DNA from: Blattabacterium cuenoti
GTDB lineage: Bacteria > Bacteroidota > Bacteroidia > Flavobacteriales > Blattabacteriaceae
Assembly (NCBI RefSeq): GCF_014251815.1
Contig: NZ_CP059202.1
Span: 496,001 to 560,000 of the forward strand
Reading direction: 5' to 3'
Length of the DNA stretch: 64,000 bases
Under the pieces are notes generated by a model, which was not told the origin of the DNA, searched no databases, and was given only the letters and a program-made list of their open reading frames with translations. How positions within the stretch are numbered: the stretch's first letter is position 1; each line of letters opens with the position of its first letter. Positions 1 through 64,000 of the stretch are shown here, in pieces. The position numbers were made by a program, and so were the translations under genes.

Positions 1-1666
1 GGAATTAGAGCTTTTTACAAAAATTTATAAATCTTATACAAAACGTTGTTTTCAAGCAAATGTATTAGATTTCGATGACATATTACTTCATACGAATCAT
101 TTATTTTTTTATTTTCCAAATGTTCTTAAAGCATATCAAAAAAAATTTCAATACATATTAATTGATGAATATCAAGACACCAATTTTTCTCAATATACTA
201 TTATAAAAAATTTAGCTTTTCAGCATAAAAATATTTTTGTAGTAGGAGATGATGCTCAAAGTATTTATGCTTTTCGTGGTGCTAACATTTCAAATATTTT
301 AAATTTTCATCTTGATTATAAAAATGTTAAAATTTTTCGTCTTGAACAAAATTATCGCTCTACTAATCACATAGTACAAGCTTCTAATAACATTATTTCT
401 TTTAATAAAAATCAAATTTTAAAAAAAATATGGACAAATAATGAAAAAGGAGAAAAAATAAAAATATATTGTGCTAATTCTGAATTAGAAGAAGCAGAAT
501 ATGTTGCTTCTTCTATTCTTTTAATAAAAGAAAAAACAAATTTTCAATTTGAAAATTTTGCTATTCTTTATAGAGCTAATATACAATCACATATTATAGA
601 ATATTCACTAAAAAAAAAAAATATTCCATATCATGTATATGGATCTATATCATTTGAAAAACGAAAAGAAATTCGAGATTTTTTAGCTTATCTTAGAGTT
701 ATTGTGAACCCCAATGACGAAGAATCTTTATTCCGTATTATAAAAAAAGGAAACCCCAAAATAGTAAATAATATATTAAACTTATCTAAAAAAAAAGGGA
801 TCACAGTTTATAACATCATAAAGAATATCGAAAATTATCAATATTTATTAAAAATTAATAATAAAACAAAAAACAGATTTATAAGTGTAATTTCTACAAT
901 AGAAAAATTACGGATAGAACAAGATAACGCATATATAATAGCAAAAAATTTGGTAAGTTTTTTATTGAAAGAAAATTCTAAAAATTATGATAATAACGAT
1001 TTTCAATACATACTTCATAATATATATCAACACGTAAAAGAACAAAAAGAATTGAAAAAAAATGGAGATACAAGTTTGTCTGGTTTTTTGCAATGTTTTT
1101 ATTTGGAAATGAATGAAAATATTGATCATAAAAAAAATGAAACAAATAAAGTTTCATTAATGACAGTTCACTTATCTAAGGGTTTAGAGTTTCCCATTAT
1201 TTTTATTGTTGGATTAGAAGAAAATTTATTTCCATCTAAATCAAATTTTGAAAATCCTACAAAAATAGAGGAAGAACGTCGTTTATTTTATGTTGCTTTA
1301 ACTAGAGCTCAAAAAAAAGCAATACTCACTTATGCAAAATATAGATTTATATGGGGAGAAAAAAAAAAAAATCTTCCTAGTCGTTTCATTAACGAACTTA
1401 ATAAAAATTTTGTTGATATAGAAAATCATATCATATCAAAAAAAAAAGAAATTCGTTCTTTAAATCATTTTCATAATCATGAAAATGAAAATTATAAATA
1501 TTTAGGAATTAAAAAAGGAGTAAAAATTTTTCACAAAGATTTTGGAGTAGGGACCATTCTAGATATAGAACTACAAAATCAAAATAAAATAGCCTTAATA
1601 AAATTTCAAAAACTGGGAGAAAAAAGAATTTTGATAAAATTGAATAAACTTGTTATTTACTCATAA
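1..1666 (+). CDS. uvrD: UvrD/PcrA-type superfamily 1 DNA helicase, 5' end outside window
   Basis: ATP-dependent 3'-5' DNA helicase used in excision repair and in clearing stalled forks. The frame is open from base 2, so the start lies upstream of the window; the in-frame GTG at 704 is internal. Visible in order: DEYQDT (Walker B, bases ~164-181), GDDAQSIYAFRG (motif III, ~247-285), LEQNYRST (motif IV, ~345-365), TVHLSKGLEFP (motif V, ~1160-1192) and RRLFYVALTRAQ (motif VI, ~1278-1313). The C-terminal tail GVKIFHKDFGVGTIL resembles the small C-terminal domain of PcrA/UvrD. The Walker A motif is not in the window. A run of 13 A at 1359-1371 lies in frame inside the gene. The last 554 residues are seen. 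The family is clear; UvrD versus PcrA naming is not important in this phylum. Confidence 0.95.
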   Translation, partial: ELELFTKIYKSYTKRCFQANVLDFDDILLHTNHLFFYFPNVLKAYQKKFQYILIDEYQDTNFSQYTIIKNLAFQHKNIFVVGDDAQSIYAFRGANISNILNFHLDYKNVKIFRLEQNYRSTNHIVQASNNIISFNKNQILKKIWTNNEKGEKIKIYCANSELEEAEYVASSILLIKEKTNFQFENFAILYRANIQSHIIEYSLKKKNIPYHVYGSISFEKRKEIRDFLAYLRVIVNPNDEESLFRIIKKGNPKIVNNILNLSKKKGITVYNIIKNIENYQYLLKINNKTKNRFISVISTIEKLRIEQDNAYIIAKNLVSFLLKENSKNYDNNDFQYILHNIYQHVKEQKELKKNGDTSLSGFLQCFYLEMNENIDHKKNETNKVSLMTVHLSKGLEFPIIFIVGLEENLFPSKSNFENPTKIEEERRLFYVALTRAQKKAILTYAKYRFIWGEKKKNLPSRFINELNKNFVDIENHIISKKKEIRSLNHFHNHENENYKYLGIKKGVKIFHKDFGVGTILDIELQNQNKIALIKFQKLGEKRILIKLNKLVIYS

Positions 1667-1674
1667 CAACAATT

Positions 1675-2673
1675 ATGGATGATTCAGAAAAAGTTAAATT
1701 AAATTTTTATTATCAGAAAATAATTTGTTTTGTGGCGATTATTTTCTTTTTCATAAAACTAATCACTTGGAATATAACTTCTTCTCTATCTATATTTAGC
1801 GATGCGATAGAAAGTTTCATTAACATTATTAGTGGTTTTATTGGATTATGTAGTCTTTATATATCCTCTTTACCTAAGGATAAAAATCATCCATATGGAC
1901 ATGGTAAAATAGAATTTATATCAACAGCTATAGAAGGTGTTTTAATTTCTATAGTCGGGGTTACTGTTTTTACAAACACTTTTATACGTATTAAATATAA
2001 CATACATGAAATTATTTTATCAAAATTAAATTATGGTTTACTTTTGATGTCTTTTACCGGAATTATTAATTATTTACTAGGCTTTTTGGCTTGTAAAATA
2101 GGCCAGAAAAATGGAGCTATAACATTAATAGCTAGCGGAAAACATCTTCAAATCGATACTTATTCTACTTTTGGAATAGTTGTAGGATTAATTCTATTAA
2201 ATATAACCAAATGTACATGGATAGATCCTATTATTTCTATTATTTTTTCATCCATAATTTTGTATACAGGATTCAAATTACTGAGGAATGCTGCAGCTGG
2301 AATTATGGATGAATATGATAAAAAACTTTTGAAAAAATTATCATTTTACCTAAATGAAAAAAGAGATATTCATTGGATTGATCTTCACCATTTAAAAATC
2401 ATTAAATATGGGAGTGCGTTGCATATAGATTGTCATCTAATTGTTCCATGGTTTTTTAACGTCAAAGAAGCTAATGAAGAAGTAAAAAAATTAACTCAGT
2501 TAACAAAAAATGAATTTGGATCTAAAGTAGAATTATCAGTTCACGTTGAAGCTTGTTCTCATATTCATTGTATATTCTGTTTGAATCGCTTTTGTCAAGT
2601 AAGAAAAAAGCTTTTTTCAAAAAGAAATCTTTGGACTTTAGATAAAACATCTTATTATAACGAAAATAAATAA
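1675..2673 (+). CDS. Cation diffusion facilitator (cation efflux) family transporter
   Basis: Inner-membrane divalent metal/proton antiporter, most likely for zinc, iron or manganese. 332 residues, with hydrophobic helices at about 16-33, 36-62, 80-104, 118-140 and 162-200, followed by a soluble C-terminal domain from ~212. The second helix carries SDAIES with D43, and the fifth has H157-x3-D161 in GKHLQID, the typical metal-site pattern. NHPYGHGK at 71-78 is the signature of this subfamily. The C-terminus holds several Cys and His residues (CSHIHCIFC), probably binding metal. It starts 8 bases after the helicase stop, so it is probably cotranscribed. The metal cannot be told from sequence. 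Confidence 0.9.
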   Translation: MDDSEKVKLNFYYQKIICFVAIIFFFIKLITWNITSSLSIFSDAIESFINIISGFIGLCSLYISSLPKDKNHPYGHGKIEFISTAIEGVLISIVGVTVFTNTFIRIKYNIHEIILSKLNYGLLLMSFTGIINYLLGFLACKIGQKNGAITLIASGKHLQIDTYSTFGIVVGLILLNITKCTWIDPIISIIFSSIILYTGFKLLRNAAAGIMDEYDKKLLKKLSFYLNEKRDIHWIDLHHLKIIKYGSALHIDCHLIVPWFFNVKEANEEVKKLTQLTKNEFGSKVELSVHVEACSHIHCIFCLNRFCQVRKKLFSKRNLWTLDKTSYYNENK

Positions 2674-2683
2674 ACTTTAAACT

Positions 2684-3295
2684 ATGGAATACAATACAAA
2701 TCGTATCAAATTGGTGATCCCAGAGTATGGTAGAAATATTCATAAAATGATAGACTACGCAATACAAATAAAAAATAGAAAAAAAAGAAATCGTTATGCA
2801 TGGGGTATTATGAAATTAATGACAAGTTCTACTTATCCTAAATTTCATAAATCAATTCCTTTTTTTAAACTATGGAACCAATTGCTTATTATGTCTAAAT
2901 ATCAATTAGATATTGATTCCCCTTTTTCTAAAAAACAACCTATTCCTAAACCTATCCAAAAAGAAACCTGCAATATGAATGTTTTCAATAAAAAAGTAGT
3001 GTATCCTGAATATTTGACTAATTTCAGATATTATGGAAAGATAATAAGAAATATGATTCATGTCGCAATACATTGCAAAAATACACAAAAAAAAGAAGGA
3101 TTATTTTATGCTATTGCTAACACAATGAAAAAAAACTATTTAAGATGGAATAAAAATATGGTGGAAGATGACGTCATATTTAAAGATTTAAAAGAACTTT
3201 CAAAAGGAAAAATATGTTTAATGAATAATACAGATACATTATTACAGTGTTCTCATATTTTAAAATATAAAAAAAAGAAAATTAATAAAAAATAA
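2684..3295 (+). CDS. DUF4290 family protein
   Basis: 203-residue soluble protein of unknown function, limited as far as I know to Bacteroidetes. I recognise the conserved N-terminus MEYNTNRIKLVIPEYGRNI and the later LWNQLLIMSKYQLDIDSP, typical of DUF4290. It lies just upstream of murA, the usual position of this family in Flavobacteriia. That suggests coexpression with cell-wall synthesis but does not establish function. The protein is basic, with a lysine-rich tail probably exaggerated by AT drift. No signal peptide, membrane helix or catalytic motif is visible. Confidence 0.85.
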   Translation: MEYNTNRIKLVIPEYGRNIHKMIDYAIQIKNRKKRNRYAWGIMKLMTSSTYPKFHKSIPFFKLWNQLLIMSKYQLDIDSPFSKKQPIPKPIQKETCNMNVFNKKVVYPEYLTNFRYYGKIIRNMIHVAIHCKNTQKKEGLFYAIANTMKKNYLRWNKNMVEDDVIFKDLKELSKGKICLMNNTDTLLQCSHILKYKKKKINKK

Positions 3296-3324
3296 AATCA
3301 GTTTTAAATCATTATTTATATATA

Positions 3325-4632
3325 ATGGATATTTTCAGAATAAGAGGAGGGTCCCCTTTAAAAGGAGAAATTCAGCCACAAGGTGCTAAAAATGAATCTT
3401 TGCAGGTATTATGTGCTGTCTTATTAACTCCAGAAAAGTTGAGAATTAAAAACATACCAGAAATAGGAGACGTTAAATGTTTAATGCAGATTCTTAAGAA
3501 TTTAGGTGTTTTAGTAAAAAAAAATGGAATTGGAGATTATACTTTTCAAGCAAAAAATATAAATACTGAATATTTTAATACGGAAAAATTTTGTGAATAT
3601 GGAAAATCTATCAGAGGGTCAATTATGATTGCAGGTCCTTTACTTGCTAGATTCGGAAAAGTTTGTATTCCAATTCCTGGAGGAGATAGAATAGGAAGAC
3701 GACGTTTAGATGCTCATTTAACAGGATTAAGATCATTAGGAATTAATATACATTATAAACACAAATATTTCGATTTATGTATTAAAAATAGCTTGACTGG
3801 AGAGTATATTTTAATGGAAGAAGCTTCTGTTACTGGAACAGCTAATGTCATTATGGCTGCTACTTTAGCTAAAGGAAAAACGACTATTTACAACGCAGCT
3901 TGTGAACCTTATATTCAACAATTATGCAAGTTGTTAAACAAAATGGGGGCAAAGATTAAAGGAATAGGATCTAATTTAATTAAAATAATTGGAGTTAAAG
4001 AATTAGGGGGATGTGAACATACCATATTACCTGATATGATCGAAATAGGAAGTTGGATTGGATTGGCTGCTATTACTTGTTCTGAAATAACAATTAAAAA
4101 CGTTAGTTGGGAAAATTTAGGAATCATTCCTTACACATTTCATAAAATGGGAATTAAATTAGAAAAAGAAAAAGATAACATTTATATTCCATCACAAAAA
4201 TCTTATAAAATTCAAAAATCATTCAATAATGCAATATTAACAATATCTGACGCACCATGGCCTGGATTGACTCCAGATTTATTAAGTATTTTAACTGTCG
4301 TAGCTACTCAAGCTGAAGGAAGTGTTTTAATTCATCAAAAAATGTTTGAAAGTCGATTATTCTTTGTAGATAAACTTATTGAAATGGGGGCTCAAATCAT
4401 ATTATGTGACCCTCATAGAGCTACTGTTATAGGATTAAATCATCAATCTTCTCTTAGAGGAGCGGTGTTAAATTCTCCAGATATAAGGGCAGGGGTCTCT
4501 CTTCTTATAGCAGCATTATCTGCCAAAGGAACTAGTATTATTAAAAATATAGAACAAATAGACAGAGGATATGAAAATATAGATAAAAGATTACGTATTT
4601 TAGGTGCAGATATTCTAAGAATGAAGGAGTAA
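3325..4632 (+). CDS. murA: UDP-N-acetylglucosamine 1-carboxyvinyltransferase
   Basis: First committed step of peptidoglycan synthesis: transfers enolpyruvate from PEP to UDP-GlcNAc in the cytoplasm. 435 residues, full length for the family, with the two-lobed inverse barrel repeat. K22 in GAKNE is the conserved catalytic-site lysine. The loop that carries the reactive Cys in E. coli (C115) reads PGGDRIGRRR, so the position is Asp (D121). In other bacteria this replacement is active and gives natural fosfomycin resistance; it appears to be the normal state in this lineage. The C-terminal DRGYENIDKRL is well conserved. Located after the DUF4290 gene with a 29-base gap. Confidence 0.97.
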   Translation: MDIFRIRGGSPLKGEIQPQGAKNESLQVLCAVLLTPEKLRIKNIPEIGDVKCLMQILKNLGVLVKKNGIGDYTFQAKNINTEYFNTEKFCEYGKSIRGSIMIAGPLLARFGKVCIPIPGGDRIGRRRLDAHLTGLRSLGINIHYKHKYFDLCIKNSLTGEYILMEEASVTGTANVIMAATLAKGKTTIYNAACEPYIQQLCKLLNKMGAKIKGIGSNLIKIIGVKELGGCEHTILPDMIEIGSWIGLAAITCSEITIKNVSWENLGIIPYTFHKMGIKLEKEKDNIYIPSQKSYKIQKSFNNAILTISDAPWPGLTPDLLSILTVVATQAEGSVLIHQKMFESRLFFVDKLIEMGAQIILCDPHRATVIGLNHQSSLRGAVLNSPDIRAGVSLLIAALSAKGTSIIKNIEQIDRGYENIDKRLRILGADILRMKE

Positions 4633-4800
4633 TTTTTCCTCAATAATATTTTATTCTTTATGTAGAAACACAAAGAAAAAGAATGATATATTTTTTGTGA
4701 TACATGAAATATGTGTGTTATTTCAAAATCATATAACTTTACATATCATACAAATAAACAAATTAAATGAAAAAGATCAAAAAAATAATAACGAAAAATT

Positions 4801-5283
4801 ATGACAAAATTTGAATATATAACTAAAGAAGGATTAGAAAAATTACAAAAAGAAATAGAAAGGTTAGAAAATATAGAACGTCCAAAAATATCTATGCAAA
4901 TTGCAGAAGCGAGAGATAAAGGAGATTTATCCGAAAACGCGGAATATGATGCTATAAAAGAAGCTCAGGGTTTTTTAGAAATGAATATAGCTAAATTAAA
5001 AAAAAAATTATCTAATGCACGTATCATAGATGGATCGCAAATTAATAGGACTAGAGTTTCTATTCTTTCCACGGTAAGAGTAAAAAATTTAACCTATGGA
5101 GGCGAACAAATATATACTTTAGTTCCAGAGGGGGAAACAGATTTAAAATCTGGAAAAATATCCATAAACACTCCTATATCAACAGGATTACTTGGAAAAC
5201 AAGTGGGACAAATAGCCCATATTAAATTACCCAATAAAATGATCCTTGATTATGAAATATTAGAAATAGCATTTCATGAATAA
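4801..5283 (+). CDS. greA: Transcription elongation factor GreA
   Basis: Enters the RNA polymerase secondary channel and stimulates cleavage of backtracked RNA. 160 residues: an N-terminal antiparallel coiled coil (~1-75) with the acidic tip DLSENAEYDA (D42 and E45), then an FKBP-like C-terminal domain (~80-158) ending in YEILEIAF. Length and tip match active GreA. Its last 8 bases overlap the start of the HIT-protein gene, so the two are translationally coupled; the greA–HIT pair is common in Flavobacteriia. Confidence 0.97.
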   Translation: MTKFEYITKEGLEKLQKEIERLENIERPKISMQIAEARDKGDLSENAEYDAIKEAQGFLEMNIAKLKKKLSNARIIDGSQINRTRVSILSTVRVKNLTYGGEQIYTLVPEGETDLKSGKISINTPISTGLLGKQVGQIAHIKLPNKMILDYEILEIAFHE

Positions 5284-5680
5284 TAATAACATATTTCAAA
5301 AAATAATTAATGATGAAATTTTATCTTATAAAGTAGCGGAAAATTCTGATCATTTAGCTTTTTTGGATATTTATCCTATAAAAATAGGACATACTTTAGT
5401 CATTCCGAAAAAAATTAATGTAGATAAAATTTTTTCTCTTACAGAGAAAGAATTCATCTCTATTATGTCTTTCACGAGAAAAGTAGCTTTAGGAATTGAA
5501 AGAACTATACCTTGTAATCGTGTAGGTATATTTATTATGGGATTCGAAATTCCTCACGTCCATATTCATTTAATTCCTATGGATAAAGAAAGTGATGGTA
5601 ATTTTTCCAAAAAAAGAATGATTTTATCTTCAAAAAATTTTCTAATTTTATCAGAAAAAATAAGAAAATCCATTCAATAA
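5276..5680 (+). CDS. HIT family (histidine triad) protein
   Basis: Cytoplasmic nucleotide-binding hydrolase of the HIT family, likely acting on AMP-linked substrates (Hint-like purine phosphoramidase). 134 residues. The triad HVHIHLIP is at about 94-101 with H94, H96 and H98. Upstream parts such as IGHTLVIPKK (~38-47) fit the family fold. The start ATG lies inside the end of greA (8-base overlap). The physiological substrate cannot be read from the sequence. Confidence 0.93.
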   Translation: MNNNNIFQKIINDEILSYKVAENSDHLAFLDIYPIKIGHTLVIPKKINVDKIFSLTEKEFISIMSFTRKVALGIERTIPCNRVGIFIMGFEIPHVHIHLIPMDKESDGNFSKKRMILSSKNFLILSEKIRKSIQ

Positions 5681-5698
5681 AAATGTAAAATTTTATAT

Positions 5699-6469
5699 TT
5701 AATGATTCCAATGAAATAGGATTTTTAATCCTTTTATTGTGTGTAATTTGTCTTTTATATGAATTTTTTTTGTTAAAGGTGTATATATATGAGAAAGACC
5801 TCCAGTAGCTATAACAAAACAATTTTTTTTCAATTCTTGATTCACTCTATTTATTAATCCTTCAACCATACTTAAATACCCATATATAATTCCACTCTGA
5901 ATACATGTTTCTGTATATTGTCCTAGTATACTAGGAGGTTTTTTTAATTCAATTTGTGATAATTGTGCTGTATTTCCAATCAATGCTGTTAAAGAAGCAT
6001 TAACGCCAGGAGCAATAATAACTCCTTGAAGATTTCCATATTTATCTATACAAGTTAAACTTAATGCAGTACCAAAATCCACGACTAAAGTGGGATCTTG
6101 ATTGTTATATAATGTATATGCGGCTATAGCATTAGCATACAAATCTGTCCCCAATTGATGAGAATAATGTTTTATAGGAGAATCGGAATTTCTATCTACT
6201 ATAATAGGTTCTATTTTATGTATTTCATATAAAGATTGTCCCACGATATTTGTAAGGGGAGGAACGACTGATCCAATGACAATATTTTGTATAAATTTTG
6301 AAAAAATTCCATATTGTTGATATATGTTTCGAAATAACAAAATGTATTCATCTAGTGATCTATGTGGATTACTATTAATAATCCACGAACAATTACATTC
6401 TAAATTATAATTATGATCAAATAGCCCAAAACGAAGACTTGAATTTCCAATGTTTATTGTTAACAACAT
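5699..6469 (-). CDS. coaX: Type III pantothenate kinase
   Basis: Phosphorylates pantothenate in the first step of coenzyme A synthesis. 256 residues with the acetate/sugar-kinase fold: N-terminal phosphate loop NIGNSSLRFG (residues ~6-15), GTDLYANAIAAY in mid-protein, and the second phosphate loop DFGTALSLTC. Two differences from the usual family pattern are visible. The first acidic residue of D-x-GN is Asn (N6), and the residue after the catalytic Asp in G-x-DR is Leu. The presumed base, the Asp of GTD, is kept. It stands alone on the minus strand between plus-strand genes. Identity is good, full activity less certain. Confidence 0.87.
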   Translation of the reverse strand: MLLTINIGNSSLRFGLFDHNYNLECNCSWIINSNPHRSLDEYILLFRNIYQQYGIFSKFIQNIVIGSVVPPLTNIVGQSLYEIHKIEPIIVDRNSDSPIKHYSHQLGTDLYANAIAAYTLYNNQDPTLVVDFGTALSLTCIDKYGNLQGVIIAPGVNASLTALIGNTAQLSQIELKKPPSILGQYTETCIQSGIIYGYLSMVEGLINRVNQELKKNCFVIATGGLSHIYTPLTKKIHIKDKLHTIKGLKILFHWNH

Positions 6470-6550
6470 GGTTTACTTCATTTTTTTAATGTTAAAAATG
6501 TGTTTTAAAACAAATAATTGTTTTTTTTGTAACTTCATCATAATAAATAT

Positions 6551-7345
6551 ATGACTAATATTTGTAAAATAAATTTTAAAATAAAAGGAGAAGGAATTCC
6601 CATAGTATTATTACATGGGTTTATGGAAAGTTTAGAAATATGGAATAACATATATTATAATATTTCGAATAAATATAAAGTTATTTCAATTGATCTTCCA
6701 GGTCATGGGAAAAGTATTCTAACATTAAAAGAAAATGCCATTTTTACAATGGAAAAAGTTGCAGAACTTATAATAAAAAAAATCGTCATCAAAGAAAATA
6801 TACAAAAAGCGATTTTTGTAGGCCATTCTATGGGGGGGTATATTGCTTTAGCAATGGCAGAAAAATATCCAGAAATGTTTTTGGGGTTGTGTTTACTTCA
6901 TTCTACAACAAAATCAGATACACTTGAAAAAAAGAAAAACAGGATTCAATCTGTTCAATTAGCCATTTATAATTATCCATTATTTATATCCACAAGTATA
7001 AAAAAATTGTTTTCTTATAAAAAGAAGTTATCTTATTTACAAAAAGATATCTCTTTTGTGAAAAAGATCGCTTCAAATACTCATATTAATAGCATAACTT
7101 CTTTTTTAAAAGGAATGTCAATTCGAAAAGATAGAAGATTTCTGTTGAAAGAAACTAAGTTCCCAAAACTATATATAGCTGGATTGTACGATTTAATTCT
7201 TGATATAAAAAATATTTATGAAGAAACTAAAAATGGAAATCAAGTTTATTTTTTAGCTATACCTACAGGTCATATGGGACATATAGAAGATCCTAAAAAA
7301 ATAGTAAAAATATTAGAAAATTTTATAGATTTTTCTATTTCATGA
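6551..7345 (+). CDS. Alpha/beta hydrolase
   Basis: Soluble alpha/beta-hydrolase-fold enzyme, 264 residues. The oxyanion region is LLHGFMES (~20-27). The nucleophile elbow GHSMGG carries S93, and the catalytic His lies in TGHMGHIEDP near residue 245, with a probable acid in GLYDLILD (~214). No signal peptide. Similar small hydrolases in Bacteroidetes are annotated as esterases or menaquinone-pathway-like hydrolases, but no substrate can be named. Divergent from coaX and followed 15 bases later by the cyclo-ligase gene. Confidence 0.9.
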   Translation: MTNICKINFKIKGEGIPIVLLHGFMESLEIWNNIYYNISNKYKVISIDLPGHGKSILTLKENAIFTMEKVAELIIKKIVIKENIQKAIFVGHSMGGYIALAMAEKYPEMFLGLCLLHSTTKSDTLEKKKNRIQSVQLAIYNYPLFISTSIKKLFSYKKKLSYLQKDISFVKKIASNTHINSITSFLKGMSIRKDRRFLLKETKFPKLYIAGLYDLILDIKNIYEETKNGNQVYFLAIPTGHMGHIEDPKKIVKILENFIDFSIS

Positions 7346-7360
7346 AATGAAAGAAAGGCC

Positions 7361-7933
7361 ATGAACAAAAAAAAATTGCGTGAAAAATATTTTCGTATAA
7401 GAAAGTCTATTTCTAGAAAAGAAATTATTAAAATGAGTTACGAAATTTTTTTTCATTTGAAAAAAATATTTTTTATATGGAAAAAAACATATTATCATAT
7501 TTTTTTACCTATACATGAATATAAAGAAGTAGATACATTTATTATAATTGATTTTTTATTAAAAATAGGAAAATGTGTCACTATACCTTGTTCAAATTTT
7601 AGAAATTTATCTATAGAAAATTGTTTATTTCATAAAAATATTATATTAATAAAAAAAAAATATGGAATTATGGAGCCTATTACTAGACATAAATCTATTG
7701 TTTCAATTTCTCTAATTGAAGTAATATTTGTGCCTTTATTAATATTCGATTCAAAAGGTTATAGAATAGGTTATGGAAAAGGTTTTTATGATAGATTTAT
7801 TCCTTCATGTGAAAAAAATGTTATTAAAATAGGTTTAAGTTTTTTTTATCCCATAAAAAAAATTGAAAACACACATAAAAATGATTTGTTAATAGATATA
7901 GGAATAACTCCCAACCATATTTTTTTCTTTTAA
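7361..7933 (+). CDS. fau: 5-formyltetrahydrofolate cyclo-ligase
   Basis: ATP-dependent conversion of 5-formyl-THF to 5,10-methenyl-THF, salvaging a dead-end folate. 190 residues, normal length. Basic N-terminus NKKKLREKYFRIR as in the family. The C-terminal signature GYRIGYGKGFYDRF (~133-146) matches the conserved G-x-R-x-G-x-G-x-G-x-YDR motif that binds ATP and folate. The ATG follows AAGAAAGGCC, one of few purine-rich leaders here. Fits with folP and MetE, which also use folate one-carbon units. Confidence 0.92.
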   Translation: MNKKKLREKYFRIRKSISRKEIIKMSYEIFFHLKKIFFIWKKTYYHIFLPIHEYKEVDTFIIIDFLLKIGKCVTIPCSNFRNLSIENCLFHKNIILIKKKYGIMEPITRHKSIVSISLIEVIFVPLLIFDSKGYRIGYGKGFYDRFIPSCEKNVIKIGLSFFYPIKKIENTHKNDLLIDIGITPNHIFFF

Positions 7934-7938
7934 AAAAT

Positions 7939-9270
7939 TCAATAAAAAAAAACTTTGAATACATCCCAAACAATAATCAACATCATAATTAAACTAATTA
8001 TTATAAATCCATAAATAGTAGAACGTTCAATAATTTCTTCATTTATTTTCTTTTTTGTTATCATTTCTATTATGATAAATAATATATAACCACCATCTAA
8101 TGATGGAATAGGAAATAAATTTAAAAAAGCTAACCAAATAGATAAAGTGGCTGTTAAAGTCCAAAAAATATCCCAATTCCATTTAGATGGAAATTCTCTA
8201 GCTATAGAAAAAAAACTCCCTATTTGTTTATAAGCCTTAGTTTCTATATGAAAAACATTTTTTAAAAAAAATATTTGATTTTTTAGAACCTCCCAAGCTT
8301 TTTTTATTCCATGAGGAATACTATCAAAAAAAGAATAGTTCTTTTTTTCAAACAAAAAAATTTGATCTAACTCCGTAAAATTTTTTAAATAAATTCCCAA
8401 AATTCCTTTAGGATCTAAAAAAATTTCTTTTTGAATAAGTTTTCCATTTCTGTTAATAGATATTAATATGTTTTCATTATTATATTTTGATAATAAATCT
8501 TTTAATTGATCAGAAAAAAGAACAAATTCAGAATTAATAGCTAATATTTCATCATTATTTCTTAATCCATATTTTTCTGCTTTAGAATTTTTCATAACAT
8601 AATTGATTATAGGAGGAACACGAGGTGTAATAAAAAAATTAAGTTCTTTTCTATCAAAAAGAAGTTTCTTTTTGTCATTATTTAACAATAATTTCACAAT
8701 ATTCCCCATACGATCTACAGTGATAGAATTTCCTAAAAGAATTTCCTTAGGAATATCCTGAAAATAGGGAACATACTTATCATTAACCAATAAAATTTTA
8801 TCTCCATTTTTTAATCCTATTTTTTCTCCCAAAGAATCTACTTCTATACCATATTTAACATTTTTTGTAGGAAGATAAGTTTCCCCATACTTAAATAATA
8901 AAAAAGTAAAAATTAAAACAGCTAATAATATGTTAAAAATAATTCCTCCAGAAATGATCAATAGTCTTTTTATTGCTGATTTGGAACGAAATTCCCAATT
9001 ATTAATTTTATTTTTTGATGAAATGTTTTTATCATCCATCATCATTCCAGATATTTTAATATATCCTCCTAAAGGCACCCAACCTATTCCATAAATAGTA
9101 TGTCCTATTTTTTTTTTTAAAATGGAAAACCATGGATCAAAAAATAAAAAAAATCTTTCCACTCTAACTTTAAACAATTGAGCCATAATAAAATGACCTA
9201 ATTCATGAATAACAATTAATATAGAAATACTAAGTAATAATTGTATAGATCTAGTTAAAATTGATGACAT
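7939..9270 (-). CDS. rseP: Site-2 protease family, RseP-like membrane zinc metalloprotease
   Basis: Intramembrane protease that cleaves membrane-bound anti-sigma factors or signal-peptide remnants. 443 residues. The zinc motif HELGH is at 22-26 in the first membrane helix. Two PDZ-like domains span ~120-295. A second metal-site motif, LFPIPSLDGG, lies near 380-390, followed by a last helix at the C-terminus. All catalytic residues are present. Convergent with the cyclo-ligase gene and divergent from feoA. No RseA-type anti-sigma factor is in the window, so the substrate is unknown. Confidence 0.94.
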   Translation of the reverse strand: MSSILTRSIQLLLSISILIVIHELGHFIMAQLFKVRVERFFLFFDPWFSILKKKIGHTIYGIGWVPLGGYIKISGMMMDDKNISSKNKINNWEFRSKSAIKRLLIISGGIIFNILLAVLIFTFLLFKYGETYLPTKNVKYGIEVDSLGEKIGLKNGDKILLVNDKYVPYFQDIPKEILLGNSITVDRMGNIVKLLLNNDKKKLLFDRKELNFFITPRVPPIINYVMKNSKAEKYGLRNNDEILAINSEFVLFSDQLKDLLSKYNNENILISINRNGKLIQKEIFLDPKGILGIYLKNFTELDQIFLFEKKNYSFFDSIPHGIKKAWEVLKNQIFFLKNVFHIETKAYKQIGSFFSIAREFPSKWNWDIFWTLTATLSIWLAFLNLFPIPSLDGGYILFIIIEMITKKKINEEIIERSTIYGFIIISLIMMLIIVWDVFKVFFY

Positions 9271-9331
9271 TTATAAAATTTAAAAAATAAAAAAGATAAA
9301 TTTAAATCTTTATTCCAAAATAAAATATATT

Positions 9332-9583
9332 TTGAATTTATCTAATCTTAAAAAAGGAGAGAAAGGGATTATTAAAGGATATAAAAATGATAATTTTCCC
9401 ATAAAATTATTAGAATTAGGAGTTTTACCTGGTGTAAAATTCGAAATACTTTTTGTTTCTATTTTTTACGATCCATTATGTATAAGATATGATCAATCTT
9501 GTTTAGCTTTACGAAAAAAAGAAGCTGAAAATATCATAATAGAACCTTTTATAGAAACTAATAAATGTCAAAAATTAAATTAG
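9332..9583 (+). CDS. feoA: Ferrous iron transport protein A
   Basis: Small SH3-like cytoplasmic partner of FeoB, 83 residues, with the family pattern of a Gly-rich core (LLELGVLPGVKFEIL). The start is TTG at 9332; no ATG or GTG lies upstream in frame close enough, and the N-terminus LSNLKKGEKGIIKG fits the family from this point. It overlaps feoB by 19 bases, so translation is coupled. No Fur-type operator could be recognised in the 61-base gap shared with the divergent rseP. Confidence 0.92.
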   Translation: MNLSNLKKGEKGIIKGYKNDNFPIKLLELGVLPGVKFEILFVSIFYDPLCIRYDQSCLALRKKEAENIIIEPFIETNKCQKLN

Positions 9584-11598
9584 CACTTGTAGGAAATCCC
9601 AATGTAGGAAAAACTTCTTTATTTAATAAATTAACTGGACTTAATCAAAAAGTAGGAAATTATACAGGAGTTACAGTTGACAAAAAAATAGGATATTTTT
9701 ATTATGAAAATATATATTATCAAATCATAGATCTTCCTGGAACTTACAGTATATACCCTTCATCTGAAGATGAAGAAGTAGTTTGCAGATTGCTAAGCAA
9801 TATAAATGAATTAGATTACCCAGATAAAATTATAGTAGTAGCAGATTCATCTAATTTAAAAAAAAGCCTTCTTTTACTTAGACAAGTACAGGATTTAGGA
9901 TTCCCTGTTCTTCTTGCATTAAATATGCTTGATGAAGCAAAAAAAAAGGGAATATTCATTAATATAAAAAAATTGAAAAAATTTCTTATAACAGAAATTG
10001 TATTGATTAACGCAAGAAAAGGAATAGGATTAAATGAAGTTAGAAGAAAAATAAAAAATTTAAAAAAAACAAAAAAAACTGATTTTTTCAATCCAGGATC
10101 GTATTATTCTCTTGCTATTAATGATGTTAAAAATAATTTTAAAGTAAGTACTTACCAAGCCTGGCATTATTTAGCACATGACATAAAAAAAGAAGATTGT
10201 TTATTAAAAATAAAAAGTAAATATAATATTATCCCAAAAAGATTACAAATAAAGGAAACATTAGATAGATATGAGGAAATAGGAAAATTTTTTTCAAAAA
10301 CAGTTTCTGAATTAATATCGGATCAAGAAAAAACATATCTAGAATTTTCAAAAAAAATAGATAATTATTTAATTGTACATCCTTTTTGGGGGTATTTTAT
10401 TTTTTTATTTTTTTTATTTTTCATTTTTCAATGTATTTTTTTTTGGTCAGAAATTCCTAAACAATTTATAGAATTATTTTTTTCTTTTGTGCAAAAAAAA
10501 TTATACAATTTTTATCCTGGTCCTTTAAATAATTTTTTTTTGCAAGGAATATTACCTGCAGTTAGTACTATTGTTTCTTTTATTCCCCAAATTTCGGTTT
10601 TATTATTTTTTATTCTTCTTATGGAAGAAAGTGGATACATAAGCAGAGTTATATTTTTAATGGATCGAATTATGCGACCTTTTGGTTTAAATGGGAAAAG
10701 TGTTGTTCCTCTTATTTCTAGTATAGGTTGTGCTATTCCAGCAATCATATCAGCTAGACATATAGAGAATCCAAGAGATCGCTTAATTACTATTTTAGCG
10801 ACTCCTTTTATGACTTGTTCTGCAAGATTACCTGTTTATACTCTAATTATATCTATAATTATACCGGACAAAAAATGGTGTTTTCTTCATCTGAAGGGAG
10901 TAGTTCTTATGGCTATGTATATCTTAGGAATCATATCTGCTTTGAGTGTTTCAATAATTTTACATCATTTTTTAAAAAAAAATTATAAAAGCCATCTTTT
11001 AATAGAGATCCCTACTTATAAAGTCCCTATGTTGAAAAACATATTGATTACTTTATGGATTAATATGAAATCATTTATTATAAATGCTGGAAAAATGATC
11101 TTTTTGATTAATATATTGATTTGGGTTTTAGGAAATTTTGGGCCTTCAGTAAATTTATCCAATAAAAATTTTATTCTAAATGTAGAAAAAAAAGAATTAC
11201 CTAATTCTTATTTAGGTTTGTTAGGAAAAAAAATGGAACCTGTAATTTCTCCATTAGGATATGATTGGAAAATTGGAATAGGGTTGTTATCGTCTCTTAT
11301 AGCAAGGGAGGTATTTGTAAGTACTATGGCCTCTGTGTACAGTATAGAAGAAAAAAATAATTTTTTAAAAGAAAAAATGAAAAAAGAAATATCTCCTGAA
11401 ACTAAAAAACCTATTTATAATTTAGCAACAGGAGTTTCTTTACTATTTTTTTATGCATTTTCTATGCAATGTATGAGCACTTTATCCATAATAAAAAAGG
11501 AAACAAAATCTTGGAAATGGCCAATATTACAATTTGTTTTTATGACTTTATTAGCTTATATAGCTTCATTATTAATATATCAAACATTAAAAGAATAA
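9565..11598 (+). CDS. feoB: Ferrous iron transport protein B
   Basis: Inner-membrane Fe(II) uptake protein with a cytoplasmic GTPase domain. 677 residues. G1 GNPNVGKT (10-17), G3 DLPGTYS (56-62) and G4 NMLD (120-123) are intact. Membrane segments start near 275, including the two gate regions with SSIGCAIPAII and MTCSARLPVY, whose Cys residues are typical. Overlaps feoA upstream and is followed 15 bases later by a tiny Cys-rich membrane peptide, giving a three-gene Feo unit. Likely the main iron supply for the cell's iron-sulfur enzymes. Confidence 0.97.
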   Translation: MSKIKLALVGNPNVGKTSLFNKLTGLNQKVGNYTGVTVDKKIGYFYYENIYYQIIDLPGTYSIYPSSEDEEVVCRLLSNINELDYPDKIIVVADSSNLKKSLLLLRQVQDLGFPVLLALNMLDEAKKKGIFINIKKLKKFLITEIVLINARKGIGLNEVRRKIKNLKKTKKTDFFNPGSYYSLAINDVKNNFKVSTYQAWHYLAHDIKKEDCLLKIKSKYNIIPKRLQIKETLDRYEEIGKFFSKTVSELISDQEKTYLEFSKKIDNYLIVHPFWGYFIFLFFLFFIFQCIFFWSEIPKQFIELFFSFVQKKLYNFYPGPLNNFFLQGILPAVSTIVSFIPQISVLLFFILLMEESGYISRVIFLMDRIMRPFGLNGKSVVPLISSIGCAIPAIISARHIENPRDRLITILATPFMTCSARLPVYTLIISIIIPDKKWCFLHLKGVVLMAMYILGIISALSVSIILHHFLKKNYKSHLLIEIPTYKVPMLKNILITLWINMKSFIINAGKMIFLINILIWVLGNFGPSVNLSNKNFILNVEKKELPNSYLGLLGKKMEPVISPLGYDWKIGIGLLSSLIAREVFVSTMASVYSIEEKNNFLKEKMKKEISPETKKPIYNLATGVSLLFFYAFSMQCMSTLSIIKKETKSWKWPILQFVFMTLLAYIASLLIYQTLKE

Positions 11599-11613
11599 AA
11601 TAATAAAAATAAA

Positions 11614-11739
11614 ATGTGGCAATATATTATAATAGGTTTATTTTTTTTATACTCAATTTTTGGTTTATTTAAAAAATTATTTAATTTTTTTTATGAAAAA
11701 AAAAATTTATGCAAAAAAAAATGCAATTGTAAATTATAG
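11614..11739 (+). CDS. FeoB-associated Cys-rich membrane peptide
   Basis: A 41-residue open frame. It has one hydrophobic helix (YIIIGLFFLYSIFGLF, ~4-19), a short basic stretch, and a tail with three Cys in the pattern NLCKKKCNCK. It begins 15 bases after the feoB stop on the same strand. Short single-helix proteins with a Cys cluster directly behind feoB are known in Bacteroidetes as FeoB-associated Cys-rich membrane proteins. The position, one-helix topology and Cys spacing fit, and the frame ends cleanly before the convergent ddl. The exact role (iron handling or FeoB assembly) is unknown. Confidence 0.75.
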   Translation: MWQYIIIGLFFLYSIFGLFKKLFNFFYEKKNLCKKKCNCKL

Positions 11740-11744
11740 AAATT

Positions 11745-12725
11745 TTATTTATTCATTTTATCAATGGAATCATATATGGCATTTCTAAACACATCGGATA
11801 AAGACATTCCAAATTCTTTCAATTGTTTTGGAAAAATACTTTCTTCTGATAGGCCTGGGACTGTATTTATTTCTAAAAAATAAGGTTCTTCATTTACAAG
11901 AATATATTCTGCTCTAGATATTCCTGATAAATTTAGAAAATTATATATTTTTTTTGCTATTTTTCGTATTTTATTTTCTGCATTGGGAAACAATTTTGCA
12001 GGAGTAATTTCTTGAGATTTTCCCGAATATTTTGATTCAAAATCAAAAAAATCGTTTTGACTAATTATTTCGGTTATTGGTAAAACAATAACTTCATTCT
12101 TAAATGAAAAAACACCGACAGACACTTCTTTCCCTTCAAGAAAAGATTCAATAATAATTTCTTCATCTTCTAGAAAAGCTTTTTGTACTGCATCAAATAA
12201 ATATTTTTCTTCATAAACTTTACTTATCCCTAAACTAGATCCAGATCTATTTGGTTTTACAAAACAAGGAAGTCCTACCCTTCTTAAAATTTCTTTTTTA
12301 CAAAAGACTTGATTTTTATTTAAGAAAAAAGATTCAGCTGTATTGATTCCAAAATATTTCAAAAAAGTCAAACAATACTTTTTATTGAAAGTTAGATTAG
12401 CATGATGAAAACTACATCCCGTATAAGGAATTTTTAATAATTCAAAATAAGCTTGTAATATACCGTCTTCTCCTGGTGTTCCATGTATAGCATTAAATAC
12501 ACAATCAAATTTTATATTCTTCATTCCGGAAATCGTAAAATCTTGCTTATTTACATAATATTCCTTATTTTCATCATCTATCATAACCCATTTATCTTTA
12601 AAAATATATATTCTATAAGAATCAAATTCTTTTCTGCATAAATTTTCATAAACAACTTTTCCACTTTTTAGTGAAACAATAGATTCTTTTGAATATCCTC
12701 CCATAATGATAGCTACTTTTTTCAT
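11745..12725 (-). CDS. ddl: D-alanine–D-alanine ligase
   Basis: ATP-grasp enzyme making the D-Ala-D-Ala dipeptide that MurF adds to the peptidoglycan precursor. 326 residues. N-terminal IMGGYSKESIVSLKSG, central phosphate/ATP region KPNRSGSSLGIS, and C-terminal metal and substrate loop FLEINTVPGLSE are all conserved. Complete, with no missing key residue seen. Divergent from the PASTA-protein gene; ddl–PASTA–rluD is a conserved flavobacterial cluster. Together with murA and murF it shows that the cell still makes a wall. Confidence 0.96.
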   Translation of the reverse strand: MKKVAIIMGGYSKESIVSLKSGKVVYENLCRKEFDSYRIYIFKDKWVMIDDENKEYYVNKQDFTISGMKNIKFDCVFNAIHGTPGEDGILQAYFELLKIPYTGCSFHHANLTFNKKYCLTFLKYFGINTAESFFLNKNQVFCKKEILRRVGLPCFVKPNRSGSSLGISKVYEEKYLFDAVQKAFLEDEEIIIESFLEGKEVSVGVFSFKNEVIVLPITEIISQNDFFDFESKYSGKSQEITPAKLFPNAENKIRKIAKKIYNFLNLSGISRAEYILVNEEPYFLEINTVPGLSEESIFPKQLKEFGMSLSDVFRNAIYDSIDKMNK

Positions 12726-12792
12726 TATTTATTTTTAATTTTACTGGTTTTTTTATGAAAAAAACATTTTTATTTAAATATTTATTTTTTTT

Positions 12793-13668
12793 ATGAATTA
12801 TTCAAAATATTTTGTGATGTTCATAATAAATTTTATCATTGCCATATTGATTTTATATAAAATTACTCAGTTGGCATTAAAATGGGTAGATGTCTATACA
12901 AAACATGGTTCTTATGTTGTTGTTCCTGATTTGAAAGGTTTTACTTTATCTCAATCTATATCTATTTTAGAAAAATTAAGACTGAAATACAATATAGACA
13001 CATCACATTATGATCCTAATTTTAAAATTAATCAAATTATTTCCTTTTCTCCAGAAGCGGGAGATCATGTAAAGGAAGGAAGGCATATATATATACAAGT
13101 TAATTCTAAATTATCTCAATCTGTTTTACCTAATATCATAAATAAAGATAAACGAATAGCTATAAAATTACTTCATGCTAATCATATATCAGTTAAGGAA
13201 ATCAAATATGTTCATGATATGAATAAAGATACTGTTTTAAAAGTTTTATATAAAAAAAAATCTATTCAATTTGGATATAGGTTTCCTCCTAATCAAGATG
13301 GAATTACTTTAATTATTGGAAAAGGATATGAAAAAAATAATTCATCTGTCCCTAATGTTATTGGAATGACCTTGCGTTCAGCTATTTACACTTTAAAATC
13401 TCAATTATTCAATGTTATAAATTTTTATTATGATCACGGAATAATCAATCCTGATCAAAACGCAAAAGTATATAGACAAAAGCCTGATCCTGGAGTTATT
13501 TATGATAACAAAAAATCTATTGAACTTTGGTTAACTTCAAAAGAATTGTTAGATCATTTGATTCAAATAGAAGAAAAAGATTCTAAAAATAAATCCCCAA
13601 AAATTCAAATAGAAGAAAAAGATTCTAAAAATAAAACAGAAGAGAAAAAAAAGAATCGAATTAAATAA
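12793..13668 (+). CDS. Membrane-anchored PASTA domain protein
   Basis: 291 residues: one N-terminal membrane helix (~8-28), then three PASTA modules in the periplasm at about 40-107 (VVVPDLKGFTLSQSI), 113-175 (VLPNIINKDKRIAI) and 184-250 (SVPNVIGMTLRSAI). Then follows a lysine/glutamate-rich tail. PASTA modules bind muropeptides or uncrosslinked peptidoglycan in other proteins. No kinase or transpeptidase domain is fused. The tail contains a perfect 33-base in-frame repeat. Ends exactly one base before rluD, so the two are cotranscribed. Confidence 0.9.
   Translation: MNYSKYFVMFIINFIIAILILYKITQLALKWVDVYTKHGSYVVVPDLKGFTLSQSISILEKLRLKYNIDTSHYDPNFKINQIISFSPEAGDHVKEGRHIYIQVNSKLSQSVLPNIINKDKRIAIKLLHANHISVKEIKYVHDMNKDTVLKVLYKKKSIQFGYRFPPNQDGITLIIGKGYEKNNSSVPNVIGMTLRSAIYTLKSQLFNVINFYYDHGIINPDQNAKVYRQKPDPGVIYDNKKSIELWLTSKELLDHLIQIEEKDSKNKSPKIQIEEKDSKNKTEEKKKNRIK
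13561..13635 (+). repeat. 33-bp perfect direct repeat with 42-bp period, inside PASTA gene
   Basis: Bases 13561-13593 and 13603-13635 are identical; the offset is 42 bases, exactly 14 codons. Both copies encode IQIEEKDSKNK in the C-terminal tail, so length changes by whole units keep the frame. It looks like a recent tandem duplication. Confidence 0.9.
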
Positions 13669-14661
13669 ATGAGAAAAATTAAAATTCTTGTAAAAAAGAA
13701 TCAAAAAGAAATTCGTATTGATAAATTTTTGAAGGAAAATATAGAAAATATTAGCAGAAATCAAATTCAAAAATTAACTATTTCAGGAAAAATTATAGTA
13801 AATAAATGTATTGTAAAAAAAAATTATAAAATAAAACCTTTAGATTTTGTAGAAATACAAATTTCTAATATTTTAGATCATTTAGAATATAGAAATATTC
13901 TTGCAGAAGAAATAAATATTGATATTCTTTATGAAGATGAAGATGTTATGATAGTTAATAAACCTGCAGGAATGGTAGTGCATCCAGGATTTGGGAATAA
14001 TAAAGGAACGTTAATTCATGGAGTTAAATATCACTTTGAGAATTCAAATTTAAACAACTTTGATTTATATAGAAGTGGATTAGTTCATAGATTAGACAAA
14101 GATACATCAGGTTTATTAGTTTTGGCAAAAAATGAATATTCTAAAAAATATTTATTTCAACAATTTCAGTCTAGAACAATTAAAAGAGAATATAGAGCTT
14201 TAATATGGGGGGACTTACTTGAAGAAAAAGGAGTTATAACTGGCTTTATTGGAAGAGATCCTAGAAATAGAAAAAGAATGACTATTTTTTCCAATAACGA
14301 ATATCATAAAGGAAAATATTCTGTAACACATTATAAAGTATTAGAAAGATTTAAGTATTTAACATATGTTTCTTGCAACATAAAAACAGGAAAAACACAT
14401 CAAATAAGAGCACATTTCAAATATTTAGGTCATCCATTATTCCATGACACTACATATGGAGGCAATAAAATTTTTATGAAAAAAAAATGTTCAAATAAAA
14501 ATATAGAATTTCTTAAAACTTGTTTTAAGATCTTACCAAGACAAGCCTTACATGCTATATCTCTTTCTTTTATACATCCCAAAAATCAAAAATGTTATTT
14601 TTATTGTCCAATTCCTGAAGATTTTAAAATTGTTCTACAACAATGTAGAAAAATATTATAA
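13669..14661 (+). CDS. rluD: RluD-family 23S rRNA pseudouridine synthase
   Basis: Isomerises uridines in 23S rRNA helix 69 in the RluA/RluD family. 330 residues: N-terminal S4-like RNA-binding domain (~15-70, DKFLKENIENISRNQIQK), then the catalytic domain with HRLDKDTSGLLV at 140-151, D143 being the catalytic Asp. KTGKTHQIRAHFKYLGHPL is also conserved. Directly abuts the PASTA gene. It converges on mgtE with a 6-base overlap. RluD rather than RluC is inferred from length and context. Confidence 0.93.
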   Translation: MRKIKILVKKNQKEIRIDKFLKENIENISRNQIQKLTISGKIIVNKCIVKKNYKIKPLDFVEIQISNILDHLEYRNILAEEINIDILYEDEDVMIVNKPAGMVVHPGFGNNKGTLIHGVKYHFENSNLNNFDLYRSGLVHRLDKDTSGLLVLAKNEYSKKYLFQQFQSRTIKREYRALIWGDLLEEKGVITGFIGRDPRNRKRMTIFSNNEYHKGKYSVTHYKVLERFKYLTYVSCNIKTGKTHQIRAHFKYLGHPLFHDTTYGGNKIFMKKKCSNKNIEFLKTCFKILPRQALHAISLSFIHPKNQKCYFYCPIPEDFKIVLQQCRKIL

Positions 14662-16005
14662 TAAAGCACCATTCAAAAGAAGATAAGATATAGAAAAATA
14701 TATAATTAATCCAACAACATCTACTAATGTGGCTACAAAAGGAGCAGAAGAACTAGCGGGGTCTCCTCTTAATTTTTTAATTATAAAAGGTAACATTGAT
14801 CCACTTAATGTTCCCCATAATACAACTCCAATCAAGGAAAAAAAAACAGTCAATCCTACTAATAGCCAATGAGTCCCATAATTAAATAAATTTATTTTAT
14901 GCCAAGCTACCACACGTATAAAACCTGTAAATCCTAAAATCCCACCTAAAAAAAAACCACAAATAATTTCTCTTCGCATTACAATCCACCAATCTTTTAT
15001 TTTTACCTCTCCTAAAGCCATCGCTTGTATAATTAAACTCGCCGCTTGAGATCCACTATTTCCACCACTTGAAACAACTAAAGGAATGAACAAAGCGAGA
15101 ACTACAGCTTTTTCTATAACACTTGAAAATTTTTGCATAACTGTTGTCGTTAACATTTCTCCTATAAACAACAAAATTAACCATCCAGCTCTTTTTTTAA
15201 TAAGTTTATATAATGGAACGTTTAAATAAGATTGGTTTAAAGCCTCCATCCCTCCTATTTTTTGAAAATCTTCTCTATAATTTTCATTTAAAACCCATAA
15301 AATATCATCTACAGTAACTATTCCCAATAAAAAATTTTGATCGTCTATAACTGGAAGTGAAATTCTATTACTCATAGAAAATATTTTAGTAGCTTTTTCT
15401 TCTGTATCTGTGATATTTAAAGTATCAGTATATTGATCATTGATTATATCAGAGACTTTTGTATTTGGATCTACCAATAAAAATTCTCGTATTTTTATAT
15501 CATATATTAATTTCCCTTTTTTATCGACAACATATACAATTTCTATTACATCGCTATTTTTTACTTCTTGACGGATATAATCCAAAACTTCTTGCACACT
15601 CCAAGTTTCTTGAACTGCAATATAATATGGAATCATAAAACGCCCTACACTATTTTTAGGATACCCCAGATACGTTAAAGTTTTACATTTATCTTCTGTA
15701 TTTAAATATTTTATCAAATCTTTTAAAAGATTTTCTGGCATTTTTTCTAAAAAATCAATCCGATCATCTACCGATAGATTATTTAATAATTCCATTTTTT
15801 TTATAGAAGGTAAACCTTTTATGATTTTTTTTTTTGTAGAAAAGTCTAATACTCTAAAAATAGAAATTGCTTTGTATGATTTTAACAAACTGAATATTTT
15901 TATAACATCATTAGGGTTGTTATGAATAATTTTTATTAGTCTATCTATAGTTTGATTATTTAAAAATTTATCGTTATTTAAATAATCTTGATCCTCATTA
16001 AACAT
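14656..16005 (-). CDS. mgtE: MgtE-type magnesium transporter
   Basis: Inner-membrane Mg2+ channel gated by its own cytoplasmic sensor. 449 residues: acidic N domain (~20-140), tandem CBS domains (~140-265), and five membrane helices (~280-449). The pore region contains VSSGGNSGSQAASLIIQ and the C-terminal acidic site PFVATLVDVVGL, where the conserved Asp binds Mg2+. The protein looks complete. Convergent with rluD (6-base overlap of ends) and divergent from leuS. I see no M-box riboswitch in the upstream 136 bases. Confidence 0.95.
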   Translation of the reverse strand: MFNEDQDYLNNDKFLNNQTIDRLIKIIHNNPNDVIKIFSLLKSYKAISIFRVLDFSTKKKIIKGLPSIKKMELLNNLSVDDRIDFLEKMPENLLKDLIKYLNTEDKCKTLTYLGYPKNSVGRFMIPYYIAVQETWSVQEVLDYIRQEVKNSDVIEIVYVVDKKGKLIYDIKIREFLLVDPNTKVSDIINDQYTDTLNITDTEEKATKIFSMSNRISLPVIDDQNFLLGIVTVDDILWVLNENYREDFQKIGGMEALNQSYLNVPLYKLIKKRAGWLILLFIGEMLTTTVMQKFSSVIEKAVVLALFIPLVVSSGGNSGSQAASLIIQAMALGEVKIKDWWIVMRREIICGFFLGGILGFTGFIRVVAWHKINLFNYGTHWLLVGLTVFFSLIGVVLWGTLSGSMLPFIIKKLRGDPASSSAPFVATLVDVVGLIIYFSISYLLLNGALL

Positions 16006-16141
16006 TTTTTATTTTTTTATAATCGGATTTATTTTCCCAATAAATAAAAAACAATTTTTATATTGTTCTGAAGAAATAAATTAAAATTACATAATAAAAT
16101 CATTGTACATATTTTTTGTTATGTATTTAAAAAAAAATAAA

Positions 16142-18925
16142 ATGGAATATAATTTTCGTGAAATAGAAAAACGTTGGCAAATATACTGGAAAAAACATAA
16201 TATATTTCATACAAAAGAGAATGAAAAAAAAAAATACTACATTTTGAATATGTTTCCTTATCCTTCTGGAACAGGTCTTCATGTGGGGCATTGTTTAGGT
16301 TATATTGCATCAGATGTTTATGCAAGATATAAAAGAACAAAAGGATATAATGTGCTGAATCCTATAGGGTTTGATTCTTTTGGACTTCCTGCAGAACAAT
16401 ATGCTATACAAACAGGAAAACATCCTTATGATACTGTTATTGAAAATTCACATAGATATAAAGAACAAATGGAGAAAATAGGACTTTCTTTCGATTGGAA
16501 TCGAAAGCTATATACTAGTGATCCCAGTTACTATCGTTGGACTCAATGGATGTTTGTTCAAATTTTCAATTCTTGGTATGATAAAAACAGTGAAGAAGCT
16601 AAATCTATAGACCTTTTAATTCAAGAATTCAATAAAAACGGAAATAATTCCATCAACGCAAGTACTACATCAAGTTTCAAATTCAGTTCAAAAACATGGA
16701 AACAATTTAATTCACATGATAAAGAATCTATACTTTTAGATTATAGATTAGCTTTTTTATGTAATAATACAGTTAATTGGTGTCCTGATTTGGGGACAGT
16801 ACTAGCTAATGATGAAATTAAAAATGGAAAAAGTGAAAGAGGAGGATATCCAGTTTACAAAAAAAAAATGTTTCAATGGCATATAAGAATTAGTGCATAT
16901 GCAGAAAGACTTATGAAAGGATTAAATCTGATTGATTGTTCTCCATCTTTCAAAAAATTACAATATAATTGGATAGGAAAATCAATAGGGATTTCTATTC
17001 CACTAAAAATCATTTATCCTGTTGATAAATTTAATCAAATTGAATTATTTTTGTTTCATCCAGAAATGATTTTTGGTGTAACTTTTATCATATTATCTAT
17101 AGATCATCCACTTTCAGAAAAAATAAGTATTTTTTCCTCACATCACAAAAATGTTTTAACATATCTTACTAAAAAATTTTATATAAATAAAAATACAAAA
17201 AATATTTCTGGAATTTTTACAGGAAATTATGTATTACATCCTTTTATTAAGAATAAAAGAATACCTGTTTACATCAGCGATTTTTTCACTATCAATAATA
17301 AAACCCAATCTATGGCAGGAATACCTGGACACGAAGAAAAAAGTAAAAAATTTGCAGAAAAATTTGGGATAGAAATTTTAAAAATTTTAGATAATCATGA
17401 AAAGTGTATCAATTCTAGTTTTCTAAATGGATTAAATCGTCAGCAAGCAAAAGAAAAAATCATCAAAATTTTAATAAATGATAAAATAGGAAAAACGAAA
17501 ACCATTTATAAAATTCGAGATGCTATTTTTTCAAGACAAAGATATTGGGGTGAGCCAATTCCTATTTATTTAAAAAATAAAATACCTAAAATAATTCCTA
17601 TCAATCAGTTGCCTCTTATTCTTCCAAAAGTAGATAATTATCATCCTAAAAACGGAAAATCTCCATTAGTAAGAGTTAAAAATTGGGCTTGGGATGAAAA
17701 AAATATGAAAATTGTTCCTAATATTCTTATTGATCAAAAACATGTATTTCCAATAGAAATTAGTACGATGCCTAGTTGGGCGGGTTCTAGTTGGTATTTT
17801 CTTAGATATATGGATGTATATAATAATAAATTTTTTCTTGATAAAAAAAAAGAAAGTTACTGGAAGAATGTTGATTTATATATTGGTGGATCTGAACATA
17901 GTACGGGACATTTAATTTATGCTAGATTTTGGCATAAATTTTTATTGGATAGAGGATGGGTAACTACTGAAGAGCCTTTCAAAAAAATATTAAATCAAGG
18001 AATGATTTTAAGTTATTCTGCTATTATACTTAAAGTAATAGGAGAAAATACTTTTGTATCTTATGGGTTAAAAAATAAGAAACATGCATATTCTTCTTTT
18101 CAAGAAGTATATGTAGATCTTTCTTTAATTAAAAACAATAATGAATTAGATATAAATAGATTAAAAAAATGTAAACCTGAATTTTATTCATCTATTTTTA
18201 TTCTGGAAAGGGGGATTTTTTTTTGTAAAAGAAAATTAGAAAAAATGTCAAAATCCAAATATAATGTAATAAATCCTGACAATGTTTATGAAAAACATGG
18301 TTCAGATGTATTTCGTGTTTATGAAATGTTTTTAGGTCCTATTAATCAATCTAAACCTTGGGATGATAAAAAAATAAACGGAATAAAAAATTTTATAAAT
18401 AGATTTTGGTGTTTATTTCATAAAAATAAAATTTTTCAGATTAGTGAAAAAAATCCGACATATCAAGAATTGGAAATTTTACATAATACTATAAAAAAAA
18501 TACAAAATAAAATGCAATCTTTTTCTTGGAATACTTCTATTAGTTTATTAATGATTATAACTCATCAATTGACTGCATTAAAATGTAATAAAAGAAAAAT
18601 ACTTGAACCTTTGGTGCAATTGCTCGCTCCATTCGCTCCTCATATATCTGAAGAATTATGGTATAAACTAGGAAAAAGAAAATCCATTTTATTTTATAGA
18701 TATCCAACTTTTCATACCAAGTATATAGATAAAAAGGAGATAACATATCCAGTTATGTTTAATGGAAAATTAAAATTTTTAGAAAAATTTAATCCTGATA
18801 CTCCAATCGATAAAATTGAAAATAAAATTTTAAATCATCCTAAAACAAAAATATTTTTGAATAAAAAAACTTTACAAAGAGTAATTATAATACCTAAAAA
18901 AATAATAAATATTTTATTAAAATAA
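16142..18925 (+). CDS. leuS: Leucyl-tRNA synthetase with degenerate editing site
   Basis: Class I synthetase charging tRNA-Leu, 927 residues from the ATG at 16142 (earlier in-frame TTG and ATG codons lack family similarity). The HIGH motif is HVGH at 47-50 and KMSKS is KMSKSK near 701-706, so aminoacylation should work. The CP1 editing domain is present (~220-420), but its active-site motifs are altered. The usual TTRPDT reads LFHPEM in ELFLFHPEMIFGVTF. The usual GHDxRDxxFA reads GHEEKSKKFA, so the threonine-rich site and the universal Asp are gone. This suggests a synthetase without post-transfer editing. Insertions before KMSKS appear typical of flavobacterial LeuRS. Confidence 0.96.
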   Translation: MEYNFREIEKRWQIYWKKHNIFHTKENEKKKYYILNMFPYPSGTGLHVGHCLGYIASDVYARYKRTKGYNVLNPIGFDSFGLPAEQYAIQTGKHPYDTVIENSHRYKEQMEKIGLSFDWNRKLYTSDPSYYRWTQWMFVQIFNSWYDKNSEEAKSIDLLIQEFNKNGNNSINASTTSSFKFSSKTWKQFNSHDKESILLDYRLAFLCNNTVNWCPDLGTVLANDEIKNGKSERGGYPVYKKKMFQWHIRISAYAERLMKGLNLIDCSPSFKKLQYNWIGKSIGISIPLKIIYPVDKFNQIELFLFHPEMIFGVTFIILSIDHPLSEKISIFSSHHKNVLTYLTKKFYINKNTKNISGIFTGNYVLHPFIKNKRIPVYISDFFTINNKTQSMAGIPGHEEKSKKFAEKFGIEILKILDNHEKCINSSFLNGLNRQQAKEKIIKILINDKIGKTKTIYKIRDAIFSRQRYWGEPIPIYLKNKIPKIIPINQLPLILPKVDNYHPKNGKSPLVRVKNWAWDEKNMKIVPNILIDQKHVFPIEISTMPSWAGSSWYFLRYMDVYNNKFFLDKKKESYWKNVDLYIGGSEHSTGHLIYARFWHKFLLDRGWVTTEEPFKKILNQGMILSYSAIILKVIGENTFVSYGLKNKKHAYSSFQEVYVDLSLIKNNNELDINRLKKCKPEFYSSIFILERGIFFCKRKLEKMSKSKYNVINPDNVYEKHGSDVFRVYEMFLGPINQSKPWDDKKINGIKNFINRFWCLFHKNKIFQISEKNPTYQELEILHNTIKKIQNKMQSFSWNTSISLLMIITHQLTALKCNKRKILEPLVQLLAPFAPHISEELWYKLGKRKSILFYRYPTFHTKYIDKKEITYPVMFNGKLKFLEKFNPDTPIDKIENKILNHPKTKIFLNKKTLQRVIIIPKKIINILLK

Positions 18926-18967
18926 ATTTTTTTTAAAATGACTTTATATTTCAATATTTTAGTACAT

Positions 18968-19000
18968 ATTTTAATCCATGTCCCCATGAATTAAAATTTT
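18968..19000 (+). terminator. Probable rho-independent terminator of leuS
   Basis: Arms 18968-18980 and 18985-18997 form a 13-bp stem with one C/A mismatch (18976/18989) around a TCCC loop, followed by TTTT ending at 19000. It is 42 bases after the leuS stop. The stem ends in C-G and G-C pairs at the loop, which is unlikely by chance in such AT-rich DNA. Confidence 0.6.
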
Positions 19001-19012
19001 ATACATAAAACG

Positions 19013-19020
19013 TAGATTTG
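19013..19020 (+). promoter_or_regulatory. Candidate gdhA promoter, -7 element
   Basis: TAGATTTG fits the Bacteroidetes -7 consensus TAnnTTTG exactly. The -33 position 19 bases upstream is TTA (18991-18993) instead of TTG, inside the leuS terminator stem. The gdhA ATG lies 69 bases downstream, leaving a leader of about 60 bases. Confidence 0.5.
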
Positions 19021-19023
19021 TAG

Positions 19024-19036
19024 TCGACAATGTCGA
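19024..19036. promoter_or_regulatory. Perfect 6-1-6 palindrome at the expected gdhA transcription start, possible operator
   Basis: TCGACA-A-TGTCGA is a perfect inverted repeat beginning 3 bases after the -7 element, so it would cover the start of transcription. Its GC content is far above its surroundings. A repressor bound here would block the promoter. Downstream, three TTCTA units and a TTCTATAGAA palindrome (19051-19070) follow before the gene. Confidence 0.4.
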
Positions 19037-19089
19037 TGTAGCATTCATTATTCTATTCTATTCTATAGAAATGTGTAAAAACTTTTTTT

Positions 19090-20517
19090 ATGTCAAAAAA
19101 CCAAAATAAAACTGGTGTATATAGTTTTTTTAATTGTATAGAAAAAAACTTTGATAAAGCTGCACGATTTATTTCTATTGAAAAAGGTCTTTTAGAACAA
19201 ATCAAAGCTTGTAATGCTGTATATCGTATGCATTTTCCTGTAAAAATAGGAAAAGAAATAAAAGTTATTGAAGCATATAGAGTCCAGCACTCTCACCATA
19301 AACTTCCTTGTAAAGGAGGAATTCGATACAGCATTAAAGTGAATCAAGATGAAGTGATGACTTTAGCCGCTCTAATGACCTATAAATGCGCCATAGTTGA
19401 TGTCCCTTTTGGGGGGGCTAAAGGAGGGATAAAAGTTGATCCACAAACTATATCAGCAGAAAACATAGAAAAAATAACACGCAGATACACTTCTGAATTA
19501 ATTAAAAAAAATTTTATTGGACCGGGAATAGACGTCCCTGCTCCTGATTATGGTAGTGGAGAAAGAGAAATGAGTTGGATTTTTGATACTTTTTTATCTT
19601 TACGTTCTGGAGACGTAGATGCATTAGCTTGTGTAACAGGAAAACCAGTCTCTCAAGGAGGAGTAAGAGGAAGAAAAGAGGCAACAGGATTAGGCGTGTT
19701 TTATGGTATAAGAGAATTATGTCATGTAAAAGAAGACATGTCTTCTGTTGGTCTTGATGTGGGATTAGTTGGTAAGAAAATCATCATACAAGGATTAGGG
19801 AATGTTGGATATCATGCCGCTACTTTTTTTCATGAAGCAGGGGCTATTATAATAGCTTTAGCAGAAAGAGAAGGGGCGATTTATAATGAAAAAGGGTTAA
19901 ATGTATCTCAAGTTTTTTTACATTTAAAAAATACTGGATCTATATTAAATTTTTCAGATGCAAAAAATATAGAAAATACGGAAAAGGCTTTAGAATTAGA
20001 ATGTGATATTTTAATTCCAGCCGCATTGGAAAATGTAATACATAAAAATAATGCGAGCCGTATTAAGGCTAAAATTGTTGGAGAAGCAGCAAATGGACCT
20101 ATTACTCCTGAAGCTGATGAAATATTAGAAAAAAAAGGAGTAATTATTGTCCCTGATATTTACTTAAACGCAGGAGGCGTTACTGTTTCTTATTTTGAAT
20201 GGCTAAAAAATTTAAGTCATGTGCGTTATGGACGTATGGAAAAAAAATTCAGTGAAAATATGAATGCAGAATTATTACAAGTTATAGAAACAGTTTGCAA
20301 AAAAAGAATTTCAACAGAAGAAAAGAAAATTATTTTAAGAGGAGCAAGAGAAATAGATTTGGTACGTAGCGGATTAGAAGATACCATGATTAATGGATTT
20401 CATAAAATTCGTGATATAAAAAAATCATCCAAAATAGAAAACATGCGTACGGCAGCATTTGTACTGGCAATAAATAAAATTATTGATTCTTATGAAAAAC
20501 TAGGAATTTTTCCATAA
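19090..20517 (+). CDS. gdhA: Glutamate dehydrogenase
   Basis: Interconverts 2-oxoglutarate plus ammonia and glutamate. 475 residues. Conserved substrate and catalytic residues appear in CKGGIRYS (K75), MTYKCAIVDVPFGGAKGG (K99, K111) and GPGIDVPAPDYGSGE (D148, D153). The Rossmann domain carries GLGNVGYHAA near 230. Full length. In cockroach endosymbionts this enzyme is considered the entry point for recycled ammonia nitrogen; whether it uses NAD or NADP cannot be fixed here. It has its own intergenic region with a terminator, promoter and palindrome upstream, unlike most genes in the window. Confidence 0.96.
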   Translation: MSKNQNKTGVYSFFNCIEKNFDKAARFISIEKGLLEQIKACNAVYRMHFPVKIGKEIKVIEAYRVQHSHHKLPCKGGIRYSIKVNQDEVMTLAALMTYKCAIVDVPFGGAKGGIKVDPQTISAENIEKITRRYTSELIKKNFIGPGIDVPAPDYGSGEREMSWIFDTFLSLRSGDVDALACVTGKPVSQGGVRGRKEATGLGVFYGIRELCHVKEDMSSVGLDVGLVGKKIIIQGLGNVGYHAATFFHEAGAIIIALAEREGAIYNEKGLNVSQVFLHLKNTGSILNFSDAKNIENTEKALELECDILIPAALENVIHKNNASRIKAKIVGEAANGPITPEADEILEKKGVIIVPDIYLNAGGVTVSYFEWLKNLSHVRYGRMEKKFSENMNAELLQVIETVCKKRISTEEKKIILRGAREIDLVRSGLEDTMINGFHKIRDIKKSSKIENMRTAAFVLAINKIIDSYEKLGIFP

Positions 20518-20571
20518 TCATAATATCCTTATATCCTTTTTTATGAAAAAAAACGACAAAATATATTTTTC

Positions 20572-21288
20572 ATGAAGTACAAAAGATCATTATTGAAATT
20601 AAGTGGAGAAGCTCTTATGGGGGAGAATGGATTTGGACTTCATTCTTCTCGTCTTAAACAATATGCTGAAGAAGTAAAAAAAGTGGTAGATATGGGGGCT
20701 CAAGTAGCTATAGTTATTGGAGGTGGCAATATATTTAGAGGTTTTTCTAAAATTAAGGAAAAAATTATAAATCGTATAGAAGGAGATTACATGGGAATGT
20801 TAGCTACCGTTATTAACGGTATAGCCTTCCAATCATATTTAGAAAATATAGGAATATGTACCTATATTCAAACAGCTATTAGAATGGATGAAATTGCGGA
20901 ACCTTTTGGAAAAGATAGAGCGATACATCACCTTGAAAAAGGAAGAGTTGTGATATTTGTAGCCGGATTAGGAAACCCCTATTTTACTACAGATACAGCC
21001 GCTGTTTTACGTGCTATAGAAATAAAAGCTGATGTATTATTAAAAGGAACTAGAGTAGATGGAATTTACACAACAGATCCAGAAAAGAATAAGTATGCTA
21101 AAAAACTTAAAAATATATCTTTTGATATGGTATATCAAATGGGAATAAAAGTAATGGATCAAACTGCTTTTATTTTAGGGGACGAAAATAATTTACCTAT
21201 TATTATTTTTGATATGAATAGAAAAGGTAATTTTAAAAAAGTAATTTCTGGAGAAGAAATAGGAACTATGGTTTCTAAAAAAGAATAA
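20572..21288 (+). CDS. pyrH: UMP kinase
   Basis: Phosphorylates UMP to UDP, a cytoplasmic amino-acid-kinase-fold enzyme typical of bacteria. 238 residues, with KRSLLKLSGEALMG at the start, the Gly-rich phosphate loop VIGGGNIFRG (~47-56), and the nucleotide site LLKGTRVDGIYTTDP (~160-174). Complete. First gene of the tight run pyrH–frr–asnS–rpoN; the pyrH–frr pair is an ancient bacterial neighbourhood. Confidence 0.97.
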   Translation: MKYKRSLLKLSGEALMGENGFGLHSSRLKQYAEEVKKVVDMGAQVAIVIGGGNIFRGFSKIKEKIINRIEGDYMGMLATVINGIAFQSYLENIGICTYIQTAIRMDEIAEPFGKDRAIHHLEKGRVVIFVAGLGNPYFTTDTAAVLRAIEIKADVLLKGTRVDGIYTTDPEKNKYAKKLKNISFDMVYQMGIKVMDQTAFILGDENNLPIIIFDMNRKGNFKKVISGEEIGTMVSKKE

Positions 21289-21292
21289 AATT

Positions 21293-21847
21293 ATGAACGG
21301 ATTAAATAACATTTTTTCCTCTTGCGAAGAAGACATGGAGAATATTTTAAAACAATTGAAAAAAGAAATTTACCGTATTCGATTGGGTAGTAAATCTGTT
21401 TCCTCTTTTTTAGGAAAAATAAAGATAAAATGTTATGAAACTTTTTTTCCACTTATGGAAGTATCTAACATTTCTATCATAGATAATATGAACATTTCTA
21501 TTCATCCTTGGGATCGTTCTATTGTTCCAGCTATAGAGAAAGCTATTATTAATGCAAATCTAGGTTTTATACCTACCAATAAAGGTGATTCTATTCATAT
21601 ACATCTCCCCATAATTACAGAAGAAAGTAGAAAAAATTTGATAAAAAGAATAAAATTACAGATAGAAGAAGCGAAAATACTTATAAGAAAAATTAGAAAA
21701 AATAATAATCAATGTATAAAGAAATTAAAAATATCAGAAGATATTTCTAGAATGGGAGAACATCGTATACAAAAAATAACAGATGAATATATTCAAAAAA
21801 TAGAGGATTTCTTTCTTCAGAAAAAAAAAGAAATATTGAACATATAA
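21293..21847 (+). CDS. frr: Ribosome recycling factor
   Basis: Splits post-termination ribosomes together with EF-G. 184 residues, normal length, with two domains: a long three-helix bundle and a small beta domain. NISIHPWDRSIVPAIEKAI in the centre and GDSIHIHLPIITEESR are diagnostic. The usual R-x-G (RIRLGSKSVSSF) near the N-terminus is kept. It lies 4 bases after pyrH and is followed by asnS one base later. Confidence 0.97.
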   Translation: MNGLNNIFSSCEEDMENILKQLKKEIYRIRLGSKSVSSFLGKIKIKCYETFFPLMEVSNISIIDNMNISIHPWDRSIVPAIEKAIINANLGFIPTNKGDSIHIHLPIITEESRKNLIKRIKLQIEEAKILIRKIRKNNNQCIKKLKISEDISRMGEHRIQKITDEYIQKIEDFFLQKKKEILNI

Positions 21848-21848
21848 A

Positions 21849-23252
21849 ATGATAAAAAAATATTCAATTAAAGAATTACTAAATAAAGGAAAATTTTTGA
21901 TTGATCAAAAAGTATTGGTTGAAGGATGGATTCGATCTTTTCGTTATTCTATTTTTATTATTTTGAATGACGGTTCTACAATTAATAACTTGCAAATTAT
22001 CTTATCCAAAAAATTTGATAAAAAAATTATAAAAAAAATAACAATTGGAAGTTCGATTAGAGTTATAGGAATAGTTAAAAAAAGTATTGGAAAAAAACAA
22101 TATATAGAACTTAAATCTTTAGATATAATTATCTATGAATCAGTGGATAAAGAAATTCTTCAAAAGTCTATTTTGCAACCTAAAAAACATAGTTTTGAAA
22201 AACTTCGTGAACAGGCACATTTACGTTTTAAAACGAATATTTTTAGTTGTGTTATGCGAATTCGCCATCACATAGCATTTTGTATCCATAAATATTTTCA
22301 TGAACATGGTTTTTTTTATCTTCATACTCCAATTATTACTACTTCAAATTGTGAAGGAACTGGAAAAATGTTTCAGATTACAACTATGAATTTAAAAAAT
22401 CAACCCATTGACTATACTAAAGATTTTTTTAAATGTGAAACTTATCTCAGTGTATCCGGACAACTCGAAGCAGAAAGCGCTTCTTTAGGGTTAGGAAAAG
22501 TATATACTTTTGGTCCCGTATTTAGAGCAGAGAATTCCAATACATCACGACATTTATCTGAATTTTGGATGATAGAACCAGAAATTGCTTTTTATCATCT
22601 CGAAGAGAACATAAATTTAGCCGAAAATTTTCTAAAATTTATTATCAAATATATTGTTGAAAATAGTATGGAAGACTTAACATTTTTAGATCAACGTTTA
22701 AAAAAATATAGTCAAAAAAACCGTCTTTTAGAAAAATTAGAACTTATCTTGAAATTTCCATTCAAAAAAATTAGTTATACAGAAGTTATTAAAATTCTTG
22801 ATCAAGAAGAAAAGAAAAAAAACATAAAATTTTTACATCCAATTGTTTGGGGGATGGATTTACAATCGGAACATGAACAATATTTAGTGGATAAATACTT
22901 TAAAACTCCTGTAGTTATATTTGATTATCCTTGCATCATTAAAGCTTTTTATATGCGTGTGAATAATGATGGAAAAACTGTTAGAGCTATGGATATTTTA
23001 TTCCCTGAAATAGGAGAAATTATTGGAGGATCTCAAAGAGAAGAGCGATATGATATATTATTACAACGGATGAAAGACACAAACACTGATAAAAATAAAC
23101 TATGGTGGTATTTAGATACACGTCGTTTTGGTTCTGTCCCTCACAGTGGATTTGGATTAGGTTTTGACCGTATAGTTCAATTTATTACAGGTATGAATAA
23201 TATCCGTGATGTTATCCCATTTCCAAGAACACCAAACAATGCAGAATTTTAA
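21849..23252 (+). CDS. asnS: Asparaginyl-tRNA synthetase
   Basis: Class II synthetase forming Asn-tRNA directly from asparagine. 467 residues. N-terminal OB-fold anticodon-binding domain (~18-110, VLVEGWIRSFRYS), then the catalytic core with motif 2 FGPVFRAENSNTSRHLSEFW and motif 3 GFGLGFDRIVQFITG. NCEGTGKMFQ separates it from AspRS. Complete. Its presence means the cell needs an asparagine supply, from the host or another route. One base separates it from frr and 6 from rpoN. Confidence 0.96.
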   Translation: MIKKYSIKELLNKGKFLIDQKVLVEGWIRSFRYSIFIILNDGSTINNLQIILSKKFDKKIIKKITIGSSIRVIGIVKKSIGKKQYIELKSLDIIIYESVDKEILQKSILQPKKHSFEKLREQAHLRFKTNIFSCVMRIRHHIAFCIHKYFHEHGFFYLHTPIITTSNCEGTGKMFQITTMNLKNQPIDYTKDFFKCETYLSVSGQLEAESASLGLGKVYTFGPVFRAENSNTSRHLSEFWMIEPEIAFYHLEENINLAENFLKFIIKYIVENSMEDLTFLDQRLKKYSQKNRLLEKLELILKFPFKKISYTEVIKILDQEEKKKNIKFLHPIVWGMDLQSEHEQYLVDKYFKTPVVIFDYPCIIKAFYMRVNNDGKTVRAMDILFPEIGEIIGGSQREERYDILLQRMKDTNTDKNKLWWYLDTRRFGSVPHSGFGLGFDRIVQFITGMNNIRDVIPFPRTPNNAEF

Positions 23253-23258
23253 AAAAAG

Positions 23259-24704
23259 ATGTTAAAACAACAGTTATTCCAAAAAGGACAACATAAACTT
23301 TCTCCACAACAAATCCAATTAATGAAATTGGTTCAATTATCTACTTTAGATTTTGAACAAAGAGTTCAACAAGAATTGGAAGAAAATCCAGCTTTAGAAG
23401 AAGATAATTCTTCAGAATTAGAAGAATATTCAGATACATTAGAAAATGATCTTATTACAGAAGATCAAAATCAGTCTATAGATAGATCTGAAATAGATGA
23501 ATATTTAAGTGATGACGAAATTGATGATTTTCAAATTAGCAATCAAAATTGTAATATAAAAAAACATATTCCTATTATTTCTGGAATTTCTTTTCAAGAA
23601 TATTTAAAAAATCAATTGCATACATTTCGTTTAAGTGAAAAAGATTTATTAATCGCTGATTTTATATTAGGAAATATAGACAATGATGGTTATATCAGAA
23701 GAAAAATCACATCTATAGTAGATGATATTTATTTTACACTTGGAATATCTGTATCTACAGAAGAAGTAGAAAAATTGCTTGTAAATTATATACAAAAATT
23801 AGATCCTATAGGTATAGGATCCAGAAGTTTACAAGAATGTTTACTGATTCAATTAGAAAAAAAGAAAATAACTAAAGAAGTTTTTTTTTCAACAAAAATT
23901 ATACGAGATCATTTTCAATCTTTTGTAAAAAAACATTATAAAAAATTGTATAAGAAATTAGGAATCACAAAAAAAAATTTACGAAAAGTAATTGATCAAA
24001 TCAAGAAATTGAATCCTAAACCAGGAAAAATTTATTCTGATAACACTAAAAACTTGGATCATATTATTCCGGATTTTAATATTTATATTTCAGATGAAAA
24101 ATTAGAACTTTCCCTAAATCAAAGAAACATTCCAGAATTAAAAGTATCACCTTTATATTTCAATATGTTAAAATCTTATAGATCAAAAAAAAATATAAAT
24201 AAAAATGAAGAAACCATTGCATTTTTAAAACAAAAAATAGATTCAGCAAAATGGTTTGTCGACGCTATAAAACAACGTCAAAATACATTGATGCTTACAA
24301 TGAATGCTATTATGGATTATCAAAAAGAATACTTTTTAACTGGAGACCCTATGAAAATAAAACCTATGATTTTAAAAAATATTTCACAAAAAATTGGAGT
24401 AGGGATTTCTACTGTCTCTCGTGTTGCCAATAGTAAATATGTTAACACCCCATATGGTACTTTTTTAATTAAAAGTTTTTTTTCTGAAAAAATGATAAAT
24501 CAAAAAGGAAAAGAAGTTTCCTCTATCAAAATAAAAAAACTTTTGGGAGAATCAATAGCAAAAGAAAATAAAAAAAAACCTCTTACTGATGAGAAATTAT
24601 CTAAAATACTTAAAAAAAAAGGCTATATAATAGCCAGAAGAACTATTGCAAAATACAGAGATCAAATGCATATTCCTGTTTCCAGGATGCGAAGAAATTT
24701 ATAA
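23259..24704 (+). CDS. rpoN: RNA polymerase sigma-54 factor
   Basis: Alternative sigma factor recognising -24/-12 promoters and needing an AAA+ activator to open them. 481 residues. Region I (LKQQLFQKGQHKLSPQQIQL and following, 1-50) is Gln/Leu-rich with normal activator-interaction features. An acidic linker follows (~50-90), then the core-binding domain and C-terminal DNA-binding domain. The RpoN box is ARRTIAKYRDQ at about 457-467, close to the canonical ARRTVAKYRE. The gene looks intact. Retention in so small a genome implies at least one essential sigma-54 target and an activator elsewhere. Ends overlap the convergent aldehyde dehydrogenase gene by 6 bases. Confidence 0.97.
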   Translation: MLKQQLFQKGQHKLSPQQIQLMKLVQLSTLDFEQRVQQELEENPALEEDNSSELEEYSDTLENDLITEDQNQSIDRSEIDEYLSDDEIDDFQISNQNCNIKKHIPIISGISFQEYLKNQLHTFRLSEKDLLIADFILGNIDNDGYIRRKITSIVDDIYFTLGISVSTEEVEKLLVNYIQKLDPIGIGSRSLQECLLIQLEKKKITKEVFFSTKIIRDHFQSFVKKHYKKLYKKLGITKKNLRKVIDQIKKLNPKPGKIYSDNTKNLDHIIPDFNIYISDEKLELSLNQRNIPELKVSPLYFNMLKSYRSKKNINKNEETIAFLKQKIDSAKWFVDAIKQRQNTLMLTMNAIMDYQKEYFLTGDPMKIKPMILKNISQKIGVGISTVSRVANSKYVNTPYGTFLIKSFFSEKMINQKGKEVSSIKIKKLLGESIAKENKKKPLTDEKLSKILKKKGYIIARRTIAKYRDQMHIPVSRMRRNL

Positions 24705-26057
24705 TTCCTTCATAATTATAGTTTTCCAATTAGAAAATTCTTTTATAGATAAAGTTGACAATTCTCTACCATATCCTGATTTTTTAATTCCTCCAAAAGG
24801 AAAACGTGGATCTGATTTTACAACTTCATTAATAAAAACCATTCCAGTATCTATTTTTTTTGATATTTCTTCTGCTTTTTCTAAATTTTTAGTCCAAATA
24901 GAAGCTCCAAGTCCATATGGGGTATCATTCACTATATCAGGAATCATTTCTTCTTTGTAAAAAGAAGAAATGATTCCTATTGGGCCAAATATTTCTTCTT
25001 TTTTTACTATACAGTTATCATTTTCTATCCTTAATAAAGAAGGAGTAAAAAAATTACCATCTTTGGTAATTTCTAAACATATTTTTCCTCCATTTATAAT
25101 AATATTCTTGTATTGTTGATACAATTTTTCAGACAAATCACAACGAGAAATATAACCTATTTTAGTTGATTCATCATATAAATTTCCTCTATGATATGTT
25201 TTCATTTCTTGTATAACTGCATCTATAAAATCATCTATTATAATTTTATCTACAATAAATCTTTTTGCAGAAATACATGTTTGTCCTGTATTATTTAATC
25301 TAGATTCTGTCGCTAATTTTGCTACTTTTTTTATATCTTCTACATCTTTAAGAACAACAAAAGCGTCATTTCCTCCTAATTCTAAAACAGATTTTTTAAT
25401 ATATTTTCCAGATAATGATCCTATAATACTCCCTACTGATGGACTTCCTGTAAAAGTGATTCCTTTTATTTCAGGATGAGCTATAACAGATTCTATCTGA
25501 TTTATATCTATTAATAAAACTTGAAAAGTTCCTTCAGGAAAGCCGGTTTTTAAAAATATTTTTTCTAAAATCAGAGAACATCCTGTTGTATTAAGAGATG
25601 GTTTAATGAGAATTACATTTCCTAATATTAAATTTGGAATAGTTGACCTAATCGTTTGCCATATAGGATAATTCCAAGGCATAATTCCTAATATAGCGCC
25701 TATAGATTCAAACCTTACACAAGAGATTTTATATTCAGTATAAATTACTTCTGTAAAAATAGATTCTTTTAACTTGCAATAATATTTACATAAATTTATG
25801 CTCTTATTTACTTCTGCATAAGATTGAGTAATGGGTTTTCCCATTTCTTCAGTAATAGAGTATGCTATAATATCTGCGCTTTCTTGCATATAAGAACAAA
25901 ACTTCATTAAACATTTAATTTTCTCATCAAATGGAAAATTTTTCCATTGATGAGAAGCATTCTTAGCTTCAGATAATTTAATATTAATATTTTGGTTAGA
26001 TAAAAAATTATAAGTTTTTAATACATTATTATCTACAGGATTAATAGTTTGAAACAT
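24699..26057 (-). CDS. Aldehyde dehydrogenase, succinate-semialdehyde dehydrogenase type
   Basis: NAD(P)-dependent oxidation of an aldehyde, probably succinate semialdehyde, to the acid. 452 residues from the chosen ATG at 26057. That start gives the family-like N-terminus MFQTINPVDNN. An ATG at 26087 would add 10 residues rich in lysine, encoded by a 14-A run, and overlap sufE. Catalytic Glu lies in LELGGNDAF and the nucleophile Cys in NTGQTCISAKRF. PWNYPIWQ near 150 binds the cofactor, and EIFGPIG follows later. Likely cotranscribed behind sufE. The semialdehyde assignment rests on overall resemblance only. Confidence 0.9.
   Translation of the reverse strand: MFQTINPVDNNVLKTYNFLSNQNINIKLSEAKNASHQWKNFPFDEKIKCLMKFCSYMQESADIIAYSITEEMGKPITQSYAEVNKSINLCKYYCKLKESIFTEVIYTEYKISCVRFESIGAILGIMPWNYPIWQTIRSTIPNLILGNVILIKPSLNTTGCSLILEKIFLKTGFPEGTFQVLLIDINQIESVIAHPEIKGITFTGSPSVGSIIGSLSGKYIKKSVLELGGNDAFVVLKDVEDIKKVAKLATESRLNNTGQTCISAKRFIVDKIIIDDFIDAVIQEMKTYHRGNLYDESTKIGYISRCDLSEKLYQQYKNIIINGGKICLEITKDGNFFTPSLLRIENDNCIVKKEEIFGPIGIISSFYKEEMIPDIVNDTPYGLGASIWTKNLEKAEEISKKIDTGMVFINEVVKSDPRFPFGGIKKSGYGRELSTLSIKEFSNWKTIIMKEL
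24700..24720. terminator. Weak AT-only hairpin at rpoN/aldehyde dehydrogenase convergence
   Basis: TATAATT (24700-24706) and AATTATA (24714-24720) form a perfect 7-bp stem with a 7-base loop over the two convergent stop codons. TTTT follows on the plus strand. All pairs are A-T, so stability is doubtful. Confidence 0.25.
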
Positions 26058-26073
26058 TTTATTTTTTTTTTTT

Positions 26074-26517
26074 TTAAATTCTTCCATTTAATCTTACAGA
26101 AACTTTTGTATTAAAAGCTACAGCATAGAATTTTATTTTTTTTAAAAATAAAAACATTCCATTAGCTCTAGTAGGAGATAAAAAAGTATGAAATCCTATT
26201 TCATAAAGAAAATTAGTATTGGAATAAATAATTTCAAAAGGGAAAAGCCCTGAATATACTTGAACCATAATCGCGGCCATTCCTCTAGTCAACAAAGCAT
26301 CGCTATCCGCTTCAAAAAAAACACGTGATCCATTTAATTTAGCTTCTAACCAAACTTGGGATTGACACCCATGAATTAACTTATCTTCAGATCTAAACAT
26401 AGGCGATTTATTCGATAATTTTTTTCCTAAATCTATCAAATATTCATATTTATCCTCCCAATTTTTAAGAATTTTAAATTCCTTTTTTATCATTTCTTCT
26501 TTTTGATGCAAAGTCAT
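26074..26517 (-). CDS. sufE: SufE family sulfur acceptor protein
   Basis: Accepts persulfide sulfur from the cysteine desulfurase SufS and passes it to the SUF scaffold for iron-sulfur cluster assembly. 147 residues, full length. The acceptor Cys is C51 in HGCQSQVW, exactly as in the family. Other conserved parts include ADSDALLTRGMAAI and LSPTRANGM. The remaining suf genes are not in this window. Its stop is followed almost directly by the aldehyde dehydrogenase, and a 14-A run sits at the junction (26062-26075 on the minus strand). Confidence 0.95.
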   Translation of the reverse strand: MTLHQKEEMIKKEFKILKNWEDKYEYLIDLGKKLSNKSPMFRSEDKLIHGCQSQVWLEAKLNGSRVFFEADSDALLTRGMAAIMVQVYSGLFPFEIIYSNTNFLYEIGFHTFLSPTRANGMFLFLKKIKFYAVAFNTKVSVRLNGRI

Positions 26518-26564
26518 TACTAAATTTATTAGATAGATATAAAAATATACACTTTTCTTTTTTT

Positions 26565-28853
26565 TTAAGATAATTTTATTCTAGCCATTTTTGCTGCTTT
26601 TGTCATATTATGAAGCGAAATCAACACTTCTTTCCATTTTCTAGTTTTTAATCCACAATCTGGATTCACCCAAATATTTCTTATAGGTAATTTTTTTGAA
26701 GCTTTTTCTATTAAGTCAAACATCTCTTCTACAGTGGGAATTCTCGGAGAATGAATGTCATATACACCTGGACCTATTTCATTAGGATAAGAAAAAACGG
26801 AAAAAGCTTTTAACAATTCCATTTTAGATCTAGATGTCTCTATAGTAATAACATCTGCGTCCATATTTGCTATATGCTCAAGTATATCATTGAATTCACT
26901 ATAACACATATGTGTATGTATCTGTGTTTCATCTTTTACTCCACTTGAAGATAGACGAAAAGCTTTTATAGCCCAATCAAAATAATATTTCCAATTCCTT
27001 TTTTTCAAAGGTAATCCTTCTCTTATAGCAGGTTCATCGATCTGAATAATTTGAATTCCAGATTTTTCTAGTGATAAAACTTCTTCTCGAATTGCCCAAG
27101 CTATTTGATAAGCAGTATAATAAATAGGTTGATCCTCTCTTACAAAAGACCATTGTAAAATGGTAACAGGGCCAGTTAGCATCCCTTTCATTAATTTTTT
27201 TGTTTTAGTTTGAGCAAAACATATCCATTCAACAGTCATATTTCCAATACGATCAACATCTCCATAAATAACAGGAGGTTTTACACAACGACTTCCATAA
27301 CTTTGAACCCACCCATTCTCAGTAGAAAGTATTCCTTTTAATTTTTCTGAAAAATACTCTACCATATCAGTTCTTTCGAATTCTCCATGAACTAGTACAT
27401 CTAAATCTATTTCTTCTTGTTTTTTAATGACATCTACAATAAGATTTTTAATCTTTTCATCATATTCTTCTTTACTCAATTCTTTTTTTCGAAATTTATT
27501 TCGTAAACTACGTATTTCTTTTGTTTGAGGAAAAGACCCTATAGTAGTAGTAGGGAACACAGGAAGATGAAATTTCTTTTTCTGTTTTTTTTGTCTAATA
27601 TAAAAGGGATTATCTCTTTGTATGTCTTCGTTTGTTATTCTTGCTACTCTTTCCTTTATTTTATGATCATGAAAAATAGAAGATGTTTTTTTGAATAAAG
27701 AAGAGTTTCTTAACAAAATATTTTGATTTCCTCTTACAATTTTTTCTAAATCATTTAATTCTCCAATTTTTTGTCTAGCAAAAGCCATTCTATTTTTAAT
27801 ATCTATATGAATGGAATTTTCATATTCTATATCTATAGGAACATGTAAAAGCGAACAACTAGGAGCAATCATAATTCTATCTTCTCCTACAATTTTTATT
27901 GTTTTTTCTATTTTTTTAATAGAATTAGCATAATTGTTTCTCCATATATTTCTTCCATCAATAAGACCTAAAGAAAGAATCATTTCTGATTCTTCTGAAA
28001 AAAAAGAAAGTATTTTCTCTAACTGATTTGAATCTTCTACCAAATCTATATGTAAAGCTTGAATAGACACATCTTGAAAAAGAGATATATTTTCTGATAT
28101 TCCATCAAAATAAGAAGTTAATAGAATATTGATTCCGTCACAAAATTTAGATATTTCTTTATAAGCATATTTAAAGACTTTTTTCTCTTTTTCAGACATA
28201 TCTAAAACCAAAATAGGTTCATCTAACTGAATCCAATTGATTCCTTTATTTTTTAATTTATTAATAATTTCTATATAAGTAGGAATAAGATTTTCTATTA
28301 AATCCATTTTATGAAAGGACTTTTCTTTCTCTTTTCCTAAAAATAAATAAGATACAGGTCCAATTAATACAGGTTTAATTTTTTTTATTGATTTCAATAC
28401 ATTTTTAGATTCCTTTAATTCATCAAAAATTTTATGAGAAAAAATAGAGAATTTTTGATTTTTTTCGAATTCTGGAACAATGTAATGATAATTAGTATTA
28501 AACCATTTGGTCATTTCCATAGCTTTAACGTCCCATCCATCTTTCTGAAACCCTCTAGCCATAGAAAAACATAGGTCAATGTTATGATGAATTACTGGAA
28601 TAGAAAGATAAGACTCAGAAATAACACCTAACAATAAGGACATATCCAAAACATGATCATAAAAACTAAAATCATTACATGGGATCAAATCCAAATCTTC
28701 TTTTTCTTGCATTTTCAAATTTTCTATTCTTATTTTTTTTCCTATTTCAAATAAAGTATTACGATCAATTTTATCTGACCAATAAGCTTCACAAGCTTTT
28801 TTTAACTCTCTTTGAATTCCTATACGAGGATAACCTAAATTGTGTTTCAGCAT
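26565..28853 (-). CDS. metE: Cobalamin-independent methionine synthase
   Basis: Transfers a methyl group from 5-methyl-THF-triglutamate to homocysteine, giving methionine without vitamin B12. 762 residues, normal size, with two barrel domains. The zinc ligands are visible: His and Cys in THMCYSEF (~640-646), Glu in IETSRSKMELL (~665) and Cys in NPDCGLKTRKW (~727). N-terminal NLGYPRIGIQRELKKA and FPTTTIGSFPQT are also typical. It implies that homocysteine is available, made or imported. Alone on the minus strand, between sufE and the alternative glmU. Confidence 0.97.
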   Translation of the reverse strand: MLKHNLGYPRIGIQRELKKACEAYWSDKIDRNTLFEIGKKIRIENLKMQEKEDLDLIPCNDFSFYDHVLDMSLLLGVISESYLSIPVIHHNIDLCFSMARGFQKDGWDVKAMEMTKWFNTNYHYIVPEFEKNQKFSIFSHKIFDELKESKNVLKSIKKIKPVLIGPVSYLFLGKEKEKSFHKMDLIENLIPTYIEIINKLKNKGINWIQLDEPILVLDMSEKEKKVFKYAYKEISKFCDGINILLTSYFDGISENISLFQDVSIQALHIDLVEDSNQLEKILSFFSEESEMILSLGLIDGRNIWRNNYANSIKKIEKTIKIVGEDRIMIAPSCSLLHVPIDIEYENSIHIDIKNRMAFARQKIGELNDLEKIVRGNQNILLRNSSLFKKTSSIFHDHKIKERVARITNEDIQRDNPFYIRQKKQKKKFHLPVFPTTTIGSFPQTKEIRSLRNKFRKKELSKEEYDEKIKNLIVDVIKKQEEIDLDVLVHGEFERTDMVEYFSEKLKGILSTENGWVQSYGSRCVKPPVIYGDVDRIGNMTVEWICFAQTKTKKLMKGMLTGPVTILQWSFVREDQPIYYTAYQIAWAIREEVLSLEKSGIQIIQIDEPAIREGLPLKKRNWKYYFDWAIKAFRLSSSGVKDETQIHTHMCYSEFNDILEHIANMDADVITIETSRSKMELLKAFSVFSYPNEIGPGVYDIHSPRIPTVEEMFDLIEKASKKLPIRNIWVNPDCGLKTRKWKEVLISLHNMTKAAKMARIKLS

Positions 28854-28894
28854 AAAATAACTTTTTTGTATAACACATGATAAATAAAAATTTG

Positions 28895-30082
28895 CTAAAT
28901 ATCCAATAAATGATATAAATATTCTAAAATATTTTTATCCAAAACAGAAAAATTAACGTTTCTTCTATTCATCATAATTTCAGCAGTACCACAAACTTGA
29001 TTAAAAGGAATTTTTTTGCTTCTTTGAATTCCTCCTAAAAAAAAAGAAGGAATATATCTAGGAGAAAATCCATATCCAAAAATACTATCACTTACACCTA
29101 CAATTGTGGCTGTATTAAATTGAGTATTTATTGCTGATCTAGAATGGTCCCCCATTATCATCCCAAAAAACTGCAAATTTATAGGCATGAAATCTTTTTT
29201 TTCATAATTCCAAACTGTTACTTTTTGATAATCATTCCTCAAGTTTGAAACATTGGTACCAGCACCCAAATTACACCATTCTCCCAAAACAGAATTTCCC
29301 AAAAAACCGTCATGAACCTTATTGGAATAAGAAAATATTACAGAATTAAAAATTTCTCCACCTACTTTACAAAAAGTAGAGATAGTTGTCCCTCCATATA
29401 TTTTTGATCCTATATTTAATATAGAATTTCTTCCAATTGACACTGGACCTATGATTACGGATCCTTCCATAATCTTAACTCCTTTTTCAATATATATAGG
29501 TCCCAATTGAGCATTTAATACAACATTGTTTGCTTTTATATTTTCTTCCAAAAAAATTTTCTCCTTGCAAATAATATGATTTTTCCCCTCCAAAGAAAAA
29601 GATTTTTTACCTTTTGTGAAAAACATAAAATCTTTTTTTAATACAATTTCATTATTTATAAATATATCCCACGGATATTGAATATGAATAACTTGTTTTA
29701 CATAATATATTTTTTTATATTTTTCTAAAGGGAAAGAAAGAATATCTTCTTTTTTTAAAATTTTTTTTTTAAAAGCAATCATTTCTTTTTCAAAAAAAAT
29801 ACCTTCATTTTCTTTTAAAGAAAAAAGAATTTGAATTAATTCTTCATTAGGAATGAATGATGAGTTAATTAACAGTATATCTTCAAAAAATGAACATTCT
29901 TTTTTAGAATATTTTTTTGAAAGAAATGATTGTGTAATAACATCTTCTACATTTTTTCCAATATATTTTTCCCATCTTTCTTTCATTGTGAATAAACCTA
30001 ACCTAATTTCTGATACAGGTCTAGTGAGTGTTATAGGGAATAATTTTTTCCATTCTACACCATCATATAATATAAAATTCAT
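28895..30082 (-). CDS. Putative sugar nucleotidyltransferase, alternative GlmU family
   Basis: 395 residues. The N-terminal half resembles a nucleotidyltransferase (LFPITLTRPVSEIRLG near 15-30), and the second half is a left-handed beta-helix of hexapeptide repeats (~180-330, for example VIIGPVSIGRNSILNIGSKI). This is the Bacteroidetes family annotated as UDP-GlcNAc pyrophosphorylase/acetyltransferase replacing GlmU, though direct proof is limited. If right, it supplies UDP-GlcNAc to MurA. Followed on the same strand after rpmE, as in other Flavobacteriia, where the pair is conserved. Complete frame. Confidence 0.85.
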   Translation of the reverse strand: MNFILYDGVEWKKLFPITLTRPVSEIRLGLFTMKERWEKYIGKNVEDVITQSFLSKKYSKKECSFFEDILLINSSFIPNEELIQILFSLKENEGIFFEKEMIAFKKKILKKEDILSFPLEKYKKIYYVKQVIHIQYPWDIFINNEIVLKKDFMFFTKGKKSFSLEGKNHIICKEKIFLEENIKANNVVLNAQLGPIYIEKGVKIMEGSVIIGPVSIGRNSILNIGSKIYGGTTISTFCKVGGEIFNSVIFSYSNKVHDGFLGNSVLGEWCNLGAGTNVSNLRNDYQKVTVWNYEKKDFMPINLQFFGMIMGDHSRSAINTQFNTATIVGVSDSIFGYGFSPRYIPSFFLGGIQRSKKIPFNQVCGTAEIMMNRRNVNFSVLDKNILEYLYHLLDI

Positions 30083-30104
30083 GTGTTTTTTTTATAATTT
30101 TATA

Positions 30105-30359
30105 TTATAATTTTCTATATTTCTCATATTTTTTCTTAAACTTCTCAGCCGGACCTGTTTTCCCTAGAAATCTTTTTTCACCAGTAAAAAATGGATGTGA
30201 ATAACTAGATATTTCCATTTTGTATAATGGATAATCATTTCCACCTATATGAATAGAATCTTTTGTTGTAACTGTTGATTTACAAATAATCATTTTATCA
30301 TTATTAATATCTTTGAAAACAACAGGTCTGTAATTTTTGGGATGTATTTTTTTTTTCAT
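30105..30359 (-). CDS. rpmE2: 50S ribosomal protein L31 type B
   Basis: Ribosomal protein of the large subunit, 84 residues. MKKKIHPKNYRPVVFKD and SYSHPFFTGEKRFL are diagnostic. The form without the zinc-binding Cys residues (C-minus, type B) is present; there is not a single Cys-x-x-Cys pair. Two bases separate its ATG from the fabH-like stop, so it is likely cotranscribed. No zinc-binding L31 paralog is seen here. Confidence 0.96.
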   Translation of the reverse strand: MKKKIHPKNYRPVVFKDINNDKMIICKSTVTTKDSIHIGGNDYPLYKMEISSYSHPFFTGEKRFLGKTGPAEKFKKKYEKYRKL

Positions 30360-30361
30360 AT

Positions 30362-31459
30362 TTATCTTTTTTTTGGAAAACGGTAAATCATTCCATTAAT
30401 ATTCATTCCCGCACCTAGGGAAGCCATAAGAATAGTATCTCCAGATTGAATTTCATGAACGGGCATTTTTCCTTTAAGAATCAAATCTAATAAAGTAGGA
30501 ATAGTAGCTACAGAAGAATTTCCTAATTTTTGTATCGTCATAGGCATAATTTTTATTAAAAAATCCTTACTTAAAGATTTATAATTATATAATTTCAATA
30601 ATCTATTCAAAATTGCATAATCCATTTTAGCATTAGCTTGATGAATAAGAATTTTTTTTATATCCTTAAAATGTAAATTAGCATGATCAAGCATATTTTT
30701 TAACATATTTGGCACTTCTGTTAATGCATATTCATAAATTCTTCTTCCATTCATTCTAATATGAACCAAAGATTTTTTATAGTTTGGATTCAAGGAAGGC
30801 CCATTGGTTAAATAATATAATTTATCATTATCACATTGAGTGTCTGAATGAATAATTCCATATTTTTCTTCCTCAAAATATTCTACAGCAGATAGAACAG
30901 CTGCTCCTGCGCCATCGGAAAAAATCATTGCATTTCTATCATGGGGATCTATAACTTTAGATAAAGTCTCAGAACTAGTAATTAATATATTTTTAGCATA
31001 TTTGGATTGTAAAAGTTGATCAGCAAGAATCATTCCTTCTATCCATCCTGTACAACCAAAAATCATATCATATGGTCTACATTTTTTATTTTTTATTTTA
31101 AGTTTATTTTTGACTTTAGCAGCAATAGAAGGCATAAAATCAGATTGATAAGAAATAGGATGAATATCTCCATAATTGTGAGACGATATGATATAATCTA
31201 TTTTTTCTTTATTAATTTTAGAATTAATCAAAGCTCTTTTTGCTGCTATTGCAGCAATATCGGAATTCAATAATCCTTTATTTATATATCTTCTTTCTTC
31301 AATTTCTGTAATTTTCTGAAATTTATTAATAATTTCCTCATTAGATTTTTCAATTTTTAACCCTTTTTTATCGTAAAATTTATGCTTCATGAAATGATTT
31401 TTTTTAATGATTTTTTCGGGTAAATAGTGCCCCGTTCCTGTAATGATTGATCGAATCAT
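30362..31459 (-). CDS. fabH: 3-oxoacyl-ACP synthase III family (FabH-like)
   Basis: Condenses acyl-CoA with malonyl-ACP to start fatty acid chains. 365 residues with a thiolase-fold triad: C136 in FGCTGWIEG, H273 in IHQANAK and N314 in GNSSVAT. The C-terminal LMASLGAGMNINGMIYRF forms the usual Gly-rich ending. It is somewhat longer than E. coli FabH (317), and Bacteroidetes often carry more than one such paralog. Whether this is the housekeeping initiator or a branched-chain or other condensing enzyme is uncertain. Upstream gap of 138 bases to menG holds no clear promoter. Confidence 0.88.
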   Translation of the reverse strand: MIRSIITGTGHYLPEKIIKKNHFMKHKFYDKKGLKIEKSNEEIINKFQKITEIEERRYINKGLLNSDIAAIAAKRALINSKINKEKIDYIISSHNYGDIHPISYQSDFMPSIAAKVKNKLKIKNKKCRPYDMIFGCTGWIEGMILADQLLQSKYAKNILITSSETLSKVIDPHDRNAMIFSDGAGAAVLSAVEYFEEEKYGIIHSDTQCDNDKLYYLTNGPSLNPNYKKSLVHIRMNGRRIYEYALTEVPNMLKNMLDHANLHFKDIKKILIHQANAKMDYAILNRLLKLYNYKSLSKDFLIKIMPMTIQKLGNSSVATIPTLLDLILKGKMPVHEIQSGDTILMASLGAGMNINGMIYRFPKKR

Positions 31460-31597
31460 TTCTTTTTTTTATTTTATTGATAATTGATAGTTGGATAAGG
31501 TAATAAAAATAAAATTTTCTAATAAGGAATTAAAGAACCATTTTTTTTTTCTTCATATTTCTTAATTAATTTAAGTAAGAAGGAAATTTTAAATATT

Positions 31598-32323
31598 ATG
31601 AATAAATATTCCCATTTTTCAATAGAAGAAAAATTGAAAAATATGTTTGACCATATCGCTAATAAATATGATTTAATCAATCACATATTATCTTTTGGAA
31701 TAGATTTTATATGGAGAAAAAAAACAATTCATATATTATACAAATTTAATGTAATAAAAGTTAAAAAAATATTAGATTTAGCTACTGGAACTGGAGATTT
31801 AGCTATTTTGCTAGCTAATAAATTTAAATACGCTTATATTACAGGATTAGATCCATCTTATAGAATGTTGGAAATAGCTAAAAAAAAAATAAAAGACAAT
31901 TTTTTTGAAAAAAGAATTCAAACCATTCAAGGTTATTCACAAAACATTCCGTTTCAAAATGAAACTTTTGACCTAGTAACTATTGCTTTTGGAATAAGAA
32001 ATTTTCAATATATACATCATTCTATAAGAGAAATATATAGAATTTTAAAACCTTCAGGAACTTTAGTCATTTTAGAATTTTCTAAACCTTCTAATTTTTG
32101 GATCAATAAAGTTTATTATTTTTATTTTTATTTTGTAACAAAAATAGGAAATTTTATTTCACGAAATCGTTTTGCATACAATTATTTAAAAGAATCTGTA
32201 TTGTCTTTTCCTTATTGTAACGAAAAAATGAATAAACTTTTAAAATATCATAAATTTAATCCAATTCATACACAAAAATTAACTTTTGGAATTGTTTCTA
32301 TTTACTTATTTAAAAAAAAATAA
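31598..32323 (+). CDS. menG: Demethylmenaquinone methyltransferase
   Basis: SAM-dependent C-methylation, last step of menaquinone synthesis (UbiE/MenG family). 241 residues. MFDHIANKYDLINHILSFGI near the N-terminus and the SAM motif LDLATGTGDLAI (~64-75) are conserved, as is VTIAFGIRNF with post-motif signature. With no sign of ubiquinone genes and a Bacteroidetes background, menaquinone is the expected substrate. The upstream 138-base gap shares space with the divergent fabH-like gene; I recognise no consensus promoter in it. Confidence 0.94.
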   Translation: MNKYSHFSIEEKLKNMFDHIANKYDLINHILSFGIDFIWRKKTIHILYKFNVIKVKKILDLATGTGDLAILLANKFKYAYITGLDPSYRMLEIAKKKIKDNFFEKRIQTIQGYSQNIPFQNETFDLVTIAFGIRNFQYIHHSIREIYRILKPSGTLVILEFSKPSNFWINKVYYFYFYFVTKIGNFISRNRFAYNYLKESVLSFPYCNEKMNKLLKYHKFNPIHTQKLTFGIVSIYLFKKK

Positions 32324-32375
32324 AATAAATGGTAAAATTCATTTTCACAACCTTTAACCTAAATATCATTTCGTA

Positions 32376-33902
32376 ATGATAAAGTATTTATCTGGATATT
32401 TTACATCTGCTTTTCTAAAAAAAAGAATTAAGAGTATAGAATTTTTTATGCGTTATCCAATAGAAATACAGAATCAATTAATGAATCAGTTGGTTTTATA
32501 TGCAAAAAATACAGAATTTGGAAAAAAATATGGATTTTGTGATATCAAAAAATATCAACAATTCTCAGAAAGAATCCCTATATGTAAATACTCTGATTTA
32601 CAATATTTTATTAAAAGAATTCGTAAAGGAGAAAAAAATATATTATGGCCAGGAAAAGTAAAATGGTTTGCTAGATCCTCTGGAACCACTAATACAAGAA
32701 GCAAATATATTCCTATCACTAAATTGTCTATGAATGCATGCCATTATAAAGCAGGAAAAGATGTGTTATCTATTTATATTCATAATCATCCCAAAACAGA
32801 GATTTTTTTGGGAAAAGCTGTCCGTCTAGGAGGAAGTTATGAATTACATAAAAAATATAACACATTTTATGGCGATTTATCTTCCATTTTAATTCAGAAT
32901 ACGCCTTTCTGGGTTGAAAATATTTGTGTTCCTAGAAAAGAAATAGCCTTAATGAGTGAATGGGAAAAAAAATTGGAAAATCTTGTAAAAGAAACAGGAC
33001 ATAAAGATGTTAGAATTTTATTAGGTGTTTGTTCTTGGTTATTGATTTTTTTGAAAAAACTATTAAAAGAATTTGACAGAAAAATAATAAATGAAATATG
33101 GCCTAATATTGAGGTAATATTTCATGGAGGGGTGAGTTTAACACCTTACATTTCTCAATATCAGAAATTATTTGATAAATCCAAATCCATAAATTATTAC
33201 GATATATACAGTGCATCTGAAGGTTTTTTTGCAATACAAGATCAAAAAAATGTTAAAGATCTTTTATTATTACTAAATCACGGTATATTTTACGAATTTA
33301 TTCCTACAGAAGAAATAAATAATTCGAATCCTAAAGTATTATCTATTGATAAAGTGGAATTAAATAAAAATTATGCAGTTGTCATTTCTACTAATGCAGG
33401 ATTATGGAGATATATAGTTGGGGATACTGTTAGATTTACTAGTCTATCTCCATATCGAATTTTGATTTCAGGAAGAACAACTCATTATATAAATTCTTTT
33501 GGAGAAGAATTAATTGTTGAAAATACAGAAAAAGCTTTAAATAAAGCTTGCATCAAAACAAACTCCACTATTCATGAATATACTGTAGGTCCTGTGTATA
33601 TGAACACAAAAAATTTTGGAGCTCATGAATGGATTATAGAATTTGAAAATAAACCAAAAAATTTATGTGATTTTAGAAATATTTTGGATAATGAATTAAA
33701 ATCTTTGAATTCAGATTACGAAGTGAAACGATACAAAAATATAGTTTTAGGTCCTCCTATTATATATGTAGCTAGAAATGGTTTATTTTATGATTGGCTA
33801 AAAAAACATAACAAATTAGGTGGACAAAATAAAGTCCCGCGTTTATCCAATGATAGAAGATATATTGATTCTATTTTAGAAATGGAAAAAAGTAGAAATT
33901 AA
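32376..33902 (+). CDS. GH3 family acyl-acid adenylate-forming protein
   Basis: 508 residues, related to plant GH3 auxin-amido synthetases and common but uncharacterised in Bacteroidetes. These enzymes activate a carboxylic acid with ATP and join it to an amino acid. The ATP-binding loop is ARSSGTTNTRSKYIP (~99-113). The second motif YDIYSASEGFF lies near 274-284, and GLWRYIVGDTVRF near 342-354 is the third. All three are well kept. No signal peptide. The acid and amine substrates are unknown. Follows menG by 52 bases on the same strand. Confidence 0.88.
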   Translation: MIKYLSGYFTSAFLKKRIKSIEFFMRYPIEIQNQLMNQLVLYAKNTEFGKKYGFCDIKKYQQFSERIPICKYSDLQYFIKRIRKGEKNILWPGKVKWFARSSGTTNTRSKYIPITKLSMNACHYKAGKDVLSIYIHNHPKTEIFLGKAVRLGGSYELHKKYNTFYGDLSSILIQNTPFWVENICVPRKEIALMSEWEKKLENLVKETGHKDVRILLGVCSWLLIFLKKLLKEFDRKIINEIWPNIEVIFHGGVSLTPYISQYQKLFDKSKSINYYDIYSASEGFFAIQDQKNVKDLLLLLNHGIFYEFIPTEEINNSNPKVLSIDKVELNKNYAVVISTNAGLWRYIVGDTVRFTSLSPYRILISGRTTHYINSFGEELIVENTEKALNKACIKTNSTIHEYTVGPVYMNTKNFGAHEWIIEFENKPKNLCDFRNILDNELKSLNSDYEVKRYKNIVLGPPIIYVARNGLFYDWLKKHNKLGGQNKVPRLSNDRRYIDSILEMEKSRN

Positions 33903-33934
33903 TTTCAAAAAAATATTTTTAACTTATATAGTTT

Positions 33935-34198
33935 ATGACAGAAGAAAAAAAAAAGGAAATATTTAAAACTTATGGAACATCTGTTTATGATACAGGTTCT
34001 TCCAATGTTCAGATCGCTTTGTTTACTTATCGTATTAATTATTTGAACAATCATTTAAAAAATAATAAAAAGGATTTTAACACGGAAAGAGCTTTAGTAA
34101 AAATGGTAGGAAAAAGAAAAAAATTGTTAAAATATATAGAAAAACATAATGTCAATAATTACAAAAATATAATTAAACATTTAGGGTTAAGGAAATAA
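33935..34198 (+). CDS. rpsO: 30S ribosomal protein S15
   Basis: Primary rRNA-binding protein of the 30S platform. 87 residues; TGSSNVQIALFTYRINYLNNHL and LVKMVGKRKKLLKYI are diagnostic. Two conserved residues of the family, in the NHLK and GKRKKLL stretches, contact 16S rRNA. Directly followed after 25 bases by pnp, the universal rpsO–pnp pair, in which the intergenic region often mediates regulation in other bacteria. Confidence 0.97.
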   Translation: MTEEKKKEIFKTYGTSVYDTGSSNVQIALFTYRINYLNNHLKNNKKDFNTERALVKMVGKRKKLLKYIEKHNVNNYKNIIKHLGLRK

Positions 34199-34223
34199 TC
34201 TGTAGATAGAAAATAACAAAAAT

Positions 34224-36377
34224 ATGCTAGATATAGTAAAAGAAACCATCTCTATGGGAGATGGTCGTACTATTATTATAGAAACAGGTAGATTAGCAAG
34301 ACAAGCTGATGGAGCAGTTGTAGTACGTGAAAAAAATACAATGCTTTTGGCTACTGTAGTTGTTTCCAAAGAAACAAAAAAAAATGAAACAAATTTTTTA
34401 CCTTTAACAGTAGATTATAGAGAAAAATATTCTGCTGGAGGAAAGATTCCTGGAGGTTTTATAAAGAGGGAAGGGAGGCCTTCTGATGAGGAAATTTTAA
34501 CGATGAGGTTAGTTGATCGCGTTTTAAGACCCACATTTCCAGATTCTTTTAATAAAGAAATCCAAATCATGATTTCGTTGCTTTCATATGACAAAACTGT
34601 TTTGCCAGATGGATTAGCTGGTCTAGCTGCATCAACCGCTTTATCCGTAGCAAGAATCCCTTTTAATGGACCTATATCAGAAATACGTGTTATTCGTTCG
34701 AATGAAAAATATATCATTAATCCTAGCTTGGATCAATTAAAAGAAGCAGACATAGATTTAATAGTAGGAGCTTCAAGCCACTCTATTATTATGATAGAAG
34801 GGGAAATGAAGGAAATAAAAGAAAAAAAATTTTTAGAAACAGTGATGATCGCTCATAAAGCGATAAAACCACAAATAGAAGCCCAATTACGTTTAGTTGA
34901 CAAACTTTCAAAAAATCATATTTTTTTCTTTGATGATCAAAAATCAATAAATCAAGAACAAGAAAATAAAATGTTAAAATTAAAAGAAGAACTTCATTTA
35001 TTTTCATATTCTAAAATAGAAAAAATTTATCAAAGTTTTTTTGATAAAAAAACGAGATCCATTCAAGAAAAAATTGTACTAAACGATTTTAAAAGAAAAT
35101 TTTTAGCAGAGGAAGAAGAAAAAAAAGCAATTATTGATCAGTTTTTTGAGGAAATAAAAAAAAAGATAACTAGAAATTTAATTTTAAATAAAGGAGTTCG
35201 ATTAGATGGTAGAACTAATAAACAAATACGTTCAATATCCAGTTTTGTTGATTATTTGCCTGGTGTTCATGGTTCTGCTTTATTTTCAAGAGGAGAAACA
35301 CAGTCTTTATCTACAGTCACACTAGGATCTTCTTTAGATGCCAATAGAATCGATAACGTTGTTATGGAAAATCATGAAAAATTCTATTTACATTATAATT
35401 TTCCACCTTTTTCTACAGGAGAAATACGTTCTATAAGAGGAGTTTCTAGACGTGAAGTTGGACATGGAAATTTAGCACAACGCGCATTAAAAAATGTTAT
35501 CCCTAATAATCCATACACAATTCGTGTAGTTTCGGATATTCTAGAGTCTAATGGATCATCTTCTATGGCTACAGTTTGTGCAGCAAGTTTAGCATTAATG
35601 GACGCAGGAATTCCTATAAAAAATCCTGTCTCCGGAATTGCTATGGGGTTATTTATGGAAAATGAAAAAAAAATTGTTATATCTGATATAACAGGAGAAG
35701 AGGATCATTTTGGAGACTTAGATTTTAAAATAACAGGGACTAAATATGGTATGACAGCTTGTCAAATGGACGTGAAAACAATGCAAGGGGTCACATACGA
35801 TCTTATGAATCAAATTTTGATGCAAGCTTTAGAAGGTCGTATTTTCATTTTAAATAAAATGTTAGAAACTTTACCTAAATATAGGCAAAAAATGAAACCT
35901 AATGCTCCAAAAATATATACTTTGAATATTCCAAAAGATTTCATAGGTTCAGTTATAGGTCCTGGTGGAAAAGTCATTCAAGAAATACAATCATATACAA
36001 ACACAAATATACTCATTGAAGAAAAAGGAGATTCAGGTTACATTGAAATTATTGGAAAAGATGATGAAAAAATAGAGAAAGCTATTAGTAGAATTAAAAA
36101 AATAGCTTTTGTCCCTGAATTAGGAAAAGTTTATAAAGCAAAAGTAAAATCTATAAAAGATTTTGGCGCATTTGTTGAAATTTCTAAAGGAGTAGAAGGG
36201 TTGCTGCATATTTCGGAAATAGGATGGAAAAGATTGAATAATATAGAAGAAGAGTTGCATGTAGGAGATATTATTGACGTTAAATTTATGGGAATGGACG
36301 AAAAAAATAAAAAAATGAAACTCTCTAGAAAAGTACTTTTACCCCGTCCTATAAAAAATAAAATTAAAAAAATATGA
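34224..36377 (+). CDS. pnp: Polynucleotide phosphorylase
   Basis: 3'-5' phosphorolytic RNase of the RNA-decay machinery. 717 residues: first RNase PH domain (~5-145), linker helices (~150-310), catalytic second RNase PH domain (~315-545) with GEEDHFGDLDFKITGT, KH domain (FIGSVIGPGGKVIQEIQ, ~573-589), and S1 domain (GKVYKAKVKSIKDFGAFVEI, ~634-653). Complete. Its stop overlaps the rpoD start as ATGA, so translation of the sigma factor is coupled to pnp. Confidence 0.97.
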   Translation: MLDIVKETISMGDGRTIIIETGRLARQADGAVVVREKNTMLLATVVVSKETKKNETNFLPLTVDYREKYSAGGKIPGGFIKREGRPSDEEILTMRLVDRVLRPTFPDSFNKEIQIMISLLSYDKTVLPDGLAGLAASTALSVARIPFNGPISEIRVIRSNEKYIINPSLDQLKEADIDLIVGASSHSIIMIEGEMKEIKEKKFLETVMIAHKAIKPQIEAQLRLVDKLSKNHIFFFDDQKSINQEQENKMLKLKEELHLFSYSKIEKIYQSFFDKKTRSIQEKIVLNDFKRKFLAEEEEKKAIIDQFFEEIKKKITRNLILNKGVRLDGRTNKQIRSISSFVDYLPGVHGSALFSRGETQSLSTVTLGSSLDANRIDNVVMENHEKFYLHYNFPPFSTGEIRSIRGVSRREVGHGNLAQRALKNVIPNNPYTIRVVSDILESNGSSSMATVCAASLALMDAGIPIKNPVSGIAMGLFMENEKKIVISDITGEEDHFGDLDFKITGTKYGMTACQMDVKTMQGVTYDLMNQILMQALEGRIFILNKMLETLPKYRQKMKPNAPKIYTLNIPKDFIGSVIGPGGKVIQEIQSYTNTNILIEEKGDSGYIEIIGKDDEKIEKAISRIKKIAFVPELGKVYKAKVKSIKDFGAFVEISKGVEGLLHISEIGWKRLNNIEEELHVGDIIDVKFMGMDEKNKKMKLSRKVLLPRPIKNKIKKI

Positions 36378-37237
36378 GACAACTTAAAATTACTAAACAA
36401 GTAACAAATCGGGAATCCGAATCGTTAGACAAATACCTTCATGAAATAGGTAAAATACCATTATTAACTCCAGAAGAAGAAGTAGAATACGCTCGTAGAG
36501 CAAGAGAAGGGGATGCTAGCGCTATAGATAAACTTGTCAATGCAAACTTACGTTTTGTTGTTTCTGTAGCCAAACAATATCAAAATCAAGGATTAAGTTT
36601 ATGTGATTTGATTAATGAAGGAAATTTAGGTTTAATTAAAGGAATATTACGTTTTGATGAAACAAGAGGTTTTAAATGTATATCTTATGTAGTCTGGTGG
36701 ATTAGACAAGCAATTTTACAAGCTATTGCAGAACAATCACGTTCTATTAGACAACCTACAAATAAATTAGCTTTATTAAATAAAATATTGAAAACTCTTG
36801 CTCAATTAGAGCAAGAATTACAAAGAACTCCTTCTGCAAGAGAAATAGCAGAATATTTAGATATGAATGAAAAAGATGTTGAAGAGTCTATAAAAAATTC
36901 GGGAAGACATGTTTCAATGGATGCTCCATTGATAGAAGGAGAAGATTCTAATTTATATGATTTAGTTCGATCTGATGAATCTCCTCGTCCAGATGAACAC
37001 TTAGAAAAAGAATCTTTACGTAAAGACATAAAAAGAATTTTAGAAACTTTAAGTGAAAGAGAACGTCGTGTAATCATTTTACATTTCGGATTAAATGGAT
37101 CCCCTCCTATGACTTTAGAAGAAGTAGGACAATCTTGCGATTTAACAAGAGAACGTGTTCGACAAATTGAAAGTATAGCTTTAAAAAGATTAAAACATTC
37201 TTCTAGAAGCAAAATATTAAAACCTTATTTAGGATAG
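36374..37237 (+). CDS. rpoD: Primary RNA polymerase sigma factor (sigma-A/RpoD)
   Basis: Housekeeping sigma factor. 287 residues: region 1.2 (ESLDKYLHEIGKIPLLTPEE), region 2 with the promoter-melting stretch CISYVVWWIRQAILQAI, region 3 (MNEKDVEESI…), and the region 4 helix-turn-helix LTRERVRQIES. It lacks region 1.1, as is normal in Bacteroidetes, and recognises the unusual TTG/TAnnTTTG promoters. Four such elements are found in this window. Overlaps pnp by 4 bases. Full length for the lineage. Confidence 0.97.
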   Translation: MRQLKITKQVTNRESESLDKYLHEIGKIPLLTPEEEVEYARRAREGDASAIDKLVNANLRFVVSVAKQYQNQGLSLCDLINEGNLGLIKGILRFDETRGFKCISYVVWWIRQAILQAIAEQSRSIRQPTNKLALLNKILKTLAQLEQELQRTPSAREIAEYLDMNEKDVEESIKNSGRHVSMDAPLIEGEDSNLYDLVRSDESPRPDEHLEKESLRKDIKRILETLSERERRVIILHFGLNGSPPMTLEEVGQSCDLTRERVRQIESIALKRLKHSSRSKILKPYLG

Positions 37238-37248
37238 TATAATGAATG

Positions 37249-37322
37249 CGACCTCGAAGGGATTCGAACCCATAATCTTCTGATCCGTAGTCAGATGCTC
37301 TATCCAATTAAGCTACGAGGCC
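37249..37322 (-). tRNA. tRNA-Arg(ACG)
   Basis: A 74-base cloverleaf without encoded CCA. Acceptor stem GGCCTCG pairs with CGAGGTC, with one G-U. The anticodon stem TCTGA/TCAGA encloses CTACGGA, giving anticodon ACG, and the T-arm has GGGTTCGAATCCC. A34 is presumably deaminated to inosine to read CGU, CGC and CGA. It lies between convergent rpoD and tpiA with its own promoter. Confidence 0.95.
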
Positions 37323-37338
37323 CCTTATACAAATTATA

Positions 37339-37367
37339 CAAATATAATCATAATACACATAATACAA
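37339..37367 (-). promoter_or_regulatory. Promoter of tRNA-Arg
   Basis: On the minus strand: TTG (37365-37367), 18 bases, then TATATTTG (37339-37346), a full match to TTG-(17-23)-TAnnTTTG. The -7 box ends 16 bases before the tRNA 5' end, giving a leader of about 10 bases. Confidence 0.7.
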
Positions 37368-37376
37368 TACAATATA

Positions 37377-38135
37377 TTATGATTGAATTATTTTTAATAA
37401 TTTTTCTAGTTCAAGTGATGACTTTCCTACAAGTCCTCCATCTATGTCTTTTTGAGAAAAAAGATTTTTTGCATTAAGATCATTAATACTTCCTCCATAT
37501 AAAATAGATACTTTATCAGAGATATTTTTTCCATATTTATCAAAAAATAAAGAACGAATAAATTCATGCATAGTCTGAGCCTGTTCAATAGTAGCAGTTT
37601 CTCCTGTTCCAATTGCCCATATTGGTTCATATGCTATATAAAAAGATTTTACTTCATCAGAAGTACAATGAAAAACAGTTTCTTTTAATTGGGTTTTAAC
37701 AATATCAAATTGTTTATTATTAGATCTTTCTAAAGATGATTCTCCTACACAAAAAATAATATTGAAATTATATTTCAATGCTATTTTTATTTTTTCTAAT
37801 AAAATATTTTCTTTTTCAAAAAAAAATTCTCTTCTTTCACTATGTCCTAATATAACGTTTTGAACTCCTATAGACTTTAACATATAAGCTGATACTTCTC
37901 CTGTATAAGAGCCTTTATCTTTATGATGAATATTTTGAGCTGCAATATTTAAAGTTGTTCCTTGTAATATTTGATTCGAAATATGTAAGAAGGGAAAAGA
38001 AGGAGATATAATAATTTTTTTATTATGATTTATTTTTCTTTCAAAAACAATTTTTAAAAAATTTCTAATAAAAGAAGTTGTTTCATGAAAGTCATAATTC
38101 ATTTTCCAATTTGCAATAACAACTTTTTGTCTCAC
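37377..38135 (-). CDS. tpiA: Triosephosphate isomerase
   Basis: Interconverts dihydroxyacetone phosphate and glyceraldehyde-3-phosphate. 252 residues, TIM barrel. Catalytic residues N9 and K11 in ANWKMN, H98 in GHSERR and E170 in YEPIWAIGTGE are present. The GTG at 38135 gives the family-like start MRQKVVIANWK. A near copy of the start region, ATGAGACAAAAA, occurs 25 bases upstream out of frame (ATG at 38160). First gene of the conserved set tpiA–DUF1599–folP in Bacteroidetes, although folP is divergent here. Confidence 0.96.
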   Translation of the reverse strand: MRQKVVIANWKMNYDFHETTSFIRNFLKIVFERKINHNKKIIISPSFPFLHISNQILQGTTLNIAAQNIHHKDKGSYTGEVSAYMLKSIGVQNVILGHSERREFFFEKENILLEKIKIALKYNFNIIFCVGESSLERSNNKQFDIVKTQLKETVFHCTSDEVKSFYIAYEPIWAIGTGETATIEQAQTMHEFIRSLFFDKYGKNISDKVSILYGGSINDLNAKNLFSQKDIDGGLVGKSSLELEKLLKIIQS

Positions 38136-38215
38136 TTTTGTTTTGTTTTTTTTGTCTCATTTTTGTTACAAGAATACAAGAAAAATATAAATATTATAAA
38201 TATAAAATTGAATTT

Positions 38216-38716
38216 TTATTGAAAATTTCTTTTCAAGATAAAAATAATTTCAACTAATGTTTGAAAACAAAATTTTTCTAATTCTTTTATAAAAAACTTT
38301 TTTTGATTCATTTTTAATGATAAAATATTTTCTAAAATGCTGTTTAAGGAAAAATTATTGAAAGTTTTATTCTTTCTATCTGTATAAATTTTTATTTTTT
38401 TCAATTTTTCATTATAAATTAAGATCACATCATGATGTGATATATCGTGTAAATGTGATGTAAAAGAAATGTCCATTTTTATTAAAAAAATTATTAAATA
38501 ATTTATAATATCTATATACGTATCTGTTATCTTTTCTTCTTTAATTTTTTGATATCCTTTTGACTGAATATTTTTTATACGGATTAGTTTAATCAAAATT
38601 TGATCTATTATAGAACAATTGTGAAAAAATTTCCATGATAAACCATAATCTATTAGTTTTTCTAAAAAAAGTTTTTTACATTTTTGTAAAATAGAATCAA
38701 TAGATGAAAAATTCAT
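38216..38716 (-). CDS. DUF1599 domain protein (nucleotide modification-associated domain)
   Basis: 166 residues, cytoplasmic and helical. The N-terminal ILQKCKKLFLEKLIDYGLSW and following LIRIKNIQ match DUF1599, a domain found beside tpiA in Bacteroidetes and elsewhere linked to modified-nucleotide enzymes. In this copy the second half is degraded in conservation and lysine-rich. The role is unknown; the constant genomic position is the only strong clue. It is upstream of tpiA on the same strand by 80 bases and divergent from folP. Confidence 0.8.
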   Translation of the reverse strand: MNFSSIDSILQKCKKLFLEKLIDYGLSWKFFHNCSIIDQILIKLIRIKNIQSKGYQKIKEEKITDTYIDIINYLIIFLIKMDISFTSHLHDISHHDVILIYNEKLKKIKIYTDRKNKTFNNFSLNSILENILSLKMNQKKFFIKELEKFCFQTLVEIIFILKRNFQ

Positions 38717-38765
38717 ATCATTTCATTTGATTTTACAATAAATTACAAATAAATAAGTTTTTTCA

Positions 38766-39599
38766 ATGATAATTAATTGTGCTGGCACTTTATTGCATTT
38801 AAAAGAACCCAAAATAATGGGAATAGTCAATTTAACTCCTGATTCGTTTTATGATGGGGGAAAACTATGTTCCAAATATAATCTATTACAACATATAGAA
38901 ACTTTATTAAATGAAGGTAGTGATTTTATAGATGTTGGAGGATGTTCAACGCGACCAGGATCAAAATTTATAACAGAAAAGGAAGAAATAAAAAGAATAA
39001 CAGAGCCTATTCGTGTAATTATGAAAAATTTTCCAAATTCTAAAATATCTATAGATACATTTCGGAGTGAAGTAGCTAGAATAGCAGTAGAAGAAGGAGC
39101 TGTGATGATAAATGATATATCAGGAGGAGTATTAGATGAAAATATGTTTTCTTTGTTAGGAAAGCTTAAAATCCCATACATATTAAATCACATGAAAGGA
39201 ATTCCTGAAAACATGCAGGAAAAACCATACTATCATGAAAACATAATAACGGAAATAAATAATTTCTTTTCTGAAAAAATTTTTTTATTAAAAAAATATG
39301 GAATTCGAGATATTATTTTAGATCCTGGATTTGGTTTTGGAAAAACGTTAGAACATAATTTTCAATTATTAAAACATCTATCTTTATTAGGATATCAAGA
39401 TTATCCAATTTTAGTTGGTATTTCTAGAAAATCTATGATAAAACTCATTTTAAAAACCTCTTACGAAAAATCATTAAATGCAACTTCTATTCTTCACACT
39501 ATAGCACTTTTAAATGGATCTAAGTTTTTGCGTGTTCATGATGTAAAAGAAGCTGTAGAATGCATTAAATTAGTACAATATTATAGAAAAATTTTATAA
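38766..39599 (+). CDS. folP: Dihydropteroate synthase
   Basis: Joins p-aminobenzoate to dihydropterin pyrophosphate in folate synthesis; the target of sulfonamides. 277 residues, TIM barrel. Pterin-site motifs are intact: IMGIVNLTPDSFYDGG (~18-33), VGGCSTRPGS (~58-67) and DPGFGFGKTLEHN (~183-195). This shows that folate is made rather than obtained whole. Followed after a 45-base gap by the diadenylate cyclase, a conserved pairing in the phylum. Confidence 0.96.
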   Translation: MIINCAGTLLHLKEPKIMGIVNLTPDSFYDGGKLCSKYNLLQHIETLLNEGSDFIDVGGCSTRPGSKFITEKEEIKRITEPIRVIMKNFPNSKISIDTFRSEVARIAVEEGAVMINDISGGVLDENMFSLLGKLKIPYILNHMKGIPENMQEKPYYHENIITEINNFFSEKIFLLKKYGIRDIILDPGFGFGKTLEHNFQLLKHLSLLGYQDYPILVGISRKSMIKLILKTSYEKSLNATSILHTIALLNGSKFLRVHDVKEAVECIKLVQYYRKIL

Positions 39600-39644
39600 T
39601 TCATTAATAACTTTTATATTATTTTTTCGTGAAGCTTTTTTTCA

Positions 39645-40415
39645 TTGTTATATTTATTGAAAATTTATTTCATTGATATTTTAGATATTTTTCTAGTAAC
39701 CATTATATTATTTCAAGTATACAGATTGGTTTATAAAACTGCTGCTTTAAATATTTTTTATGGGATCATTGCAACTTTTATCTTCTGGAAAGTAGTAGAA
39801 ATTTACAAAATGAAACTTCTTAGCATAGTTATAAGTGCTTTCTTCAAAGGAGGTTTTTTAGCTTTGATTATTGTATTTCAACCAGAAATTAGAAAATTTC
39901 TTCTCATTGTAGGAAGCAAAATTTTTTTCAAAAAATTTATATTTTCTCTTTTTAAGAAATCAGGGGTTTCTATTAAAACTGAAACTATAGATAGCATAGT
40001 AAATGCTTGTGCTATTTTTTCAGGGGATAAGACAGGAGTTTTAATTGTTATTCAATTACATCAAGATTTAAAAGAGTTTATCCAAAATGGAGATGAAATG
40101 GATGCTAAAGTTAATATTTCTATTTTAGAAAGTATTTTCTATAAAAACAGTCCATTACATGATGGAGCTGTAGTTATTACAGGAAACAGAATAATAAAAA
40201 CAAGAGCGATACTTCCTGTTTCTTACAATAAAGAGATTCCATCTCGTTTGGGGTTACGACATAGAGCTGCTATTGGATTATCTGAAAAAACGGATGCTAT
40301 ATGTCTTGTTATATCGGAAGAAACAGGTTACATTTCTTATATAAAGGACCAAAAAAGAACTGTTATTACTAATATTAATAATTTAAAAATGAAACTTGAA
40401 GAAGATTTACTTTAA
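39645..40415 (+). CDS. cdaA: Diadenylate cyclase, CdaA type
   Basis: Makes the second messenger cyclic di-AMP from two ATP. 256 residues: three membrane helices (~10-28, 36-52, 58-78), a short linker, then the DisA_N catalytic domain with LHDGAVVITG (DGA 173-175) and RLGLRHRAAIG (RHR 205-207), both needed for catalysis. The TTG at 39645 is taken as start; TTG at 39657 is also possible. In other bacteria c-di-AMP controls potassium and wall homeostasis. It sits between folP and murF, the flavobacterial order. Confidence 0.93.
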   Translation: MLYLLKIYFIDILDIFLVTIILFQVYRLVYKTAALNIFYGIIATFIFWKVVEIYKMKLLSIVISAFFKGGFLALIIVFQPEIRKFLLIVGSKIFFKKFIFSLFKKSGVSIKTETIDSIVNACAIFSGDKTGVLIVIQLHQDLKEFIQNGDEMDAKVNISILESIFYKNSPLHDGAVVITGNRIIKTRAILPVSYNKEIPSRLGLRHRAAIGLSEKTDAICLVISEETGYISYIKDQKRTVITNINNLKMKLEEDLL

Positions 40416-40442
40416 TTAGTTTTTCAGAAAAAAATGTTATTT

Positions 40443-41753
40443 ATGAATATTCAAAGTATATATCAGTTATATTCTATTTCTTCCGGAATAGAAATAAACA
40501 GTAAAAGAGTTAAAAAAGGATCTATTTTTGTAGCTTTGAAAGGAAAAAATTTTGATGGGAATCAATTCGCATATGAGGCGATTTTAAATGGAGCAATATT
40601 AGCTGTAGTCGATAACAAAAAATATGCGTTATGCAAGAAAATTATTTTTGTATATAACACATTATGTTTTCTACATGAATTAGCAATGTATCACAGATGC
40701 AGACTCCATCACATCCCTATCATAGCTATAACTGGAAGTAATGGAAAAACCACAACAAAAGAACTTATTGCAACTATTCTTTCTAAGAAATATAATAAAG
40801 TTCATTATACAAAAAATAATTTCAATAATCATATAGGAATTCCACTAACTATATTATCGATGCCTGTCGATACACAAATATCTGTAATGGAAATTGGAGC
40901 AAACCATGAAAAAGAAATAGAAAAAATGTGTTATATCATTGATCCAGATTATGGATATATTACAAATTTTGGAATAGCTCATTTAGAAGGATTTAAAAGT
41001 GTAAAAGGAATTATACGTAGTAAGTTGGAGTTATATAGTTTTTTAAGAAAAAAAAATAAAGTTGTGTTTATAAACGGAGACGATCCTATCCAATTATCTA
41101 ATAGTATAGGAATGAAAAGATATATTTTTTCAGAAAAAAAAAAAAAACCGGATATAAATACGGATATAAATATTGAATATTTATGGACTAAAAATAGTCT
41201 AAAATCTATTTTATACGTTAAAAACATAAAAATTGTTTCTTCTTTAGTAGGAGATTATAATTTATATAATATAGCTTCATCTATAACTATTGGAATATAT
41301 TTTAAAGTTTCTTTAAAAGAAATAAAAGAAGCAGTGGAAGAATACGTACCTAATAATTACCGTTCTCAAATTTTTATAAAAAAGAATACAAAAATTCTTG
41401 TAGATTGTTATAATGCAAATCCAACTAGTATGATAAAAGCTCTTGCTTTTTTTAACAACATACAAGGAAATAAAATTACAATATTAGGGGATATGCTAGA
41501 GCTAGGATTAGTTTCTAATAATGAACATGAGAAAATTATTTCTTTTATTATAGAAAAGAGCAACATTAACATAGCTTTTCTAATTGGGAATATTTTTTTT
41601 AATACTAAAAATACGTCTCACAAAATAAAAAAATTTATGAATAAAAAAAATTTTGTTGAGTGTATTCAAAAATATTCTATTCAAAAAATGGATTATATTC
41701 TTATTAAAGGATCTAGAAAAATTGGACTAGAAAGCCTTATTGATTTAATTTAA
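40443..41753 (+). CDS. murF: UDP-N-acetylmuramoyl-tripeptide–D-Ala-D-Ala ligase
   Basis: Adds D-Ala-D-Ala (from Ddl) to the peptidoglycan precursor. 436 residues from ATG 40443; ATG 40434 would add three residues. Mur ligase fold with ATP loop AITGSNGKTTTKE (~96-108), NNHIGIPLTIL, and the C-terminal DCYNANPTSMIKAL. A 14-A run (41134-41147) and a 12-base near-repeat beside it fall in frame in a surface loop (EKKKKPDINTDIN). The frame is intact despite the tract. Confidence 0.95.
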   Translation: MNIQSIYQLYSISSGIEINSKRVKKGSIFVALKGKNFDGNQFAYEAILNGAILAVVDNKKYALCKKIIFVYNTLCFLHELAMYHRCRLHHIPIIAITGSNGKTTTKELIATILSKKYNKVHYTKNNFNNHIGIPLTILSMPVDTQISVMEIGANHEKEIEKMCYIIDPDYGYITNFGIAHLEGFKSVKGIIRSKLELYSFLRKKNKVVFINGDDPIQLSNSIGMKRYIFSEKKKKPDINTDINIEYLWTKNSLKSILYVKNIKIVSSLVGDYNLYNIASSITIGIYFKVSLKEIKEAVEEYVPNNYRSQIFIKKNTKILVDCYNANPTSMIKALAFFNNIQGNKITILGDMLELGLVSNNEHEKIISFIIEKSNINIAFLIGNIFFNTKNTSHKIKKFMNKKNFVECIQKYSIQKMDYILIKGSRKIGLESLIDLI

Positions 41754-41766
41754 ATTCTTTTTTTAC

Positions 41767-41796
41767 TTGCATTTTGAATCTTAAAGATTAAATTTG
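41767..41796 (+). promoter_or_regulatory. Promoter of pdhA, with spacer palindrome
   Basis: TTG (41767-41769), 19 bases, then TAAATTTG (41789-41796): a full match to TTG-(17-23)-TAnnTTTG, 29 bases before the pdhA ATG. The spacer holds the palindrome AATCTT-A-AAGATT (41777-41789), ending on the first base of the -7 box, where a regulator could interfere. Confidence 0.65.
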
Positions 41797-41825
41797 TATA
41801 CAATGATTTCATAAAATTTTTCTTC

Positions 41826-42830
41826 ATGAAAAAAATCACCCCAAAAACCTACATAAAGTGGTTCAGAGATATGTATTTTTGGAGAAAATTTGAGGACAAA
41901 TGCCGTTCCCTATATTTAAAACAAAAAATTAGAGGATTTTTACATTTGTATAATGGACAAGAAGCAATCCCCGCTGGATTAACTCATGCAATGGATTTAT
42001 CTAAAGATAATATTATAACCGCTTACAGATGTCATATTCTTCCTATTTCTATGGGGGTTGATCCAAAAAAAATAATGGCGGAACTTTTAGGAAAAAAAAC
42101 AGGAACTTCTCATGGAATGGGGGGGTCTATGCATATTTTTAGTAGAAAACACCATTTTTATGGTGGACATGGAATTGTAGGTGGACAAATCCCGTTAGGG
42201 GCTGGAATCGCTTTTGCTGATAAGTATTTTGATAGAAAAGCTGTAACTTTAACTATTATGGGTGATGGAGCTGTTAGACAAGGATCTTTACATGAAACAT
42301 TTAATATGGCTATGATATGGAAACTTCCTGTTGTATTTGTATGTGAAAATAATCAATATGCTATGGGGACTTCCGTTAAAAGAAGTAGTAATATAGAGGA
42401 AATTTATGAGATAGGAAGATCTTATGGAATGCCTTCCTATCCTGTGGATGGAATGGATCCAGAGAAAATAGCACAATCTGCTTCTGCAGCTATAGAAAGA
42501 GCAAGAAAAGGAGAGGGGGCTACTTTTTTAGATATAAAAACTTATAGATATAGAGGTCATTCTATGTCTGATTCTGAGTTATATCGGAGTAAAGAAGAAA
42601 TTTATTCATACAAAAAAAAAGATCCCATTTTAAAATTAAAAAGTATTATTATTCGGAATGAATGGGAAACCATAGAAAATTTAAATTTTATAGAAAATGA
42701 AGTAAAAAAAAAGGTAGAATACTGTGTTGAATTTGCAGAAAATTCAGATTTTCCTTCTTTAGAAGAAATGTATGATGTTGTTTATCATGAAAAAAATTAT
42801 CCTTTTATAGATAAAGTTTTCTACTCATAA
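41826..42830 (+). CDS. pdhA: Pyruvate dehydrogenase E1 component alpha subunit
   Basis: Thiamine-diphosphate-dependent decarboxylation of pyruvate, as a heterodimer with PdhB. 334 residues. The ThDP/Mg motif MGDGAVRQGSLHETFN…CENN (~140-175) is intact, and YRYRGHSMSDSELYRS (~239-254) forms the conserved loop near the active site. PdhB is not adjacent, which is usual in Flavobacteriia; it must be elsewhere. Followed after 47 bases by pdhC. Confidence 0.96.
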   Translation: MKKITPKTYIKWFRDMYFWRKFEDKCRSLYLKQKIRGFLHLYNGQEAIPAGLTHAMDLSKDNIITAYRCHILPISMGVDPKKIMAELLGKKTGTSHGMGGSMHIFSRKHHFYGGHGIVGGQIPLGAGIAFADKYFDRKAVTLTIMGDGAVRQGSLHETFNMAMIWKLPVVFVCENNQYAMGTSVKRSSNIEEIYEIGRSYGMPSYPVDGMDPEKIAQSASAAIERARKGEGATFLDIKTYRYRGHSMSDSELYRSKEEIYSYKKKDPILKLKSIIIRNEWETIENLNFIENEVKKKVEYCVEFAENSDFPSLEEMYDVVYHEKNYPFIDKVFYS

Positions 42831-42844
42831 GAAACACAAACATA

Positions 42845-42873
42845 CATAAAAAAAACATAAAAAAAACATAAAA
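42845..42873 (+). repeat. Tandem CATA(A)n repeat between pdhA and pdhC
   Basis: Two exact 11-base units of CAT followed by eight A (42845-42855, 42856-42866) and a shortened third (42867-42873), ending 4 bases before the pdhC ATG. It fills most of the 47-base spacer and may be length-variable. No promoter is seen there. Confidence 0.8.
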
Positions 42874-42877
42874 CATA

Positions 42878-44074
42878 ATGGCAGAAATTATATCTATGCC
42901 CCAACTAAGCGATACAATGAAAGAGGGTACTGTAATAAAATGGAATAAAAAAGTAGGAGACAAAGTTTCAGAAGGGGATATTTTAGCTGAAATAGAAACA
43001 GATAAAGCGACTCAAGATTTTGAGATAGATATTAGTGGTGTTTTACTTTTTATTGGAGTTAAAGAAGGAGAAACTACACGTGTGAATGATGTGTTAGCAA
43101 TTATAGGAAATGAAGGCGAAGATATAAGTCATATTATTACAAAATTACAATCCCAAAAACATAAACAAAAAAGTTTAGAATTTGAATATAAAGAAACTAA
43201 AGAAATAAAAAAAGAAATAAAAAAGGAAAACGGAAACAAAAAAATATTCATCTCTCCCGTAGCAAAAAAAATGGCTAAAAAAATAGGAGTATCCATAGAT
43301 TGTATTAAAGGAAGTGGAGAATATGGAAGAATCATTAAAAGAGACATAGAGTTTTATGAAAAAACTCATATAAAGGAAAAGGAAGTGGAAAACATGAATT
43401 TTATGATTCATTCCTCTATGAGAAAAAAAATAGCAGAACATTTAAGCAAATCCAAATTTTCAGCCCCACATTATTATTTGTTTAGTGAAATAAATACGGA
43501 CAAATTAATTGAATTTAGAAAAAATTTAAATAATAAACTTTCTTCAGAAAATAAAATATCATTTAATGATATTATTATAAAAGCAGTGGCTCAGTCTTTG
43601 AGAAAACATCCTGATATGAATGTATCATGGAACGATGAAAAAATCATAATACATCCACATATTCATATTGGAGTAGCTGTAGCTATAAAAGATGGATTAA
43701 TAGTTCCAGTTATTAAAAATGCAGATCAAAAATCATTATCACAAATTTCAAAAGAAATTAGAGATAAAGCACTCCGTTCAAAATCAAAAAAAATACTACC
43801 AGAAGAAATAGAAAATAGTACTTTCACAGTTTCAAATTTAGGAATGTATGGAATAGAATCTTTTACTTCTATTATTAACATACCTAATACATCCATATTA
43901 TCTGTAGGATCTATTATGATTCGTCCAGTTGTTAGAGATAATAGAATCGAAATAGGAAATATAATGAAAATCACATTATCTTGTGATCATAGAATTATAG
44001 ACGGAACTAAAGGCAGTGAATATATTCATTCTCTTATAAATTTTTTAGAGGATCCTATCACTATATTAGTTTAA
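42878..44074 (+). CDS. pdhC: Pyruvate dehydrogenase E2, dihydrolipoamide acetyltransferase
   Basis: Core of the pyruvate dehydrogenase complex, moving acetyl groups from E1 to CoA. 398 residues. One lipoyl domain (1-78) with K43 in EIETDKATQDF, a charged linker rich in Lys/Glu (~85-120), a subunit-binding domain (ISPVAKKMAKKIGV, ~123-158), and a catalytic domain (~170-398) with H371 and D375 in CDHRIIDG. Only one lipoyl domain is kept. Its 3' end overlaps terC by 4 bases, tail to tail. Confidence 0.96.
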   Translation: MAEIISMPQLSDTMKEGTVIKWNKKVGDKVSEGDILAEIETDKATQDFEIDISGVLLFIGVKEGETTRVNDVLAIIGNEGEDISHIITKLQSQKHKQKSLEFEYKETKEIKKEIKKENGNKKIFISPVAKKMAKKIGVSIDCIKGSGEYGRIIKRDIEFYEKTHIKEKEVENMNFMIHSSMRKKIAEHLSKSKFSAPHYYLFSEINTDKLIEFRKNLNNKLSSENKISFNDIIIKAVAQSLRKHPDMNVSWNDEKIIIHPHIHIGVAVAIKDGLIVPVIKNADQKSLSQISKEIRDKALRSKSKKILPEEIENSTFTVSNLGMYGIESFTSIINIPNTSILSVGSIMIRPVVRDNRIEIGNIMKITLSCDHRIIDGTKGSEYIHSLINFLEDPITILV

Positions 44075-44781
44075 TCTTTATGTGTGTTTGTTCCTTTTCT
44101 TATCCATGACAAAAAAATAGGAAATATAAATATTGAAAAAATTAATAAGGAAAATATTTTTTCAGAAAAGAAAAATAAATTAGGAACATTTTTTTTTGAA
44201 AAAAAAACGAGTTTGATTCCTAGAATAATGATCACGAAAAAAGAAGAATGTTTCAATTCGGGAAACTTTTCCATTAATTGAACAAAAAATTGCGCAATTA
44301 ATCTCATTGATAAAATCCCTATACATACACCCAAAAAAATTAATATGATATTTTCTGATAAAGCAACAGAGGCAAAAATATTATCTATGGAAAAAGCTAA
44401 ATCCATTGTCTCTATAATGAAAATTATTTTCCAGAAAGAATTTGGAGCTTTTTCATTTTTTGTTGATATAGATTTTTTTTTGAAAAAGAAATGATTCAAT
44501 CCTACAAAAATTAAATAAATTCCTCCTAATGGTTTTAACCACCATATTTTTATTAATATAGAAGCAAATAATAGACATAGGATTCGAAAAAAATAAGCTC
44601 CAATAATTCCATATTTTATAGCTTTTTTTCTCTCTTTTTTTTTAAGATTTAGAATCATAGTGGCTAACATAGCGGCATTATCTATAGATAAAATACTTTC
44701 TATTAAAAATAAATTTCCTATAATAGAAATAGATAAAATAGGATGACGTACGATTTCTATAATATATTTTTCAATATTCAT
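44071..44781 (-). CDS. TerC family integral membrane protein
   Basis: 236 residues, about seven membrane helices. Two copies of the family motif with Asp are present: SILSIDNAAMLATM (~27-40) and AFSIDNIFASVAL (~131-143), in the halves of an inverted repeat. TerC proteins are linked to metal (manganese, calcium) efflux or metalation of secreted proteins in other bacteria; tellurite resistance is unlikely to be the point here. It lies 2 bases downstream of the ABC exporter gene on the same strand, so they are probably cotranscribed. Confidence 0.9.
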   Translation of the reverse strand: MNIEKYIIEIVRHPILSISIIGNLFLIESILSIDNAAMLATMILNLKKKERKKAIKYGIIGAYFFRILCLLFASILIKIWWLKPLGGIYLIFVGLNHFFFKKKSISTKNEKAPNSFWKIIFIIETMDLAFSIDNIFASVALSENIILIFLGVCIGILSMRLIAQFFVQLMEKFPELKHSSFFVIIILGIKLVFFSKKNVPNLFFFSEKIFSLLIFSIFIFPIFLSWIRKGTNTHKD

Positions 44782-44783
44782 TC

Positions 44784-46616
44784 TTAAAAACTTTGTAGAG
44801 CAATTAACTTACTGTAAGTTCCTTTTTTTAAAATTAGAGTATTATGTTTTCCTTGTTCTATGATTTTTCCTTTTTCTAATACAATAATATGATCTGCATT
44901 TTGTATAATGGAAGAAGATAATTTCTGTGCTATTACAAGAGATGTTCTATTTTTCATCATTTTATTCAAGGCTTTTTGAACTAGAATTTCTGATTCTGTA
45001 TCTAAGGAAGAAGTCGCTTCATCTAAAATCATAATTGGAGGGTCTTTAAATACAGCTCTAGCTATGCTAATTCTTTGTTTTTGTCCTAATGATAATTTAT
45101 TTCCATTATATCCTATAATTGTGTCATATCCTTTTGGAAGTTTTTTTATAAAACAATGTGCATTGGCAATTTTAGCTGCTTGTATGACAGAATTTATAGA
45201 TATTTTTTTTTCTGCTCCTAATGTTATATTATTGAAAACAGAATCATTAAAAAGAACTGGTTCTTGAGTGACGATTCCTAATAATTTTCTATAATCTTTA
45301 ATTTTTAAATATTTTATATTAGTTCCATCTACAGTAATTTCTCCAGATGTAACATCATAAAAATTAGCTAACAAATTAGCAATAGTAGATTTTCCACTAC
45401 CAGATCGACCCACTAAAACTACGGTTTCTCCTTTTTTTAAAGAAAAATTCAAATTTTGAATTAAAATAAATTTGTTGTAAGTAAATGATACGTTTCGAAA
45501 TAAAATTTCATTCTTAAAATGAAAAATGGACTTATATCTAATTTTTTTGTGTGATACACATTTTGTATTCAATATTTCAACAATACGTTCTGCAGCAGCT
45601 CTTCCTTTTTGAACATTAGATATAGAATTCACTAAACTTTTCGCTGGATTAATAATTTGAAAAAATAGCCCTATAAAAGGAAAAAGTATTTCTGGAGCCA
45701 TTTCTTTTTTTTCCAAAAAAAGTTTCCCTCCATACCAAATGATTAAAATCATTGTAATTGAACCTAAAAATTCGCTCATAGGAGAAGCCAATTCTTTTTT
45801 TCTATTAACACGAGCAGATAGTATTTTTTGATAATCAGATACTTGTTCAAAACGTTTTTGCATTTGATTTTCAGCATTGAAAATATTGATAATCTTGATA
45901 GAATTTAAAGTTTCTTCTATAACAGAAAATAATTTTCCTAATTGATTTTGAGCACCTCTTGCATCTTTTTTTAAACTATTTCCTATAATAGATAAAAAAG
46001 CTCCCATTAAAGGGAGCAATAAAAAAGCAAATAACGTTAGTTGATAACTCATCAGAAATAAGGTCATAAAATGAAATATGACCATAATAGGAGAACTAAT
46101 TAAATTAGCTAAAGAACTAACAATAGATACCTCTATTTCATTGACATCATTAGATAATCTAGACATTAGATCCCCATTTTTTTTATTAGAAAAAAAAATT
46201 ATTGGTAAAGAAAGTATTTTTTTGTGAAAATCATTTCGAATATTTCGAACTATAGAAGTTTTGATTCCTATTAAAAAATATTCTGCCAAGTATCGAAAAA
46301 CATTTCGAATTAAAAAAAGTAAAATGATAAAAATACAAAATATCGCTAAAGTGTTTATCTTCCCATATTTATTTGATAGTACCTTTACGTAATCATGAAA
46401 ATATTTCGTAATGAAGTCAAAAGATACATTGAAAGAATTTAAAAATGTTGGTTTATTTTTGTATTTAGAAGATTGAAGTAAAATACTCAATACAGGGGAA
46501 ATAGATATTATAGATATAACAGAAAATAAAGAATATAAAAAATTACATAATATATTAAATACATAATGATATTTGTAAGGTTTTGAATAAGATAAAATTT
46601 TTTTAAGTGCATTCAT
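44784..46616 (-). CDS. ABC transporter, fused permease and ATPase (MsbA-like)
   Basis: 610-residue half-transporter: six membrane helices (~15-330), then an ATPase domain. Walker A GRSGSGKSTIANLL, Q-loop VTQEPVLFND, signature LSLGQKQRISIAR (normally LSGGQ) and Walker B IMILDEATSSLDTES are intact. The type exports lipids or drugs; in Gram-negative bacteria MsbA flips lipid A. With lptC and bamA near, a lipid A role is plausible but not shown. Upstream gap of 105 bases to secDF has no clear promoter. Confidence 0.93.
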   Translation of the reverse strand: MNALKKILSYSKPYKYHYVFNILCNFLYSLFSVISIISISPVLSILLQSSKYKNKPTFLNSFNVSFDFITKYFHDYVKVLSNKYGKINTLAIFCIFIILLFLIRNVFRYLAEYFLIGIKTSIVRNIRNDFHKKILSLPIIFFSNKKNGDLMSRLSNDVNEIEVSIVSSLANLISSPIMVIFHFMTLFLMSYQLTLFAFLLLPLMGAFLSIIGNSLKKDARGAQNQLGKLFSVIEETLNSIKIINIFNAENQMQKRFEQVSDYQKILSARVNRKKELASPMSEFLGSITMILIIWYGGKLFLEKKEMAPEILFPFIGLFFQIINPAKSLVNSISNVQKGRAAAERIVEILNTKCVSHKKIRYKSIFHFKNEILFRNVSFTYNKFILIQNLNFSLKKGETVVLVGRSGSGKSTIANLLANFYDVTSGEITVDGTNIKYLKIKDYRKLLGIVTQEPVLFNDSVFNNITLGAEKKISINSVIQAAKIANAHCFIKKLPKGYDTIIGYNGNKLSLGQKQRISIARAVFKDPPIMILDEATSSLDTESEILVQKALNKMMKNRTSLVIAQKLSSSIIQNADHIIVLEKGKIIEQGKHNTLILKKGTYSKLIALQSF

Positions 46617-46721
46617 TTAATTTTCTTAATCCCAATATATACAAGGAATAAAGATAGACATAAAAATTTTTAATTAATAAAATAATATCTCATAATTATT
46701 TATGTAAATCGATAAAATAAA

Positions 46722-49487
46722 ATGCGTATAAGAAATTTTTTTACGATTTTTGTAACCATAATACTGACTACAATTTGTTTATATTATATATTATCCAGTA
46801 TTGATATTAAAAATTACACATTAACATTAAAAAAAAATAATAAAAAAACTTTAAATCTAGGATTAGATTTAAAAGGAGGAATTAGTATGATTTTAGATAT
46901 CTCTGAAAGAGATTTGTTGAGAAAATTTTCTGATAATTCTCAAAATTTTATTTTTTTAAAAGCATTGCAAAATGCAGATGATAAAAAAAAAGAAAATCCC
47001 AATATAGATTATTTGTCATTTTTTATAAATTCTTTTAATAAAGAGGTAAAAAATAAAAAATTAAATATTAATTTATCTTCTCCTAACTTATTTGGAAATA
47101 AATCAAATTCCGAAGATATTCATCCTAATAGTTCTGATTTTGAAGTCGAAAAATTTCTAAGAAAAAAAATAGAATCATCTATAATTTCTATTCAAAATAT
47201 TCTTAGATCTAGAATAGATAGATTTGGAATCAAACAACCAAATATACAAAGAATTAAAAATTCTAACCGAATTTTAATAGAATTGTCCGGATCCGGTATA
47301 AAAAATATGGATAGGATAAAAAATATTTTAGAAAAAAAAGCTGAATTAAATTTTTTTGAAACTTATAGTTTTCAAGAAATTGTTCCATATTTTAATACGA
47401 TAGATAAATTTTTTGATAAAAACCATTTTAAAAAATCTATCATAGATATCTTGAATATTTCACTTATTAAATCTTCACATATGGTTGGATTAGTTCATGT
47501 CAAATATGAAAAAATTATTTCCAATTTTTTAAATTCTACGGAAGCGAAAAATTGTTTACCATATCATTTACATGATGTGAAATTTATGTGGGGATATAAA
47601 AATTTAAATAATTTTTTACAATTATTTGCTGTTAAAATAAATGATGAAGACGAAGAAACATCTTTAAATGGAAATATGGTAACTCATGCCTACAAATCTT
47701 TTGGCCCTTTAAATGAAATATCTATAAATATAAAAATGAATGAAGAAGGATCTAAAAAATGGAAAATATTTACAGAAAAAAATATGGGAAAAAGCGTAGC
47801 AATAGTGCTTGATAATTTAGTATATGCAGTTCCTGTGGTAAAATCGATCATTTCAAATGGGATGTCTCAAATATATGGAAATTTTTCAACACAAGAATCT
47901 AATGACTTAATCAATATATTGAATACAGGGGAATTACCTACTTCTGTAAAAATTGTTCAAACAGATGTGATAGGGCCTTATTTAGGAAAGGAATCTATTC
48001 GAAGGGGGGTAATATCTTTTTTAATCGCCTTATCTTTTATATTTGTTTGGATGTTTTTTTACTATTCTATTCCAGGATTATATGCTGGTATTGTCCTATT
48101 TTTTAATATAATATTCATTTTAGGTATTCTTATTTCTATGAATGCAGTATTGACCTTTCCTGGTATTGCAGGGATTATATTAACATTAGCAATGTCAATG
48201 GATGCTAGTATTCTGATTTATGAGAAAATTAAAGAAAATATAAAAAATAAAGTTTTCATTTTAACATCTATTCATAATAGTTACTCATTACAAGGCGCTT
48301 TATCATCTATTATAGATGGACAAATCACTACTTTATTATGCGGAATCATTTTATTTTATTTTGGGGTCGGACCCATACGAGGTTTTTCTACTACCTTAAT
48401 TATTGGAATTTTGATATCTATGTTTACTTCCATTTGTTTAGGAAGATTATTTTTAGAATGGCATTTAAAGAAATATAAAAAAATTATTTTTAGAAAAAAA
48501 ATATTAATTCCTGTTTTGAATACAATTCAAAATATACAATATGATTTTTTATCCAAAAGAAAATGGGTCTATATGATTTCTTGTCTCATTATAATTATCA
48601 GCATATTTTCTTTTTTATTCAAGGGATTTAATTTTGGTTTAGATTTTGTTGGAGGTCGTTCTTATGTAATTCTTTTTGATCGAAAAATATTTCCAGAAAA
48701 AATTTCTGAAATTTTATCAAAAACATTTCCAGAAAACGGAAAACCTTCTTTCCCTAGAGTACAAACATTTGGATCCGATAATCAACTTAAAATAGTTACT
48801 AAATATAAAATATATAAAGAAAACGACCAAGTAGACGAAATGATTTTAAAAAAAATGTTTACAGCTTTAAAAGCCTTTTTACCTATAAATTTTTATGAAT
48901 TTAAAAATATAAAAAAAAATAAATCGTTAGGGATTTTATCTATAGAGAAAATAGGCCCTTTAGTAGCTAGGAACATGATTTATAAATCTTTTATTTCTAT
49001 CATTATTTCTTTAATAGGAATTTTTACATATATCTTTATAAGATTCAAAAAATGGCAATTTGGATTAGGAGCAATAATCTCTTTAATTCATGATTCAATT
49101 ATTGTACTTGGAATATTTTCTTTTTTTCACGAAAAATTTCCTATTCTAGAAATAGATCAAACTTTTATAGCTGCTTTATTAACAATTATAGGCTATTCCA
49201 TAAATGATACCGTAATAGTTTATGATAAAATTAGACAAATTTCAAAAAAAACATCTATCACGATGAAAGAAACCATAAACAAAGGGATTTGTAGCTCTCT
49301 TACCAGAACTATAAATACTTCTTTTATTACTTTATTAGTAATTTCTATCATTTTTTTATTTGGAGGAAAAGTTCTTCATAGTTTTATGTTGGCTTTATTT
49401 ATTGGAATTAGTGTTGGTACTTATTCCTCTATATTTATAGCTCCATCTATAGTATATGATTTTGTAAAAAAAAATATGAAAGAATGA
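46722..49487 (+). CDS. secDF: Fused protein translocase subunit SecDF
   Basis: Proton-driven partner of SecYEG that pulls secreted proteins across the inner membrane. 921 residues, a single-chain SecD–SecF as in Bacteroidetes. SecD part: helix 1 (~7-25), LNLGLDLKGGISMIL, large periplasmic domain (~90-420), and helices with GIAGIILTLAMSMDASILIYE. SecF part from ~620: FNFGLDFVGGRSYVI (~649-663) and GYSINDTVIVYDKIR (~824-838). The family-conserved Asp and Gly of the proton path are present. Its stop overlaps tatA by 4 bases. Confidence 0.96.
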   Translation: MRIRNFFTIFVTIILTTICLYYILSSIDIKNYTLTLKKNNKKTLNLGLDLKGGISMILDISERDLLRKFSDNSQNFIFLKALQNADDKKKENPNIDYLSFFINSFNKEVKNKKLNINLSSPNLFGNKSNSEDIHPNSSDFEVEKFLRKKIESSIISIQNILRSRIDRFGIKQPNIQRIKNSNRILIELSGSGIKNMDRIKNILEKKAELNFFETYSFQEIVPYFNTIDKFFDKNHFKKSIIDILNISLIKSSHMVGLVHVKYEKIISNFLNSTEAKNCLPYHLHDVKFMWGYKNLNNFLQLFAVKINDEDEETSLNGNMVTHAYKSFGPLNEISINIKMNEEGSKKWKIFTEKNMGKSVAIVLDNLVYAVPVVKSIISNGMSQIYGNFSTQESNDLINILNTGELPTSVKIVQTDVIGPYLGKESIRRGVISFLIALSFIFVWMFFYYSIPGLYAGIVLFFNIIFILGILISMNAVLTFPGIAGIILTLAMSMDASILIYEKIKENIKNKVFILTSIHNSYSLQGALSSIIDGQITTLLCGIILFYFGVGPIRGFSTTLIIGILISMFTSICLGRLFLEWHLKKYKKIIFRKKILIPVLNTIQNIQYDFLSKRKWVYMISCLIIIISIFSFLFKGFNFGLDFVGGRSYVILFDRKIFPEKISEILSKTFPENGKPSFPRVQTFGSDNQLKIVTKYKIYKENDQVDEMILKKMFTALKAFLPINFYEFKNIKKNKSLGILSIEKIGPLVARNMIYKSFISIIISLIGIFTYIFIRFKKWQFGLGAIISLIHDSIIVLGIFSFFHEKFPILEIDQTFIAALLTIIGYSINDTVIVYDKIRQISKKTSITMKETINKGICSSLTRTINTSFITLLVISIIFLFGGKVLHSFMLALFIGISVGTYSSIFIAPSIVYDFVKKNMKE

Positions 49488-49741
49488 GTAATTTTTTATT
49501 TATTAGTATAGAAGAAAGTTTTTTTATCATTTTTATAGCTATACTTGTTTTTGGTCCTAAAAAAATACCAGATATAGCTCGTGGATTAGGAGAAGGAATA
49601 CGGTATTTAAAAAACGCCAAAACAAAAATTAAAAATGAGATTATTAAAAATAATATAGATCAATCTATAAAAAAAAAAGATAATCATAATCATAAAGAAA
49701 AAAAATACATACCTCCTTATTCTATAAAACGAAATAATTAG
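49484..49741 (+). CDS. tatA: Twin-arginine translocase TatA/TatB family subunit
   Basis: 85 residues: short N-terminal membrane helix (~9-21), the hinge FGPKKIP (~24-30), then an amphipathic helix (DIARGLGEGIRYLKNAK) and a charged tail. This is the TatA/E layout, forming the pore for folded proteins. TatC is not in this window. The start overlaps secDF as ATGA. Its stop TAG forms the first part of a strong hairpin at the convergence with ppiD. Confidence 0.93.
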   Translation: MSNFLFISIEESFFIIFIAILVFGPKKIPDIARGLGEGIRYLKNAKTKIKNEIIKNNIDQSIKKKDNHNHKEKKYIPPYSIKRNN

Positions 49742-49765
49742 AAAAAATATTATATATTTTTTCTA
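49739..49765. terminator. Bidirectional terminator hairpin on the tatA and ppiD stop codons
   Basis: Arms 49739-49750 and 49754-49765 are perfectly complementary: a 12-bp stem (TAGAAAAAATAT) around a TAT loop. It contains A6 and T6, giving a T-run on each strand. tatA's stop (49739-49741) and ppiD's last base (49750) are both inside. It can serve both convergent genes. Confidence 0.6.
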
Positions 49766-51876
49766 TGATCTTTAATATTAGATTTTTCAATTAATACATC
49801 TCCTATTTTTTCTAAAACATTTTTTCTTAAGTGTGTGTTTAAAGATTCCATTTCATCGGAAAAATATGAAAGTTTTTTATATGTATTAAAACGTTTTAGT
49901 GGTCTTATGAAAAAAACCCCTTTCTCTCCTAATATTGGTTTAGAAGTTTTATGTAATTTTGAGGAAAAAGCATATCCCACTACTTTAGGTTCTTGATAGG
50001 TTCCAATCATAGACTGATAAAAATTTATTTTATGATATTTATTTATTTTTATAGAAAAACGTGAAGCTATTTCTTCCAAACTTACATATTTATTGTTAAT
50101 TATATTAGATAAATAGTAATCAATTTTTTTATTAATGAGTAAAGGGACTATATTTTTTTTTATTTCTTCAATAGGATATCCATTTTTTTGAATTTTAGAT
50201 AAAAATACTATGATATAATCTTTATTTGAAGTGGAAAAAATTTTAGTATCTCCCTCTTTTCTGTCTTTTTCATAAGACCAATTTATAATTTCTTTATCTA
50301 ATTCTGTATTTAAATCGTCAATATTCCATTGACTCCTTTTTATTTCCTTTAAAAAAATAGTTTCATATCTTTTTTTCCTGGCATTATTGATAAATACATT
50401 CAAACTTGAATTCTTATTTTCCTTCAAAAACTGAACAGTTTTTCGATAAAGTAAATCTTCCGTTTTTTTTGATGGAGTAAGCGTTTTTACTATTATAGCG
50501 AATTGATAAACAGGTTTTATGTCTTTTATATTGTCAATTCTAATAATGTGATAACCAAATTTAGTCTCAGATAAACCTATTGTTCCTTTTTTATTTTTTG
50601 AAGAAAAAAAATCAAATTCCCCCTTATTTCCCTTAAATATTTCATTTTGATCATCATATTTTATCCATCCTAAATTTCCTTGATTTTTTTTCGAAGTTCT
50701 GATATCATCAGATTTTTTTATGACTAATGAATTAAACTGATTAGGATTTTTTTTAACAATCTCATATATTGTTTTTGCTATCTTTTCAGCATCTTTCTTC
50801 GTTCTATTATTAGAAAAACGCACAGAATCTTTATGAGAAATCAATATATGACTGGATAAAACAGAATGATATATCATTTTTTTTCCAGTTATTTTAGCCA
50901 TAACATAAATATTGTTTTCCTTAACAGGCCCAAACATATCCCCCACTTGATTGTTTTTATCCACAAAATGTTGCAAAACAACAGGAATATCTTTTTTTAA
51001 ATAAAAATTCGAATCAAAAGGTTTTTCAGATTGATTAGAAACAATTATAGAATTATGATTGGAAAATTTCAATTTTTGAAACAATTTTTTCATTTTGAAA
51101 TCCATGTTTTTTTCATCATCCAATGATGGATAAGAACGAAAAATTACAAAACTAAGATTTCTTAAATTTTCTTTTTTGTAAAGAAATTTGTTTTTTTTAA
51201 TGAAATCACGAATTTCATTACTTTTTATTTTATAATATTTTTTTTTTATTTCTGAATAAGGAATAAATATATAATCAATTATAGAAAATAAATTTTTATC
51301 TTTATAGTTCAATTTTGCTTCTACAAAGGATGTATTTAATCCATACATCAACATTTCTACATATTTTTTTGCAACAATTCTTTTTGAAATACTATTTTTT
51401 TCATAAGACCAAATATTTTTTTCTTCTTCTACTTGAGGAGTAGAAGGTAATTTTTCCAAATTTTTTAAATAAAATTTAAATTTATCCATATTCATTTTTC
51501 CTTTATCATCTTGAAAATCAATGATTTTACTATATATCGATTGCTTTTCTATTGCTTTCCAAAAATCTACTTTGGTACTTTGTATTCCTAATTTTTTAGC
51601 TTCTTGGTTTAATACTTTTTCATGAACTAATAATTTCCAAGCGTCATTCTTTAAATAATGATCAGGTTCATCTTCCCGAAATCGTTTCAGAAATTGAAAA
51701 CAATCCACATATTCTTTTATAAGAATGTTCTCTCCATTTACTTTTCCAATAATAGTGGAATTTTCAGTAAAGAACCTCAATATCATGTTAGGATCTAATA
51801 CAAAAAATATCAAAGATACGCTTATAAAAAAGAAAACTAACCATGTATTTTTTCTGATTTTTTCTAAAAAATTCAT
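49750..51876 (-). CDS. ppiD: PpiD/SurA-like peptidyl-prolyl isomerase chaperone
   Basis: 708 residues: one N-terminal membrane helix (~12-31, TWLVFFFISVSLIFFVL), SurA-N-like helical region (~40-230), then a parvulin domain (~330-455; SHILISHKDSVRF … GNLGWIKYDD … GYHIIRIDNI). It is periplasmic and membrane-anchored, helping newly exported proteins fold. It forms lptC–CNNM–ppiD on the minus strand, the flavobacterial order. CNNM ends one base before its ATG. Sequence is lysine-rich from AT drift, but the parvulin core is good. Confidence 0.9.
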   Translation of the reverse strand: MNFLEKIRKNTWLVFFFISVSLIFFVLDPNMILRFFTENSTIIGKVNGENILIKEYVDCFQFLKRFREDEPDHYLKNDAWKLLVHEKVLNQEAKKLGIQSTKVDFWKAIEKQSIYSKIIDFQDDKGKMNMDKFKFYLKNLEKLPSTPQVEEEKNIWSYEKNSISKRIVAKKYVEMLMYGLNTSFVEAKLNYKDKNLFSIIDYIFIPYSEIKKKYYKIKSNEIRDFIKKNKFLYKKENLRNLSFVIFRSYPSLDDEKNMDFKMKKLFQKLKFSNHNSIIVSNQSEKPFDSNFYLKKDIPVVLQHFVDKNNQVGDMFGPVKENNIYVMAKITGKKMIYHSVLSSHILISHKDSVRFSNNRTKKDAEKIAKTIYEIVKKNPNQFNSLVIKKSDDIRTSKKNQGNLGWIKYDDQNEIFKGNKGEFDFFSSKNKKGTIGLSETKFGYHIIRIDNIKDIKPVYQFAIIVKTLTPSKKTEDLLYRKTVQFLKENKNSSLNVFINNARKKRYETIFLKEIKRSQWNIDDLNTELDKEIINWSYEKDRKEGDTKIFSTSNKDYIIVFLSKIQKNGYPIEEIKKNIVPLLINKKIDYYLSNIINNKYVSLEEIASRFSIKINKYHKINFYQSMIGTYQEPKVVGYAFSSKLHKTSKPILGEKGVFFIRPLKRFNTYKKLSYFSDEMESLNTHLRKNVLEKIGDVLIEKSNIKDHRKNI

Positions 51877-51877
51877 T

Positions 51878-53167
51878 TTAAAATTTTTTTTTAAGAAAAA
51901 CTTCTTCTATTTTATTTTTAGACACTTTTTTAATTTCAATAAAAAAATTTTGATTTATGATAATTTTGTCTCCATTTTTTGGAATATCTCCTATATGAGC
52001 AACAATCAACCCACCTAAAGTTTCATATTTATCCGATTTAGGAAGGTCCAGATTGTATTTTGCATTAATAAAATCAATTTCTAAACGGGCAGAAAACAAA
52101 AATTCATAATCATTTAATTTATTATCCAGTAATAAATTTTCATCATGTTCATCTTTAATATCTCCAATAAATTCTTCTAAAATATCTTCTATAGTTATCA
52201 TCCCTGCAGTTCCCCCATACTCATCTAATACTATAGCAATACTTATTTTTTTTTTAATTAAAAGATCCATGATTTCTCTAATAGGCGTAGTCACATAAAC
52301 TAATTCTACGGATCTAATTATAGATTCAATATTTTGGGGTTTCTTTAGTAATTCTAAATAATGAATATAACCTATAATATTATCTATATTATTTTTATAA
52401 ATAACTATTTTAGATAAGCCGCTTTCAGTGAAAATATTTCGAATATTATCTATAGAAGAAAATACTAGATTAGAAGAAACGATCTCCTTTCTAGGAATCA
52501 TACATTCTCGTGCTTTTTTTTCAGAAAAATTCAAAGCTTTATGAAAAATTTCAATTTCAGATTCCACAATCTCTTTTCCTTTTATATTTTTTCCTATATT
52601 TTCTGACAAAAAGTAAATCAAATCTTCTTTGTCAAAAATTTTTTTTTTTTCATTTTTTTGTTCTCCTAAAATTTTTAAAAAAATATTAGAAATACAAATA
52701 ATCAAGTTTGTAATAGGAGAAAATATCTTATATATTACATATGCAGGTAGAATGAATAAGCTTAATAATTCATTTGAATAAACACTAAATATTATTTTTG
52801 GAATAAATTCTCCAACAATTAAAATAATAGTTGCAGAAAAAACTGTTTCTAGAAAAAACATCCATAAAGAATTATCTGAAAATTCTTTTGGAAAAAGAAA
52901 TAAAAATAATTTCCCCATATAAATACCATATATAACTAAGGATATTGTATTTCCAATTACCATTGTTGTGATAAATTTTTTAGAATTACTAATACTTTTT
53001 GATAGGATTTTAGAATGAAAAGATCCTTTTTCTTTTTCTATCTCTATTTGAAATAAACTAGAAGAAATTAAAGCCATCTCCATACCAGAAAAAAAAGCAG
53101 AAACAAATATAGTGACAAAAACTATACTTGTATAAAAAATTATATTATTTAACAGGCAAAGTCCCAC
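51878..53167 (-). CDS. CNNM/CorC-type transmembrane protein with CBS domains
   Basis: 429 residues: DUF21 membrane domain (~5-180), CBS pair (~205-330) including ECMIPRKEIV, linker EYGGTAGMITIEDILEEFIG, and C-terminal CorC_HlyC domain (~345-428). Members move or regulate Mg2+/Co2+, and flavobacterial GldE belongs to this group. Gliding is not expected here, so ion homeostasis is the likelier job. The start overlaps the lptC end by 23 bases, so translation may be coupled. Confidence 0.9.
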   Translation of the reverse strand: MGLCLLNNIIFYTSIVFVTIFVSAFFSGMEMALISSSLFQIEIEKEKGSFHSKILSKSISNSKKFITTMVIGNTISLVIYGIYMGKLFLFLFPKEFSDNSLWMFFLETVFSATIILIVGEFIPKIIFSVYSNELLSLFILPAYVIYKIFSPITNLIICISNIFLKILGEQKNEKKKIFDKEDLIYFLSENIGKNIKGKEIVESEIEIFHKALNFSEKKARECMIPRKEIVSSNLVFSSIDNIRNIFTESGLSKIVIYKNNIDNIIGYIHYLELLKKPQNIESIIRSVELVYVTTPIREIMDLLIKKKISIAIVLDEYGGTAGMITIEDILEEFIGDIKDEHDENLLLDNKLNDYEFLFSARLEIDFINAKYNLDLPKSDKYETLGGLIVAHIGDIPKNGDKIIINQNFFIEIKKVSKNKIEEVFLKKKF

Positions 53168-53690
53168 TAATATTTTTTAATCTAATTTCTTTTAAATCTT
53201 CGGTCGCTTCTATTCCATTCGTTGCGTACAGTATAATTTTATCTTTTTTATCTGAATGAAATGTAATTTTTGTATATTTTTTATTAAATATTCTTTTATC
53301 TTTTCTGTCCCAGAAAATCTCCTCAGTTTTCAAAAAAAACCCTTTTGGATTCATAATTTTTATATCTCCTTTAATGTGATAAAATATTTTATTAATTGAT
53401 TTTACCCAATCAGCACTAAGATAAATATATTTATTAGTATTTTTATTATCATAAATGAATAAATTAAAACCATTTGGAAATAAAGTATAAGAAGCATATT
53501 CTTTAATAACAGGAGAATAAATCATAAATTTTAATATCCCTTTTTCTTTATATAAAAAACTTGTTTTAATAAAGATATTTTTCGGTATTTCTTTTTTATT
53601 ATTTTTGATTATTATTAATGGCTCTTTATTTACACAAGAAAATATAAAAAAAAATACCGAAAAAATATAATAACGAAATTTATGACTGAT
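53145..53690 (-). CDS. lptC: LptC-like lipopolysaccharide export lipoprotein, no canonical start codon
   Basis: Periplasmic bridge of the Lpt system carrying LPS to the outer membrane. The body (EYASYTLFPNGF … IKIMNPKGFFLKTEEIFWD … GIEATEDLKEI) matches Bacteroidetes LptC. The first ATG in frame is at 53525, but the frame stays open upstream and encodes a lipoprotein signal KFRYYIFSVFFFIFSC with a Cys at its end. No ATG, GTG or TTG exists there in any suitable position, so I place the start at ATC 53690 (ATA 53693 is equally possible), about 181 residues. A start at 53525 would lose the signal. The upstream region carries the tRNA-Phe promoter on the opposite strand. Confidence 0.75.
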   Translation of the reverse strand: MSHKFRYYIFSVFFFIFSCVNKEPLIIIKNNKKEIPKNIFIKTSFLYKEKGILKFMIYSPVIKEYASYTLFPNGFNLFIYDNKNTNKYIYLSADWVKSINKIFYHIKGDIKIMNPKGFFLKTEEIFWDRKDKRIFNKKYTKITFHSDKKDKIILYATNGIEATEDLKEIRLKNISGTLPVK

Positions 53691-53700
53691 TATTTTATTG

Positions 53701-53708
53701 TATTTTTG
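53701..53708 (+). promoter_or_regulatory. Candidate promoter of tRNA-Phe, -7 element
   Basis: TATTTTTG matches TAnnTTTG and ends 14 bases before the tRNA, as at tRNA-Arg (16). The -33 position 19 bases upstream reads TTT instead of TTG. It lies beside the lptC start region on the other strand. Confidence 0.5.
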
Positions 53709-53722
53709 TTTATGTTCTTTTT

Positions 53723-53795
53723 GGTATCTTAGCTCAGTAGGTAGAGCAAAGGACTGAAAATCCTTGTGTCCCCGGTTCGATTCCGGGAGATACCA
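53723..53795 (+). tRNA. tRNA-Phe(GAA)
   Basis: A 73-base cloverleaf without CCA. The acceptor GGTATCT pairs with AGATACC, discriminator A. D-arm TAGCTCAGTAGGTAGAGCA, anticodon arm AAGGA-CTGAAAA-TCCTT with anticodon GAA, and T-arm CCCGGTTCGATTCCGGG are normal. It is transcribed opposite to the envelope genes around it. Confidence 0.97.
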
Positions 53796-53813
53796 CTATC
53801 ACTTATCACTATA

Positions 53814-54332
53814 TTATTTTAATCCTAGTTCTTTTTTAACTGCTTCTGTTATGTCTTCTCCTTTATTTACTAAAATGCCTTTTCCGGGGCTGCAATCATC
53901 TACTCTTATAATATCTTTGTCTTTATCTATTACTTTATGAATTGCCTTTTCTATTTTCTTATATATAGGATTCAGTAGTTGATTTTGTTTTTTCGTTAAA
54001 TCATCTGCAGCTGTTTTTTGGTAAGCATGAGCTCTTGCTTGTAAAATTTCTAGCTCTTTCTTAAGAATAGGATTTCTATTTTTTTTAAATTTTTCTGCTT
54101 TTTTATGAAATTCTTTTGCTAATTTATCTAATATATTTTCATGAATTTTACTAATTCTGTATAATTCATTTTGAACAATAGAAAACTCTGGCATTTTTTC
54201 TATCAAAGACATACTATTAAGACAAACTATTTTTTTATGACATTCATTGTAATTTTTCCGATCTTGAGAATATGAATAATATCCAAATAGAAATATAAAT
54301 AATATAAAATAAAAAATTGTATTTTTTTTCAT
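53814..54332 (-). CDS. skp: OmpH/Skp family periplasmic chaperone
   Basis: 172 residues: signal peptide (~1-22, FYFILFIFLFGYYSYS), then a long helical coiled-coil arm (~45-150) typical of Skp, which holds unfolded outer-membrane proteins in the periplasm. The N-terminal mature part CLNSMSLIEKMPEF matches the Bacteroidetes family (often two copies; only one here). 35 bases after bamA on the same strand, so it follows its client-handling partner. C-terminal 160s carry DDCSPGKGILVNKGEDIT, normal for the family. Confidence 0.92.
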   Translation of the reverse strand: MKKNTIFYFILFIFLFGYYSYSQDRKNYNECHKKIVCLNSMSLIEKMPEFSIVQNELYRISKIHENILDKLAKEFHKKAEKFKKNRNPILKKELEILQARAHAYQKTAADDLTKKQNQLLNPIYKKIEKAIHKVIDKDKDIIRVDDCSPGKGILVNKGEDITEAVKKELGLK

Positions 54333-54367
54333 ATGATTCTTTTTTTTTGTGTTTTATTTGTATTGTT

Positions 54368-56896
54368 TTACAAATCTTTTCCTATTACAAAATGTGTTTT
54401 CCACTTTGATTTATTAAAACCATGAACCAGATCACGATCCATAGGATAACCCCAATCCATGCCTAAAAAACCTATTGGAGACCAAAACAAACGAACTCCA
54501 AATCCAAAAGATTTATTCATAATTATTGGATTAAATTTTTTATAAGAATCACTAATATTTCCTCCTTCTATAAAACATGTTGTCCAAATTTTTAAACTTG
54601 ATAAGTTTTTAATTAAATAACGCATTTCTAATACAAGCTTATCATAAATTATTCCTCCATTATTTGGTATTTTATCTTTATAAGAATATCCTCTTAATGG
54701 AATGTGATCTTTATTATATAATTTTAATCCTAATAAATTATTAGGCACTCCACCCATATAAAATTTTTGAAATGAAAATAATTCTACTGAATTATCATAT
54801 AGCCCTAAATAACCTAATTCTCCTCCTGCTTTTAATATCATGTTATCTATAATTTTTTTATACCAAAAAAAAATTACTTTTAATTTAAAATACTCCATCC
54901 ATTCTTTATCTCTATTATTTTTAATAATTACGGAATATGGAAGAGAAAAAAGACTATCGAATTGTATTTTAGATCCTTGAAAAGGAAAAATTATATTGGG
55001 TTTTGTTGAGTCTCTCTGAAACGAAATTAAGTAAGTGAGATTGTTAAATTTTCGTTTTTTATGAGAAAAATCTTCTTCTTGATAAAGAAATTTTTCGTAA
55101 TCTATAGATGTAAAAATTTTTGAATAAGGATCTAAGAAAGTTAAAAGCTTATTCAAATCAATAGAAATATTGATTTTCTCTAAAAATTTCTTTTTTTCAT
55201 GTGATATTTGAGTGTTTTTATATATTTGAGATAAGAAATATAAATCCTCTTCATTTTCATTTTCAATTTTCTTTATTGAATACTGACTCTTAAAAGTCAT
55301 AGAAGTAGGATGGTTCCTTTCTATCCAAGGTTCTGTGAAAGAAAAACCATAAGATGTAAAATCTTTTCCTAACTGACTATGAACAACCAATTTTTGTCCA
55401 TCTCCTTGAGGGATGGGATTCCACAAATTCCAATTAAAAACATTTTTAATAGAAAAATTTCTCAAACTTAACTTAAAAGTTCCAATAATTTTTCTAAAAT
55501 TTTTTCCACCAAATCCTCCATGAAATTGAAATTCATTAGTATTTTGTTCTACAATATGCCATTCTATGTTTATTAATCCATTTTCTTTATTGGGTTTAAT
55601 TTCATAATAGACTTTCTTAAAAAGATTTAAATTTTCTAAATTTAATAAACTGTGTTTTATTTTCTTAGTAGAGAATAGATCTCCTGGATAGGTTTTTAAT
55701 TCTCTTCTTATGACATGATCTTTAGTTATAGAATTTCCTGATATGATAACTTTATTTACATATACAGGTTGATTCTCTTCTATTTTTATTTCCAAATCCA
55801 CTCTATTATCAAGAACCCTTTTTTCTGTAAAAGTAATATTAACAAACAAATGTCCTAAATCAAAATAAACATCTAAAATACTATTAGAAGGATTGAAAAT
55901 ATTTTTTTTAATTCCTATTTGATTATATATGTCTCCTTTCTTATAAAAGAAAATTTTATTTAAAAAATCTGTTTTTATTTTTTTATTTCCTAATATACTA
56001 ACATCTCCTAAATAGTATTTTTTACCTTCTACAATTTTTATCTTGATTCCATAATTTCCAGATTTTTTTTTACATATGGAATCTAAAAACACTTGAACAT
56101 CAAGAAATCCAATAGATTTATATTTATTGACAATATTTTTTAAATCTTTCTTTATATTTTCCTGAACAAAAATAGGTTTTTGGATTCTAGAAATTATAGA
56201 ATAAAAATACTTTTTTGTTATCCCCATTAATTCAAGTAATTCTTGGTCTTGTATTGATTGATTCCCGTCAAATAATATTTCTTCTATTCCAATTTTTTTT
56301 CCTTTATTTACATATAAACATAATATGTTTTTTTTATCGTGATCTTTGTAAATTTCACTTTTTATATCAATTTCATGATATCCTTTTTTTGTATAATATT
56401 CTTGCACATCATTTTTTATAGTTTGAATTAAATCTCCAGAAATTTTATCTCCAATTCTTATTTTTTTTATATTAGGAAACTCATCTTTTTTAATTCCTTT
56501 TATTTTTATTTCATGAATTTCTTCCAAATCTTCCAATTCGAAAAATAAATCAATTTCATTTTTATACACATTCTTTTTATAAATAGATATCTTTCTAAAA
56601 AGATTACTTTTCCACAATTTTCTTATAGCATTATCCGTTTTTACTCCATGAGCATCAACTAATTCTCCAGGAAAAATTCCTGAAAATTCAGAAATAAAAG
56701 GGACATCATATTTTGTTTTTCCTATGACATGTATTTTTCTTATAATGAAAGAAACATATTGATTCTGTTTGTTGTTATAATTGTTTACAAAATAATTTTC
56801 ATTATCACTATTCATAGAAAATGAATATCCTTGTTGTATTGGCATTATTATTATGAATAAATAAAAAATGCTGTTTATAAAAATATTTTTTTTCAT
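54368..56896 (-). CDS. bamA: Outer membrane protein assembly factor BamA
   Basis: Outer-membrane protein that folds and inserts beta-barrel proteins. 842 residues from ATG 56896, which starts a signal peptide (KKNIFINSIFYLFII); ATG 56926 would overlap uppS. Five POTRA modules span about 45-430, followed by a 16-strand barrel (~450-842) with the lid region and the conserved GGNISD and VRLFWSPIGFLGMDWGYP near the end. Complete. Part of the uppS–bamA–skp string, a classic flavobacterial arrangement. Confidence 0.95.
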   Translation of the reverse strand: MKKNIFINSIFYLFIIIMPIQQGYSFSMNSDNENYFVNNYNNKQNQYVSFIIRKIHVIGKTKYDVPFISEFSGIFPGELVDAHGVKTDNAIRKLWKSNLFRKISIYKKNVYKNEIDLFFELEDLEEIHEIKIKGIKKDEFPNIKKIRIGDKISGDLIQTIKNDVQEYYTKKGYHEIDIKSEIYKDHDKKNILCLYVNKGKKIGIEEILFDGNQSIQDQELLELMGITKKYFYSIISRIQKPIFVQENIKKDLKNIVNKYKSIGFLDVQVFLDSICKKKSGNYGIKIKIVEGKKYYLGDVSILGNKKIKTDFLNKIFFYKKGDIYNQIGIKKNIFNPSNSILDVYFDLGHLFVNITFTEKRVLDNRVDLEIKIEENQPVYVNKVIISGNSITKDHVIRRELKTYPGDLFSTKKIKHSLLNLENLNLFKKVYYEIKPNKENGLINIEWHIVEQNTNEFQFHGGFGGKNFRKIIGTFKLSLRNFSIKNVFNWNLWNPIPQGDGQKLVVHSQLGKDFTSYGFSFTEPWIERNHPTSMTFKSQYSIKKIENENEEDLYFLSQIYKNTQISHEKKKFLEKINISIDLNKLLTFLDPYSKIFTSIDYEKFLYQEEDFSHKKRKFNNLTYLISFQRDSTKPNIIFPFQGSKIQFDSLFSLPYSVIIKNNRDKEWMEYFKLKVIFFWYKKIIDNMILKAGGELGYLGLYDNSVELFSFQKFYMGGVPNNLLGLKLYNKDHIPLRGYSYKDKIPNNGGIIYDKLVLEMRYLIKNLSSLKIWTTCFIEGGNISDSYKKFNPIIMNKSFGFGVRLFWSPIGFLGMDWGYPMDRDLVHGFNKSKWKTHFVIGKDL

Positions 56897-56909
56897 GATT
56901 GCAAAAAAA

Positions 56910-57641
56910 TTATTCAATTTTTCCAAAACGACGTTTTCTTTTTTGATAATTTACTATAGCTTCGAAAAAATCTTTTTTACGAAAATCCGGCCATAAAATA
57001 TTTGTGAAATATAGTTCTGCATAAGCGGATTGCCAAAGTAAAAAATTACTTATCCGTTGTTCTCCGCTTGTTCTAATAATTAAATCTACATCTGGTAAAT
57101 TTTTTGTATACAAATGATTTTGAAAAAAAGAATAATCTACATCTTTTATGGAAAACAAACCGCTGCATACTTTTTTAGCAATATTTTTTGTTGCTCTTAA
57201 AATTTCTTCTCTAGCGCTATAACTCAAAGCTAAAATTAAAGTTACAGATGTATTATGTTTTGTTTTCTTTGTGAAGAAGTACAATTCCTTTTGAATCATT
57301 TCAGAAAATCTTTCTATTTCTCCTATGATAAGAATCTTCACGTTTTTTTCATGGATTTCTTCCAAATTAATTTTTAAATTAGTATGAAACAAACGCATTA
57401 AATCATCTATTTCTTGTTTAGGCCTATTCCAATTTTCTGAAGAAAACACATACAAAGTGATATAAGGAATTCCTAATTCTTTACACCCGTCTATAGTATC
57501 TCTTACAGATTGTATAGCTTTTTCATGACCAAATGTTCTCATTTTTCCTCTTTTTTCAGCCCAACGTCCATTTCCATCCATAATAATTGCTACATGATGA
57601 GGGATATTATTATAATCTATTTTTTCTAAAATTTTTTCCAT
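56910..57641 (-). CDS. uppS: Undecaprenyl diphosphate synthase (isoprenyl transferase)
   Basis: Cis-prenyltransferase making the C55 lipid that carries wall and LPS precursors. 243 residues from ATG 57641 (ATG 57650 adds MIF). AIIMDGNGRWAEKRG (~18-32) holds the catalytic Asp, and RTSGEQRISNFLLWQSAYAE (~193-212) binds the pyrophosphate. It depends on isopentenyl units, which the mevalonate pathway (kinase at 58696) would make. A TATATTTG box upstream may be its promoter. Confidence 0.96.
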   Translation of the reverse strand: MEKILEKIDYNNIPHHVAIIMDGNGRWAEKRGKMRTFGHEKAIQSVRDTIDGCKELGIPYITLYVFSSENWNRPKQEIDDLMRLFHTNLKINLEEIHEKNVKILIIGEIERFSEMIQKELYFFTKKTKHNTSVTLILALSYSAREEILRATKNIAKKVCSGLFSIKDVDYSFFQNHLYTKNLPDVDLIIRTSGEQRISNFLLWQSAYAELYFTNILWPDFRKKDFFEAIVNYQKRKRRFGKIE

Positions 57642-57664
57642 AAAAATCATAAATACATCTGTTA

Positions 57665-57672
57665 CAAATATA
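57665..57672 (-). promoter_or_regulatory. Possible -7 element for uppS–bamA–skp
   Basis: Minus-strand TATATTTG matches TAnnTTTG, 23 bases before the uppS ATG. The nearest TTG is only 12 bases away, too close, so support is partial. Confidence 0.25.
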
Positions 57673-57699
57673 TAAATAAAAAATCAAGATTTTTTATAT

Positions 57700-58587
57700 T
57701 CAATTTCGTTGATCCATTCCCCATAAAAGTTTTTCTCTCAATGTTTTGTAATATGTATTTTTTTCTTCTTGAAGAAGATATATGTAAAAAGGAGCTTTCT
57801 GAATATATAATTCATTATCCTGATTCAAAGAAGTTAGCCTTGTATCCACAGATAAAGAATAAGATTTTACACGACTATGTATTTTTAAATAAACCTTTTT
57901 ATCATCCGATATGATTAATGGCCGTGAAAATAAGTTATGTGGAGATATAGGTGTTAAAACAAAATTTTTATTTTCAGGACTAATAATAGGACCTCCACAA
58001 CTTAGAGAATATCCTGTAGACCCAGTAGGAGTAGAAATAATCAATCCATCAGCCCAATAAGAAGTCAAAAATTCATTATCTATATAGGCATCTATAGTGA
58101 TCATAGAAACCGTTTCTTTTCTTAAAATAACGATTTCATTCAAGGCAAAATTAAAAAATTTATGATGATTCGTTATAGAAGTTTTTAAGGATAATAAACT
58201 TCTAGGCATTATATGAAGTTTCCTACTAAAAATTTTATCTATTTTTTTTATGAATACATCTTTATTAAAAGTAGCTAAGAAACCTAAATTTCCTGTATTC
58301 ACTCCAACTATGGGGATGCCAGAATCTCTGATTAATGTAATGGCTGATAAAATGGTCCCATCACCTCCAAAAGTAAACATTAAACTGAAATCTTTAGTAG
58401 TTAATTCTTTATAATGAGAAAAAACGGGAAAATCTAAATATTTGAATTCTTCAAAAGAAGACAAAATACGTAAAAATGATTTTTCAATATGTATTTCTAT
58501 TGAATGATTAGATGCATAGCCTATGAAATGATTAAAATATGGTATATTTTTTTTGCAAAATTTTTGTCCATATACGGCTATTTTCAT
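57700..58587 (-). CDS. nadK: NAD kinase
   Basis: Phosphorylates NAD to NADP. 295 residues. The Gly-rich motif FGGDGTILSAI is at 73-83 with catalytic Asp 76, and GVNTGNLGFLA follows. STPTGSTGYSLSCGGPIISP near 183-202 is the second family motif. Complete. It diverges from the mevalonate kinase gene; the promoter-like elements between them point to that gene, and none for nadK is convincing. Conserved neighbour of uppS in the phylum. Confidence 0.96.
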   Translation of the reverse strand: MKIAVYGQKFCKKNIPYFNHFIGYASNHSIEIHIEKSFLRILSSFEEFKYLDFPVFSHYKELTTKDFSLMFTFGGDGTILSAITLIRDSGIPIVGVNTGNLGFLATFNKDVFIKKIDKIFSRKLHIMPRSLLSLKTSITNHHKFFNFALNEIVILRKETVSMITIDAYIDNEFLTSYWADGLIISTPTGSTGYSLSCGGPIISPENKNFVLTPISPHNLFSRPLIISDDKKVYLKIHSRVKSYSLSVDTRLTSLNQDNELYIQKAPFYIYLLQEEKNTYYKTLREKLLWGMDQRN

Positions 58588-58638
58588 TTTAAAATTTTCT
58601 TTAATTAAAAAATTTACGAAATTTTTGTTTGATTATAT

Positions 58639-58668
58639 TTGATCAAATTAAATAAAGAATTAAATTTG
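58639..58668 (+). promoter_or_regulatory. Promoter of the mevalonate kinase gene
   Basis: TTG (58639-58641), 19 bases, then TAAATTTG (58661-58668): a full consensus match 27 bases before the ATG at 58696. The TTG sits within a 12-base palindrome ATTTGATCAAAT (58637-58648), and another TATATTTG is at 58634. Confidence 0.7.
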
Positions 58669-58695
58669 TGTTTTTTTAAAAAAACAAAGCATAAA

Positions 58696-59636
58696 ATGAA
58701 AAAAACTTTGTTTCCTGCAAAAATACTACTGTTTGGAGAATATGGCGTTTTGAAAAATTCGAGTGGCCTTTCTATCCCTCATAACATTTATAAAGGCGCT
58801 TTAAAGCTCCCTTGTAAATTCAATAAATATAAAAAATATAAAGATATTTTATGTTCCAATTATCAAATTGGAAAATTTTATGATTTTTTGTCTATTTTAG
58901 AAAAAAAAAACGAATATTAACGAAATTAGATTTAAAAAAATTACATAAAGATATACAAAGGGGGGTATTTTTTCATTCGAATATTCCTAAGAGATATGGA
59001 GTAGGAAGTTCTGGAGCATTAGTAGCTGCTATTTATGACAAATACACAAAAAATAAATTACAGGGGGCTTTTAAAGAAGAAATTGTAATATTAAAAAATA
59101 TATTTAGCCAAATGGAGTCTTTTTTTCATGGGAAAAGTTCTGGAATAGATCCTTTAATTTGTTATTTAAATCAACCTTTACTTATTAGATCTAAAACTAA
59201 TATTTCTATCACAAGCATTCCCAAAAAAAATCAAGGAGAAGGGGCTATTTTTTTATTAAATTCTGGAATACCAAGAAAAACTGATTTTATGATCCAATTC
59301 TTTTTGAAAAAATTAAAACATGATAATTTCAAAAAAATTTTTTCTTCAGAATTCATAAAATATAATGAAAAATGTATTGAAGCTTTTTTAAAAGAAGATT
59401 TTAAAATCTTGTTAAAAAATGTTAAACTGTTATCTGTTTGGGTTTTTAATCATTTTCGTCCCATGATTTCTAAAAATTTTTGGAAAATATGGGAAAATGG
59501 AATATTCAGTAATATCTATTATTTAAAATTGTGTGGATCTGGAGGTGGAGGCTTTATTTTAGGTTTTACATCAAATTATGAATTATCCAGAAAAAAATTA
59601 AAAAAATATGCAACGGAAGTTCTTTTTCGTTTTTAA
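58696..59636 (+). CDS. mvaK: Mevalonate kinase (GHMP family), frame broken at a 10-A run
   Basis: ATP-dependent phosphorylation of mevalonate towards isopentenyl diphosphate. Motif 1 PAKILLFGEYGVLK is in frame from ATG 58696. The frame then ends at TAA 58918-58920, 75 codons in. In the next frame the protein continues from CGA at 58911 with motif 2 IPKRYGVGSSGALVAA, SSGIDPLICYL and motif 3 LCGSGGGGFILGF, to 59636. The switch falls at ten A (58901-58910): one extra A, or a -1 slip, joins the parts into about 313 residues, the family length. A separate start at ATG 59112 would lack motif 2. Either slippage rescues it, or it is a recent pseudogene or a read error. Confidence 0.85.
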
Positions 59637-59648
59637 TTTCATTTTTTT

Positions 59649-60371
59649 ATGCATCATAATAATAAAATTAAAATTAGATTAAATCATTACTTGGCACATG
59701 CAGGAATATCTTCTAGAAGAGGAGCAGATAAACTTATTCAATCTGGGGCAATAGAAGTAAATGGAAAACCTGTTTTAAAATTAGGAACTATTATCAGTAC
59801 AAATGATATTGTTAAATTTAATGGATCTAAAATTAGATATAAAAATAAGATTTATATCCTTCTCAATAAACCTAAAGGTTTTATTACTACTACACGAGAT
59901 CAATTTAACAGAAAAACAGTAATGAATCTAATTCCTTCTATATCTGAGTATAGAGTTTTTCCTGTAGGAAGATTAGATCGTTCTACCACAGGGGTTTTGC
60001 TTATAACAAATGATGGATACATGGCAGAAAAACTGACTCATCCTAAATATCATATCAAAAAAATATATCATGTATCATTAAATAAAGAAATAAGAAATGA
60101 AGATTTAGATAGAATAAGACAAGGAAAAATTTATCTGAAAGAAGGGAAAGTAAAAGTTATTTTTGTGAATAAAAAAAATGCCAGAAATCAAGTAGAAATT
60201 GGATTATATATAGGATGGAATCGAGTCATTAAACGAATATTCAAAAAACTAAATTATCAAGTTGTTCGATTAGATCGTATTAATTTCGGAGGACTTTCCA
60301 AAAGAAATATTAAAATAGGAAACTGGTGTTTTTTGAGTAAAAAAGAAATAGAAAACATTATCAAATATTAA
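59649..60371 (+). CDS. rluB: RluB/RsuA-family rRNA pseudouridine synthase
   Basis: Modifies one uridine of rRNA. 240 residues: N-terminal S4 domain (~8-65, IRLNHYLAHAGISSRRGAD), then the catalytic domain with FPVGRLDRSTTGVLLITNDG (~107-126), the Asp in GRLD being catalytic, and NQVEIGLYIGWNRVIKRIF late on. Known flavobacterial neighbour of the mevalonate kinase gene. RluB, RluE/F and RsuA are similar; RluB is the usual guess in this phylum. Confidence 0.92.
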   Translation: MHHNNKIKIRLNHYLAHAGISSRRGADKLIQSGAIEVNGKPVLKLGTIISTNDIVKFNGSKIRYKNKIYILLNKPKGFITTTRDQFNRKTVMNLIPSISEYRVFPVGRLDRSTTGVLLITNDGYMAEKLTHPKYHIKKIYHVSLNKEIRNEDLDRIRQGKIYLKEGKVKVIFVNKKNARNQVEIGLYIGWNRVIKRIFKKLNYQVVRLDRINFGGLSKRNIKIGNWCFLSKKEIENIIKY

Positions 60372-60381
60372 AATTATTAAT

Positions 60382-60810
60382 ATGAATATAAAAAAAATCA
60401 TCATTATTAATGGTCCTAACCTAAATCTTTTAGGAATAAGGGATCCAGAATTATACGGAAATGAAAACTTTTTAGATTATCTAAAAAAACTAAAAAAAAA
60501 ATTACCTACTAATATAGAAATTGCTTACTACCAAAGTAATAGTGAAGGAAAAATTATAGATATACTCCATTCTGTTGGATTCAAGTCTGATGGAATTATT
60601 CTGAACGCAGGAGCTTATACTCATACTTCTATAGGAATTTCTGATGCCATTAAATCTATTTCTTCTCCTGTTATAGAAGTTCATATCTCTAACATTTATT
60701 CTAGAGAATCTTTTAGAAAAAAATCATTTATATCTTCTGTTTGTAATGGTACAATTTTTGGTTTCGGATTAAAATCTTATGAATTAGGAATAATGAGTTT
60801 TCTTTTATAA
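60382..60810 (+). CDS. aroQ: 3-dehydroquinate dehydratase, type II
   Basis: Third step of the shikimate route to aromatic amino acids. 142 residues, normal length. NGPNLNLLGIRDPELYG (~10-26) carries the flexible loop with Arg and Tyr, and EVHISNIYSRESFRKKS (~99-115) the Glu/His pair and Arg. Complete apart from drift at the C-terminus. Its last 34 bases overlap the convergent engB gene, an unusually long tail-to-tail overlap. Confidence 0.95.
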   Translation: MNIKKIIIINGPNLNLLGIRDPELYGNENFLDYLKKLKKKLPTNIEIAYYQSNSEGKIIDILHSVGFKSDGIILNAGAYTHTSIGISDAIKSISSPVIEVHISNIYSRESFRKKSFISSVCNGTIFGFGLKSYELGIMSFLL

Positions 60811-61418
60811 GTATAAGGATGATAAAAATCGTTCAATTTTTTTATATGTTGAATTATATCGTTGATTCCATCTTCATTTTTTACGGACACTTTAAACCAT
60901 ATAGGGAGGAATGAAACAGACTTTTTTTTGATTTCTTTAATGTAGTAACAAATATTTTCATCTTTAATAAATCTATGATTTCTTAGTTTATCTATTTTTG
61001 TAAATACAATACAAAAACGGATTTTCGTGTTGTTTAATTTTTGTATAAAATTTAAATCTATTTTTTGTATAAATAATCTACAATCTATTAATAGAAATAA
61101 AAAAACAATATTTTTTTGATAAAAAATATAATCCGTAATTAATTTTTGCGTTTTTTGTTTCTCTTTTTTTACAGAAAAAAATCCATAACCTGGCAAATCT
61201 ATTAGATACCATTTATGATTGATCAAAAAATAATTTATACATTGTGTTCTTCCAGGATAAGAAGAAACTTTAGCTATTTTTTTTTTAGTTATGCAATTTA
61301 TTAAACTAGATTTTCCAACATTAGAACGTCCTACAAAAGCATATTCGGGAAAACTATGAATAAATGATTGATTGATATTTTTCAAACTTCTTTCAAATTT
61401 TACAGAAAAAATTTTCAT
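60777..61418 (-). CDS. engB: EngB/YsxC ribosome assembly GTPase
   Basis: GTPase assisting assembly of the large ribosomal subunit. 213 residues. G1 GRSNVGKSS (~31-39), G3 DLPGYGF (~73-79) and G4 TKIDKL (~140-145) are intact, and the N-terminal YAFVGRSN matches the family. The C-terminus extends a little beyond the usual end and overlaps aroQ by 34 bases. The start overlaps the upstream alpha/beta hydrolase by 26 bases, so translation is likely coupled. Confidence 0.95.
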   Translation of the reverse strand: MKIFSVKFERSLKNINQSFIHSFPEYAFVGRSNVGKSSLINCITKKKIAKVSSYPGRTQCINYFLINHKWYLIDLPGYGFFSVKKEKQKTQKLITDYIFYQKNIVFLFLLIDCRLFIQKIDLNFIQKLNNTKIRFCIVFTKIDKLRNHRFIKDENICYYIKEIKKKSVSFLPIWFKVSVKNEDGINDIIQHIKKLNDFYHPYTYKRKLIIPNS

Positions 61419-62187
61419 GATTAAAATTAAATTTAGAAAGCCATTTTTCTAATATTTCTATGAATATTTTAGGATGTTCCATCATTGGAACGTGGCCACA
61501 CTTATCTATCCAGTGTAATTCTGAATGAGGCAACAATCTATGAAATTCTCTTGCGATTTCTGGAGGAGTAATATGATCCTGTCTCCCCCAAATTAAACAA
61601 ATAGGTTGTTGAATGACAGATAAATCTTTAGACATATTATACTTCATAGCACTTTTTGCTATATATAAAGTTTTAATTCCTTTTTTTTTATCATTTACAA
61701 TATGAAAAACTTCATCTACTAATTCTTTGGTAGCCATGTTAGGATCAAAAAATACTTCTTGTGATTTTCTCCTAATGTATTCATAGTTTTCTCTTTTAGG
61801 AAAAGCATCTCCAAAAGCTTTTTCGAATAAACCTGAACTTCCTGTTAAAACGACAGAATGAACTAAATCCAGCCTTTTTTTTGCTATGATTAAAGCAATA
61901 TGTCCTCCAAGAGAATTTCCTATTAAAGTAGCTCTTTGAATTCTTATTTTTATTAAAAATTGGATTACATATTTAGAGATACTATAAATATTAGTCAATA
62001 ATAATGGCATCTTATAAAGAGGTAATGATGGAATAATAACTTGATAACCTTTTTTTGGAAAAAAATCTAAAAGAGCTTTGAAATTGCTTAATCCGCCCAT
62101 TAATCCATGAAGTAAAATCAAAGGATGACCTTTTCCTTTTTTTATATGAGGAAACTTTTTTTTTTGATTCTCAATGAGATAAAGCAT
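61393..62187 (-). CDS. Alpha/beta hydrolase
   Basis: 264-residue soluble enzyme. Oxyanion-hole LLHGLMGGLSNF (~24-35), nucleophile elbow GNSLGGHIAL with Ser in the third position (~98), Asp in WGRQDHITPP (~210) and His in DKCGHVPMMEHP (~238) complete the triad. Different from the hydrolase at 6551, to which it is only distantly similar. It precedes engB in Bacteroidetes generally; the substrate is unknown, and hints of a lipid or ester target are only inference. Confidence 0.9.
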   Translation of the reverse strand: MLYLIENQKKKFPHIKKGKGHPLILLHGLMGGLSNFKALLDFFPKKGYQVIIPSLPLYKMPLLLTNIYSISKYVIQFLIKIRIQRATLIGNSLGGHIALIIAKKRLDLVHSVVLTGSSGLFEKAFGDAFPKRENYEYIRRKSQEVFFDPNMATKELVDEVFHIVNDKKKGIKTLYIAKSAMKYNMSKDLSVIQQPICLIWGRQDHITPPEIAREFHRLLPHSELHWIDKCGHVPMMEHPKIFIEILEKWLSKFNFNHENFFCKI

Positions 62188-62212
62188 AATATCATACGAT
62201 TTACTTGTTTTT

Positions 62213-62968
62213 TTATTTTATGTGAGTATTTTTTTTATATTTATCTTGAATGATAAAATAAGCTTCTTTCGCTGCCATTTCTTCTGATTTTTTTTTAGAA
62301 AAACCTCTTCCTTTAGTTTGAATTCCACATTCTGGTACTGTAAATTCAGATAAATAAATAATTTTGTTTTGATTTTTATCTTCTCTAAAAGTTTTAAAAT
62401 TTATAAGAAATTTATTTTTTTGAGCCCATTCCATAATCCATACTTTATAGCTGAAAATTTCATTTTGCAATTTTTCGAAATTTACATGAGTATATAATAT
62501 TCTTTTATGTACAAAATTTTCACATTTTCGATATCCTCTCTCCAAATAAATAAATCCTATTAAAGCTTCAAGTGTATTTCCCAGTATATTATTATCAGAT
62601 ATTATAGATTTATCGAAAAAAATATCTGCAATTGTTAATTTTTTCGAAATTTCATTTAAATTTCTTCTACATACTATTTGAGATCGTATTTGAGTTAATT
62701 CTCCTTCTTTTTTTTCAGGAAATTTCTCACATAAAAAATGTGATATAATAGAATTTAATACAGCATCTCCCAAAAATTCTAATCTTTGAAAATTAATAGA
62801 ATAATTTTGATTAGAATTTCTCTTTTTTGCAGAAAAACTATATAGAAATACTTCCTTTAAAAATTCCGTGTTTTTTGGACGAAACCCTAATATTTTTATC
62901 AATATTCTAACTATTAAAGCAGAATAATCATTTTTTTTTTCAAAAAAATTACTATTTTCAGATAACAT
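62213..62968 (-). CDS. rnc: Ribonuclease III
   Basis: Double-strand-specific RNase that processes rRNA and structured RNAs. 251 residues. The catalytic motif is FQRLEFLGDAVLNSIIS (~61-77). The second acidic site GNTLEALIGFIYLERGY (~128-144) has Gly-Asn ahead of the Glu, usual in Bacteroidetes. A dsRNA-binding domain follows (~178-245; KGRGFSKKKSEEMAAKEAY). Its ATG shares one base with the fabF stop (TAATG), the classic fabF–rnc pair. Confidence 0.95.
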   Translation of the reverse strand: MLSENSNFFEKKNDYSALIVRILIKILGFRPKNTEFLKEVFLYSFSAKKRNSNQNYSINFQRLEFLGDAVLNSIISHFLCEKFPEKKEGELTQIRSQIVCRRNLNEISKKLTIADIFFDKSIISDNNILGNTLEALIGFIYLERGYRKCENFVHKRILYTHVNFEKLQNEIFSYKVWIMEWAQKNKFLINFKTFREDKNQNKIIYLSEFTVPECGIQTKGRGFSKKKSEEMAAKEAYFIIQDKYKKNTHIK

Positions 62969-64000
62969 TATATTTTTTTAAATAAAATACAAACATTATG
63001 CCCTCCGAAACCAAAAGTGTTACATACACTAATTTTTACCTCTTTTTTTATCGCTTTGTTTGGAGTTAAATTAATTTTTGTATCTATATTTTTATCTATA
63101 CGGAACAAATTTATAGTGGGAGGAATAATTCCTTTTTTTAAAGGAAGAATTGATGCAATTGCTTCTATTGCTCCAGCTGCCCCTAACAAATGCCCAGTCA
63201 TAGATTTTGTTGAATTAATATTTATATTATATATATTTTCATGAAATACTTTTTGAATTGCTTTTATCTCTGCAAGATCTCCTAATTTAGTAGATGTTCC
63301 ATGAGAATTAATATGATCTACATCTTTGCTTTTAATTCCCGCATCTTGAATCGCTGATTTCATAGCCAAAATAATTCCTTTTCCTTCTGGATGAGGAGCT
63401 GTAATATGGTAAGCATCTCCGGACATCCCTACTCCTACGATTTCAGCATATATATTAGCCCCTCTTTCTTTAGCGTGTTGATATTCTTCAAGAATAAGAC
63501 ATCCGGCCCCTTCTCCTAACACAAATCCATCTCTATTTTCATCAAAAGGTCGTGATGCGGTTTTATAATCTTCGTTTCTGGTAGATAATGCATGCAAAGC
63601 GTTAAATCCTCCTACTCCACTTTGTGTAATAGCGGCTTCAGATCCTCCAGTAACCATAATATCAGCCTTTCCTAAACATATTAGATGATAAGCATCTACA
63701 ATAGCATTAGAAGATGAAGCACAAGCAGACACTGTAGCATAATTTGGGCCATGAAGACCATAATTCATAGAAATAAAACCAGCAGTTATATCTATAAGCA
63801 TTTTTGGAATAAAAAATGGACTAAACCTAGGTGATTTTCCTCCATGTATATAATCTGAAATAGACTCTTCTAAATTTAGAAGACCTCCAATTCCAGATGA
63901 CCAAACCACTCCGATTCTTTCTCTTTTTTCTTTTGAAAAATTGATTTTACTGTTTTTTATCGCTTCTTCTGAAGCGATAATCCCATATTGTGCACAAGGG
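62968..64000 (-). CDS. fabF: 3-oxoacyl-ACP synthase II, start outside window
   Basis: Elongating condensing enzyme of fatty acid synthesis. 344 residues seen; the frame runs out of the window at 64000 (PCAQYGIIASEEAIK at the edge), so roughly the first 70 residues are missing. GTG 63909 is internal. Thiolase-fold triad: Cys in SACASSSNAI, His in NSHGTSTKLGD and His in NSTKSMTGHLLGAAG. The C-terminal VCNTFGFGGHNV is typical. Next upstream would usually be acpP. Confidence 0.96.
   Translation of the reverse strand, partial: PCAQYGIIASEEAIKNSKINFSKEKRERIGVVWSSGIGGLLNLEESISDYIHGGKSPRFSPFFIPKMLIDITAGFISMNYGLHGPNYATVSACASSSNAIVDAYHLICLGKADIMVTGGSEAAITQSGVGGFNALHALSTRNEDYKTASRPFDENRDGFVLGEGAGCLILEEYQHAKERGANIYAEIVGVGMSGDAYHITAPHPEGKGIILAMKSAIQDAGIKSKDVDHINSHGTSTKLGDLAEIKAIQKVFHENIYNININSTKSMTGHLLGAAGAIEAIASILPLKKGIIPPTINLFRIDKNIDTKINLTPNKAIKKEVKISVCNTFGFGGHNVCILFKKI

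Follow-up and report, generated by a model that had tools for sequence, protein, structure and literature searches.

The window analysed here is a stretch of 64,000 nucleotides from the genome of Blattabacterium cuenoti, which is complete and consists of a single contig of 624,029 bases (624 kb); the window covers positions 496001-560000 of it. Blattabacterium is a symbiont of the cockroach fat body. Near one end of the window lies a kinase gene, referred to here as mvaK, whose coding sequence is divided between two reading frames on the plus strand (Table 1). The first frame aligns with the N-terminal part of the kinase of intact relatives. Its 74-residue product would carry neither GHMP motif 2 nor motif 3 and has no evident use. 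An initial annotation of this DNA had claimed that the three GHMP motifs are split over two frames meeting at a run of ten A, and that one added A would give a normal protein of 313 residues. Our reading of the frames confirms the split, and the span from the ATG to the final stop, to which one base must be added to give 313 residues and a stop, agrees with the predicted length.

The same annotation had described a clean promoter in front of the gene. The motif TTTG-N19-TAAATTTG, which we take to fit the Bacteroidota-type promoter consensus, is indeed present as an exact match and is the sole plus-strand match in the window. Window-wide, 7.6 matches are expected by chance. A sigma-70 promoter scan, which was uninformative, gave no sigma-70-type site at mvaK on the plus strand. 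We retain the motif as promoter-like.

Table 1. Positions of the features discussed (features of the window are numbered within the window, all others within the genome named)
Feature	Position	Strand	Remarks
Promoter-like motif TTTG-N19-TAAATTTG	58638..58668 (window)	+	consensus match alone; ends 27 nt before ATG
mvaK, ATG to final stop	58696-59636 (window)	+	941 nt
First frame of mvaK	58696..58920 (window)	+	ATG at 58696, 74 codons, premature TAA at 58918-58920; bears GHMP motif 1
GHMP motif 1 PAKILLFGEYGVL	58714-58752 (window)	+	in first frame
Second frame of mvaK	58884..59636 (window)	+	open, 250 codons and stop TAA at 59634-59636
A10 run, slip site	58901..58910 (window)	+	exactly ten A; in-frame relative G034 has A11, one base longer
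GHMP motif 2 GVGSSGALVAA	58998..59030 (window)	+	in second frame
GHMP motif 3 KLCGSGGGGF	59526..59555 (window)	+	in second frame
aroQ (presumed name)	60382 (window)		ORF from which the name is taken
murE	258486 (258.49 kb), genome of window		A11, one base short; no other genome has a break at this run
murD	260670 (260.67 kb), genome of window		A9, one base short
mvaD	290748, genome of window		present and intact
topA	355480 (355.48 kb), genome of window		A12, one base short
Further break	137319, genome of window
Further breaks	211379, 452871, 559615, G004
Further breaks	428878, 143453, G030
dnaX	60269, G004		A11 directly followed by TGA

Identity of the kinase and isoprenoid supply

The product of the split gene is probably a mevalonate kinase of the GHMP superfamily. 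The Pfam GHMP_N model scores above its cut-off for the split kinase, and the top NCBIfam match is the mevalonate kinase model TIGR00549, to which the second half matches with 55.7 bits and an intact relative with 61.7 bits. The equivalog cut-off of TIGR00549, 163 bits, is missed by this intact relative and also by a free-living flavobacterial homologue (64.7 bits), and for this reason we grade the identity as probable. A profile of the family compared with the PDB found mevalonate kinases alone (2x7i, E=5e-8; 2oi2, E=5e-4), and in Flavobacterium the homologous kinase gene adjoins mvaD. An AlphaFold model of an intact relative was set aside (pLDDT 71, the first 33 residues below 50), as were its PDB matches, which were led by mevalonate kinases but had TM-scores of only about 0.3.

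The surrounding pathway appears incomplete in the genome. HMG-CoA reductase, HMG-CoA synthase and DXP reductoisomerase were not detectable there, and a search of the whole genome with PF00288 returned thrB, the split kinase and mvaD only. Since the three former enzymes were not found while an intact mvaD is kept, the kinase, if active, would be the entry step from mevalonate supplied by the host, which fits an earlier proposal that B. cuenoti imports host mevalonate (PMC3819652). The GHMP matches of the genome include no phosphomevalonate kinase, and there seems to be a gap between mevalonate kinase and mvaD. The argument of the initial annotation that isoprenoid supply makes a true loss of the kinase costly is thus partly supported, by the missing upstream genes and DXP reductoisomerase and by the retained mvaD.

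The same break across the genus

All 49 congeners in our comparison set of Blattabacterium genomes keep mvaK, and in 17 of them it is frameshifted at the A-run that is broken in the window, in every case through the lack of a single base. The broken run is A10 in 15 of these species and A11 in two. Broken runs have at least ten A in every case (17/17), versus 13 of the 32 intact genes (Fisher p = 3e-5, shared ancestry uncorrected). On a protein tree of nadK, rluB and mvaK the frame state changes at least nine times, and seven of these changes are forced by strongly supported branches; nadK alone requires eight changes and rluB alone five. The frame state has therefore switched at least five to nine times over the trees, and 11 separate frame losses would be needed if re-framing were impossible.

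Both halves of mvaK are under purifying selection, as had been supposed from the single sequence. By the Nei-Gojobori method, applied to species pairs and without a significance test, dN/dS values for the second half lie at 0.18-0.34 in shifted pairs and at 0.09-0.35 in intact ones, and those for the first half are similar but depend on few changes. None of the 17 shifted genes has a stop in either half. In an alignment with free-living relatives the shifted genes depart from 70 invariant sites by a mean of only 0.4; all 70 sites are kept in 13 of the 17, and the eight catalytic or motif residues are never altered.

DNA alignments reveal several ways in which sister species have regained the frame. 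It is restored by A11 in G034, by a longer A-run in G002 and by A8 in G042, while A10 is retained in G012, where a 4-nt insertion upstream mends the frame, and in G046, where a 2-nt deletion just downstream does so in a gene 91% identical to that of the window. No single indel could bring back a gene that had decayed during its time out of frame. The G046 record shows another 25 or so breaks at A7-A10, T9 and G9, almost all of them lacking one base, which look like homopolymer undercalls. In the same record mvaK, murD and topA each combine a broken run with a 2-nt deletion on or beside the premature stop, by which the frame is restored; these deletions could be natural compensation or the mark of an edited record. 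The re-framing argument holds independently of G046.

These results bear on the view that mvaK is a young pseudogene, with the host supplying isoprenoid precursors and the enzyme lost in parallel in many species. Homopolymer indels are often the route by which endosymbionts lose genes (PMC3017870), and the upstream mevalonate genes were not found in this genome, as this view would have it. However, a second lesion occurs in none of the 17 broken genes, and species pairs with the break in common (G005/G028, G030/G028, G016/G017, G021/G033) have second-half dN/dS of 0.23-0.34. With mvaK lost in none of the 49 congeners, frames regained, mvaD kept and the same pattern in murD, we give the pseudogene only a slight chance. 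A chance of similar order, and if anything slighter, attaches to heterogeneity of the DNA itself, in which a population or multi-copy chromosomes would hold both A10 and A11, the assembly would report the majority and recoding would be unneeded. Long A-runs are expected to mutate fast, and the length of this run does differ between sister species, but 17 species would each need to retain a functional allele as the minority, and the A10 runs with second-site compensation in G012 and G046 indicate that A10 can be fixed.

A sequencing or assembly error, with a true run of A11, is less probable again. Some technologies miscall homopolymers, and the many extra breaks of G046 resemble such errors. 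Nevertheless, the same mvaK break is present in 17 separate genomes, Blattabacterium assemblies call A11, A12 and A13 at this very run, and G012 holds A10 in frame through its insertion. Moreover, the conserved ORFs of the window's genome contain 124 coding A-runs of at least ten, of which only three (in mvaK, murE and topA) are clearly broken, indicating that the breaks are not random miscalls. The least credible reading is that two separately translated subunits assemble into the kinase. Both frames are open and conserved, as this would require, but the second frame offers no ATG, GTG or TTG ahead of motif 2 in the window and in 12 of the 17 broken genes, the start-like codons of the others lie at no common place, and the kinase of intact relatives is a single chain. 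We rejected the separate-subunit model because start codons are wanting in the second frame.

Breaks in other genes

A survey of conserved ORFs returned 102 raw events, many of which are N-terminal start differences or short spurious ORFs; breaks were counted where A-runs of at least nine lie inside conserved genes. A parallel to mvaK is murD, where 23 of 49 species have a break at one common run of A9-A14, each of them one base short; the deep lineages G015, G029 and G038 are among these species. Many of the murD slip sites read A AAA AAG. In topA, one run near residue 60 is broken at A10-A12 in 13 of the 43 species examined, 11 of them one base short and two (both A11) two short. In G017 the gene is degenerate and in G011 partial, and it was not found in G038 and G039, so that some members of the genus may be able to dispense with topA. 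As for murE, it is broken differently in G003 and G008. Further one-base-short breaks were observed at A10-A12 in queE, miaA, birA, a deoxycytidylate deaminase-like gene and a gene that is presumably aroQ (Table 1).

The only clear case in the opposite direction is dnaX of G004. Here, in the tau region, TGA comes directly after A11 (GAA AAA AAA AAA TGA), and this run is not present in the three other genomes compared. The arrangement resembles that of dnaX genes making gamma and tau by slippage, with a gamma-like form as the expected short product.

Taken together, the recurrence of the mvaK break, the selection on the gene, its re-framing and the pattern in murD and topA make it very unlikely that the gene is dead or that the break is an isolated sequencing error.

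Slippage as the probable means of rescue

That 17 of 49 species keep the break without decay of the protein argues for repair of the frame rather than loss of the enzyme, and we conclude that the cell almost certainly repairs the mvaK frame when making RNA or protein. Slippage of RNA polymerase, which would insert an A into the transcript, is the most likely mechanism and in our judgment a probable one. Rescue by slippage had been proposed from the window alone, with the same locus in related strains named as a check, and the recurrence in the genus, the selection on both halves, the lack of further lesions and the repeated re-framing support it as the best reading. Bacterial RNA polymerase is known to slip on A-runs of at least nine (PMC5009743). 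In Buchnera transcripts, 151 of 157 insertions lie in homopolymers and deletions do so rarely (16) (PMC5574713), and the share of transcripts corrected at long A-runs is 12-50% in endosymbionts of aphids and ants (reviewed in PMC5009743). We propose that a functional mevalonate kinase gene would have dropped one A from its coding A-run, and that RNA polymerase would slip on the resulting A10 and add one A in a fraction of transcripts. The slipped transcripts would be translated normally into the 313-residue enzyme and the unslipped ones would give a dead 74-residue product. The loss of the A would then be only partly harmful, so that it could persist for long, arise repeatedly and occasionally be undone in the DNA.

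Several features of the breaks are consistent with polymerase slippage. An insertion-biased polymerase would cure runs that are one base short and not those that are one base long, and thus predicts the one-base-short bias seen. The broken mvaK runs have the lengths to be expected if rescue requires a long run, and we count the same pattern in murD and topA as further support. The bias could also be explained by deletion-biased mutation, however, and it fits -1 ribosomal slippage equally well. The murD breaks at a mere A9 in many species are near the lower limit for polymerase slippage and count against it.

In the ribosomal alternative, a -1 frameshift on GA[A AAA AAA] would leave the RNA unchanged and produce the same EKKKR junction. 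The slippery heptamer A AAA AAA is in phase in the first frame of mvaK, a weak point since any A10 run contains one, and the murD site is often A AAA AAG, which is of the dnaX type. The genome has a single tRNA-Lys, with anticodon UUU, a -1 shift would cure all 40 of the broken species states of mvaK and murD, and ribosomal correction has been inferred at a chloroplast oligo-A site (PMC8254509). On the other hand, a run of seven would be enough for a -1 ribosomal slip, yet no broken mvaK run is shorter than ten. The 80 nt after the run show no notable fold compared with shuffled sequences (z = -0.75, for folds without pseudoknots), and inspection by eye revealed no stimulator of the Shine-Dalgarno type. 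In addition, the A11 alleles of topA in G013 and G016 need +2 or -1 in the RNA, and a -1 ribosomal shift would be no cure for them if topA works there. We consider ribosomal frameshifting, the chief rival of polymerase slippage, unlikely, although clearly less so than the readings weighed above. Because the EKKKR peptide is identical by either route, transcriptional and ribosomal slippage cannot be separated from sequence alone, and the two may act together.

Transcriptional slippage at poly(A) tracts is known as the means by which frameshifted genes are kept in Buchnera and Blochmannia (Tamas et al. 2008, reviewed in PMC5009743; PMC3017870), where some breaks are common to several species (PMC3017870). 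Blattabacterium resembles them as an AT-rich insect endosymbiont with a single indel in a long coding A-run of a gene that is otherwise intact and, in mvaK, under selection. As in those symbionts, breaks are common to several species, in mvaK conserved between species without decay, and cell-wall genes are hit. It differs from them in belonging to the Bacteroidota instead of the Gammaproteobacteria, in being known from DNA sequence alone, and in the 17, 23 and 13 species affected in three genes, with repeated gain and re-framing and almost always one base short. In dnaX, slippage is ribosomal in E. coli and transcriptional in Thermus (PMC8254509, PMC5009743). Like mvaK, dnaX has an A-run slip site, A AAA AAG/A, that opens a second frame; unlike mvaK, it uses both products. 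In the chloroplast atpB gene of Oenothera (PMC8254509), whose expression system is likewise of bacterial type, an oligo-A stretch is again the site at which the frame is restored, but the case concerns a mutant of one plant, with ribosomal frameshifting inferred, and is not conserved between species. We found no report of frameshift or slippage breaks in Blattabacterium in the searchable literature, most subscription papers lying outside the search. The kind of rescue is already known. What is new, as far as we can tell, is the phylum and the number of species concerned, together with the repeated loss and regain of the frame and the clear bias in direction.

Tentatively, we put forward the possibility that the genus Blattabacterium carries, as a standing load, A-runs lacking one base in essential genes such as mvaK, murD and topA, and that an insertion-biased RNA polymerase would cure them. 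Frame lesions in long A-runs would then be near-neutral, would come and go in the course of evolution and would be tolerated in a single direction, which would leave the bias of the polymerase written in the genome. In a stronger form of this proposal, the length of the A-run would be tuned to set the dose of the enzyme.

The mvaK case would extend rescue by slippage from gammaproteobacterial symbionts to a symbiont of the Bacteroidota. The genus offers dozens of natural replicates, in which one and the same run has lost and regained its frame on many occasions in genes of isoprenoid supply, the cell wall and DNA topology, and with these it could be tested how much slippage a frameshifted essential gene requires in order to be kept and whether the direction of polymerase slippage selects the lesions that survive. 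Pseudogene calls and metabolic models in which mevalonate kinase, MurD or TopA count as lost from such genomes may be wrong.
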